IMG/VR virus record: IMGVR_UViG_3300030104_002167
Span: 1-36,757 of that record
Strand: one strand, 5' to 3'
DNA length: 36,757 nt
DNA from: a virus
How positions within the stretch are numbered: position 1 is the stretch's first letter; each line of letters starts with the position of its first letter. Shown piece by piece: positions 1-36,757 of this stretch. The notes below the pieces were generated by a model that was not told the DNA's origin, made no database searches, and was given only the letters and a program-made list of their open reading frames with translations. The position numbers and the translations under genes were made by a program.

Positions 1-825
1 ATCTCCTCCAACTGTAACATTATCATTAAATGATGCAGCACCTGCTGCTGACATATCTAGTGTTAATGCAGTAATTGCACTACCACCATCATTACCTTTA
101 ATGATTACATCTTTATCTGATGTTGTAGATTTAATAACTAAATCTGTTGATGAGTTAGTAACTTCTCCAAATTGAGTACCACCATCATAAAATTTTATAT
201 CTCCACCATCTGCGTCTAAGTGAATATCACCAGGAGCATCTAGTGTTACATCTGTAGCACCATTTGAAACTATATCTAATGTAGTTGTTCCACCATCTTT
301 AACAGTAACATTTGCACCATCAGCATCTAAAATAATATCTCCTGATACATCTAATGTATAATCTCCAGTAATTGATGGAGTTTCAGGCATAGAAGTATTT
401 GTTGCACTAATAGCTCCAATGTGTACTGAAGTAATAGATTCATCTGAAAGAGAACCTGAATCCCAAGCAACTGTAACTGTTGTATTAGTTGAAAAAGCAA
501 CAGCTGTAATTGATCCATAAATTGTGCCTGGTGTAGAGGCTACAACTTTAACTCTACGTCCAACATGGTAAACAGAAGTTACATTAACTCCTGCTATTGT
601 AAAACTTGTAGAAGATGCGTAAGCTGGTGTATAAGTACCTGCTCCATCTCCATATTCAATCCACTCAACAGAATTATAAAACTGTCTAATATCTGCCATA
701 ATGTCTCTAAAAGCATTATTGATATTAGAAGGTAACATTCCTTCTGCAACAGATACTGAACCTGTTGAAGTAGTTGAATTGTTTCCTGCTGTTGTATCGT
801 ATTTTCCTATATAACTTCCTGCCAT
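1..825 (-). CDS. Tail fibre protein, N-terminal part (cut by window edge)
   Basis: Open from an ATG at 825 to base 1 with no stop: 275 residues of an incomplete protein. It begins MAGSYIGKYD, has a globular N-terminal domain to about residue 150, then a repetitive stretch rich in Asp, Gly and Thr (units like DVSGDIILDADG and GDIHLDADGGDIKFYDGGT) typical of trimeric beta-helical fibre shafts in marine phages. The role is probably receptor binding, with the N-terminus attached to the tail. The matching C-terminal half is very likely at 36009-36757. It lies last in the minus-strand structural operon, after the nozzle gene and a 48-residue gene. Recognition of the fibre type is good; the receptor is unknown. 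Confidence 0.88.
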   Translation of the reverse strand, partial: MAGSYIGKYDTTAGNNSTTSTGSVSVAEGMLPSNINNAFRDIMADIRQFYNSVEWIEYGDGAGTYTPAYASSTSFTIAGVNVTSVYHVGRRVKVVASTPGTIYGSITAVAFSTNTTVTVAWDSGSLSDESITSVHIGAISATNTSMPETPSITGDYTLDVSGDIILDADGANVTVKDGGTTTLDIVSNGATDVTLDAPGDIHLDADGGDIKFYDGGTQFGEVTNSSTDLVIKSTTSDKDVIIKGNDGGSAITALTLDMSAAGAASFNDNVTVGGD

Positions 826-833
826 AAATCTCC

Positions 834-980
834 CTAATTCATAAACCAACTGAACGCTTTATCGCTTTCAGTATTATTTTTATTTATTAATTCATTAACA
901 CTAGCTTCCAATTGTCTTTGAAAGTATTCTTGTGTTTCCATTGAATATCTAACGTTATCTATATTATTTGTATCTGCCAT
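834..980 (-). CDS. Small hypothetical protein (48 aa) between nozzle and tail fibre
   Basis: ATG at 980 shares bases with the stop of the upstream nozzle gene (TAATG), so translation is probably coupled. The product starts MADTNNIDNVRYSMETQEYF and is a polar, probably helical peptide ending SWFMN. The stop lies 8 bases before the tail-fibre start. I do not recognise the family. Its position suggests a fibre-attachment or assembly helper, but that is only inference. Confidence 0.65.
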   Translation of the reverse strand: MADTNNIDNVRYSMETQEYFQRQLEASVNELINKNNTESDKAFSWFMN

Positions 981-2440
981 TATCTTACTCCTGCTTTTGA
1001 TCCTACAAGATCTATACCTTGTGCGTGAGTAAATGTAGTGCCTGATGGTACTTTAACATTTGCTCTAATATATCTTCCAGATTTTCTAACTGGATTAATT
1101 CCACTATCTCTCATTGAAACTGAAGTTGATTCACTTTCATCATCTGCTAATCTTTCTCTAGTTTTTACAGTAACTGTTGCTGTAGCATCTACTATAGGTC
1201 TTACTCCTTGAATGTTTGTTCTAGCACCTGGAAATCCTTCAATTTCTGCTGTTTCAATTTCACATTCATTAGCTGTTCCTGAAAAAATAGATGCTTTATA
1301 ATCTGAATCAATTGCACCTAGTAAAACTTGTCCACCAGACCAAAAATCTGTATCTAATGCAGCATTAATATTTTCTAAGTTTTGAGATAAAATATCCATT
1401 AATTCTACAGTATAAGCTCCAACAAATTGTGAGAATATTGTACTTGCACTAGCATCTGCTAAAGACCATTTCTTTGTAGCATAATTATATATTATAATTT
1501 TATCACAAATTCCAGTAGTATTTGATGCGTTAGATGTACTTGGAAATAACCACATAGCTAACTGATTAAATGGATCTACTGCTGCACAAATTCTATCTGA
1601 ATATGCTTTGTTTAAATTAAGATCAAAAAATCTATTAACTTTTTCTACTCCAATAGGAATTATTTGATCTCCATTTATTTGATAAAAACCATCATCTGCG
1701 TAGAAAAAAATTTGTCTATTATCTTGACATACTGTTCTTCCAAACATAGCTCCTCTATTTGGTGATATAACTGATAATCTAAATACAACTGATCCACCAA
1801 CATAGTCCATACGAATTATTTGATTTTGTCTAAATACATATCCAACTTCACCAGAAGTTATTGCAACTACTTGACCACCAGATCCTGGAAGATCTTGTGA
1901 ATCAGATTGTTTACCAGACCAAACAGTAATATCATTAATGCCTGACCATTGAATTCTGTTTGTTGCATTTACAATATTACCAGCTACTAAAAAATCTCTA
2001 ACAACTCCTGAAACTCTAAATACTGGACAAGTACCAGCAGTTTGAATTGCTGTAAGATTTGCAAAATTAGTAGATGATCCCATTAAAAAATACTGAACTG
2101 CATCAACTCCATTACTTGCTATTATGTATTCACCAAATTGTGTAAATGTCCAAAAGTCATCATGATCTCCAGTTAAACTTGCTTTACGAGATGTAAATGC
2201 TCCTGAAGTTAATTGGTATAAATTTGTTCTAGTTGCTACAAAGTTATAAACTGTATTAGAATTATCTCTAAATGAACCTGCACCTTTAGAATCTGTACTT
2301 GTTGTATTAGAGCTGTAACTTACTAAAGATGGAAATCTTTTATAAGTATTTGCTGTATGATAAACGTTATTAGCAACATTTGCTCCTTGTTTACCATGTT
2401 CAGGTTGATCAGGTAGCCATTCTCCAAAAGGTATTTGCAT
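980..2440 (-). CDS. Tail nozzle / DNA-stabilisation protein, P22 gp10-like
   Basis: 486 residues, starting MQIPFGEWLPDQPEHG, rich in beta-strands, Asn, Ser and Thr. Length and composition match the P22 gp10 / T7 gp12-type tail nozzle family (P22 gp10 is about 470 residues), in which six copies close the tail tube below the adaptor. The order adaptor, nozzle, tail fibre on the minus strand fits short-tailed phages. Start and stop both overlap neighbours by one base (TAATG). No enzymatic motif is visible. Assignment rests on overall resemblance and context. Confidence 0.75.
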   Translation of the reverse strand: MQIPFGEWLPDQPEHGKQGANVANNVYHTANTYKRFPSLVSYSSNTTSTDSKGAGSFRDNSNTVYNFVATRTNLYQLTSGAFTSRKASLTGDHDDFWTFTQFGEYIIASNGVDAVQYFLMGSSTNFANLTAIQTAGTCPVFRVSGVVRDFLVAGNIVNATNRIQWSGINDITVWSGKQSDSQDLPGSGGQVVAITSGEVGYVFRQNQIIRMDYVGGSVVFRLSVISPNRGAMFGRTVCQDNRQIFFYADDGFYQINGDQIIPIGVEKVNRFFDLNLNKAYSDRICAAVDPFNQLAMWLFPSTSNASNTTGICDKIIIYNYATKKWSLADASASTIFSQFVGAYTVELMDILSQNLENINAALDTDFWSGGQVLLGAIDSDYKASIFSGTANECEIETAEIEGFPGARTNIQGVRPIVDATATVTVKTRERLADDESESTSVSMRDSGINPVRKSGRYIRANVKVPSGTTFTHAQGIDLVGSKAGVR

Positions 2441-2586
2441 TATTTACCTACTTTTTTTATGGCTCTTTTATGAGCTTTAGTAAAACTTAAACCAGCTTTC
2501 ATATCTTTTATCATCATATTCATATGTTTTTTAGAATGATGAGCTGATGCTTTTTTTAATTGTTTTCTTTCTTTTTTATCAATCAT
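2440..2586 (-). CDS. Small lysine-rich protein (48 aa)
   Basis: ATG at 2586 overlaps the adaptor stop and its TAA overlaps the nozzle ATG, so it sits exactly between two virion genes. The product starts MIDKKERKQLKKASAHHSKK and ends FTKAHKRAIKKVGK. It is strongly basic, with a Met-rich middle. Such peptides are common between structural genes of marine podoviruses. A virion or DNA-binding role is possible but unproven. Confidence 0.72.
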   Translation of the reverse strand: MIDKKERKQLKKASAHHSKKHMNMMIKDMKAGLSFTKAHKRAIKKVGK

Positions 2587-3251
2587 TATCTATTCCTATA
2601 AAATGATAAATCGGTTTGAACATCTGTTCTTTGAACTACAGGTGCTCCACCATATGAATCTTGTCTGTCGTTATTCTCACATCTCTCAAGAGCTGTTGAA
2701 TACATTTGTAACCATTGTCCTAATTGTGTTTGATCTATTCCACCTAAAAAGTTAGCTGCATGATAAAGGGATCCATACAGATATACTGCAGGATGATTTG
2801 CGAGCATCCAATTGGATGTATTAGAGACGCTAAGAGCTGATATAGCTTTGTAATATGATAAGTAACCAGTATAGCTAGTATCAGGGGAAGGACCAAATCT
2901 AAAAGTTTCTGTTTCATTATCACTCTCTATTGTATAAGCTCTAGGTCTAGCAGTAGTAGAGCCTCCTTTAACTTCAAATAAATTATGTGGTGTAATGTAT
3001 TCCAAAGGATATTTTACAGATGATAATAATATATAAAATGATCTAACTGCAATAAATCCTGTTGGTACTGTTTCTGTTTCTGAATCTATGGTAATAGTGT
3101 CTATTTGTTCCATAGGTCTAATTCTTAATTTAGCATTAAAATCTGCTTCTGTAAGTTTAATAAAATCGTCAGCAATTTCATCAGTTAAATCTGTTCTGTT
3201 TAACCAATTAGCTATTGCTGATTTTAATTCTGAATATGTTGATAATGCCAT
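2586..3251 (-). CDS. Head-tail adaptor protein
   Basis: 221 residues, starting MALSTYSELKSAIANWLNRT. The N-terminal helical pattern (SELKSAIANWLNR, then a segment ending FIKLTEADFNAKLRIR) is typical of phage adaptor proteins (SU10 adaptor, P22 gp4 and T7 gp11 class), which bind below the portal and receive the nozzle. The C-terminal half is helical and ends in a polar tail. It lies between the capsid/decoration genes and the nozzle gene, as expected. It starts one base before the stop of the upstream DUF6321-type gene. Family confidence is good; exact fold is inferred. Confidence 0.78.
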   Translation of the reverse strand: MALSTYSELKSAIANWLNRTDLTDEIADDFIKLTEADFNAKLRIRPMEQIDTITIDSETETVPTGFIAVRSFYILLSSVKYPLEYITPHNLFEVKGGSTTARPRAYTIESDNETETFRFGPSPDTSYTGYLSYYKAISALSVSNTSNWMLANHPAVYLYGSLYHAANFLGGIDQTQLGQWLQMYSTALERCENNDRQDSYGGAPVVQRTDVQTDLSFYRNR

Positions 3252-3494
3252 TTAACAAGCCCACTTTCTTAATGATTTATTTATTCTACTATTAGGATCT
3301 CTAGCTGTTTTAGCAGAAGTAAGTTTACGTTTCATGCCTTTCATTCTTGCACAAAATGATTTTCTTCTAGCACTTGTTTTTGATTTTGTAGGAGCTTTTA
3401 AAGTACCACCTTTATAACTAGCTCTACCTTTGGCATTTAATCCACCTGATGGTGACTTACCTTCTTTACGTTGCCATGCTGGTGATCTTGCCAT
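3252..3494 (-). CDS. DUF6321-like small basic protein
   Basis: 80 residues, starting MARSPAWQRKEGKSPSGGLN, with the conserved stretches GGLNAKGRASY, RRKSFCARMKGMK and RDPNSRINKSLRKWAC. I recognise this as the DUF6321 family, widespread in phages with SU10- and T7-like virions. It is very rich in Lys and Arg, so binding to DNA or RNA is plausible. Function is unknown. It sits among head-tail genes, which suggests a packaged or assembly role. Confidence 0.82.
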   Translation of the reverse strand: MARSPAWQRKEGKSPSGGLNAKGRASYKGGTLKAPTKSKTSARRKSFCARMKGMKRKLTSAKTARDPNSRINKSLRKWAC

Positions 3495-3616
3495 TACTTA
3501 AATCCTTTTTTCATTTTTTTATAATTTTTTTTAGAAATAGTACTGTTCTTTTTAGATCTACTAATTCCTTTTTTTTTACGTTGGTTAATATTGTAATATA
3601 AACCTTTTCTAGCCAT
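3494..3616 (-). CDS. Small lysine-rich protein (40 aa), marine-phage type
   Basis: ATG at 3616 overlaps the stop of the upstream gene, and its TAA overlaps the DUF6321-like start. The product starts MARKGLYYNINQRKKKGISR, then continues with KKNSTISKKNYKKMKKGFK. The pattern MARKGLY-N-I-R-K-K-G-SRSKK-ST-SKK recurs in marine phage genomes as I remember them. Strongly basic, no Cys. Function unknown; binding to nucleic acid is a guess. Confidence 0.78.
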   Translation of the reverse strand: MARKGLYYNINQRKKKGISRSKKNSTISKKNYKKMKKGFK

Positions 3617-3954
3617 TATAAACTTCCTTCTGATGTTCTAAAATATCTAAACTCACTACTATTTAATTTAGTTCTCATAATTTTTTTTTGTGTATCTTTA
3701 GGTAATCCCCACCAATTATTAGTTCCATTATATTCTTTAGTCCATATCTGTAATATAAGTGGTGGTACACTAGCAACCCTTCTCATATCTCTAGACTTGG
3801 TATATCCATCATTTAATGTATAAAGTTTTTTATTTCTTTCCATTAAAGGATTAAGATTTTGCTGATTATTTACAGTTAGCTTACCATCAGACTCTTGTAT
3901 ATACTTAGTCCTTGTAGCATCAGCATTCCATTCGGTTGCTCTTACCTTACCCAT
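3616..3954 (-). CDS. Hypothetical virion-region protein (112 aa)
   Basis: The product starts MGKVRATEWNADATRTKYIQ and contains SRDMRRVASVPPLILQIWTKEYNG and a C-terminal helix ending RYFRTSEGSL. Similar proteins with the R-D-M-R-R-V-A-S-V-P segment occur beside head genes of related marine phages as I recall. Its stop and start are both one-base overlaps, so it is part of the coupled structural operon. Function unknown; a head-completion or internal protein is possible. Confidence 0.75.
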   Translation of the reverse strand: MGKVRATEWNADATRTKYIQESDGKLTVNNQQNLNPLMERNKKLYTLNDGYTKSRDMRRVASVPPLILQIWTKEYNGTNNWWGLPKDTQKKIMRTKLNSSEFRYFRTSEGSL

Positions 3955-4232
3955 TATTCAGTCAATTCTGTAGCGTATAGTTCTCCATCAGAACCACCAA
4001 TTCTTAATACTGCAATTTTTTCTCCAGCTGATACTTTAATAGTTTCAACTTCTCCTGCAGGTAAATAAGTAGTACTTGTAGTTGCTGTTGGTGATACTGC
4101 TATATGTATATGACAAGCAATAGTACCTACAACTCTTATGTATGATATGTTAGCTGAAAAAGCTGAGCTTGCAGAAGATGAACTTCCAGAAGTTAGCTTA
4201 TGCACAGTTCCATGTCTTAAACCATAGTTCAT
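3954..4232 (-). CDS. Small beta-rich head protein, possible decoration protein
   Basis: 92 residues, starting MNYGLRHGTVHKLTSGSSSS. It is Ser/Thr/Ala/Gly-rich with alternating hydrophobic strands (IRVVGTIACHIHIAVSP, EVETIKVSAGEKIAVLRIGG), resembling small immunoglobulin- or jelly-roll-like virion proteins. A ribosome site AAAGGAGA precedes the ATG. It lies two genes downstream of the capsid gene, where decoration or cement proteins are common. Not a recognised named family. Confidence 0.68.
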   Translation of the reverse strand: MNYGLRHGTVHKLTSGSSSSASSAFSANISYIRVVGTIACHIHIAVSPTATTSTTYLPAGEVETIKVSAGEKIAVLRIGGSDGELYATELTE

Positions 4233-4257
4233 GTATTATTCTCCTTTTGTTTAGGAT

Positions 4258-4283
4258 ATGTTCCCAGAACGTTCCAGGAACAT
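4258..4283 (-). other. Intercistronic hairpin, better paired on the minus strand
   Basis: ATGTTCC at 4258-4264 pairs with GGAACAT at 4277-4283, and the inner GAAC/GTTC also pairs. The two positions between these stems are C-A mismatches on the plus strand but G-U pairs on the minus strand, giving a long continuous helix in the mRNA that carries the two decoration-like genes. No U-run follows. It may be an mRNA stability or processing element. Confidence 0.55.
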
Positions 4284-4295
4284 TACCTATATTAA

Positions 4296-4643
4296 TTATC
4301 TTCTTATAACAAATGTAACAACAAGTTTAATTGTATTACTAGAAGCTCCATCAGTTATCATTTCGATAGAACCACCTTCTTCAACTCTGTTTGCTGCTGT
4401 CGGTGTTGCTGTATCTATATCTCCTGCTGCTGATCCAGATTGTGTTACTGTAATTCCACCACCAGTTATAGCTGTACCACCTATTTCAAAAGTGATACCT
4501 CCATTAGCAGTTCCGATTGCACCTTGTAGTGCAGTGAAAATTTTTATTACTTTGCCTCCATCAGGTACAGGTACAAATGTTGATGATGCTGTACTAATGT
4601 CTGCAATTGTAGATGTTAAAAAATAGTCGTTTAATGTTCTCAT
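4296..4643 (-). CDS. Small beta-rich head protein, possible decoration protein
   Basis: 115 residues, starting MRTLNDYFLTSTIADISTAS. It is almost all beta, with Gly/Thr/Ile repeats (KVIKIFTALQGAIGTANGG, GGITVTQSGSAAGDIDTATP) and a final strand IKLVVTFVIRR. It is the first gene after the capsid gene on the minus strand, separated from it by a hairpin, which fits a capsid decoration protein made in high copy. The plus-strand frame across the same bases (4258-4626) is an antisense shadow. Confidence 0.7.
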   Translation of the reverse strand: MRTLNDYFLTSTIADISTASSTFVPVPDGGKVIKIFTALQGAIGTANGGITFEIGGTAITGGGITVTQSGSAAGDIDTATPTAANRVEEGGSIEMITDGASSNTIKLVVTFVIRR

Positions 4644-4704
4644 TTTATTCCTTAATTGTTCCGATCCTAACCTATCTCAGATCTTCAATTGTTTGAAATA
4701 CTGC

Positions 4705-4734
4705 TAGGCGAGCAGATTTAAGGTTACTCGCCTA
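4705..4734 (-). terminator. Hairpin after the capsid gene, possible attenuator/terminator
   Basis: TAGGCGAG (4705-4712) and CTCGCCTA (4727-4734) form a perfect 8-base-pair stem with a 14-base loop, in the 105-base gap just downstream of the capsid gene. No clear U-run follows on the minus strand, so it may act as a partial terminator or 3' mRNA stabiliser that keeps capsid mRNA abundant. Confidence 0.5.
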
Positions 4735-4748
4735 AACAGATAGTATTA

Positions 4749-5690
4749 TTATGAAGTTGTTAAGTCAGCAACAAGTCCTGATGCTGCTTCATTTCTTGAT
4801 TCTAGAGTTGCTTCTACTAAAAGCTGTCTTTTCTCAGAGTCACCAGTTTTTGACAATTCATGCATACTGAAGTCTCTTAAGAAAGCTACTCCCCAGTAAT
4901 CCATGTCAAGAACATAGCAATCTCTATCTCTAGAGAATCTATTTGGAACAACTTGTAATTGACCGAAGTCAGATGCGTAAACATCTACAGAAGTGTATAA
5001 TGTAGCGTCTGCACCTGCATCAAATCTAGTGCTGTTTCCAGTGAATCCTGATAATTTTTGTTTATTAAAAGGACCAACCATAACCATAGTTGGATTTCCA
5101 CCTTCATTCCATACTGATTTAATTACAGATTTTAAAAGATCTTCAGTGAAAGCTCTCTGAGTACCATCAGTTCTAGCAGTATTACCTACTGAACCTGAAG
5201 TACCAGAAGTTCCCATTACATCATTTGTTGCAACCCAAGCTCCTAAAGAACCCATTTCTCTAGCAGCAGTAGCTGAACCTGTAACTTCTGCATTGTTAGT
5301 TGTTATTTGTGCTTCCATATCTCTTTTAAGCTCTTTAGCTTTTTTAGCGATTTGGTAAGCGATCTCAGATGCTCTACCAGCTTTGTCAACTGCTTCTTGC
5401 GTACCTGTGATTACAACTGTTTTGTCCATAATTTGACAAGAGTTAGATAATCTAGTTGTTGCAGTAACAGCGTCTAAAGTTGCTTCGTCACCTTCGATGA
5501 CAGCATTTGATGTTGATGCTGCTGCCAATGCATCTGTTTGCCATTCGTGTAGAACTGCAGTAGATTTTGTCTTTGCAGCTGAACTTAGGAATGGCGTGTC
5601 TGTAGGTGAGATGTTATAGATAACATCAGAAAGATCTTCTCTTTCACCTATTGAATCATACGTATCAAACGTATTTGTTGGTTGTGCCAT
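4749..5690 (-). CDS. Major capsid protein, SU10 type (HK97 fold)
   Basis: 313 residues, starting MAQPTNTFDTYDSIGEREDL. The N-terminal region with DLSDVIYNISPTDTPFLSSA and the helix EIAYQIAKKAKELKRDMEAQ match the SU10-type major capsid family. The C-terminal part contains YASDFGQLQVVPNRFSRDRD and LDMDYWGVAFLRDF, as in other HK97-fold capsid proteins. It follows the scaffold gene by four bases and precedes a hairpin and decoration-like genes. Its codon and base use look slightly less AT-rich than the micro-genes, as expected for a highly expressed gene. Confidence 0.9.
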   Translation of the reverse strand: MAQPTNTFDTYDSIGEREDLSDVIYNISPTDTPFLSSAAKTKSTAVLHEWQTDALAAASTSNAVIEGDEATLDAVTATTRLSNSCQIMDKTVVITGTQEAVDKAGRASEIAYQIAKKAKELKRDMEAQITTNNAEVTGSATAAREMGSLGAWVATNDVMGTSGTSGSVGNTARTDGTQRAFTEDLLKSVIKSVWNEGGNPTMVMVGPFNKQKLSGFTGNSTRFDAGADATLYTSVDVYASDFGQLQVVPNRFSRDRDCYVLDMDYWGVAFLRDFSMHELSKTGDSEKRQLLVEATLESRNEAASGLVADLTTS

Positions 5691-5694
5691 TGTT

Positions 5695-6675
5695 TTACTT
5701 TCGTTGTTGAGATTTAAGATTAATCATGTCAAGTATCGCAGACGATGCATCATTAAGATGCCCTGTCTTTTTCAACTTGCCAATCTTTTGTCTTATGGCT
5801 TCTCTACCAGAACTCGTACCTGATTTTGCTATACCAGCTTTAACAACTTTAGGAGCATTAGCTACTTTTTTTTGAACAATAGGTTTTCTATCTTTCAAAC
5901 TTTGGTAACTCATTGCATCCTTTGCAACCATAAGAAATCTATGGTCTGCAAGCTGTCCTATTTCAGAATCATTAAATCCATAATTTCGTAACGAATTACG
6001 CATATTAAGTTTGAATGTATCTGCTTTGTTTGGATCAGCAAACTCTGGTATTTTTGTAGCTGCTAACTCTCGCTGTGTTGCAAGGAACTCATTGTATTGA
6101 GATTGTTGAGCTTCTTTTGCTTTAGATCTGACTTCCTCTAGCTGCCTGTTTTGTTGTCGTAACTGGTAGTCCAGTCTAGCTGCAGCTGTGGGATCTTCGT
6201 CATAAAGTTTTTGAAGATCTTCACTTCCTTGTTGTTGTCTGACAGTTGCGTCAGCAGTTGCAATTAAATCATTTAACTCTGATAGTCGAGTATCATAAGA
6301 TTGACGCAAACTTGTCTTTTGAGTTTCAAGATCTCTCTTTTCTAACCCTAAAGAATGAGTTTTTTGTCTATAATCTGAGTCTCTAGAATAACCTGCTTTC
6401 AGCTCATCGAGGGTGACTTCCAACTCTTGACCTTGTACTTTGACTCGGTGGAGTTCTGGTTCCTCTAATTCTGTTTGAGTTTCTTCTGTTGTCTCAGTAT
6501 TTTCAGTAACCTGCTCCTTAGTTCCTTCAGACTCTGGTTGACTTTCTGGAGCTTCTTGTTTCTCAAGTGTTTCTGATGGTTCTGCTTTTGTTTCTGTTTT
6601 CTGATTATCCTCTTTAGGATTCAATAGTCCAGAAATTTTTTCAGCAGCACCTTGAACAGTTTGTTCTTGTGCCAT
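5695..6675 (-). CDS. Capsid scaffolding protein
   Basis: 326 residues. The first ~75 are acidic and low-complexity (Glu, Thr, Pro; for example ETLEKQEAPESQPESEGTKE). A coiled coil follows at about 90-200 (EKRDLETQKTSLRQSY, LRQQNRQLEEVRSKAKEAQQ), and the C-terminus is basic (AIRQKIGKLKKTGHLN). This charge layout is typical of phage scaffolds, whose basic C-terminal end binds the capsid shell. It lies directly upstream of the capsid gene on the same strand. It has no protease-like motif, so the scaffold may be removed whole or by another protease. Confidence 0.85.
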   Translation of the reverse strand: MAQEQTVQGAAEKISGLLNPKEDNQKTETKAEPSETLEKQEAPESQPESEGTKEQVTENTETTEETQTELEEPELHRVKVQGQELEVTLDELKAGYSRDSDYRQKTHSLGLEKRDLETQKTSLRQSYDTRLSELNDLIATADATVRQQQGSEDLQKLYDEDPTAAARLDYQLRQQNRQLEEVRSKAKEAQQSQYNEFLATQRELAATKIPEFADPNKADTFKLNMRNSLRNYGFNDSEIGQLADHRFLMVAKDAMSYQSLKDRKPIVQKKVANAPKVVKAGIAKSGTSSGREAIRQKIGKLKKTGHLNDASSAILDMINLKSQQRK

Positions 6676-6719
6676 AACGTTCCTTTCTTGTTGGTTGACG
6701 TAATTGAAGTTTCGTTAGA

Positions 6720-6983
6720 TTAACTTCGTTTATTTAATTGATCTAACTCTTGTTGAGTTAGTTTTCCACTTGCTATGATGCTATGTAAATGACCTCTAAT
6801 TTTGTCTACTAGATTGTAGGCTACCCAAAGGTATGTACGCTTGTCATTCTCAGTGAAACTTGTATTGAAAATTTCTTGTTTATATATTTCAAGAAGATCT
6901 TCGAATGCTGTTTTAAGCAGGGGATCGTTTAGGAGTTGTTCGGCTCTCTTGCCCTCCCTGACTTGTTTTTCCTTGTTGTCCAT
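6720..6983 (-). CDS. Hypothetical helical protein (87 aa) overlapping the portal end
   Basis: The product starts MDNKEKQVREGKRAEQLLND and contains NDKRTYLWVAYNLVDKIRGH. It is all helical and polar, and overlaps the last 71 bases of the portal gene in another frame. Small helical proteins in this slot occur in related marine podoviruses. Role unknown; an assembly helper is possible. Confidence 0.72.
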   Translation of the reverse strand: MDNKEKQVREGKRAEQLLNDPLLKTAFEDLLEIYKQEIFNTSFTENDKRTYLWVAYNLVDKIRGHLHSIIASGKLTQQELDQLNKRS

Positions 6984-9069
6984 TTGTTTGTTGTTGTTTA
7001 TTAAAGAATTGATCTTGTCCTTTTACTATCTGTTGCATTAGATTACCAGAAGATTTTAGATCTTCTGCTTCTAACATAGATCTTCGTTTCAATTCCAGTT
7101 CATCAATTTTGGATCCATATTTAAGTTCAATTTCTTTTATCTTTAATTCAAAGTCTAAAAGATTTTGTCTCATTTCTGCCTCAATACGTTTAACTTCAGT
7201 TTCAGCTTTAAGCTGTGCTCTTTGGTTTTCACCTTGAACCTGTGCTAGAGTTACTTTTTCAAACTCTGTTGGAGGTTTAGGTGGAAGTTGAGGCATTTGT
7301 TGTGCTCCTACATCTGGATCCATAAAGAAAGGTTCTATACTATTTAGACCTGCATTTTCAACTAATTTCTTTAAAGAATTATAAATATTTCTTAAATTAA
7401 CCATTGGACCATAAACATTCTGTTGAAGGTTTATAGCTTGCATTTGTCTTTCTAGAATAGCATTAAGCAAGATCAATTGTTGTTCTTTTGATCCTGTACC
7501 TAATCCAACATGGACTGTAACATTAACTCTGTCTTTCCACTCGTAAGGTCTCATAGGTATATACTTACCTCTAATTCTTACGATCTTTTCTTTTTGTTGA
7601 TATTTACATACCAACTCAAATATTTTTAAAGCTAAATCTTTAACACCAGTTTCTGCAAAGATTCTAGCAATCAACTCCATTCTCATTTGAGATTGAGTTA
7701 AAACTTGGTTCATACCAGTTGCTGTACTATTGTTTAAAGAATCTGGATTTAATCCTTGTGATGTTTTACTAACACCAGTTCTAGTTTCTTTAACAGCATC
7801 TAAGTATGCTAACATACCACTAGCTTGATCTGTAATAGGTTGTGCCTGTATAGGCATCATAACATTTTGAGGTGGTTGTTTAGTTCTAACAATTCCTCCA
7901 GGACGATTTGTAAGTAAGTCGTCCATAGCTACTTGACCATCTTGTATAGCAACTCTGTTATTATTTGTTAGATACATATTATCTAACATTTGTCTCATAA
8001 CAGTAGATTTAATTAATTGAATATCTTCTACTAGCTCTGCAATAGATCTTCCATGAAATCTGTGAGGCATGATAACTGGAGTCATAGATATAAAAGGTAT
8101 TGTATCTACTTCTTCAATATCTAATAATTTTTTAGCATCTCCTGCTACAGTTATTTTACATAACTCTGCTTTACCATCATTGTTTAGATCCATTCTAATG
8201 TAGCATTCATGTACTAATACATCATTAGTAGATTTATCTCCATCTGATAAACCATGTGAGAAATCTATATTTTGATGTCTTGTAAATTTATCTTCAGTAA
8301 AATAATCAGTATCACCAGTTGGTAATCCTTCAACTAAATCTCTATCATATCCCATTTCAACTAATTCAGTTTTAGTTTTAGTTGTTCTATGACAAACGAA
8401 GTTAGCTGAATTAATATCTTTACATCTTCTTTCAATTAAAAATTCTTCAGGAGGAACTGGTTCTATTCTTACTTGTCCATATAATTTTGTTCTATGAATA
8501 ACTACATCATGCAGTTTTACTTCATCTATTTCTTTACCTCTATCATCAGTGATAGATTCTTCATATTCTGAATGGTTTTTAACTTTTACTTGAGGATCTG
8601 AAACAAGATCTTCAAACTCATCATCTGTTAATCTTGTATATTCTTCTCTTTCAATCTTTTGGGAATCATCCCAATAAATTTTTAAAATTCCATTTTTTTG
8701 GATAAGTGCATCTTTAAATGCTGTATATAATGCTGTAAAGCCATTGTTTTCTTTTAAGAAGATATAATTAATGTAATCAGAACATTGTCTTGCCATTTCT
8801 TCATCTTCAGGTCCAGTGCCTTCGCAAGCAAATACATTATCTCCTGAAGTAAATATCTTCATAAGAGATGGCATTAAACTTTCTACTGTATCCATTACAT
8901 CATTAGAAACAACTTGAGAACGTCCTTCTTGTTCATTACCAAGAGGCATTCCTAAATAATATTCTAATGATTTCTTTCTTCTCGATACTAGCTCTCCACC
9001 AATGTAACCTGATGAACTATGTATTTCTCTTGCTAGTATTGATAATATTTCTTGTTGTGATTTTTTCAT
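6913..9069 (-). CDS. Portal protein
   Basis: 718 residues, starting MKKSQQEILSILAREIHSSS. Portal features: an N-terminal SRRKKSLEYYLGMPLGNEQEGRS-like wing entry, VSNDVMDTVESLMPSLMKIF, the central IELVEDIQLIKSTVMRQMLDN-type stem helix, and a long Gln/Glu/Lys-rich coiled coil from about 620 to the end. The length matches the P22/SU10-type portal class. It forms the twelve-subunit ring at the capsid vertex through which DNA enters. It is followed on the operon by scaffold and capsid and preceded by TerL, whose stop it overlaps by four bases. Confidence 0.9.
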   Translation of the reverse strand: MKKSQQEILSILAREIHSSSGYIGGELVSRRKKSLEYYLGMPLGNEQEGRSQVVSNDVMDTVESLMPSLMKIFTSGDNVFACEGTGPEDEEMARQCSDYINYIFLKENNGFTALYTAFKDALIQKNGILKIYWDDSQKIEREEYTRLTDDEFEDLVSDPQVKVKNHSEYEESITDDRGKEIDEVKLHDVVIHRTKLYGQVRIEPVPPEEFLIERRCKDINSANFVCHRTTKTKTELVEMGYDRDLVEGLPTGDTDYFTEDKFTRHQNIDFSHGLSDGDKSTNDVLVHECYIRMDLNNDGKAELCKITVAGDAKKLLDIEEVDTIPFISMTPVIMPHRFHGRSIAELVEDIQLIKSTVMRQMLDNMYLTNNNRVAIQDGQVAMDDLLTNRPGGIVRTKQPPQNVMMPIQAQPITDQASGMLAYLDAVKETRTGVSKTSQGLNPDSLNNSTATGMNQVLTQSQMRMELIARIFAETGVKDLALKIFELVCKYQQKEKIVRIRGKYIPMRPYEWKDRVNVTVHVGLGTGSKEQQLILLNAILERQMQAINLQQNVYGPMVNLRNIYNSLKKLVENAGLNSIEPFFMDPDVGAQQMPQLPPKPPTEFEKVTLAQVQGENQRAQLKAETEVKRIEAEMRQNLLDFELKIKEIELKYGSKIDELELKRRSMLEAEDLKSSGNLMQQIVKGQDQFFNKQQQTNGQQGKTSQGGQESRTTPKRSPA

Positions 9070-10367
9070 ACTACGTATTTCGTGTCTATGTTAATTGGTT
9101 TATCCCATTCTGTTGTATCTAATGGTTCTGACACACATCCATATCTAAAACTATCTGCTGCGTGTGAGCACCAATCGTGTAAAGGTTTATTTTTAAAAAC
9201 CTGATTTTTCTCATCCCATTGTTTTCTATATTGCCTTAATGAGTCTAATCCTACTTTACATTTTTCTCTATCAAACCAACAGTTAGGCAATGTGTTTCTT
9301 ACAGATTCTATTCCATGATCAACTTCTAATTTAGGAGCTACTTCAAAATCTATTCCTAATTCGTTTGCTACTTCTAATCTAGATTTTCCAGTTCCTAATT
9401 CTCTAGCCATTATATCGTGAGGTGCTATATGATTTGAATAAGCATATCCTTTATCAGATAACATATCAGCATAATGAGCTAAACTTTCTCCACTTGTCTC
9501 ATAATAATCTACTAGGTGTACCTCTTGTCCAACTCTTTGTGCAAACCAAATAGCTGTACTGTCTCCGATCCCCAAATCCCACCAGGTTTCCACACCTACA
9601 TTTTCATCTACAGGCACGTAGCCAATTCTTCCATCATTATCAGCTTTGGTTATTAGTCGACCATAATAACTTCCTGACACTGCTGCAGTAAAAGAGCATT
9701 CAAACTCTTGATCAAACTGCTCAGGTGTCATAATAGAACGTGCCTGCTCCAGTTCCTCATCTGGAATTACTTTAGTGTCTGAAGATTTATATAGTTTCCC
9801 ATACCAATCTTTATGACCTCTTAAGGCATAATCATAAACTTCCCAGAATTGATTATGACCCATTGGTGTACCGATAAATAAAACCCATCCTAATTTATCT
9901 GCCACTGCAGGTCTGATAATCTCTGTCCAAACTCTAGGAGACATGATAGCGTATTCGTCTAAGACTACTCCATCAAATCCCATTCCTCGAATTGAATCTG
10001 GATTATCTGCACCAAATATTTGAATACGTGATCCATTAAATAGATCTATTCTTAATTCAGTCTCGTTCCTACTACCACCCCAATGCATTAGAGGCTTCGT
10101 ATAAAATTTTAAATATTCCCAAGCAATAGATTTACCTTGTCTATATGTGGGAGCTATAAATGCACATAAACTTCTAGGTTTACCTGCTGCTGTTTTTATT
10201 AATTCGTTAATTGATAATACTGATTTACCAAATCGTCTATGACAAACTAAAACACTAAATCTTTTTAAATTATCGTGAACTGCTCTTTGATATTCTCGAG
10301 GTTTATATGGAACCTCAATTACTTTAACTTTCTTTTTGCCATTGGACTTTGATTTCGATTGGTTCAT
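9066..10367 (-). CDS. terL: Terminase large subunit (packaging ATPase/nuclease)
   Basis: 433 residues. Walker A is CHRRFGKS (42-49), Walker B VVLDEYA with D137/E138, and the coupling motif FIGTP at 164-168. The RNase-H-like nuclease domain shows WWDLG (D264), LVDYY (D287), a PHD (D318) and HDWCSHAADSFRYG (D398, D405). It pumps DNA into the head and cuts concatemers, together with the small subunit and portal. It is slightly short for the family but has all key residues. It overlaps the small-subunit gene by 44 bases and the portal gene by four. Confidence 0.95.
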   Translation of the reverse strand: MNQSKSKSNGKKKVKVIEVPYKPREYQRAVHDNLKRFSVLVCHRRFGKSVLSINELIKTAAGKPRSLCAFIAPTYRQGKSIAWEYLKFYTKPLMHWGGSRNETELRIDLFNGSRIQIFGADNPDSIRGMGFDGVVLDEYAIMSPRVWTEIIRPAVADKLGWVLFIGTPMGHNQFWEVYDYALRGHKDWYGKLYKSSDTKVIPDEELEQARSIMTPEQFDQEFECSFTAAVSGSYYGRLITKADNDGRIGYVPVDENVGVETWWDLGIGDSTAIWFAQRVGQEVHLVDYYETSGESLAHYADMLSDKGYAYSNHIAPHDIMARELGTGKSRLEVANELGIDFEVAPKLEVDHGIESVRNTLPNCWFDREKCKVGLDSLRQYRKQWDEKNQVFKNKPLHDWCSHAADSFRYGCVSEPLDTTEWDKPINIDTKYVV

Positions 10368-10668
10368 CAGATCCTATCTTAGATGTTGTACTTGCTAGTC
10401 GTGGATGAACATAAGGTGCTGCTTTTTCAGCTGCGTACATTTTACGTTCAGGTGCACTTGCAGGATTATTTAACACAGATAGAAGATAATCTAAAGGAGA
10501 ATGTTGGTATTTAACTGCCATTTCTTCCATAGATTTCCACAGCTTTTTAGTCTTAGCTCCAAAAGGTCTACCAGCTCCAGGTCTTTTACCACCATGTTCA
10601 CCACAGCATTTAGTATCCTTTTTAGGTTTTTCAACTTCGTTTTCGTATGTTTTATCTTCTTCAACCAT
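10324..10668 (-). CDS. Probable terminase small subunit
   Basis: 114 residues. The segment GGKRPGAGRPFGAKTKK (about 26-42) is a DNA-binding start common to terminase small subunits, and LLSVLNNPASAPERKMYAAE and KAAPYVHPRLAST match the helical region of this group. It lies directly upstream of and overlaps terL. It has a short Cys pair (KCCGEHGG) near residue 20. The call is good by position and motif, but the structure would need confirmation. Confidence 0.8.
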   Translation of the reverse strand: MVEEDKTYENEVEKPKKDTKCCGEHGGKRPGAGRPFGAKTKKLWKSMEEMAVKYQHSPLDYLLSVLNNPASAPERKMYAAEKAAPYVHPRLASTTSKIGSDEPIEIKVQWQKES

Positions 10669-10934
10669 TAAATTATCTTTCTTCCTCTTTTATCAAATTG
10701 TCTAAATTTAGGAAATTTTAATCCTTTTTGAGTATTAGCTACTTTTTTTATAGCTGAAGGTACAAATGCTAATGCTGTAGCTGATATAGGATGTTTAAAA
10801 GCAAATTTAGCTAATCCACCAATAGCTCTTGGCAAAGTCTTACCTAAGAACCTTTGTTCTCTAGTAGTTTTTTTGCTAATTTTTTTAAAAGTTTTTTTTA
10901 ACTTTTGTTTATAATTACCATTAACGTTTGTCAT
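10668..10934 (-). CDS. Small basic protein (88 aa), possibly membrane-touching
   Basis: Starts MTNVNGNYKQKLKKTFKKIS. The N-terminus is very Lys-rich, followed by a moderately hydrophobic centre (FAFKHPISATALAFVPSAIK) and a basic end. It overlaps its neighbours by one base each (TAATG type). It resembles other basic proteins around the terminase genes here (11044-11406, 11919-12188), which share a basic-hydrophobic-basic layout. No known family recognised. Confidence 0.65.
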   Translation of the reverse strand: MTNVNGNYKQKLKKTFKKISKKTTREQRFLGKTLPRAIGGLAKFAFKHPISATALAFVPSAIKKVANTQKGLKFPKFRQFDKRGRKII

Positions 10935-11032
10935 TAGTATTTAACTTTTTTTCCTTTTTTCTTAGCATACGATTTAGCTTTTTTCTTACCAGCTTTAGTG
11001 TATGCGAACTTTTTTTTTCCTACTTGTGGCAT
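10934..11032 (-). CDS. Micro-protein of 32 aa, marine-phage type
   Basis: ATG at 11032, TAA overlapping the next ATG at 10934. The product starts MPQVGKKKFAYTKAGKKKAK and ends SYAKKKGKKVKY. The pattern MP-VGKKKF-YT-KG-AAK is familiar from many marine phages. About 40% of residues are Lys. A ribosome site AGGAAA lies upstream. Function unknown. Confidence 0.78.
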   Translation of the reverse strand: MPQVGKKKFAYTKAGKKKAKSYAKKKGKKVKY

Positions 11033-11043
11033 ATTTTTCCTTT

Positions 11044-11406
11044 CTATATATTATAAAAATCAAAAGTTTTTTTATCTAAAACTCTTATTTTTTTACCTTT
11101 TTTTCTTTGAGAAATCATATAATCTCTAGCTCCTTGTTTTTGAGATTTATATTTAGGACTATATAATTTTGCCATTGAAGGCACAAATCCTAATTCACCT
11201 TTAGTTCCTTTGGTAATATGTGAGGAAGTAAATACTGCAACTTCAGGTGTTTTAGTTTTTACCATTTTATAACCACCATATCCTAATGCAGCTACAGAGG
11301 TAGCTCCAAAAGCATCGGCAGCCAAACTTCTTTTTGAACTTTTTTTATAATATTTTGTAATTTTATTGCCCAAATTTTTAGCTATTGAGATTCCTGCCTT
11401 TATCAT
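11044..11406 (-). CDS. Hypothetical basic protein (120 aa)
   Basis: Starts MIKAGISIAKNLGNKITKYY. Contains a Gly/Ala-rich possible membrane segment (SLAADAFGATSVAALGYGGY, about 27-46) and a basic C-terminal half (KSQKQGARDYMISQRKKGKK). Overlaps the upstream gene by four bases (ATGA). Not recognised. The hydrophobic segment followed by a polar domain would suit a minor virion or membrane protein. Confidence 0.65.
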   Translation of the reverse strand: MIKAGISIAKNLGNKITKYYKKSSKRSLAADAFGATSVAALGYGGYKMVKTKTPEVAVFTSSHITKGTKGELGFVPSMAKLYSPKYKSQKQGARDYMISQRKKGKKIRVLDKKTFDFYNI

Positions 11407-11639
11407 CTTAATAATCCTTGTTGTGCAGCCATTCTTGAGTTCGGCATAGGCATATTTCCACCTGGACGCTGACCCATTGCTGCCATTTGTGGGTTATTAG
11501 CTTGTTGTAATAAACCCTGTTGTTGTTGCTTTGCCATTTCAGGCAGTAATTTAGCTTTTATGATTAATTGTAGCTTCTGCTGCTCCTCTGGAGACAGTCT
11601 AATCATTTTATCTGCTAATTTTTCTAAACTTTTGCTCAT
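11403..11639 (-). CDS. Hypothetical Gln/Met-rich protein (78 aa)
   Basis: Starts MSKSLEKLADKMIRLSPEEQ. The N-terminal half is helical (QQKLQLIIKAKLLPEM); the C-terminal half is low-complexity Gln, Met, Pro and Gly (QQQQGLLQQANNPQMAAMGQ). Overlaps neighbours at both ends. Similar small proteins are seen near terminase genes of marine phages. Function unknown. Confidence 0.68.
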   Translation of the reverse strand: MSKSLEKLADKMIRLSPEEQQKLQLIIKAKLLPEMAKQQQQGLLQQANNPQMAAMGQRPGGNMPMPNSRMAAQQGLLR

Positions 11640-11791
11640 TATAATACCGATTTATAATCCTTTAATTTTGCTTTTGCACGAAATTTCGGATCTTTTAGAT
11701 TTTTGCTAAATTGATCACGTTTCTTCCAGCTCTTTTTTAAAGTTTTAGCTGAAAGTGCTTTGATCACTGGATGCATTAAGTAGCTTTTCAT
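11639..11791 (-). CDS. Small basic protein (50 aa)
   Basis: ATG at 11791 overlaps the stop of the upstream gene (ATGA); its TAA overlaps the next ATG. The product starts MKSYLMHPVIKALSAKTLKK and ends KDPKFRAKAKLKDYKSVL. Basic and helical, no Cys. The tight overlaps at both ends support it as a real gene. Not recognised. Confidence 0.68.
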   Translation of the reverse strand: MKSYLMHPVIKALSAKTLKKSWKKRDQFSKNLKDPKFRAKAKLKDYKSVL

Positions 11792-11919
11792 CTGCCTTGT
11801 CCTCTGTATTTTTTATAATTACGTTTTTCGTGCTTGTTCATTCGTTTTTTATGTCTGCCTATCTTTGGTTTAGTAGACTCGACATAGGTATTAACACCCC
11901 ATTTAGGTGCTTTTGCCAT
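11788..11919 (-). CDS. Small basic protein (43 aa), marine-phage type
   Basis: ATG at 11919, TGA at 11788-11790. Starts MAKAPKWGVNTYVESTKPKI, then GRHKKRMNKHEKRNYKKYRGQGR. The ending NKHEKR-YKKYRGQGR is highly characteristic and recurs in marine phage genomes. Strongly basic, probably binds nucleic acid. It overlaps genes on both sides by 1-4 bases. Confidence 0.78.
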   Translation of the reverse strand: MAKAPKWGVNTYVESTKPKIGRHKKRMNKHEKRNYKKYRGQGR

Positions 11920-12188
11920 TAGTCGCTATCAAATATATCATAACCTATAGCACCACCTAATGCTGCTGAAGATTTAGGATATTTTTTAATGTATTTTTTG
12001 GCTAACTTAGTACCTTTGTGTGTCTTTTGTGACGCACCTGTAATAAATTTGCTAGTGTTAGTAAGATTTTTTTTTGCAGCGAGATTTGATACTGTTTTTG
12101 TTGTTTTACCTATCTTAGCTTTAGCTCCATATAGAGTTCTAAGTATTCTAAGCCCTACTGATCCTGCTTTTAATGCTGCTGGTATCAT
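11919..12188 (-). CDS. Hypothetical basic protein (89 aa), first gene of the leftward operon
   Basis: Starts MIPAALKAGSVGLRILRTLY, is rich in Lys and Thr, and ends with a small hydrophobic stretch (SSAALGGAIGYDIFDSD). A good ribosome site AAAGGAG precedes the ATG. It is the first gene after the divergent control region, so it marks the start of the long late transcript. Family not recognised. Confidence 0.68.
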   Translation of the reverse strand: MIPAALKAGSVGLRILRTLYGAKAKIGKTTKTVSNLAAKKNLTNTSKFITGASQKTHKGTKLAKKYIKKYPKSSAALGGAIGYDIFDSD

Positions 12189-12211
12189 TTTTTGCTCCTT
12201 TATTGTTAATT

Positions 12212-12249
12212 AAACCCCCCTTTGGAGAGTATCTGTATAAAACCCCCCT
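12212..12249. repeat. Direct repeat of AAACCCCCCT
   Basis: AAACCCCCCT occurs at 12212-12221 and again at 12240-12249, 28 bases apart. Runs of six C are striking in such AT-rich DNA. On the minus strand they read AGGGGGGTTT, flanking a TATAC-like element upstream of the leftward operon. They may be binding sites for a regulator or for the terminase. Confidence 0.6.
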
Positions 12250-12350
12250 ATTTGCACATTCGACATGAATGTCGATGTTGCAGGGGTGAATTCAAAACCC
12301 ATCAAATTCTTATTGATGGAAGCATTTGCTCGGCTTCGCCTCGCAATTGT

Positions 12351-12368
12351 CAAATCGTAAACGATTTG
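12351..12368. repeat. Perfect 8-bp inverted repeat
   Basis: CAAATCGT (12351-12358) and ACGATTTG (12361-12368) flank two bases. The tight spacing suits a dimeric repressor operator or a cruciform better than an RNA hairpin. The Cro/CI-type regulator encoded at 13822-14166 is a possible partner, by inference only. Confidence 0.6.
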
Positions 12369-12384
12369 TCTTTATTGTTTGTTT

Positions 12385-12424
12385 AATTATTAATCGCTAT
12401 CGCTAGTGATAGCGATAAATAATT
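12385..12424. repeat. Long inverted repeat (16 paired bases)
   Basis: AATTATT (12385-12391) and ATCGCTATC (12393-12401) pair with GATAGCGAT (12408-12416) and AATAATT (12418-12424), with one A-A mismatch and the six-base loop GCTAGT. It is the strongest dyad in the control region and could be an origin or operator element. Confidence 0.65.
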
Positions 12425-12494
12425 GTTATTGTGTGTTTGGTAATTGGTAACTCCAGCTTGTCTGTTGATTATCGATTACCGAATATACCTCAAC

Positions 12495-12537
12495 CTATTG
12501 ATAGTATTGACTAACTTGATAGTCAGTATTTCAATAG
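12495..12537 (+). promoter_or_regulatory. Inverted repeat overlapping a possible early promoter
   Basis: CTATTGA (12495-12501) pairs with TCAATAG (12531-12537), and inside it TGACTA (12508-12513) pairs with TAGTCA (12520-12525). TTGACT at 12507-12512 resembles a -35 box; 17 bases later TTCAAT (12530-12535) is a poor -10. The early operon starts 54 bases further on. An operator overlapping the early promoter is a reasonable reading, but the promoter match is weak. Confidence 0.4.
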
Positions 12538-12590
12538 ATACATAAATAAGTGCTAATTCAAGGGTTATTGAAGGCACTAGAAAGGAAGAT

Positions 12591-12719
12591 ATGTTAAGTA
12601 CAATAGTATTAAGTCTATTAGCTATATGGTTATCTATAGTTATTATAGGTCAGTTAATAGGATTTGGTGTAGGTTATAGTATATATAAATCTTTAACGCC
12701 AGAAAAGGATGGTAAATAG
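12591..12719 (+). CDS. Small membrane protein (42 aa), first early gene
   Basis: ATG follows the ribosome site AAAGGAAG. The product starts MLSTIVLSLLAIWLSIVIIG. One membrane helix covers about residues 4-30, followed by a short polar tail ending PEKDGK. It is the first gene of the rightward early operon and is followed one base later by another small membrane protein. Function unknown; an early membrane-acting peptide such as a superinfection or host-takeover factor is possible. Confidence 0.68.
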   Translation: MLSTIVLSLLAIWLSIVIIGQLIGFGVGYSIYKSLTPEKDGK

Positions 12720-12720
12720 T

Positions 12721-12876
12721 ATGTTGTTATTAGGTCTATTAAGTAGCTTTGTAATAGCATTTCTAGGTGTTGTATTAATGTTACACTTTGATCCAATGCT
12801 TGGAATAATATTAGCTATTACAGGTTGTGTATGTGTATTAAGGGTTATGTATCATATACAGGAATATAGAAAATGA
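12721..12876 (+). CDS. Small membrane protein (51 aa)
   Basis: Starts MLLLGLLSSFVIAFLGVVLM, with two hydrophobic segments (about 2-21 and 27-43) around a short FDPM turn, and a polar end HIQEYRK. Stop overlaps the next ATG (ATGA). With the preceding gene it makes a pair of early membrane peptides. No family recognised. Confidence 0.68.
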   Translation: MLLLGLLSSFVIAFLGVVLMLHFDPMLGIILAITGCVCVLRVMYHIQEYRK

Positions 12877-13067
12877 TTCCTTACAATATACTACAAGAAG
12901 TAGATATGGATTCTCATAGATATGGTAGTTATTACTCTAATGTTTATGAGTTTCCATTCCCTGAAATGCCTATTCTGAAAGAAAGAGATAAAGAGATGAA
13001 TAGGTTATTAAGAAAACCAATTATCACTATGCGTAGTGATAGTAATAATTGTCAGAAAGGAGAATAA
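12873..13067 (+). CDS. Hypothetical protein (64 aa)
   Basis: Starts MIPYNILQEVDMDSHRYGSY, Tyr- and Pro-rich in the first half (YEFPFPEMPIL), charged in the second. Coupled to the previous gene by ATGA. Not recognised. No membrane segment. Confidence 0.6.
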   Translation: MIPYNILQEVDMDSHRYGSYYSNVYEFPFPEMPILKERDKEMNRLLRKPIITMRSDSNNCQKGE

Positions 13068-13068
13068 T

Positions 13069-13248
13069 ATGACAACTAAACCAATGTTTAAAGAACGTAG
13101 TCCTGAAGAAAGAGCTAATCATGTAGCTAGTAAGACTATGTATCTTAATAAGTCTACATATGCTGATCTTCAATTTGTTAAGAGATTAGTTATTAAACTA
13201 GCAGAAAATCAAAAGCTAGATATTGAAGCTATTAAGAAAGACATATAA
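13069..13248 (+). CDS. Hypothetical small protein (59 aa)
   Basis: Start chosen at 13069, where GAAAGGAG lies at a good distance; the longer frame from 13036 overlaps the previous gene and has no such site. Starts MTTKPMFKERSPEERANHVA; contains KTMYLNKSTYADLQFVKRLV, which resembles small ribbon-helix-helix or helical regulators, but the match is weak. It is followed at once by a hairpin. Confidence 0.62.
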   Translation: MTTKPMFKERSPEERANHVASKTMYLNKSTYADLQFVKRLVIKLAENQKLDIEAIKKDI

Positions 13249-13257
13249 TAATTAGCT

Positions 13258-13285
13258 AACGCCTGTCGCCTTTTAGGCAGGCGTT
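13258..13285 (+). other. Intercistronic hairpin A
   Basis: AACGCCTG (13258-13265) pairs with CAGGCGTT (13278-13285); CCT/AGG inside the loop can extend it. An A-run, not a T-run, follows, so it is not a classical terminator on the plus strand. It shares its left flank TAGCTAAYGCCT with hairpin B at 14771-14798. Possible RNase processing site, attenuator or stabiliser. Confidence 0.55.
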
Positions 13286-13303
13286 GCCTATTAAAAAAAT
13301 TCG

Positions 13304-13521
13304 GAAAGGATATAGAGAGTATGAAAATAAAAGATAAACTAGATGCTCTTGTGAAAGAAAGAGTAGATTATGTAAGAGAGCTAGTCATAAAAGATAGATA
13401 TGATGAACTTTATGAAGTAATTTTTAATAATTTTGGATTTGACAAATTAAGTGAAGCAGAAATTGAAGAACAGTATGAAGAATATATAAAAGAATAATCA
13501 AGAAAGGATATAGAGAGTATG
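13304..13521 (+). repeat. Duplicated gene leader (two copies of a 20-base block)
   Basis: A block of 20 bases, GAAAGGATATAGAGAGTATG, appears at 13304-13323 and again at 13502-13521. Each copy contains the ribosome site GAAAGGA and an ATG. The first drives the 58-residue gene at 13321. The second is followed by overlapping ATGs at 13519 and 13523, in different frames. It suggests a past duplication of the leader. Confidence 0.7.
13321..13497 (+). CDS. Hypothetical acidic helical protein (58 aa)
   Basis: Starts MKIKDKLDALVKERVDYVRE; ends with an acidic helix SEAEIEEQYEEYIKE. Preceded by the duplicated leader carrying GAAAGGA. All helical and charged. No family recognised; small acidic early proteins can mimic DNA or bind host enzymes, but nothing here proves it. 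Confidence 0.65.
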   Translation: MKIKDKLDALVKERVDYVRELVIKDRYDELYEVIFNNFGFDKLSEAEIEEQYEEYIKE

Positions 13522-13522
13522 T

Positions 13523-13822
13523 ATGTTCAAAGTAATACTAAAAAACAAATTCAGAGAAAGGAAGATAGATCTAAGCGTAGCAGTAAGAGTGATGTATAAA
13601 CAGAAGTTTACAGGATCTATTCAACAAGAACATATTAAATGGTGGAAACCATATTGGATTAAACCAATAATGCTCAAAATACTCTATCCAAAGCAAGGGT
13701 GGATAACGTTAGTTAAAGTATTTAGAGAGGGTAAGCCATCAGTAAGAGTAATAACTCGACCAATCAGCTCCGACAAGCGAGAGCTGCTTGTTCTTAAACA
13801 TAATTATGGAAAGGAGGACTAA
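13523..13822 (+). CDS. Hypothetical basic protein (99 aa)
   Basis: Starts MFKVILKNKFRERKIDLSVA. Basic, with an aromatic centre (HIKWWKPYWIKPIMLKILYP). A competing ATG at 13519 in another frame gives only 26 codons and is judged not to be the gene. The stop overlaps the start of the regulator gene, giving coupled translation. Not recognised. Confidence 0.62.
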   Translation: MFKVILKNKFRERKIDLSVAVRVMYKQKFTGSIQQEHIKWWKPYWIKPIMLKILYPKQGWITLVKVFREGKPSVRVITRPISSDKRELLVLKHNYGKED

Positions 13823-14166
13823 TGGGTAAAAGACCAAAAGGTGAGTTGGAACTATTTAAATTTATAGGACAACAAATCAAAAAAGCTAGAATTGGTGATA
13901 AAGTAGGTCATACAATTATGACTCAAACTACACTAGCGAATGCTATAGGAGTAACGTTCCAACAAGTGCAGAAATACGAAAAAGGAACTAATAGAGTACC
14001 TATAGATAAGTTATTAGCAATAGGTATTAAAACTAAAATAGAAGATATTAATTACTTTTTACCACATAATATTACTAAAGAAGATAAAATTGAAGTTTTT
14101 AGTAATTTATCAAAACCTGGTGAACGCACAGATATAAGTTCAATAGAAGATATGGAGGTGAAATAA
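13822..14166 (+). CDS. Cro/CI-type helix-turn-helix regulator
   Basis: 114 residues. The HTH lies at about 34-66: TQTTLANAIGVTFQQVQKYE then KGTNRVPIDKLLAIG, an XRE-type pattern in which TTLANAIGV is helix 2 and TFQQVQKYEKG the recognition helix. A ribosome site AAAGGAGG precedes it. It is the only clear transcription factor in the early operon. It may act on dyads in the control region at 12351-12537 (inference). The C-terminus is acidic and probably mediates dimerisation or is disordered. Confidence 0.88.
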   Translation: MGKRPKGELELFKFIGQQIKKARIGDKVGHTIMTQTTLANAIGVTFQQVQKYEKGTNRVPIDKLLAIGIKTKIEDINYFLPHNITKEDKIEVFSNLSKPGERTDISSIEDMEVK

Positions 14167-14167
14167 A

Positions 14168-14374
14168 GTGAATGGAATTTTTAATTTTGTTCGATTTATT
14201 ACTTATAGCATTGCTGCTGTAGCTGTAAGAAAAAGCTGGAATTGGCTCACTGCTGATGTTGATCCAATTCCTGGTACTAAAGAATTTGATGATGAATATC
14301 GTCAAGTCAAAGAAAAATATATACGATTAACCAAAAAAAAGGAGGAACATGAAACGTATAGAAAAAGTAGGTGA
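14168..14374 (+). CDS. Small membrane-associated protein (68 aa), GTG start
   Basis: GTG at 14168 follows GGAGGTGAAATAAA. Starts MNGIFNFVRFITYSIAAVAV, a likely membrane or amphipathic helix, then DPIPGTKEFDDEYRQVKEKY and a basic end. The last bases overlap the next gene. Family unknown. Confidence 0.62.
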   Translation: MNGIFNFVRFITYSIAAVAVRKSWNWLTADVDPIPGTKEFDDEYRQVKEKYIRLTKKKEEHETYRKSR

Positions 14375-14516
14375 AGTACTAATAAGAACCTTTACTTTAC
14401 CAATTAGAGTATGTGTTGGTGTTTATAAATGTATAGAGAAAGCAACTCCTGATACATTAGAAATGCCATTTGAGATTAAAAGAAAGGAGGAAACTGATGG
14501 AAAAAGCTCCAATTAA
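14349..14516 (+). CDS. Hypothetical protein (55 aa)
   Basis: ATG after AAAAAGGAGGAAC, an excellent ribosome site inside the end of the previous gene. Starts MKRIEKVGEVLIRTFTLPIR, continues VCVGVYKCIEKATPDTLEMP, so it may carry a short amphipathic or membrane segment. Overlaps the next gene by 20 bases. Not recognised. Confidence 0.62.
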   Translation: MKRIEKVGEVLIRTFTLPIRVCVGVYKCIEKATPDTLEMPFEIKRKEETDGKSSN

Positions 14517-14760
14517 TGAAAGAGTTAAGACTAAGGTAATGCCATTGACTAAATGGTTTGCAGAGCAATATTTTCAAACTGTGGAACTGATGCAATCAGA
14601 TCCTAGGTTTAAGAATTTACCTAGTTATAACCAAACTTCTTGTATAGCTACAGTTATTATAGCTACTAACTCTGCTTTAGATAAAAGTAGAGATGCTAGA
14701 AATAAAGCTGAAGTTTTAAAAGATATAAGTGACACTGCTGAAATTAAAAAAGCAGTTTAA
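14497..14760 (+). CDS. Hypothetical protein (87 aa)
   Basis: Start chosen at 14497 because GAAAGGAGG stands right before it; a longer frame from 14470 lacks this. Starts MEKAPINERVKTKVMPLTKW. Helical, with FAEQYFQTVELMQSDPRFKN and a conserved-looking SCIATVIIATNSALDKSRDA. It is followed by hairpin B. Not recognised. Confidence 0.65.
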   Translation: MEKAPINERVKTKVMPLTKWFAEQYFQTVELMQSDPRFKNLPSYNQTSCIATVIIATNSALDKSRDARNKAEVLKDISDTAEIKKAV

Positions 14761-14770
14761 TAACCTAGCT

Positions 14771-14798
14771 AATGCCTAATCTCTTTCGGTTAGGCATT
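14771..14798 (+). other. Intercistronic hairpin B
   Basis: AATGCCTAA (14771-14779) pairs perfectly with TTAGGCATT (14790-14798); loop of ten bases. It has the same left flank (TAGCTAAYGCCT) and position before a ribosome site as hairpin A at 13258-13285. No U-run follows. The pair suggests a repeated RNA element that sets mRNA ends or levels in the early operon. Confidence 0.58.
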
Positions 14799-14820
14799 AT
14801 CCTAACAGAAAGGAAATAAA

Positions 14821-15066
14821 ATGGATCTTGGAGAATTAATGAAACAACAAGTAGATAATGATAGTTATATAAGATGGTCTACTAAATATCGTACCTATGT
14901 AGAATTAGGTAAATGGATTACATCTAAATTAGATGAACCTGGATATAATAAAATACAAATAGGTGCAGATATAATGAAGTACTTAATGGAAGTAACTGTA
15001 GATGCTAAGCATATAATGGAAAATACTGAAATGGGTAAAAAGATGAAAGAGTTAGGCACTGAATGA
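14821..15066 (+). CDS. Hypothetical helical protein (81 aa)
   Basis: ATG after GAAAGGAAATAAA. Starts MDLGELMKQQVDNDSYIRWS; contains YVELGKWITSKLDEPGYNKI and a charged end. Stop overlaps the next ATG. No family recognised. Confidence 0.62.
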   Translation: MDLGELMKQQVDNDSYIRWSTKYRTYVELGKWITSKLDEPGYNKIQIGADIMKYLMEVTVDAKHIMENTEMGKKMKELGTE

Positions 15067-15221
15067 AAACAGATGAACAATTAAAAGTTATTGATAAAAT
15101 TACTGATAAAGCAATTAAGCAAGTAGAGTTAGAAAGAGCTGGTAAGCGAAGAAACTATTTCTTAGAGATGCTTAGATATTGTGAGTTAGTAGTTAAATCA
15201 GTTAAGAAATATTTAAACTAG
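15063..15221 (+). CDS. Hypothetical basic helical protein (52 aa)
   Basis: ATG at 15063 overlaps the upstream stop (ATGA). Starts MKTDEQLKVIDKITDKAIKQ and ends CELVVKSVKKYLN. All helical, positively charged. The coupling and the following strong ribosome site for the next gene support it. Confidence 0.58.
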   Translation: MKTDEQLKVIDKITDKAIKQVELERAGKRRNYFLEMLRYCELVVKSVKKYLN

Positions 15222-15229
15222 GAGGATAA

Positions 15230-15496
15230 ATGAGTAATAAAAGACAAGAAAAAGTGTTTAACAAAATACAAGACTTAGTAAAAAAGGATTTAATTAAATT
15301 TGCTAATAAATGGCAAAAATATCCATTAGATCCTAAAGATGAAACACTAAGAAGATTTGTATTCTTTATGCAAATGAGAGATGGAATGCATAATGCTTTA
15401 AATGTAGATGATACCTGTGCTCATGTATTAAATGATATGGTTAAAGATGCTAAGAAACAAGCATTAGGATTTCATAGAGATTTATATAAGGAGTAA
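15230..15496 (+). CDS. Hypothetical protein (88 aa)
   Basis: ATG after AGGAGGATAA. Starts MSNKRQEKVFNKIQDLVKKD; middle RRFVFFMQMRDGMHNALNVD. Polar and helical. Not recognised; part of the coupled early operon. Confidence 0.6.
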   Translation: MSNKRQEKVFNKIQDLVKKDLIKFANKWQKYPLDPKDETLRRFVFFMQMRDGMHNALNVDDTCAHVLNDMVKDAKKQALGFHRDLYKE

Positions 15497-15497
15497 C

Positions 15498-15671
15498 ATG
15501 GAAATATTTGAAATAAGATTAGCTTTACAAAACTTTTTAAAGGATAATTTAAAAGTAAATTTAACTGATGCAGGAGTAATGTTAGATGGAACTGCAGCAG
15601 ATTTTGCTTTTGAATTTGAGGGTAAAAAATATGAAGTTAATATAGACGATGTAACAAAGGAGGTAGCGTAA
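15498..15671 (+). CDS. Hypothetical acidic protein (57 aa)
   Basis: ATG after AAGGAGTAAC. Starts MEIFEIRLALQNFLKDNLKV, ends DFAFEFEGKKYEVNIDDVTK plus EVA. Net acidic, mixed helix then strands. Its TAA overlaps the next ATG. Not recognised. Confidence 0.58.
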   Translation: MEIFEIRLALQNFLKDNLKVNLTDAGVMLDGTAADFAFEFEGKKYEVNIDDVTKEVA

Positions 15672-16012
15672 TGTATAAACTATATATATGGAAATCTGTG
15701 ATGGATCATCATGGACCAAATACTAAACAAGAATCATTTATTTTAAATTATAAACCTGATTTTAAAGAACTGTATACACATTTAGATTGTGATACTATTG
15801 AAATTCTATCAGGATTTGATAAAAGTATATCTAATAGGACGTTTGATATGTATTGCGATGAAGAAAGCAAACTTAAAAATCCTATAATTAAAAATAAAAG
15901 AGCTACTGAAGCATGGTATGAGTGGCAAAGAAGAACCAAAAGATCATGTATTCCTGGTGATTTTATAGCAGGAAGTGTAGCTGTAATTAAAAAGGTGAAA
16001 GATGCAGCATGA
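15671..16012 (+). CDS. Hypothetical protein (113 aa)
   Basis: Starts MYKLYIWKSVMDHHGPNTKQ. Contains ILNYKPDFKELYTHLDCDTI and AWYEWQRRTKRSCIPGDFIA. Mixed alpha/beta, two to three Cys. GGAGGTAGCGTA precedes the ATG. Overlaps the next gene by 11 bases. Family not recognised. Confidence 0.62.
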   Translation: MYKLYIWKSVMDHHGPNTKQESFILNYKPDFKELYTHLDCDTIEILSGFDKSISNRTFDMYCDEESKLKNPIIKNKRATEAWYEWQRRTKRSCIPGDFIAGSVAVIKKVKDAA

Positions 16013-16259
16013 TAATAGAGGCGATTTAGATCTTATTAAAAGAATTGAATTACTTGAAAAAGAAAATTTAAATCTTAAAAAAGAAATAGATCGTCTTAAC
16101 GAAGAACTTCAGTTAATTGAGATTATCGAAAGAGATCATAAAGAATTAAATGGTAAATTGCGTACTGAAGTAGGTAAACTAAAAATTGCTAACAAAGAAC
16201 TTGAAGATAAAGTTATGGAATTTGTTAGACCAACCAAGAGGAACATAGATGACCTTTAA
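16002..16259 (+). CDS. Coiled-coil protein (85 aa)
   Basis: Starts MQHDNRGDLDLIKRIELLEK. Heptads of Leu/Ile run through most of the length (LEKENLNLKKEIDRLNEELQ onward to KLKIANKELEDKVMEF). It likely forms a dimer or binds another coiled coil; no other domain is visible. Overlaps the next gene by 11 bases. Confidence 0.65.
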   Translation: MQHDNRGDLDLIKRIELLEKENLNLKKEIDRLNEELQLIEIIERDHKELNGKLRTEVGKLKIANKELEDKVMEFVRPTKRNIDDL

Positions 16260-16461
16260 ACCAAGTCTTAAGACTGAAAGAGAAAAAGCACAAATGGTTA
16301 TAGATGATGCTATTGAAGCAATATCTGTATTAGATAATGCTATAGCTTGTGGTTTTCTTAAAGATACACATTCTTTAATTGCACAAACGTGGATAAAAGA
16401 ATATAAATTAGATATAGAAAATGCTGAAATGTTTTTAGAAAATAATAAGGATATAAAATGA
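16249..16461 (+). CDS. Hypothetical helical protein (70 aa)
   Basis: ATG overlaps the upstream gene, preceded by AAGAGGAACATAG. Starts MTFKPSLKTEREKAQMVIDD; then AIEAISVLDNAIACGFLKDT. Helical. Overlaps the next start by four bases. Not recognised. Confidence 0.6.
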   Translation: MTFKPSLKTEREKAQMVIDDAIEAISVLDNAIACGFLKDTHSLIAQTWIKEYKLDIENAEMFLENNKDIK

Positions 16462-16664
16462 TGGAAACTATTAAAGATGATGTAAAGAAAATTAAAAAGT
16501 TACTTGGTTTGAATGGTGATGAGTCAGATCCTAAGAAATATTACAATGTAACAGATGTCTTAATAGCATTAATGCATTTTTGTGATAAAAATAAAAATGA
16601 GTATAATTGGGATTTTGAACATCATTTAGAAAGTGCAAAAGAAGGATATAAGGAGGAAAAATGA
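16458..16664 (+). CDS. Hypothetical protein (68 aa)
   Basis: Two adjacent ATGs at 16458 and 16461; either may be used, and AAGGATAT lies upstream. Product starts MMETIKDDVKKIKKLLGLNG and ends EYNWDFEHHLESAKEGYKEE plus K. Overlaps the next ATG (ATGA). No family recognised. Confidence 0.6.
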   Translation: MMETIKDDVKKIKKLLGLNGDESDPKKYYNVTDVLIALMHFCDKNKNEYNWDFEHHLESAKEGYKEEK

Positions 16665-16834
16665 GTGATATGGAAAGATCGTTAAGAGCTATGGTTGCTA
16701 CTAAGCAATTAGAAATCGATAAACTAAAACGTAAAATAAAGGAGATGGAAGATGACTATAAAAACAGACTCGGAAATATTGAGAATAGAAAAAAGAATAA
16801 GAGGTCTAAACCGAGTGACGTCAGCGATAAATGA
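16661..16834 (+). CDS. Hypothetical coiled-coil protein (57 aa), overlapping the next gene
   Basis: ATG after AAGGAGGAAAA, an excellent site. Starts MSDMERSLRAMVATKQLEID; helical and charged, with heptads in KLKRKIKEMEDDYKNRL. The last 83 bases are also the first part of the next gene in another frame. Ribosome site and ATGA coupling support it. Confidence 0.6.
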   Translation: MSDMERSLRAMVATKQLEIDKLKRKIKEMEDDYKNRLGNIENRKKNKRSKPSDVSDK

Positions 16835-17030
16835 TTTATCTATTTATGGAATTTTTTATGGAAATTATCCAGAATTAGTTAAAGTTTTAGAACACGCTAA
16901 AGATCATGCTAAAGAAGAATTAAAAAAATCTAAAAATATGTTGGAGTATATTAACCAAGATATTAAAGAAGAACATCAAGAAGCACCACTTAACGAAGTT
17001 GCTGAAGCATATTTAGATAAACGAATTTAA
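16752..17030 (+). CDS. Hypothetical helical protein (92 aa), last gene of the early block
   Basis: ATG after AAAGGAGATGGAAG. Starts MTIKTDSEILRIEKRIRGLN; mostly helical, ends NEVAEAYLDKRI. It starts inside the previous gene and is the last coding unit before the structured non-coding stretch at 17031. Not recognised. Confidence 0.65.
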   Translation: MTIKTDSEILRIEKRIRGLNRVTSAINDLSIYGIFYGNYPELVKVLEHAKDHAKEELKKSKNMLEYINQDIKEEHQEAPLNEVAEAYLDKRI

Positions 17031-17300
17031 GAATTCTATTTTAAGGTATGTGCCAAATAATCTAGGATCCTGAGCCTTAAATAGATAGAGCCTGGTGGGA
17101 GACTGCCAGGTTCGCTAATTATAATGACACACCCATTGTAGTTCGCAACTACACCTGAATAGGAAGGCGTATGATCGGTGATCCTATTGAATTATAATTG
17201 GCTAAAATAGTACCTGACTAAGATTATATCGTAAAGGAGGTTGTTAGGCTAAGTTTTGTTCCAGGATATAATATGAGAAAATAAGCTATTTAAATTTTGA
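17031..17300 (+). ncRNA. Candidate structured non-coding RNA
   Basis: No gene is visible, but the plus-strand transcript folds well. Helix 1: CTATTTTAAGG (17036-17046) with CCTTAAATAG (17075-17084), one bulge. Helix 2: CCTGGTGG/CTGCCAGG (17091-17110) closed by a GNRA tetraloop GAGA. Helix 3: GCTAATTATAAT (17114-17125) with ATTATAATTGGC (17191-17202), twelve pairs. It encloses hairpins TGTAGTT/AACTACA (17137-17153) and AATAGGA/TCCTATT (17158-17188). Helix 4: ATTATATC (17223-17230) with GATATAAT (17265-17272). CCTGAC/GTTAGG (17213-17218 with 17243-17248) would make a pseudoknot. G-U pairs in helices 2 and 3 would be A-C mismatches on the minus strand, fixing the strand. No Rfam family is recognised; 5' end is unknown. 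Confidence 0.68.
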
Positions 17301-17301
17301 T

Positions 17302-17350
17302 GGGTACATAGTTAAAGATTTTTACTTTTCTAAAGACTATGTGCCCTTTT
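17302..17350 (+). terminator. Terminator between convergent transcripts
   Basis: GGGTACATAGT (17302-17312) pairs with ACTATGTGCCC (17336-17346) over eleven pairs with one T-G wobble, loop of 23 bases, then TTTT. The wobble favours the plus strand, though the minus strand also has a T-run after it. It ends the early operon together with the candidate RNA, and faces the minus-strand gene at 17349. Confidence 0.78.
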
Positions 17351-17651
17351 AAATTTCTGTAATCTTAATTACCCAAGATTTAGGAATCATAGTACGATCT
17401 CCAAAGGTAATAGTTCCATCATCTTCTTTATCATAACTTGCAAACAATTTAATTGATTTACGATCTTTATGAAAGATCCATCCTTCATTAACAGGATTAG
17501 CAAGTTTCATATTTTTAAATTCTTTTTCAGATGCCCAAGCTGAATCACTTAAAGCATCTACCCATTCAACACGTACTTTAGTATAGGGTATGTCGTTAGT
17601 ATCTGAATCTTTAATAGATTTCTTTTTTTTAGTGTAACGTTTTTTTGTCAT
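17349..17651 (-). CDS. Hypothetical basic-start protein (100 aa)
   Basis: Start chosen at 17651 (MTKKRYTKKKKS); the longer frame from 17684 only adds residues inside the neighbour. The N-terminus is a Lys cluster; the rest has alternating strands (YTKVRVEWVDALSDSAWASE, RSIKLFASYDKEDDG, MIPKSWVIKITEI). Last gene of the minus-strand island; its stop falls at the terminator. Not recognised. Confidence 0.65.
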   Translation of the reverse strand: MTKKRYTKKKKSIKDSDTNDIPYTKVRVEWVDALSDSAWASEKEFKNMKLANPVNEGWIFHKDRKSIKLFASYDKEDDGTITFGDRTMIPKSWVIKITEI

Positions 17652-17895
17652 GAGCTGCCCATATGTAATGATCAAAGTCGTCAATTGAAGGTATTATTTC
17701 ATTACCTTCTTCTTCAAAAACTAATTGTAAATAAGTGCTATAGATTATAGCTAAAGCCATAGCATCTGCAGCTTTCAATGATAAATGTGGATTTTGTTTT
17801 TTTATAAAATCTCCAATAGCATCAGGTTTAACACCTGTCAAAAATTTATCAGAATATACTTTTTTTCTATTTGGAAACTTTAATATTTTGCTCAT
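17629..17895 (-). CDS. Hypothetical protein (88 aa)
   Basis: Start chosen at 17895 (MSKILKFPNRKKVY), ten bases after AGAGG. Helical middle (LSLKAADAMALAIIYSTYLQ), acidic loop, and C-terminal DDFDHYIWAAHDKKTLH. Overlaps the next gene by 23 bases. Not recognised; lies in the island with the HNH and DnaA-like genes. Confidence 0.6.
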   Translation of the reverse strand: MSKILKFPNRKKVYSDKFLTGVKPDAIGDFIKKQNPHLSLKAADAMALAIIYSTYLQLVFEEEGNEIIPSIDDFDHYIWAAHDKKTLH

Positions 17896-17930
17896 AATTT
17901 GCATACCTCTGGCGAGGATACTTACATTAG

Positions 17931-18353
17931 TTATTTGGGTTGCAGTAGAAAATCAACGTTATTTTGTATCTTAGGTACAAGTTTGTTATAAACATTAATC
18001 CATAATTGACTATCATCATAGAAAAAATTCTTATTTTTCCACATATTATGATAATGATCATAAAAAATACGAGATAATTCTATAGGTTCTATGTCTATTT
18101 TTGTCCAAAAATCACGTTCAGACATACCACAATTATGTAATTGATGATGATGTTTAACACATAATGGAAGTGTAAATTGATCACCAACTTTTAAACCAAA
18201 ACCTCTCGGAATAGCATAAGTTATATGATGAGCATTACACCCATTTTGTTGACAGAGTATACAAGGATTAGAAGCTACCCATTTTAGGTACTTTTTGTCT
18301 TTGAGTCTTAGTTCCTTGATTTCTGATAGTGTGTCGCACTTTCGTGTAGCCAT
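17931..18353 (-). CDS. HNH-type endonuclease
   Basis: 140 residues from the ATG at 18353. Zinc site CILC (C31, C34) and the pair C40-C65, catalytic segment AHHITYAIPRGFGLK (H42, H43), and LPLCVKHHHQLH (H68-H70, H73). The layout C-x2-C, HH, G-G-K-D, PLC-HHHQLH resembles the DUF968/Ref-like phage HNH family involved in recombination or DNA processing. The start is uncertain since no good ribosome site is seen; the first 85 bases overlap the upstream gene. Role in DNA cutting is well supported, substrate unknown. Confidence 0.85.
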   Translation of the reverse strand: MATRKCDTLSEIKELRLKDKKYLKWVASNPCILCQQNGCNAHHITYAIPRGFGLKVGDQFTLPLCVKHHHQLHNCGMSERDFWTKIDIEPIELSRIFYDHYHNMWKNKNFFYDDSQLWINVYNKLVPKIQNNVDFLLQPK

Positions 18354-18768
18354 AATATACTGAGAGTCTAGCAAGACCTTCGTGAGTTCTATTAGATGCT
18401 TTACGTTCTGTAAGTCCTAATATATGTGCTAACTCTATAATACCATAATTAAACCAGCAAAATAATTTCATACATTCTGCTAATTGTTTACCTATTTCTT
18501 CATCACAATCTTTAACTGCCATAGCAGCACCAAGAGATGAAGTAATAAAATCTGTATTAGATCCATCTATACGATCTTTAAGAACATTACCAGTTCCACC
18601 TCCCATAAGTTCACACATTAATCTATAACGTGAACCTGCCTCATATTCTTCCATAGATATGAGTTTTCGGTGAAACATATACATTAGTCTAGACTCTCTA
18701 ATGTTTAACCATACTTTTTTTTTATCTCGTATGGTTGAGATTAATTCAGGTTTTTCAATCTGACGCAT
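18268..18768 (-). CDS. DUF6456-like protein
   Basis: 166 residues, starting MRQIEKPELISTIRDKKKVW. A first helical half with ESRLMYMFHRKLISMEEYEA, then AVKDCDEEIGKQLAECMKLF, and a C-terminal LARLSVYYGYTK. The order of these blocks, and the LxxVG-C-(F)-E-G-L-A-hYG style ending, resemble the DUF6456 family of alphaproteobacteria and their phages, whose function is unknown. The GLTERKASNRTHEGLARL part looks like a helix-turn-helix, so transcription or replication control is plausible. Gene order with a DnaA-like protein supports this. Confidence 0.65.
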   Translation of the reverse strand: MRQIEKPELISTIRDKKKVWLNIRESRLMYMFHRKLISMEEYEAGSRYRLMCELMGGGTGNVLKDRIDGSNTDFITSSLGAAMAVKDCDEEIGKQLAECMKLFCWFNYGIIELAHILGLTERKASNRTHEGLARLSVYYGYTKVRHTIRNQGTKTQRQKVPKMGSF

Positions 18769-19087
18769 TCTTTATCTTATAAGATTTAATTGCTTTATCA
18801 ACAAAGGATTTAAAAGCAGAGTTTTTATTATATAAATTAAAAAGACGATAAACTCTATTCTTATTACAAGAATGAAGACGAGCAATAAGGCTTTTGCTCC
18901 CATAGCGTTGCGTAGGGTGCAATAGCCAAGATAACAATATAGATAAATTATAAATCTTGTATTGTTCGTTACTTTTTATTGTCTTTTTACCTTTTAACAA
19001 ATCAATAGGTATGTTATAGGTAGAGCTTAAATAACTTTGAACATTAATAACCATAAGGAGATAATTATGAAAATTGAATATAGACAT
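18755..19087 (-). CDS. DnaA domain IV-like DNA-binding protein
   Basis: 110 residues. From VQSYLSSTYNIPIDLLKGKK through KIYNLSILLSWLLHPTQRYG to SLIARLHSCNKNRVYRLFNL it follows the DnaA domain IV pattern: a first helix with D-L-x-G-K, a long helix of the iAmyL type, then S-x-x-x-I-A-R-x-x-x-x-x-x-x-x-V-Y as the helix-turn-helix. There is no ATPase domain, so it may bind an origin or compete with host DnaA. Start at 19087 has GGAGG at 19092-19096 on the minus strand; an internal ATG at 19054 is an alternative. It overlaps head-to-head with the nuclease gene. Confidence 0.62.
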   Translation of the reverse strand: MSIFNFHNYLLMVINVQSYLSSTYNIPIDLLKGKKTIKSNEQYKIYNLSILLSWLLHPTQRYGSKSLIARLHSCNKNRVYRLFNLYNKNSAFKSFVDKAIKSYKIKNASD

Positions 19088-19828
19088 TCTGCCTCCAAGA
19101 CTAATACGTTTATTGATTCCCCACCATTTTGGATTATCAATGAATTATTTGATTTTGAGTCAGAACCTAATGCAAGAATGAAGATGGGATTAGCAGCTGA
19201 GGATGCTGCTCATCATGCAATATCTAACCAAATCATTGAAGAAAATAATATCACAAAATATGCTAGAGAACAATACGTGAACGAATGTAAAGGTTCTCAA
19301 ATAGATGATGAATGTGATTGGTCTGGAATTATAGCTCACAAGTTTGTAGAAAACTTAGCTGAGTTTGGTGAAGTAGTTTCGTTTCAGAATGAAAAACAGA
19401 TTAATGGTAAAAAATATGGTCTAAAATATGATGTAGTCGGTAAAACTGACTTTGAGTTTAAAGATGTTATAGTAGATACTAAAGCAACAGCATATATTAG
19501 ACGATTAAAAGCAGGTCATGTGGATCCTAAATGGTATCCAAAGGCTGCTGATGTTAGGCAACAATGCCTATACAGAGATCTATTTGGCAAAGAAACAATG
19601 CTTTTATATTGTTCTCCAAAAGATCAATATTGTGTAGATATGACAGAAAGAGATGAGTTAAATGTACTTATAAATGCCATGAAACACATAGAACATATAC
19701 TAGAAATATGCAAAACTAAAGATGACGTTGTACGCATATTTCCTTTAATATGCGACAACTTTAGATGGAAAGGTACGCCTTCTGCTGAAGTATTCGCAAA
19801 AGAAATTTGGACAAAAGTATTAAAATAA
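19067..19828 (+). CDS. PD-(D/E)XK superfamily nuclease (RecB/exonuclease type)
   Basis: 253 residues from ATG at 19067, which follows AAGGAG at 19055-19060; the TTG at 19037 is rejected. Motifs: GLAAEDAAHHA near 41-51 with H49/H50, GKTDFEF (D128), DTK at 137-139 as the D-x-K signature, and QQCLYRDLF (Q165, Y169). This is the RecB/Cas4/phage exonuclease arrangement. It probably processes ends in recombination-linked replication together with the SSB-like protein just downstream. It opens the second rightward operon. Note its start overlaps the DnaA-like gene on the other strand by 21 bases. Confidence 0.85.
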   Translation: MKIEYRHSASKTNTFIDSPPFWIINELFDFESEPNARMKMGLAAEDAAHHAISNQIIEENNITKYAREQYVNECKGSQIDDECDWSGIIAHKFVENLAEFGEVVSFQNEKQINGKKYGLKYDVVGKTDFEFKDVIVDTKATAYIRRLKAGHVDPKWYPKAADVRQQCLYRDLFGKETMLLYCSPKDQYCVDMTERDELNVLINAMKHIEHILEICKTKDDVVRIFPLICDNFRWKGTPSAEVFAKEIWTKVLK

Positions 19829-19889
19829 CTTATAAATAGTTATGCAACGATTTGGACAAATAATAAAACAAATAAACAAGAGGAACAAA

Positions 19890-20351
19890 ATGGAAACACA
19901 AACATTTGAATGTAAATTTAAACGTGCATTTGAAAAAGATAATGGTGGTGTAACTTTATACATTACTAAAGATGATGGTACAGATATGACCATCTATGGT
20001 GAGGCTTTAGGTACTTCAAGATGGCAACAAGGTGCTAGATTGAAAATAGCAGCTCAACCTGTAAGAACAAGCAAAAATGGTAAACAATACCAAACTGCTA
20101 CATCAATTGAATTACTTGATGGTGAAGTAGCTATACCTGAAAATAATATGGTAAGTCCACAAGGAGTTAAACCTGTTAGAGATTTAAGTGCTCAATGGAA
20201 AGAAAAATACAGATTAACTATGAGTAACTTATTAGCTGCATCATTACAATCTGGTAAAGATGTAAACTTTGATGAAATTGATGGTTATGTACGTAAAATT
20301 CTACAAGCTAAAATGGATTTAGAAGATTTACCAGAGGATGCTCCATTTTAA
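19890..20351 (+). CDS. Single-stranded DNA-binding protein (SSB-like)
   Basis: 153 residues from ATG at 19890, after AAGAGGAAC. The first ~95 residues alternate beta strands (GGVTLYITKDDGTDMTIYGE, RLKIAAQPVRTSKNGKQYQT) as in an OB fold. The end DLEDLPEDAPF is an acidic tail finishing in Pro-Phe like bacterial SSB tails, which recruit replication partners. It directly follows the nuclease gene, so a recombination-replication pair is likely. The exact fold is inferred; the tail is seen directly. Confidence 0.75.
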   Translation: METQTFECKFKRAFEKDNGGVTLYITKDDGTDMTIYGEALGTSRWQQGARLKIAAQPVRTSKNGKQYQTATSIELLDGEVAIPENNMVSPQGVKPVRDLSAQWKEKYRLTMSNLLAASLQSGKDVNFDEIDGYVRKILQAKMDLEDLPEDAPF

Positions 20352-20419
20352 TGATTTCTAAACCTCCCTCTATGGTTAGAAACGCTGAAGGGTCTAAAGT
20401 TTATATTCATTCTTTATGA
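20351..20419 (+). CDS. Possible tiny protein (22 aa)
   Basis: ATG overlaps the SSB-like stop (TAATG) and its TGA overlaps the next ATG, so ribosomes may carry on through. Product starts MISKPPSMVRNAEGSKVYIH. It may be only a coupling leader. Low confidence. Confidence 0.35.
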   Translation: MISKPPSMVRNAEGSKVYIHSL

Positions 20420-20595
20420 TCCTTCAGTGTAAACAATGTGAAAATTTAGCAATAATAAAAATCAAAGACTATTATCTTTGTGCTCAATGTGAACTAAAAA
20501 GGATAGGTTATGGATCTGATACTATTAAACGATGGAGTATACCATCTAGTGGAAGTAACAAAAGAAATGACCAAAGGAATAAAATTATTAAGTGA
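20416..20595 (+). CDS. Small zinc-ribbon protein (59 aa)
   Basis: ATG at 20416 overlaps a stop (ATGA). Two CxxC pairs, C5/C8 (QCKQC) and C22/C25 (LCAQC), 17 apart, form a typical zinc ribbon of a small DNA- or RNA-binding protein. C-terminal half is basic and polar. It overlaps the next gene by 86 bases in another frame. Confidence 0.58.
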   Translation: MILQCKQCENLAIIKIKDYYLCAQCELKRIGYGSDTIKRWSIPSSGSNKRNDQRNKIIK

Positions 20596-20722
20596 AATAA
20601 ATTGTTTTGATTTATGCGATATATTAAGAATATATTTAACAACTTACTACGAGCACCCTATAAACGTTCATGTAATGAATGATGGTAGTGGTGATTTTTA
20701 TGGATGCATTTGTTCAAATTAG
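20510..20722 (+). CDS. Hypothetical protein (70 aa)
   Basis: ATG after AAAAGGATAGGTT. Starts MDLILLNDGVYHLVEVTKEM; ends NVHVMNDGSGDFYGCICSN. Mixed alpha/beta, four Cys. It begins inside the zinc-ribbon gene and its end overlaps the next small gene. Not recognised. Confidence 0.58.
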   Translation: MDLILLNDGVYHLVEVTKEMTKGIKLLSEINCFDLCDILRIYLTTYYEHPINVHVMNDGSGDFYGCICSN

Positions 20723-20853
20723 AACTAGAAATGATGGGAATTAATACATATAACAATGATTACATGGTATTAAAATTATATAAATTATATTTAAAGGAGG
20801 ATAAGAGTGATTACAGAAAAGCGATTGGAAGAATCATTAAAGTTTCTATCTGA
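20704..20853 (+). CDS. Possible small protein (49 aa)
   Basis: ATG at 20704, TGA at 20851. Product starts MHLFKLELEMMGINTYNNDY; ends DYRKAIGRIIKVSI, a helical pattern. It fills the gap between two genes and overlaps the start of the next by 47 bases. Reality is uncertain. Confidence 0.45.
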   Translation: MHLFKLELEMMGINTYNNDYMVLKLYKLYLKEDKSDYRKAIGRIIKVSI

Positions 20854-21133
20854 AACTGATGAAGAAAATGCTAGATCAAATGCACAAGTTAAATATTTGG
20901 ATAGGCTTCTTAAGAGAAAAAAAGCTCTCCATATCACTGGTAATACAGTTGATAAGAGTATCTCTGCCAAAGAACAAGCATACTATGGAAGCAATACTTA
21001 TCAAGAAGCTATACAAGAATTATTTGAAGCAGAAGTTAAAGCAAGCACACTTGAAAATAAAAGAGATAAAGAAGGACTTATTATCGATTTATTCAGAACA
21101 CTAGAAGCTAGTAGACGTAAAAATAATATATGA
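20807..21133 (+). CDS. Hypothetical helical protein (108 aa)
   Basis: GTG start at 20807 after AAAGGAGGATAAGA. Starts MITEKRLEESLKFLSETDEE; helical, charged, with a basic centre (YLDRLLKRKKALH). The alternative frame at 20859-21104 is a shadow. Family not recognised; it follows the SSB-like block, so a replication link is possible. Confidence 0.65.
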   Translation: MITEKRLEESLKFLSETDEENARSNAQVKYLDRLLKRKKALHITGNTVDKSISAKEQAYYGSNTYQEAIQELFEAEVKASTLENKRDKEGLIIDLFRTLEASRRKNNI

Positions 21134-21312
21134 TTTATAAGTTTAAGAAATGGGTTATACTTCCTGCTTATACTGAAATTGTTATTAGTGCAAATAATGA
21201 TGAAGAAGCATTAAAAATAATGAATGCTATAGACTCTAAAACTTTAAATTGGCAAGAAGCTGAATCAGTAGATCAGCGAATGACATATGAAGTTATAGAT
21301 GAAAAGTCCTGA
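21130..21312 (+). CDS. Hypothetical protein (60 aa)
   Basis: ATG overlaps the previous stop (ATGA). Starts MIYKFKKWVILPAYTEIVIS; ends QRMTYEVIDEKS. Beta-alpha-beta layout, similar to small phage proteins with NNDEEAL. Overlaps the next gene by 14 bases. Confidence 0.6.
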   Translation: MIYKFKKWVILPAYTEIVISANNDEEALKIMNAIDSKTLNWQEAESVDQRMTYEVIDEKS

Positions 21313-21610
21313 ACTTAAATTGTTCAGATCTATTATAACTCAAGCTATTGAGGATGCCATGTATGATGGTTTAAATAAATACAAAATTATAGATAAACGT
21401 GAAGCTATTTCATGGCTTGTTAGTCATTCTAATGATTTTAAAATAATATGCCATTATGCTGATATTGATTCACAATATGCGTCTGTTAAGTTTGCAAAAG
21501 CTATGAAACTTGATATATATACTTTAACTGATATGCAGCATAAAGTAATTCAAAATAAGTCAGATAGACCTCATAAAGAAAAAAACTATAGGCTTACATT
21601 TAATGACTGA
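21299..21610 (+). CDS. Hypothetical protein (103 aa) of a common phage family
   Basis: Starts MKSPELKLFRSIITQAIEDA. The core AISWLVSHSNDFKIICHYAD and YASVKFAKAMKL recalls a family of phage proteins with W-L-...-D-F-...-IC-x-A motifs, of unknown role. Overlaps both neighbours by 8-14 bases. Confidence 0.68.
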   Translation: MKSPELKLFRSIITQAIEDAMYDGLNKYKIIDKREAISWLVSHSNDFKIICHYADIDSQYASVKFAKAMKLDIYTLTDMQHKVIQNKSDRPHKEKNYRLTFND

Positions 21611-21842
21611 TAAAGATATGTTTAAAGATGTTACTTATGATTCCCTATCAAAGCAGGTAGATGGTGATCATTATAAAAATATGAAAATACAACCTGCTTG
21701 TTTTATAAACGAAAATGATTTACCATTTGCAGAGGGGAACGCAATAAAATACATATGTCGTCATAAAAAGAAAGGTAAGAGAAAAGATATAGAAAAAGCT
21801 ATTCATTATTTAGAAATGATATTAGAAAGGGATTATTCATGA
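21603..21842 (+). CDS. DUF3310 (SaV-like) protein
   Basis: 79 residues. The DUF3310 signature runs through QVDGDHYKNMKIQPACFINE, GNAIKYICRHKKKGKRKDIE and KAIHYLEMI. Members are small phage proteins, called nucleotide-kinase-like in annotations, with no proven activity. Its stop overlaps the oxygenase start by four bases, so the two are co-translated. Confidence 0.88.
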   Translation: MTDKDMFKDVTYDSLSKQVDGDHYKNMKIQPACFINENDLPFAEGNAIKYICRHKKKGKRKDIEKAIHYLEMILERDYS

Positions 21843-22519
21843 GCCATTATAGTAATTTAAACCAAGATAATAAAGAACTTAAAATATACAGACCTTTTGG
21901 TCCATCTATTGGACATTGTAAATTACCACAAGAACTTATTAATGATTTTAATAAAGATTGTGAACACATTATGAATCATGAAGAAAAAAAAAAAACTCAT
22001 GATTTTTCTGATGAACTTGTAGGTAATGTAAAACAAGAATTAGTTATATCTCCTGAAACATTTTCTAAATGGGGAACTTACTTTGGTAAGTTAATGGATG
22101 CTTATATAGCAGCTCATCCTGAGAATCATAAAGAATTACAAAAAATAGTATTTAAATCTGGATGGTATGTACGTACATTTGCTGGAGATTTTAACCCAGC
22201 TCATTATCATACTAATTGTCATATGTCTTGTGTAGGTTATCTTAAACTTCCTGATGGTATAGAAGAAGAATGGAAAAAAGAAGATAATGATCATTATCCA
22301 TCTGCAGGTAGTATTGAAATGCAGTTTGGACAAGTCCACCTGTTCTCCAATAATACAGTTAGAATTAGACCAAAGGTTGGAGATTATTATATCTTTCCTT
22401 GGTGGATGTACCACATGGTATATCCTTTTAGATCTAAAGGTGAACGTAGATCATTTAGTTTTAATGTTTATGGTAAACCAAAAGAAGAAGAACCAAAACC
22501 TAAGAATCTGATACTATAG
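21839..22519 (+). CDS. 2OG-Fe(II) oxygenase
   Basis: 226 residues. The jelly-roll core has AGDFNPAHYHTNCHMSCVGY with H122/H124 as probable iron ligands, GDYYIFPWWMYHMVYPF with H192, and GERRSFSFNVYG with R203/R204 to hold 2-oxoglutarate. This matches the phage-borne 2OG-Fe(II) oxygenase group seen in marine phages. Substrate is unknown; it could modify nucleic acid, protein or a metabolite. Last gene of the rightward operon; its 3' end overlaps a minus-strand gene by 20 bases. Confidence 0.88.
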   Translation: MSHYSNLNQDNKELKIYRPFGPSIGHCKLPQELINDFNKDCEHIMNHEEKKKTHDFSDELVGNVKQELVISPETFSKWGTYFGKLMDAYIAAHPENHKELQKIVFKSGWYVRTFAGDFNPAHYHTNCHMSCVGYLKLPDGIEEEWKKEDNDHYPSAGSIEMQFGQVHLFSNNTVRIRPKVGDYYIFPWWMYHMVYPFRSKGERRSFSFNVYGKPKEEEPKPKNLIL

Positions 22520-22628
22520 AGTTATCTCTATTCTTACGTTGGTATCTTTTTTTACTTTTAAGAATTCTATATCTAAAAAGTTTTAACTGTCTAGCAAAAG
22601 GATTACGTTTTTTGTTTGGAGACTTCAC
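22500..22628 (-). CDS. Small basic protein (42 aa), GTG start
   Basis: GTG at 22628, TAG at 22500-22502. Starts MKSPNKKRNPFARQLKLFRY; ends LKSKKRYQRKNRDNSIVSDS. The pattern KKRNPFA-L-F---LKSKK-Y-RK is familiar from marine phages. It overlaps the oxygenase 3' end and the upstream lipoprotein gene. No good ribosome site is seen. Confidence 0.62.
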   Translation of the reverse strand: MKSPNKKRNPFARQLKLFRYRILKSKKRYQRKNRDNSIVSDS

Positions 22629-22812
22629 AGTTTTTCTTTCCCCATTTCCAAGATTGAGTAATAGATTTCTTTAATTGAAATTTATCTCTATCTTCGTTAT
22701 CTTTATTTACTGATTCTGTATCTGTAGTACTAACATTAATTGAAGTTTTATCAGGACATACACTGTTACATCCAACTAAAAGAAGGAAGATTAAAACTGA
22801 ATATATCTTCAT
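22603..22812 (-). CDS. Small lipoprotein, possible o-spanin (Rz1-like)
   Basis: 69 residues. The signal MKIYSVLIFLLLVGCNSV has a lipobox LVGC with C15, so the mature protein is probably anchored in a membrane. The rest is polar. It directly follows a protein with one membrane helix and a coiled coil, as in two-gene spanins that fuse inner and outer membrane at lysis. Family match is by layout only. Confidence 0.6.
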   Translation of the reverse strand: MKIYSVLIFLLLVGCNSVCPDKTSINVSTTDTESVNKDNEDRDKFQLKKSITQSWKWGKKNCEVSKQKT

Positions 22813-22813
22813 T

Positions 22814-22993
22814 TCAGTTATTCTTTTTCTTTACCTTCTTAAGAACCTTATTCATTTTTTTATGTAAAACTTTTTGATCTTGTTGAATCTTCATTACTTC
22901 AGATTTAAGATCCCAAGTAGCGTGTAAGTTCCAACCAATAAGTGAAACTAATGCTATCAAAGCAAGTCCTACAATTTTATCTTTTATATCCAT
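22814..22993 (-). CDS. Membrane protein with coiled coil, possible i-spanin
   Basis: 59 residues, ATG at 22993, stop 22814-22816. Starts MDIKDKIVGLALIALVSLIG: one membrane helix (about 6-22). A basic coiled coil follows (VMKIQQDQKVLHKKMNKVLK). Layout suits the inner-membrane half of a spanin pair with the next gene (lipoprotein). Confidence 0.55.
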   Translation of the reverse strand: MDIKDKIVGLALIALVSLIGWNLHATWDLKSEVMKIQQDQKVLHKKMNKVLKKVKKKNN

Positions 22994-23226
22994 TAATATT
23001 TATCCTTAATAATTTTAACAATTTTTGTACTGCCCATATATTCTTCAAGAACTGCATCAACAACACCACAAGCCATTCTAACATTTTGAGGATTGACACT
23101 TCTTTCAACTGTTCTTTTCATTTTAAGACAAGTACTCATTTTTTGATCTTTAATATAAGTATGTTCAATAATTCCACCTTGATAAAACATACACAAAGCT
23201 ATTACTCCACTAATGACTGTTTCCAT
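22993..23226 (-). CDS. Hypothetical exported protein (77 aa)
   Basis: Starts METVISGVIALCMFYQGGII, a membrane or signal segment, then a polar domain with Cys at STCLKMKRTVERSV and RMACGVVDAVLEEYMGS. Two later Cys could form a disulphide in the periplasm. Start overlaps the upstream gene. Lies in the lysis/membrane module. Not recognised. Confidence 0.65.
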   Translation of the reverse strand: METVISGVIALCMFYQGGIIEHTYIKDQKMSTCLKMKRTVERSVNPQNVRMACGVVDAVLEEYMGSTKIVKIIKDKY

Positions 23227-23605
23227 TTGCCCTCACTTTATCCTTTATTTTTTCTAGTTCGTTTAAAAGTCTTTCGACATCTTTTTGTAATCTTAAAATA
23301 TTTGTGGCATTGTGGCGAGATTCTTTTAATTCTTCTTGTATATCTTCTATATCTTTTAAAGCATCTTCAATTAATAAAAATTGTTCAGCATCTGCTGGTA
23401 AACTTCCCATCTCACCCCTAGGCCACTTAATAGAAAATTCTACAGCTTTATCTAAATCTTTAGACATTAATTCTAATTGAACAGAATGAGAGTTAAGTTT
23501 TTCAGTAATGCCAAAATATGCCCAAACACCTATAGCTACTGCAGCTATAATGCTTATTAAATTTTTAATAGGCATTGCTATATTTGTAGACTCACTTACT
23601 TTCAT
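23210..23605 (-). CDS. Membrane protein with coiled coil (131 aa)
   Basis: Start chosen at 23605 (MKVSESTNIAMPIK), after AAGGAAAAT; the longer frame from 23689 lies within another gene. One membrane helix (LISIIAAVAIGVWAYFGITE), then IKWPRGEMGSLPADAEQFLL, a block familiar from marine phages, and a long coiled coil (RLQKDVERLLNELEKIKDKV). Probably membrane-anchored and periplasmic or cytoplasmic; possibly a spanin-like or holin-regulating protein. Confidence 0.7.
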   Translation of the reverse strand: MKVSESTNIAMPIKNLISIIAAVAIGVWAYFGITEKLNSHSVQLELMSKDLDKAVEFSIKWPRGEMGSLPADAEQFLLIEDALKDIEDIQEELKESRHNATNILRLQKDVERLLNELEKIKDKVRANGNSH

Positions 23606-23804
23606 TAAAATTATTTTCCTTATCCCAAAAAGGCAGCATATGCCCAGAGTTTTTATAACACTTAATACAGGCTTTAGATTTGTCAGCAAATGCTACAAAT
23701 GCGTCTGTATTAACTATTTCTTTTTCACACCATTTACATGGTCCTACTATTAATTCTTTATTTTGATTCTTTTTCCACTGTTTTTTTTGCATTGATTTCA
23801 TCAT
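23592..23804 (-). CDS. Small zinc-ribbon protein (70 aa)
   Basis: C23 and C26 (PCKWC) with C46 and C49 (CIKC) form a zinc ribbon. N-terminal 20 residues are basic (MQKKQWKKNQNK). Starts MMKSMQ at 23804; overlaps the coiled-coil gene upstream by 47 bases and the next by 14. May bind nucleic acid or stabilise a small fold. Function unknown. Confidence 0.68.
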   Translation of the reverse strand: MMKSMQKKQWKKNQNKELIVGPCKWCEKEIVNTDAFVAFADKSKACIKCYKNSGHMLPFWDKENNFNESK

Positions 23805-23970
23805 GTGCTTTATCTAAATCTTGAGCAGTATACTCAAGTTTTTGTAAAGATCTTTTAAGTGCTGCATCTTTTGATTTGCAAGCATCTTCTAATTCTGAAA
23901 TCTGTGCTCTTAGAGTACGTACTTGTTCTTTGTACTCATTAATAATATCCTGGTAATCTGCTCTGTCCAT
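23758..23970 (-). CDS. Coiled-coil protein (70 aa)
   Basis: Starts MDRADYQDIINEYKEQVRTL; almost wholly coiled coil (RAQISELEDACKSKDAALKR). Its start abuts the holin stop. Might be a regulator of the neighbouring membrane proteins. Not recognised. Confidence 0.65.
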   Translation of the reverse strand: MDRADYQDIINEYKEQVRTLRAQISELEDACKSKDAALKRSLQKLEYTAQDLDKAHDEINAKKTVEKESK

Positions 23971-24351
23971 TTATTTAGGTTTACGCATTATATCAGCACC
24001 TTTAAGACCATAAATAGCTGAAACTATTCCTATAAAAATTGCCTGATACCAATAGGGAAGGTTCTTAAAATATTCAAAAAACATATCTAGTCTAGCACGT
24101 ATCTCAGGATCGTCAGTGAAAATAGAGTACACCAATACAAGAATAGGAAGGCTGACGAGAACAAGGACAAATTCGTCTTTCCAACCTTTATCATTACTCT
24201 CAATAATTTTCGCTTTATATTCAATTTCACCTCTTGCCATTTTCTCAGCATGCATTGATTGTGCATCTGACATAAGCATTTTTGTTTTTTGTTTATTCTT
24301 GTAAATGTGTCCTGCTGTTTTAAGACCCATTGATAATATATTCAACCACAT
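23971..24351 (-). CDS. Holin, 3-TM GTA type
   Basis: 126 residues. A basic/helical N-terminal region, then GWKDEFVLVLVSLPILVLVY (membrane helix about 60-78), DPEIRARLDMFFEYFKNLPYWYQAIFIGIV (helix about 97-117). The KDEFVL...LPI...P-W-Y pattern fits the GTA holin family with three helices. It makes holes in the inner membrane so the lysozyme-like protein reaches its target. Upstream neighbours are the 50-aa and lysozyme-like genes; downstream are membrane proteins. Confidence 0.8.
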   Translation of the reverse strand: MWLNILSMGLKTAGHIYKNKQKTKMLMSDAQSMHAEKMARGEIEYKAKIIESNDKGWKDEFVLVLVSLPILVLVYSIFTDDPEIRARLDMFFEYFKNLPYWYQAIFIGIVSAIYGLKGADIMRKPK

Positions 24352-24352
24352 A

Positions 24353-24505
24353 TTAATCCTTTCTTAAAGTATAGATAAAGCCTGTTCGACTACCTTGGTA
24401 TCGAATCCATTTTTTTTTACTGTATCTTTTATTCCATGCGTATACATGAATGTTAGCACTCCAGCGTTCTAATTTGCTGAAGAACCAGTCGGATATCCTT
24501 CCCAT
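24353..24505 (-). CDS. Small Trp/Tyr-rich protein (50 aa) overlapping the lysozyme end
   Basis: ATG at 24505 lies inside the lysozyme-like gene, 37 bases before its stop, in another frame. Product starts MGRISDWFFSKLERWSANIH, then VYAWNKRYSKKKW and TGFIYTLRKD. Basic and rich in aromatic residues, five Trp/Tyr clusters suggesting a membrane-surface peptide. It fills the otherwise empty gap before the holin gene. Supported by position and composition, not by homology. Confidence 0.55.
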   Translation of the reverse strand: MGRISDWFFSKLERWSANIHVYAWNKRYSKKKWIRYQGSRTGFIYTLRKD

Positions 24506-24915
24506 GCTTTATACATTCCTTCCACCAACAACTCATCGTCATAAGGTTGTTTTCCATTTTCCATACGAATAATTGATTTTACGAGTGGTAAGTAATGCTC
24601 AATACTGTTATCGAGTTTATCCATAGGTTTTACGTTTATTTCTTTACAAACAAAATCTATGTAAGCGTTAGTATCATTTTCAGAGGGTGGAGCCCATCTA
24701 GAAATGATTTCGTCTACGTTAGTTTTTTTGTGAGTAAATCTATACGTTAAAAGTATTTTCATTAAAGCTCTGATACCCATTACAGCTTCGTCAAAAATAC
24801 AAAAAGTTGGATCAGTTTGATCTGATGCCAACCCATCCCATGCAGTACCTAATTTGATATTGCCTGGGTTCTTGTTTCTAATTCCTCTAGGTAATTTTTC
24901 TGTTCCATCTGCCAT
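24469..24915 (-). CDS. P5-like lytic/structural protein (lysozyme-type)
   Basis: 148 residues. RGIRNKNPGNIKLGTAWDGL (10-29) is the R-N-x-N-P-G-N-I-x-x-G-x-x-W-x-G signature of phage structural protein P5/lysozyme-like families. Next come FDEAVMGIRALMKILLTYRF and ISRWAPPSENDTNAYIDFVC. It likely acts on the cell wall, either as endolysin or as a virion muralytic enzyme. Without a signal peptide it would need the holin nearby. It overlaps the metallophosphoesterase end by 29 bases. Confidence 0.82.
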   Translation of the reverse strand: MADGTEKLPRGIRNKNPGNIKLGTAWDGLASDQTDPTFCIFDEAVMGIRALMKILLTYRFTHKKTNVDEIISRWAPPSENDTNAYIDFVCKEINVKPMDKLDNSIEHYLPLVKSIIRMENGKQPYDDELLVEGMYKAWEGYPTGSSAN

Positions 24916-25591
24916 TGTCTTTTAAAACCATTGGGATTAATTTAGGCAATCCATCAATGATAACTCCTGTTCCTATTACTGGTCTAGACTTTTGTAATTT
25001 GTTATATTCAAAAGCTAAACTTTTCATGTTAATTAAACATCCAACTTGCATACCCCAAAGTAGTTCATTGGGATTACTCCAATAATCTATTTTGAATGCT
25101 GTGTGATAATGTCCTTGAACAGTACACATACCATATTGTTGTGCTACTTTTAGAACATCTTTGTATTTACCATGGCAGAAGTAAATTTTTTGACCATTGG
25201 ATGCTTTTAAAATCAAATCTTCATGCCACGTCCAACCTTTACCCACACCAATCATCTTATTATAAGATGTAAATACTTCGTGTGGTAACCCATGTCTTGT
25301 TGCTTTTCTAAATACAAGACTACCATGATTACTATCCATGACGTATTGTTTTGGAAAAAGTTTTTCTAAACCTTTAAAAAACTCTCTAGCAACTTCAAGC
25401 TCATGACTAGGTGAATAAAGTCCAGGGTGTTTGTCATGGAAAGATATAGAGTGCCAATCCATTTCATCACCTATGTTTACTACTGTGTCAGGCTTATACT
25501 TTTTCTTTATCTCTGCTAAAAAGTCAAGCGTATCTATATGATGATAGGGTGCGTGTTGGTCGCTGATTACTAATATTGATTTGCTTAGCAT
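24887..25591 (-). CDS. Calcineurin-like metallophosphoesterase
   Basis: 234 residues. All five metal-binding blocks are visible: DQH (D11, H13), GDEMDW (D42, D45), SNHGS (N88, H89), CHG (H140) and GHYH (H161, H163). It would hydrolyse a phosphoester; substrate unknown (nucleotide, nucleic acid or wall-linked phosphate). It is upstream of and overlaps the lysozyme-like gene, as is common in marine podoviruses. No signal peptide seen, so cytosolic. Confidence 0.9.
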   Translation of the reverse strand: MLSKSILVISDQHAPYHHIDTLDFLAEIKKKYKPDTVVNIGDEMDWHSISFHDKHPGLYSPSHELEVAREFFKGLEKLFPKQYVMDSNHGSLVFRKATRHGLPHEVFTSYNKMIGVGKGWTWHEDLILKASNGQKIYFCHGKYKDVLKVAQQYGMCTVQGHYHTAFKIDYWSNPNELLWGMQVGCLINMKSLAFEYNKLQKSRPVIGTGVIIDGLPKLIPMVLKDNGRWNRKIT

Positions 25592-25644
25592 ATATACGCT
25601 TTTACAATTATTCGGTGAATAAGTCTAGCAAGTAAGGTACAACT

Positions 25645-25887
25645 TTATGCCTCTATTCTAGGTTTTGGCAATGGTACTATTACTTCGTTTTCTTCGCAAA
25701 CAAATCTAATATAAATTTTATGTTTGTTTATTTCTTCTTTACCTATTTCTTCTGATTTACGTAAAGATTCAGCATAACCTGCATTTAAACAGTCATATAT
25801 ACTATTGTATTTATCAGGCATAGGATGAGGAGGCATACATTCTCCTGCTGTAAGAGAACATATTAACATCAACAATGTAAATTTCAT
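25645..25887 (-). CDS. Small exported protein (80 aa)
   Basis: Starts MKFTLLMLICSLTAGECMPP, a signal peptide; then Cys at 33 and 64 that could bond, and a C-terminal PLPKPRIEA. ATG overlaps the upstream stop. Likely secreted to the periplasm. Related exported peptides occur beside lysis genes in marine phages. Role unknown. Confidence 0.68.
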   Translation of the reverse strand: MKFTLLMLICSLTAGECMPPHPMPDKYNSIYDCLNAGYAESLRKSEEIGKEEINKHKIYIRFVCEENEVIVPLPKPRIEA

Positions 25888-26087
25888 TATAGATGTTTAG
25901 TAATTAATACTAATACCTGTGCTAGTACACCTAAACCTATAGCAGTCATAACCCAGTTAATTCTATCAACACTTTTTTGTATATGTTTAAGGTGATTATT
26001 TTCTATTGTATCTATTCTTTGATTAATAAGATCTATAGATCCATGTATTTTAAGAATTTCTTCTTTGTTTTCTGTATGTCTTGACAT
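25887..26087 (-). CDS. XhlA-like coiled-coil/membrane protein (66 aa)
   Basis: Starts MSRHTENKEEILKIHGSIDL. The coiled coil INQRIDTIENNHLKHIQKSV is followed by a C-terminal membrane helix TAIGLGVLAQVLVLI. This matches the haemolysin XhlA type, which sits at membranes and assists holins. Located between the large internal protein and the lysis genes. Confidence 0.62.
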   Translation of the reverse strand: MSRHTENKEEILKIHGSIDLINQRIDTIENNHLKHIQKSVDRINWVMTAIGLGVLAQVLVLITKHL

Positions 26088-26089
26088 AA

Positions 26090-29000
26090 TTAAAATAACG
26101 TTTCGTAAGGAGACCTTACTAACCCTTTCGTTTTATATTGTGTATAACGTGGTCCTTGGTATCTAGGATGACCACTTTGTCCTAGTACAAAATCTACTGC
26201 TGTATCTATTGCAAGATCGGCACTTAGACCATCTCTTTCTAAACCTTCAGCAATATTTTGTGACGCTGTTTGTAACCAAATTGGTAAGAATCTTTTACCT
26301 ATTTGACCACCTATTTTTAAACCTTTTTCAATAGCTTCATCATCTTTTTTAGTGATGTTTGGACTCCATTTAGTAGTTAAGTATTTTTTATTAGTTAATA
26401 CTTCTATTGTTGTTCTAGGTAAAGATCCAATTTTCTTAAGACCTGTAGATTGTGGAGCTGTTATCCAATGAAAAGGTTCCATTAATTGTTTAGAGAAAGT
26501 TAATACTTCACCATTCCCTAAGTCAATTCTAGTTGGATCTGTATTCTCTAATAAAGATTTACCACTAAACGCATAGTTTAATGCAGATCCTGCTGCTGCA
26601 TATATTACTGCAGCTCTTAAAAAATAATATTGATATAGTCTACGTAAGTTTGGATCTTTCTCAAACGCAGGTAATGACTTAGCAATAATTCTAATATTAG
26701 ATATTGTCCAATCAGGTGCAAACATAAGCAGTTGCATATAACCTCTAGATCCTGGTCTAAAGCTAGTTTGCATCATACTCTTAAGCCAAGGCGTTTGTAT
26801 TTTATTAGCTACTGTTGCCCAGTCTTGTCCACCAAAAGCATCATTAGCAAACTGTGCTGCTCTTTGTGCTTTTCTATGTATTACAGCTTGAGTGTCTCCT
26901 GATTGTACTGTTTTATTTAATGCTGTTAAAAATGTATTAAGTTTAGCATGAGTAAATACTCTATCCCAAGTAATTTTATCAAACCATTTAAATACTTTTT
27001 CAACTTTTTCTGCAGGAGAAACACCAAAATGTCTTTTCCAAAACTTATCTACAGAAGTTCTTTGTAATCCACTAAAGTTATAATAAAATCTATCAAAGCC
27101 TACATCTTCAGGTGTAGATATTTGCAGTCCACTACCTCTACCAAATTGTATAACATCTTTGTAACCATTTCTTTCTAGTACTTCTAAAGCATGAGGAAAT
27201 TCAGTTCTATATTTAGCAGGGTTATCTATAAAACTTTGTAATTCTTTTGTATTATATGGTTTAATAACTCTGCCAATAGACTTTAATTTATGTCCAGCAA
27301 AGATCATACTTTCTACTAAAGCACCAGCATGGAAAAATGAAAATCCTACTGCTAGTCTTTTCATCATTAAGTTAGTAGTAAAGAGTGCTCCCATTAATGC
27401 TTGTTCGTCTTTAGCATCAAATACCATTCTTAAAGATTTTTCCATACCTTTATGAATATGTGGCATACCAAATTTATTTTCAAAATAAGGATGATCAAAT
27501 TTAACGTAGTCTTGACCTATAGATGTTGTTTTAATATTTCTAACAAGTAAAGGTTTACCACCAATATTAGATCTTTCTAAATTACCTATTAAAGCTCTTG
27601 TTGCTAATGCTTTACCTGCAGCATGAGTGTATATTTTAATAAGTTCTACAGGATCTTCATATTCAGGTTTAATTTTATAACCTTTTTGTAGTCCTCTATT
27701 AATATCTCCAAACATACCTCTTTTTCCAAATTGGAATGTAGGTGATACACCAGTTACTGTTTTATCAAAATCTTTAACAAATTTAAAAGGTTGTTGTGCT
27801 GGATTATAATTTTTCCAAAGTAAAGGTAAATAGTTAGCTCTTTTAGAATTAAATAATCCTAAACCTTTTTCTCCAAATGTACTACCAAGATCATCAAATA
27901 TTTTTTCAATAGCTTTAGCTGCTTGTAATTCAGCTTTGCTTAACTGATCTGGACTAATAGGTTTAAATTTTGGATTATAAATTTCAGGTGGTCTTAATGT
28001 TTTAGGATCTACTTTAGCTTTAGTTATATAATAAAATACTTTAGGTCTAGAATCTATAGCATCAGGAATCATTAACTTAATAGCATTAGCTAATTCGTGT
28101 CCTGAAGAATTAAGTTTAACAGAACTTAACTTCATAGCATCTAAACCAGCTTCTACATTAGCTGCTGCTTGATCCATTTCATCAGAAGTATTTCTTAATT
28201 TTCTACCTAATAATTTTCCTGCACCATACACAGCTAAACCTGCTGCAGCTCCTTTAGCAGTTGCTAATAATTTATCATCATCTGCTGTAAGAAATTGTGC
28301 AGTTGCTCCAATTGCTGCTAATGAACCTGCTACTTTTAAAGAATTAGCAATAGCCATATCTTTAGCATTTTCATTAAGAGTTCTAAGTGCTGATGTCATA
28401 TCTGCTTTTAAAGCATCAAACTTTTCAGGACTTGCTGCATCTTTAGCGTTTACTTTAAGATCTTCTACAATATCATCTACTGATCTATAAATACCATCTT
28501 TATACTCAATCATTTTTTCAGGATTATTTTGGTATTTTTGATAAGTTCTGTTTTGAATATTTACTATTCTTTGTTTATTCATGTTGGTAGCTTTTTGTAT
28601 TAAAGCACCAGTACCTGCAAAACCTACTGATATTAAAGCTCCTGCTGTAGCTCCAATAGTAGTTTCTACTGTAGTTCTTTTAGGATCTAATTTTGCATCT
28701 TCAGATAATTGCCATACAGATGAAAATACTAATGGTGTTGCAAGAGTAGCTGTAGCACCTACTTTAATATCTGACATAGCTTGAGCTTTTTTAGATGCTC
28801 TTGCTACTTTAGTTAATTGTAAATTTTTTCCTGCTTTAAGTCTAATAGCATTAACAACTCCTCTACCTAATTTGTGCCAACCAAGAGGCATAAATAATAA
28901 CCAAGGATCTGCCATTAACATATTAATAAGTTCAGCACCAAAAAGTTTAGGATTTTTTTTAATCATATTCCCAACTTCTTTGAAGTCTATAGACATTGGT

Positions 29001-29308
29001 CCTTCATCTAACAAGTAACCAAATCTTTGAAGTTTTCTTTCAGCTTCTTGATATACTTTAGTTCCTGCAAGATTAGGATTATTACGTATAAATTCTAATG
29101 CTTCTTGTGCTTGTTTCTTTTTAGTATTACCAGTCATCCATTGATAGAGAGATGCTGGTAAAGATTCTTCTAACATAAGATCTAAAGGATTTCTAATAGA
29201 TTGAAAAAAACCTGGAGTCTTATCTTGTACTGGATCTTTTAATCCATCAGGTATTTGTCTAATAGGATCTCTTAGTCTTGGATCGTTAAGATTAAGATTG
29301 TTAGCCAC
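26090..29308 (-). CDS. Large internal virion / DNA-ejection protein
   Basis: 1072 residues, the longest gene here. Contains several hydrophobic segments (for example SVGFAGTGALIQKA, LKVAGSLAAIGATAQFL, KRLAVGFSFFHAGALVESMI, RAAVIYAAAGSALNYAFSG) separated by polar regions. Many short basic helices are present. Large, partly membrane-inserting proteins of this size in podoviruses are internal core proteins ejected with DNA to form a channel across the envelope. No lytic-enzyme or polymerase motif was recognised. The neighbouring basic 181-residue gene and the 389-residue gene probably belong to the same ejection set. Confidence 0.7.
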   Translation of the reverse strand: MANNLNLNDPRLRDPIRQIPDGLKDPVQDKTPGFFQSIRNPLDLMLEESLPASLYQWMTGNTKKKQAQEALEFIRNNPNLAGTKVYQEAERKLQRFGYLLDEGPMSIDFKEVGNMIKKNPKLFGAELINMLMADPWLLFMPLGWHKLGRGVVNAIRLKAGKNLQLTKVARASKKAQAMSDIKVGATATLATPLVFSSVWQLSEDAKLDPKRTTVETTIGATAGALISVGFAGTGALIQKATNMNKQRIVNIQNRTYQKYQNNPEKMIEYKDGIYRSVDDIVEDLKVNAKDAASPEKFDALKADMTSALRTLNENAKDMAIANSLKVAGSLAAIGATAQFLTADDDKLLATAKGAAAGLAVYGAGKLLGRKLRNTSDEMDQAAANVEAGLDAMKLSSVKLNSSGHELANAIKLMIPDAIDSRPKVFYYITKAKVDPKTLRPPEIYNPKFKPISPDQLSKAELQAAKAIEKIFDDLGSTFGEKGLGLFNSKRANYLPLLWKNYNPAQQPFKFVKDFDKTVTGVSPTFQFGKRGMFGDINRGLQKGYKIKPEYEDPVELIKIYTHAAGKALATRALIGNLERSNIGGKPLLVRNIKTTSIGQDYVKFDHPYFENKFGMPHIHKGMEKSLRMVFDAKDEQALMGALFTTNLMMKRLAVGFSFFHAGALVESMIFAGHKLKSIGRVIKPYNTKELQSFIDNPAKYRTEFPHALEVLERNGYKDVIQFGRGSGLQISTPEDVGFDRFYYNFSGLQRTSVDKFWKRHFGVSPAEKVEKVFKWFDKITWDRVFTHAKLNTFLTALNKTVQSGDTQAVIHRKAQRAAQFANDAFGGQDWATVANKIQTPWLKSMMQTSFRPGSRGYMQLLMFAPDWTISNIRIIAKSLPAFEKDPNLRRLYQYYFLRAAVIYAAAGSALNYAFSGKSLLENTDPTRIDLGNGEVLTFSKQLMEPFHWITAPQSTGLKKIGSLPRTTIEVLTNKKYLTTKWSPNITKKDDEAIEKGLKIGGQIGKRFLPIWLQTASQNIAEGLERDGLSADLAIDTAVDFVLGQSGHPRYQGPRYTQYKTKGLVRSPYETLF

Positions 29309-29309
29309 T

Positions 29310-29855
29310 TTAGAATCCCCATTCTTTTTTTACTTTTTTTATATGTTGTATTTCTCTGCTATCATGTAAAGCAGTAGTAGCTTTTTTAACTTTTTTACTT
29401 CTTTTTGCAAAAGAACTTGCTTTAGTTTTTCCTGTAAATTTTTCCATTGTAGATCTAAATACTTTTTCAGATTTAGTTGTAGCTATACCATATGCTTTCA
29501 TAGCACCTTTAGATTTAGCTTTAAATACTTTAAGTTTAGGTACTTTAGTTTTTAATTGAATATTTTTAATACCTCTTGCTGTTCTAAATCTAGATCTACT
29601 TAATTCTTTAGGTAAAGTTCTAAAGAATTTTTTATTCATAGTTTTAAGAGCAAGACTTTCTGCTGCTAATTCACCTGTAGCTCTTGATGATAATCCCATA
29701 AATTCAGGTACATCACCTAAAACTTTTCTTTGTGCTGATTGTGTTGCTTTATCAGAAGCAACAGCTGTAAATTTAGTAGGTGCTTTTTGTGCTTTAAGTT
29801 TTTGAACACCTTTAAATTTTTTAGATACACCTCGTATAATAAATCTTTTGATCAT
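29310..29855 (-). CDS. Basic protein of the ejection module (181 aa)
   Basis: Starts MIKRFIIRGVSKKFKGVQKL. Very rich in Lys and Arg, little hydrophobic core. Stops one base before the large internal protein. Likely a DNA-binding or internal virion protein. No family recognised. Confidence 0.65.
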   Translation of the reverse strand: MIKRFIIRGVSKKFKGVQKLKAQKAPTKFTAVASDKATQSAQRKVLGDVPEFMGLSSRATGELAAESLALKTMNKKFFRTLPKELSRSRFRTARGIKNIQLKTKVPKLKVFKAKSKGAMKAYGIATTKSEKVFRSTMEKFTGKTKASSFAKRSKKVKKATTALHDSREIQHIKKVKKEWGF

Positions 29856-29862
29856 TTATCTC

Positions 29863-31032
29863 CTATTCAAAATATTCTGGAAATCTATTTCTTAATATTT
29901 TTTCTGCTCTAATTTTAGATACTTTTTGTAATTGTGGATTTGCTGCTAATAACATAGCATAAATTTGTGAATCGTCATTTGATAGTACGTTACCATCTGA
30001 TCTAGGTATTATAATTTCTGGTCCTTTTTCTCCTACAACATAAGGTTTACCAGCTTGAATTGGACCACCTTGTGCTTTTTGTTCAGGAAAACTTCCTCCA
30101 ACATCTGATTCAAGAGTTGCTTTTGTAACAATTGTACCACCTTTTTTCTTAAATTTACCAGATCTAAGTAATCTTTCTAAAATTTTTAATTTAAGTCTTG
30201 TGTTAAATACAAGTGGTTTGTCAGGATTAGGATTTTCATCTGACATACGTTTCATTTCTATTTGTAATTCAATTGCAATATCTTCTGCTGCAATATCAAA
30301 CATCTGTTGAACATTCTTACCTTTAATTTTACCAATAAATTTTTCAATCATACTTGGATCACTTACATTCATTGTTTCAAGTAAAGATTTTACTTCTGCA
30401 ATATCTGAAGAAGTAGCTTGTATAGGTGCTTGTTTTCTTTCTTTTATAATTTTTTTATAATGAGAAGATATTCCTGCTGCTTTCATTACATTGTCTAATG
30501 CACCTTGACCTAAAGTTTTACCTTCAGCTCCAGCTTGCATAAATGCTAAACCCATAGTAAATGCAGGGTTAGCCATAAGACCTTCAAAGCCACCTTTATC
30601 TTTCCACATAGCTGCAGCATCATCAAAGTTTACACCTACCATATTAGAAAGTTTTTGCATAAAACTTAAATCTTCAGCTTGTTTAACACCAACATCACCT
30701 TGCATAATTTTATCTTGATATATATTAGGTGTTTTACCTGCATCAAGGTTTTGAACTTTTTTTAATTCTTGAAGTTTTTGATTACTAATTCTTGGATTTT
30801 TAAATATTTTACTTTTATCAGGAAAAATTTTATCTACATTTTGTCTACGAATTGGTGTATGTCCTGATTGATCTATTGACATATTCATAAAATTTGAAGA
30901 TTTAACTACACCTTTTTTTCTATTTCTATCAATTGTATCAGAATTTCTTGCTATTGTTTCTAGATTAGAACTAGAGTCTTGAAAATACCCTGTTTCTTTT
31001 TTCCAATCATTCCATAAATCTAATAATCCCAT
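29863..31032 (-). CDS. Internal virion protein with a tape-measure-type end motif (389 aa)
   Basis: Starts MGLLDLWNDWKKETGYFQDS. Helical, with a low-complexity middle. Near residues 323-345 it has GGPIQAGKPYVVGEKGPEII followed by IPRSDGNVLSND, the G-G-P-x-x-A-G-K-P-Y-x-V-G-E-x-G-P-E motif known from the C-terminal part of many tape-measure proteins. A podovirus has no long tape, so it may be an internal protein sharing this motif. It lies between the glycine-rich gene and the ejection proteins. ATG overlaps the upstream stop. Confidence 0.7.
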   Translation of the reverse strand: MGLLDLWNDWKKETGYFQDSSSNLETIARNSDTIDRNRKKGVVKSSNFMNMSIDQSGHTPIRRQNVDKIFPDKSKIFKNPRISNQKLQELKKVQNLDAGKTPNIYQDKIMQGDVGVKQAEDLSFMQKLSNMVGVNFDDAAAMWKDKGGFEGLMANPAFTMGLAFMQAGAEGKTLGQGALDNVMKAAGISSHYKKIIKERKQAPIQATSSDIAEVKSLLETMNVSDPSMIEKFIGKIKGKNVQQMFDIAAEDIAIELQIEMKRMSDENPNPDKPLVFNTRLKLKILERLLRSGKFKKKGGTIVTKATLESDVGGSFPEQKAQGGPIQAGKPYVVGEKGPEIIIPRSDGNVLSNDDSQIYAMLLAANPQLQKVSKIRAEKILRNRFPEYFE

Positions 31033-32000
31033 TATAATATTCCTTTATTTAAACTGTTTTCTTTTAGCCAATTATAAAATGGACTTTCATTAACAGCTAA
31101 TTGTCTTATAGCACTAGGATTTCCTAGTATTGTTTGTTGTTTTGCTTTAGCATCTGCATAAGCTGTACTAAAACTAAATGCAGTTGAAGTATTATTTCCT
31201 AAATTTGCATACCATTTTGCAGCTTGAGAATCTGGTAATGTAGTTTCACCAATTAATCCTGGAGCTTCTGGTGCTGCAGCATTCATAAGATCTCTTTCTC
31301 TAACACTATTTCCACTATTATCTTTAATAGTTCCTGTATTTGTATCCCATGACCAAGAATTTCTTTTAGACCATTCTGAAATATTTTTACCAGCAGCATA
31401 TAAAAGTCTAAGAGTAGGAGACCATTTTATTGCATCAGGAGCATTTTCCCAATGTTCTTTAAATGTAAAATCTGGATACCTATCCATTTTTTGAGTTGTA
31501 GGATTCCATTTATAATCACCTGCATATTCACCAGAACCCATTGCTGATTTTTTAGTTGCTATAGCTTGTTCTCTAGCATCGTAAGTAGGATCATATGATG
31601 CTGATCCAGGATCATCAAATTCACCATGAATATTTTCTATACTATGAACTGGTGCATATTCTACATGACCTACAAGACCTGATGCATCTTCATCTTGATC
31701 GCCACCAGAAGGTTGTGAAGTTGGTGCTGTATAAGTCATTCCTGGGTCTCCACCACCTGGAGGTCCATCACCACCACTACCACTATTAGATGAACTTCCT
31801 TGTGAAACACCCATTGATTCTCCAGATTGTCCATGATGCCCAGGATAAGCCATTATTCCTTCATTAGTCATTGTAGGTTTACCACCTTGATCAACAAGTG
31901 ATTGTGCTTCGACTGGTGTAATATATGCAAGTTGGTGGTGTTGTCCATCAACTGTTTTTTCTATTGGTGCGTCTGAAACGCTACCTCCACTACCTGGCAT
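31032..32000 (-). CDS. Gly/Ser-rich virion protein (322 aa)
   Basis: Starts MPGSGGSVSDAPIEKTVDGQ. The N-terminus has YITPVEAQSLVDQGGKP and GIMAYP, a pattern recurring in marine phage virion genes, then Gly/Ser/Pro-rich linker and mixed C-terminus. Located between core-like genes. It may be an ejected or internal protein. No enzyme signature. The plus-strand frame at 31595-31789 is a shadow. Confidence 0.65.
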   Translation of the reverse strand: MPGSGGSVSDAPIEKTVDGQHHQLAYITPVEAQSLVDQGGKPTMTNEGIMAYPGHHGQSGESMGVSQGSSSNSGSGGDGPPGGGDPGMTYTAPTSQPSGGDQDEDASGLVGHVEYAPVHSIENIHGEFDDPGSASYDPTYDAREQAIATKKSAMGSGEYAGDYKWNPTTQKMDRYPDFTFKEHWENAPDAIKWSPTLRLLYAAGKNISEWSKRNSWSWDTNTGTIKDNSGNSVRERDLMNAAAPEAPGLIGETTLPDSQAAKWYANLGNNTSTAFSFSTAYADAKAKQQTILGNPSAIRQLAVNESPFYNWLKENSLNKGIL

Positions 32001-32007
32001 TTTTCTC

Positions 32008-32103
32008 CTATATAATTATTGCAATAACTAAAATAACAATAGCTATTGCTATTGCTTTTTTATGTTCTTCCACGAAATGTGGGATATGATCTTTTAAGTT
32101 CAT
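32008..32103 (-). CDS. Small membrane protein (31 aa)
   Basis: ATG at 32103 overlaps the upstream stop; stop 32008-32010. Starts MNLKDHIPHFVEEHKKAIAI and continues as an Ile/Ala/Val-rich membrane helix to the end. Short peptides with this layout occur between virion genes in marine phages. May be a virion membrane peptide. Confidence 0.65.
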   Translation of the reverse strand: MNLKDHIPHFVEEHKKAIAIAIVILVIAIII

Positions 32104-32831
32104 TATAATAACCCTCCTAATAATCCAAAACTACCACCGATTGCAGCTCCCATGCCTGGCATATTAAACATATTTCCTAATGCAGCTCCTGACATTGCTC
32201 CTCCTGCTGCCATACCTATTGGGTTGGCTCTTGGTGCTTGTGTTTGTTGTTGTCCAACTGGCAAACCAAAACCAATAGGTGCAACTGTATTGTAGTATTG
32301 TTGCAACGCCATTTGTGGTGCTAGTTGTTGTTCTGCTTGTATATCTTCTAAAGCTCCTCCAACAGCAGTTAAACTTGGAACTCTTTGAGCTGTAGTTAAT
32401 TGTCTATTTCTTTCTCTTTCTAATTGTTGAAAAGCTAAAGGTAATGCTTTTTGAGCAACTTGTCCTGTAACAGTAGCTTGTGATAATGGACTACCTGGTG
32501 TTCTTCCTGCTCCACTAAACTGTCCAGCAACATTAGAATATATATCAGTTGCAGCTTGTCCAATCAAAGGAGATAAGAAAGGATTAGTGTACTGACCTTG
32601 TATAGTATTTAAAATTTGTTGGTTTGCAGCATTAGCCATTTGTTCTTGTGCAGCTAATCCTTGCATAGTTTGTGTAGTAGGAGCAACGTAACCAGCTCCT
32701 GTTGGTCCTTGTCCATATATTGTTCCAGCTTCAGATATAATCTGATTTAATGCTGGTTCTGCTGGTGCGTATGGTTGTGTTGTTGTACTTGTAGTACCAC
32801 TTCCACCACCTGAGCTTCCTCCAAATGACAT
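32103..32831 (-). CDS. Gln/Ala/Gly-rich internal virion protein (242 aa)
   Basis: Starts MSFGGSSGGGSGTTSTTTQP, rich in Gly, Gln and Ala; helical centre with QKALPLAFQQLERERNRQLT and a glycine-rich hydrophobic end (GMAAGGAMSGAALGNMFNMP). Composition suits ejected internal proteins. It follows the GNAT-like gene and precedes the membrane peptide. Not a named family. Confidence 0.68.
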   Translation of the reverse strand: MSFGGSSGGGSGTTSTTTQPYAPAEPALNQIISEAGTIYGQGPTGAGYVAPTTQTMQGLAAQEQMANAANQQILNTIQGQYTNPFLSPLIGQAATDIYSNVAGQFSGAGRTPGSPLSQATVTGQVAQKALPLAFQQLERERNRQLTTAQRVPSLTAVGGALEDIQAEQQLAPQMALQQYYNTVAPIGFGLPVGQQQTQAPRANPIGMAAGGAMSGAALGNMFNMPGMGAAIGGSFGLLGGLL

Positions 32832-32832
32832 A

Positions 32833-33267
32833 TTATTTTTTCTCCTTTTTCTTTTCTAATAATACATGACTTTCTGTATAACCAAAGGGTTTAAGAACTT
32901 TCTTCCACCCTGGTCTTGCTACTAATTCTAGTAGATCACATTTGTTTAGCCACGCAAAATCTTCAATGTGTTTTATTAAATGTTGCCACTTTTCACGATG
33001 TCTACCTGTCATAATTTTGATATTAAGACAACGTTGTAATGGTCTTTGTATTATCTCTGTTACTACTAATCCATAATACTTGGATTCTTTTGCAGCTTCT
33101 TTATCCCATAGGATCCATAACTGCATTTTTTCTTCATTGATCCATTTCTTAATATGGTCTGCTAATGCATAACCATTGGATCTATTTAAAGAGTTAGCGA
33201 TGTCTGTTTTTACTACACCCCAAACTTCGTTAACGCTTTTAGTCGGAACGTATATTAATTCGATCAT
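32833..33267 (-). CDS. GNAT-like virion protein (T7 gp13-like)
   Basis: 144 residues, starting MIELIYVPTKSVNEVWGVVK. Mixed alpha/beta with LWILWDKEAAKESKYYGLVV and CDLLELVARPGWKKVLKPFG, then YTESHVLLEKK. This resembles T7 gp13-like virion proteins with an acetyltransferase-like fold. Whether it acetylates anything is not shown. Overlaps its neighbours by one to four bases. Confidence 0.65.
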   Translation of the reverse strand: MIELIYVPTKSVNEVWGVVKTDIANSLNRSNGYALADHIKKWINEEKMQLWILWDKEAAKESKYYGLVVTEIIQRPLQRCLNIKIMTGRHREKWQHLIKHIEDFAWLNKCDLLELVARPGWKKVLKPFGYTESHVLLEKKKEKK

Positions 33268-33593
33268 GTTACTGACATATATGATATACCAAAATGAATC
33301 GAATCTGAACTACTAATTGTAGCTTTTATTGCATCAGAAGGTTCTAATACTAAAGGTGATCCAGTAAAAACTTCTCCTGATGTATTAGCTGTAAGAGTAT
33401 GTGTTTTAAGTATTGTATATTCAGCACTAGCTGAATTATCTGCTACATCTAATGATAATGTCGGTGTATTACTTGTATTATTAGTTACCAATATAGACTT
33501 TATAATTAAAGTCTCATCTGATCCTGCAGTTAATAGTGCAGTTTCACTACCAGTAGCTAACGCAACTCCTTTAAATTTGTAAGTATTTGCCAT
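33264..33593 (-). CDS. Small beta-sandwich virion protein (109 aa)
   Basis: Starts MANTYKFKGVALATGSETAL. Clear beta pattern: LIIKSILVTNNTSNTPTLSL, EYTILKTHTLTANTSG, SIHFGISYMSV. Probably a minor tail or capsid surface protein. It has no Cys and no enzyme motif. Overlaps the next gene by four bases. Confidence 0.72.
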   Translation of the reverse strand: MANTYKFKGVALATGSETALLTAGSDETLIIKSILVTNNTSNTPTLSLDVADNSASAEYTILKTHTLTANTSGEVFTGSPLVLEPSDAIKATISSSDSIHFGISYMSVT

Positions 33594-33594
33594 A

Positions 33595-33873
33595 TCATTT
33601 TGGGTACTTAGCTTTTACAGCTTTTATTGCTTCATAGAAAGCAAAATATTTCTGCTTTAATTCTGCGTTTTGATCAATAGAATGCCAAAGCATATCCAAC
33701 TGATCCCCTATTTGAGGATAAGCTAGTTTCCTTTTAGCCACATAAGGCTTCGGTTCTGCCTTAACTTCTTTAGCTTTCTTTGCAGCATAAGCTGCTTCAT
33801 TAGCATCCCATTCAGCTTCTTCTTGAGCTGTAAAAGGTACTTTTATTCCATTGATTAAATGATGTCTTGCCAT
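33595..33873 (-). CDS. Small Ala/Lys-rich protein of the tail module (92 aa)
   Basis: Starts MARHHLINGIKVPFTAQEEA. Contains YPQIGDQLDMLWHSIDQNAE and ends AIKAVKAKYPK. The Y-P-x-I-G-D-Q-L-D-x-L-W-H pattern is familiar in small tail-associated proteins of marine phages. It stands between beta-rich tail genes. Possibly a tail-fibre helper. Confidence 0.72.
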   Translation of the reverse strand: MARHHLINGIKVPFTAQEEAEWDANEAAYAAKKAKEVKAEPKPYVAKRKLAYPQIGDQLDMLWHSIDQNAELKQKYFAFYEAIKAVKAKYPK

Positions 33874-33882
33874 GTTTTCTCC

Positions 33883-34488
33883 TTAATTAATTCCATATAA
33901 ACAAATATCTCCAGCATCTATGTTGCCTGTACTCATTTTAAATTGTATTTCGTCAATAGCTGAAGTTGTATTAAAATATCCAGAATGAAAACTATTACCT
34001 GTAAAGTCATTATTACCACTAAAATTAGATACAGATATAAAATGTTTTACAAATGTAGTAGATGATGGATTAAATAAATGTAAAGTACCAGAAGTAGATT
34101 GATCATTATCGTTTCCTATATCTCTTGAAAGAGTATCAAATGACGTTCCTTGTGCTTGATCAAACCCTGTCATATATGATAATGTTGGGGATTGATCATT
34201 TTCTTCATGATAAGCATCAAAATGAGTTGATGTAATAGTTTCATTATAACCACTACCCCCACTTACATTTGCTTGAAATTGAAATTCAGCTCCATCGGTA
34301 GCTGGATGAATATTATTAAAAGTAAATAAGTATTCCTTATATGTGCTGTCAATTCCTGAAGTAAAACTAATTGTAGATGAACTTGATGCTGTTTGTTTAG
34401 ATAAAAATGTCATACTACCTAATCCTGTAATACTTCCAAAAGCAGTAGCTGATCTTACACCTCTATTATTTAATTTAACTAAAGCCAT
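33883..34488 (-). CDS. Beta-rich tail protein, paralogue 1 of 3
   Basis: 201 residues, starting MALVKLNNRGVRSATAFGSI. Shares with the next two genes the blocks QTASSSSTISF, STYKEYLFTFNNIHPATDGA, TITSTHFDAYHEEN and NPSSTTFVKHFI, and the ending C-LYGIN. All beta, with no Cys core. Likely a receptor- or glycan-binding tail component. It lies in a run of three paralogues with one-base spacing or small overlaps. Confidence 0.82.
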   Translation of the reverse strand: MALVKLNNRGVRSATAFGSITGLGSMTFLSKQTASSSSTISFTSGIDSTYKEYLFTFNNIHPATDGAEFQFQANVSGGSGYNETITSTHFDAYHEENDQSPTLSYMTGFDQAQGTSFDTLSRDIGNDNDQSTSGTLHLFNPSSTTFVKHFISVSNFSGNNDFTGNSFHSGYFNTTSAIDEIQFKMSTGNIDAGDICLYGIN

Positions 34489-35105
34489 TATGAATCCTTA
34501 ATTCCATAGAGTTTGATTGTGCCAGAATCTATATTTCCTGATGACATTGAAAATTGTGCTGCATCAATAGCAGCAGTTACATTGCAATAACCAGCAGCAT
34601 AATAATCTTCTGCATAAACTTCTGGATTACCATAGTGAACTGATCTAACTATAAAATGTTTTACGAATGTAGTAGAACTTGGGTTGAAAAGCCAAAGCTC
34701 TCCACAACCACATTGATCGTTATCATTTCCTATATTGGATGTAATTCGTTGTACTCCTGTGCTTTGTGCTAGATCATTAGAATCTTTATATCCTAATGCT
34801 GAGTCATCTGATTCAAGATGATATGCTTCAAAAACAGTTGAAGTTTTTGTAGCATCATAACTGCTACCACCATCTCTAAAATTAACTTGAAAATGAACAC
34901 TATCAGTAGCTGGATGAATATTAATAAACTTAAATAAATAAATAGGATATGCAGATGATATAACTACATCTGAAGTACCATGAACAAAGCTAATAGTAGA
35001 ACTTGAAGATGCTGTTTGTTCTTTAATTAAAGTCATAGCACCAGCAGATAATCCTGTTGATGTAATAGCACTTATAGAATTGTTGTTGTATTTAACTAAT
35101 GCCAT
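34488..35105 (-). CDS. Beta-rich tail protein, paralogue 2 of 3
   Basis: 205 residues, starting MALVKYNNNSISAITSTGLS. Matches its neighbours at ASSSSTISF, NIHPATDSVHFQV, KTSTVFEAYHLESDDSALGY and NPSSTTFVKHFIVRS. More Cys than the others (CGCGELWLF). The most divergent loop lies between the last shared block and the C-terminus, where specificity would sit. Overlaps the third paralogue by 14 bases. Confidence 0.82.
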   Translation of the reverse strand: MALVKYNNNSISAITSTGLSAGAMTLIKEQTASSSSTISFVHGTSDVVISSAYPIYLFKFINIHPATDSVHFQVNFRDGGSSYDATKTSTVFEAYHLESDDSALGYKDSNDLAQSTGVQRITSNIGNDNDQCGCGELWLFNPSSTTFVKHFIVRSVHYGNPEVYAEDYYAAGYCNVTAAIDAAQFSMSSGNIDSGTIKLYGIKDS

Positions 35106-35706
35106 ATAATTTTATTACTCCTGCATCCATGTTGCCACTAGAAAATTTAAACTGAAATCTTGTGAGTGCTGTTTGTGTGTTAAAATATCCAGCAGTATAA
35201 TGATTATGTTGTAAACGATCTGAACCATCAGGTTGCATAGAATTTGTATTAGCTATAAAATGTTTAACAAAAACAGAAGAACTTGGTTCAAAGATTTTAA
35301 GAGTTCCACATACACTATTATCACTATCATTAGATACATTACTTTGAAGATTTTGAAAAGCTGTTCCTTGTGCTTGGTCAAATGAAGAAAAATAACCTAA
35401 ACTTTGATCGCTACCACTTTCATAATTATATGCAGTAAACATAGTTGAAGTTATTGTTTGATTATAATTTGTATTAGTTCCTGTATCTGCTTGAAATTGA
35501 AATTCTGCTGCATCTGTAGCTGGATGAACATCATAAAACTTAAAAATATATTCCTTATAGGTACTATCAATATTATTTGTAAAAGAGATTGTAGCTGAAC
35601 TTGATGCAGTTTGTGTAGATATTAAATTCATAGAACCACCAGAAACTCCTGATGGTAAACTTGTAATTGCAGACAAGGAATTATTATTGGCTACATTGAT
35701 TGCCAT
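35092..35706 (-). CDS. Beta-rich tail protein, paralogue 3 of 3
   Basis: 204 residues, starting MAINVANNNSLSAITSLPSG. Shared blocks QTASSSATISF, STYKEYIFKFYDVHPATDAA, TITSTMFTAYNYES and EPSSSVFVKHFI. Ends FKFSSGNMDAGVIKLYGIS. It is the first of the three in transcription order. Likely tail surface protein, role inferred. Confidence 0.82.
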   Translation of the reverse strand: MAINVANNNSLSAITSLPSGVSGGSMNLISTQTASSSATISFTNNIDSTYKEYIFKFYDVHPATDAAEFQFQADTGTNTNYNQTITSTMFTAYNYESGSDQSLGYFSSFDQAQGTAFQNLQSNVSNDSDNSVCGTLKIFEPSSSVFVKHFIANTNSMQPDGSDRLQHNHYTAGYFNTQTALTRFQFKFSSGNMDAGVIKLYGIS

Positions 35707-35709
35707 TTA

Positions 35710-36009
35710 TTACTCCTTTGGATATTTGTCTTTAACTGCTGTTCGTTTAGCTTGAAGCTCTGTTAATGTATCTCCACCATCTAGTAGTGCATGAATACAA
35801 TCGCTATGAGATGGATATTCTGCTTGTCTATTTCTTTTCCATTCTTCAGCATCATACGCAGTTTGTAGTTCTGTTTGTTTAGCTTGAATATCTGCTTTTG
35901 GTATTTCAGCAGTTCCATTTAACCATTGAATACTATCAACACTATTTCCACCAATGCTTACTTCAGCATTAGGATTAATTGCTTTTATTGCATCTATAAC
36001 TTTTATCAT
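35710..36009 (-). CDS. XkdW-like tail protein (99 aa)
   Basis: Starts MIKVIDAIKAINPNAEVSIG. VDSIQWLNGTAEIPKADIQA resembles the XkdW-type tail protein start, and the C-terminal half is helical (TAYDAEEWKRNRQAEYPSHS) ending VKDKYPKE, like the small protein at 33595. Probably a tail-fibre assembly helper, similar to other phage tail-proximal helpers. Its ATG overlaps the tail-fibre stop. Confidence 0.75.
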   Translation of the reverse strand: MIKVIDAIKAINPNAEVSIGGNSVDSIQWLNGTAEIPKADIQAKQTELQTAYDAEEWKRNRQAEYPSHSDCIHALLDGGDTLTELQAKRTAVKDKYPKE

Positions 36010-36757
36010 TAAGCACCTACCTCTAGTAATTGTATTCTTGAAAATCCTAAATTATTAGTAACAAGACTATCTGCACCACTATATTTTGCAATTTGAAATT
36101 TAAAAGTAACTGCACTTGTGGTACTTGGTGAGTGCAATAAACTTACAGGATGATGCCAACCAAATACTATTCCATTTCCACCATAATCATAAGCTCCAGC
36201 ATAAATAATTTCATCTACAGAAGAATAAGAACCTGAACCTGTTTTTGCCATCATTTGTATTTTTCCTCTACCTTCAGCCGCTCCACTTGTGCCAGCAGTT
36301 TGCAAAGAAACAGAAGCCAAAACAAGAATTTTAGAAGTTGATGCAGATGGAGTAATTGCTGTTTCCCAAGTAGTTCCAGATGCACTTAATACATCTCCAT
36401 AAGATGTTGCTGAAATAGTTGTATCATATTCATTATCTGAATTTACAACTTGTAAAATTTTTCCACCACCTTTAATTAAACTGTAATCAATTCTTTTTAA
36501 AACACCTGCATCACTTACTAAAAATTCATCAGTATCTGCTGGCTCACTTGCTAAAGCAGTTGTTCCAGAAATAAGATCATCTTTAATTTGTGCAGCTCCT
36601 ACTGTGTCATCACTTGGTACACCAAGATCAAGAACTGATCCTAGTATGTGAATAAAATTTATAACATCACCTGTTGCAAGATTTGAAGCAAAGGTAATTG
36701 TAGAACCAGATACAGTATAAGAAGTTCCAGGTGCTTGTATAATACCATTTAAAGATA
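36009..36757 (-). CDS. Tail fibre protein, C-terminal part (cut by window edge)
   Basis: Open from the right edge to a stop at 36009, about 248 residues, with no start inside the frame; a TTG at 36320 is inside the same reading frame and is not a true start. It has the marine-phage fibre block NGIIQAPGTSYTVSGSTITF (36757-36690 region), then ADTDEFLVSDAGVLKRIDYS and the end SRIQLLEVGA. Low-complexity Ser/Thr stretches suggest beta-rich fibre tip. Probably the C-terminal part of the protein that starts at 825. Confidence 0.85.
   Translation of the reverse strand, partial: SLNGIIQAPGTSYTVSGSTITFASNLATGDVINFIHILGSVLDLGVPSDDTVGAAQIKDDLISGTTALASEPADTDEFLVSDAGVLKRIDYSLIKGGGKILQVVNSDNEYDTTISATSYGDVLSASGTTWETAITPSASTSKILVLASVSLQTAGTSGAAEGRGKIQMMAKTGSGSYSSVDEIIYAGAYDYGGNGIVFGWHHPVSLLHSPSTTSAVTFKFQIAKYSGADSLVTNNLGFSRIQLLEVGA

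Follow-up and report, generated by a model that had tools for sequence, protein, structure and literature searches.

Gene context and fold of the RNA locus

The window, that is, the whole stretch of DNA analyzed here, comprises positions 1 to 36,757 of IMG/VR record IMGVR_UViG_3300030104_002167, from an uncultivated virus. Judged from its predicted proteins, this virus is a relative of the phages of Pelagibacter (SAR11), the most abundant bacteria in the ocean; its terminase large subunit is ~50% identical to the homologue in Pelagibacter phage HTVC106P, its major capsid protein is SU10-like, and a portal gene was also found. The RNA locus is a 318-nt gap that separates two convergent operons, the first on the plus strand and the second on the minus strand. 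A preliminary description, made from the sequence alone, had noted that no gene fits at 17031-17350, and indeed open reading frames (ORFs) of at least 20 amino acids (aa) are absent from 17031-17348. The locus holds the following features.

16752-17030, plus strand: gene for a 92-aa protein of unknown function, last of the plus-strand operon (ORF list); its stop codon abuts the RNA
17032-17037, plus strand: AAUUCU box, whose UCU part is the 5' base of P1; AUUCU columns invariant in 66 distinct cores
17035-17085, plus strand: P1 hairpin (UCUAUUU 17035-17041 with AAAUAGA 17079-17085; AAGG 17043-17046 with CCUU 17075-17078)
17064-17071, plus strand: perfect 8-nt palindromic loop AGGAUCCU at the P1 apex, a proposed symmetric kissing site
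17088-17113, plus strand: P2 hairpin, 11 pairs with a GAGA (GNRA) tetraloop at 17099-17102 (covariation, fold)
17114-17202, plus strand: module Ma, a 12-pair helix (17114-17125/17191-17202) closing a two-hairpin multiloop (z, −3.50)
17204-17291, plus strand: module Mc, an H-type pseudoknot inside an outer AAAUAG/CUAUUU stem (compensatory changes in both helices)
17302-17346, plus strand: module Md, terminal hairpin GGGUACAUAGU/ACUAUGUGCCC, 11 to 12 pairs (z, −4.59)
17349-17684, minus strand: convergent gene (phrog_25889) of unknown function, last of the minus-strand operon; its stop codon bounds the RNA locus

Pfam and PHROG searches with the upstream 92-aa protein gave no match. Homologues of its gene precede the RNA in 95 related loci, and homologues of the convergent gene bound it in 94. 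The operon encodes a helix-turn-helix (HTH) protein (13822-14166), an HNH endonuclease gene (phrog_96) lies near the RNA locus (17931-18374, minus strand), and elsewhere the window carries a 2OG-Fe(II) oxygenase gene (PF13759; 21839-22519, plus strand); ARAGORN found no tRNA genes in the window.

The window's RNA has the architecture P1h-P2-Ma-Mc-Md. The plus strand of the gap folds at −87.1 kcal/mol, versus −69.2 ± 5.2 kcal/mol in dinucleotide shuffles (z, −3.43; 0/100), and the minus strand at a z of −1.14, so that the fold signal is strand-specific. The structured, noncoding plus-strand RNA that the preliminary description placed downstream of the operon thus outperforms a shuffled-sequence control, and covariation in more than 60 distinct relatives strongly supports it. 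Taken separately, P1 plus P2 gave a z of −2.18, Ma of −3.50, Md of −4.59, and Mc of 0.17; Mc alone is no better than its shuffles, as expected if its true fold is the pseudoknot, which is absent from the nested minimum free energy (MFE) structure.

Most of the helices proposed earlier were recovered. The 12-pair helix is present in the MFE fold, and Ma recurs in another locus of unrelated phage context (L308; 97.6% identity over 82 nt) with one compensatory change in that helix, from A-U to G-C. In L308 (700-1500, minus strand), Ma stands beside a P1c-type module, before a same-strand gene, without a convergent junction or the P2 chassis described below. The GNRA helix, drawn at first with 8 pairs at 17091-17110, is the 11-pair P2. 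The suspected pseudoknot (17213-17218/17243-17248 crossing 17223-17230/17265-17272) has compensatory changes in both helices across five relatives, with 96.9% of cells paired; Mc was found in L018, L019, L077, L239, and L288. The terminator assigned to 17302-17350 is confirmed as a strong hairpin but not as a terminator: the Md loop is large, a scan of 16600-17500 for intrinsic terminators gave no terminator-like site (GC-rich hairpin plus U tract), and the last modules of relatives have no U tract. The palindromic loop at 17064-17071 and the modular organization had been overlooked.

A conserved chassis with exchangeable modules

A search with the convergent protein yielded 78 loci, whose gaps hold related, strikingly modular sequence. 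Scanning with a DNA pattern of the P2 hairpin gave more than 100 stretches among the matches listed, of which about 18, viral-contig matches with GATAAGTCC, were excluded as a coding motif of other phages; further pattern scans and a phage collection supplied additional relatives. Across 84,980 genomes of bacteria and archaea, the chassis pattern matched just once, by chance, in a Treponema metagenome-assembled genome at a sequence unable to form P2; of the close relatives in INPHARED, HTVC111P and HTVC026P alone have the chassis. Within the collections searched, the RNA family therefore appears, on sequence patterns, confined to these phages. Protein coding was rejected, as the gap has no ORF and modules of unrelated length replace each other.

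The chassis consists of AAUUCU, P1 (which starts with UCU and ends with AGA), UA, P2, and then GYUAA or similar, and is nearly always present. In 66 distinct cores, aligned with the variable P1 apex cut out and drawn from contigs of overlapping marine samples, hence not fully independent, 95.5% of cells are paired and the covariation score is 0.571; shuffles score 0.151 ± 0.013, and slid controls do not exceed 0.131. Adding four members of greater divergence raises pairing to 97.0% and the score to 0.614 and lengthens P2 to 11 pairs. P2 is paired in 100% of cells across 22 distinct relatives, uses G-U pairs, and has compensatory changes in 8 of its 11 pairs; the P1 basal stem has them in 4 of 7. 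The GAGA tetraloop of P2 is invariant, while its closing pair flips from G-C to C-G in HTVC026P and L048. Since P2 was the search pattern, its searched letters are invariant in part because the search required them, although some of these letters do change (L047, L048, L330, and HTVC026P).

The chassis occurs in two unrelated gene contexts, nearly always at convergent junctions, and so is not bound to one neighboring protein. The cultured phages HTVC111P (L160) and HTVC026P (L295) carry it beside unrelated genes. These phages exemplify types A and B, in which the P1 loop has GCUCC and no clear palindrome; the GCUCC-like motif is kept amid variable surroundings in L160, L295, L164, and L193, without covariation with the P2 loop. 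Kissing between GCUCC of the P1 loop and GGGAG of the P2 loop was considered for these types and rejected, because in HTVC026P the P2 loop has changed to GCGAGAGU whereas AGCUCCC is still present. On these sequences, a GAGA tetraloop with a flipped closing pair accounts for P2 better than such kissing.

The P1 apex is filled by at least 13 recurrent sequence families (P1h in the window, common to L007 and L282), and P2 is followed by zero to three modules from about 15 families. The total repertoire exceeds 25 module families, and signature scanning resolved 56 architectures; what lies downstream takes six different forms with P1a and five each with P1c and P1k. Loci L021 and L039 are empty alleles, devoid of the RNA, in which the two convergent genes overlap at their stop codons, and L040 has modules in the absence of the P1/P2 chassis; the locus is therefore accessory and mosaic. 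Module junctions have an AAATTT-like sequence in common.

Fragments from the 3' end of the convergent gene (AAATTTCTGTAATTTT) occur within the RNA arrays of L018 (~6390-6910, minus strand) and L017 (after 6318), and L018 has Mc in two copies; the sequences suggest that arrays may gain modules by recombination at gene ends. After P2, L160 (HTVC111P type) has a module with a 12-nt palindrome, GUUUAUAUAAAC, and a similar module with a different apex occurs in L043, from a window-type phage. A hairpin-like element (AATCCAGAGCCTCG...CGAGGTTCTGAAAGA) ~0.9 to 1.2 kb before the convergent gene's end in L004, L010, L014, and others was set aside, since it lies inside a conserved ORF of 85 to 89 aa and is probably just coding.

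Palindromic loops

Outside types A and B, perfect palindromes of 6 to 16 nt occur at P1 apices; self-pairing loops are thus not universal in the family. The longest P1-apex palindrome, summed over 23 clusters, came to 176 nt (dinucleotide shuffles, 124 ± 8.8 nt; 0/300), and a palindrome of at least 8 nt is present in 16 of the 23 clusters (4.4 expected). The palindromes lie mostly in the P1 apical loop and are more open than their own hairpin's average in 14 of 15 P1 types tested.

In module Mb, six perfect 8-nt palindromes (AUCUAGAU, GUCUAGAC, ACAAUUGU, ACGAUCGU, ACCAUGGU, and GAAUAUUC) replace one another between constant flanks and in one register, with covariation in 4/4 palindrome pairs. 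Together with its H-type pseudoknot, Mb has 22 pairs, 10 of them compensatory, and 154/154 cells paired, a score reached by 0/500 shuffles. Palindromes also switch in P1f (GGGAUCCC/UCGUACGA), P1d (AGUGCACU/AGCUAGCU), P1c (GAGAUCUC/GGUAUACC/GGGAUUCC), P1a (GGUACC/GGAUCC), P1g (GACGUC/GAUAUC), and Mhp1 (GGUAUACC/GAUAUAUC), although several families comprise two variants only and are weak singly. In the seven switching families, which were recognized by eye before testing, pair states at the palindrome center were compensatory in 16 cases and broken in none (other centers, 0 to 0.38 compensatory and 1.4 to 7.9 broken). The window's own palindrome is identical in all three P1h members, so that the evidence for switching comes from sister modules. 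Predicted dimer energies were nondiscriminating, because any self-complementary hairpin can dimerize.

At the level of sequence, these comparisons show several loops to be under selection for self-complementarity while their sequence changes. Adjacent positions cannot pair within one chain for steric reasons, so that self-complementarity kept in this way points to pairing between two copies, and palindrome switching reads as a signature of symmetric RNA-RNA kissing.

Candidate self-assembly and alternative explanations

An undescribed, modular family of structured RNAs in pelagiphages is almost certainly real; the relatives compared establish its secondary structures, invariant GAGA, module shuffling, and empty alleles, along with the selection for self-complementarity. 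No mention of such an RNA was found in the pelagiphage literature searched. We consider it probable (roughly 0.7) that copies of this phage RNA kiss homotypically via their palindromic loops.

A plain 3'-untranslated-region element, which ends transcription or keeps exonucleases off the early transcript at a convergent junction and has palindromes as a by-product, is an unlikely explanation. It would suit a core flanked by convergent genes at almost every locus and strong hairpins that follow a stop codon, but the scan found no intrinsic terminator, L021 and L039 live without any RNA, and a simple barrier needs no invariant GAGA, pseudoknots, dozens of modules, or conserved self-complementarity. 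We regard as improbable a role of the palindromes at the DNA level (operators, restriction/methylation sites, or recombination sites), with RNA structure incidental. The six-base palindromes do look like restriction sites and dimeric operators, and both the HTH protein of the operon and the sequence common to module junctions would fit such a role; yet the palindromes sit at fixed registers in RNA loops between covarying helices, including an H-type pseudoknot, they vary freely where a protein site would be conserved, and the G-U pairs of P2 and the strand-specific fold signal point to RNA.

Pairing of the palindromic loops inside one RNA, between two loops with an identical palindrome or by alternative refolding, is very improbable. 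Two RNAs could accommodate it, L024, whose P1c and Mhp1 each contain GGUAUACC, and L023, whose P1 and Mhp1 share GUAUAC, whereas most have one palindromic module or differing palindromes per module (L005, L004, L139, and L029), and the pairing of two different loops would not require each to be self-complementary. There is hardly any chance that the RNA is a member of GOLLD, ROOL, IMES, or another ornate family already known, even though it is phage borne, marine, and ornate, and GOLLD env-38 is also of marine origin (PMC12286853). Rfam 15 gave no family above the gathering cutoff in the window and 13 related loci, and none at an E value of ≤10 in 16900-17450; the GOLLD, ROOL, IMES, and OLE covariance models did not match the pelagiphage RNA, which is also much smaller and lies in a window without tRNA genes. 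GOLLD or IMES, each raised as a possible identity in the preliminary description, is thereby discounted. A group I intron was likewise rejected: AUCCUGAGCC at 17067-17076 resembled element Q, but there was no Rfam match at an E value of ≤10, and relatives do not have the string.

The reading that we prefer is a self-specific assembly that would work like OLE, GOLLD, and ROOL without belonging to them. In OLE loop L9.3 and GOLLD loop L21a, palindrome switching argued for symmetric intermolecular loops, and the contacts were seen by cryo-electron microscopy (PMC12286853). GOLLD is likewise a phage-encoded ornate RNA with a symmetric kissing loop backed by palindrome switching (PMC12286853). This RNA of phages and prophages forms a 14-mer nanocage, but it exceeds 800 nt, its 3' half is conserved, it is often near tRNAs, and it is not a shuffled set of modules, whereas the pelagiphage RNA has ~320 nt and lies in a window without tRNA genes; no sequence or covariance match joins the two. 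The dimeric OLE switches its L9.3 loop among the tetranucleotides GGCC, GAUC, and AGCU (PMC12286853); it is bacterial and unrelated, with 4-nt palindromes in one loop as against 6 to 16 nt in many modules here. ROOL, an octameric nanocage, is also a noncoding RNA of phages and prophages that self-assembles by loop-loop contacts, which in the pelagiphage RNA we infer, and it differs in architecture and size. At the dimerization initiation site of HIV-1, the 6-nt apical-loop palindrome GUGCAC, also present in P1d, drives symmetric dimerization (PMC7357161), but this is one site in a viral genomic RNA, without modular exchange or a GNRA chassis. Designed RNA nanostars have modular arms whose palindromic kissing loops program homotypic, mutually orthogonal assembly (PMC11289419). 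Nanostars are synthetic, whereas the pelagiphage RNA is natural and may either condense or form discrete oligomers.

The locus encodes an accessory, structured plus-strand RNA in a convergent gap, most simply the terminal part of the transcript made from the upstream operon. A constant chassis (AAUUCU, the P1 stalk, P2-GAGA, and GYUAA) is combined with domains that are exchanged in two places, the apex of P1 and the stretch beyond P2. Under the preferred reading, copies would pair through palindromic loops into homodimers or higher oligomers, and RNAs with several palindromic modules (e.g., L005, L004, and L139) may form higher assemblies; the "scaffold-like" role floated in the preliminary description is compatible with this palindrome evidence. 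For the GAGA loop, the likeliest role is docking into a helix receptor, either of its own molecule or of another. As palindromes differ between phages, assembly might be self-specific, and the RNA copies of one virus look able to associate mutually, but not with most relatives' RNAs. The weakest step, which includes this self-specificity, is that assembly may, in the course of infection, protect, concentrate, or sequester RNA or some partner, a function already suggested for GOLLD and ROOL. We put at even odds the broader proposition that pelagiphages have a natural kit of RNA parts that can be exchanged, in which a constant docking hairpin is joined to shuffled modules with mutually distinct kissing loops. 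Each phage RNA would then have a code of its own by which to recognize itself and assemble homotypically, as a cage, filament, or condensate, in the infected SAR11 cell.

To our knowledge, only a handful of homo-oligomeric natural RNAs are known. If the proposal is true, SAR11 phages would hold a new homo-oligomeric RNA family, small and modular enough to dissect, and a natural counterpart to engineered nanostars with orthogonal kissing loops. With its variants, one could test why phages encode RNAs that assemble with themselves, through palindrome swaps, module moves, and comparison of natural null alleles, and two cultured phages have the chassis.
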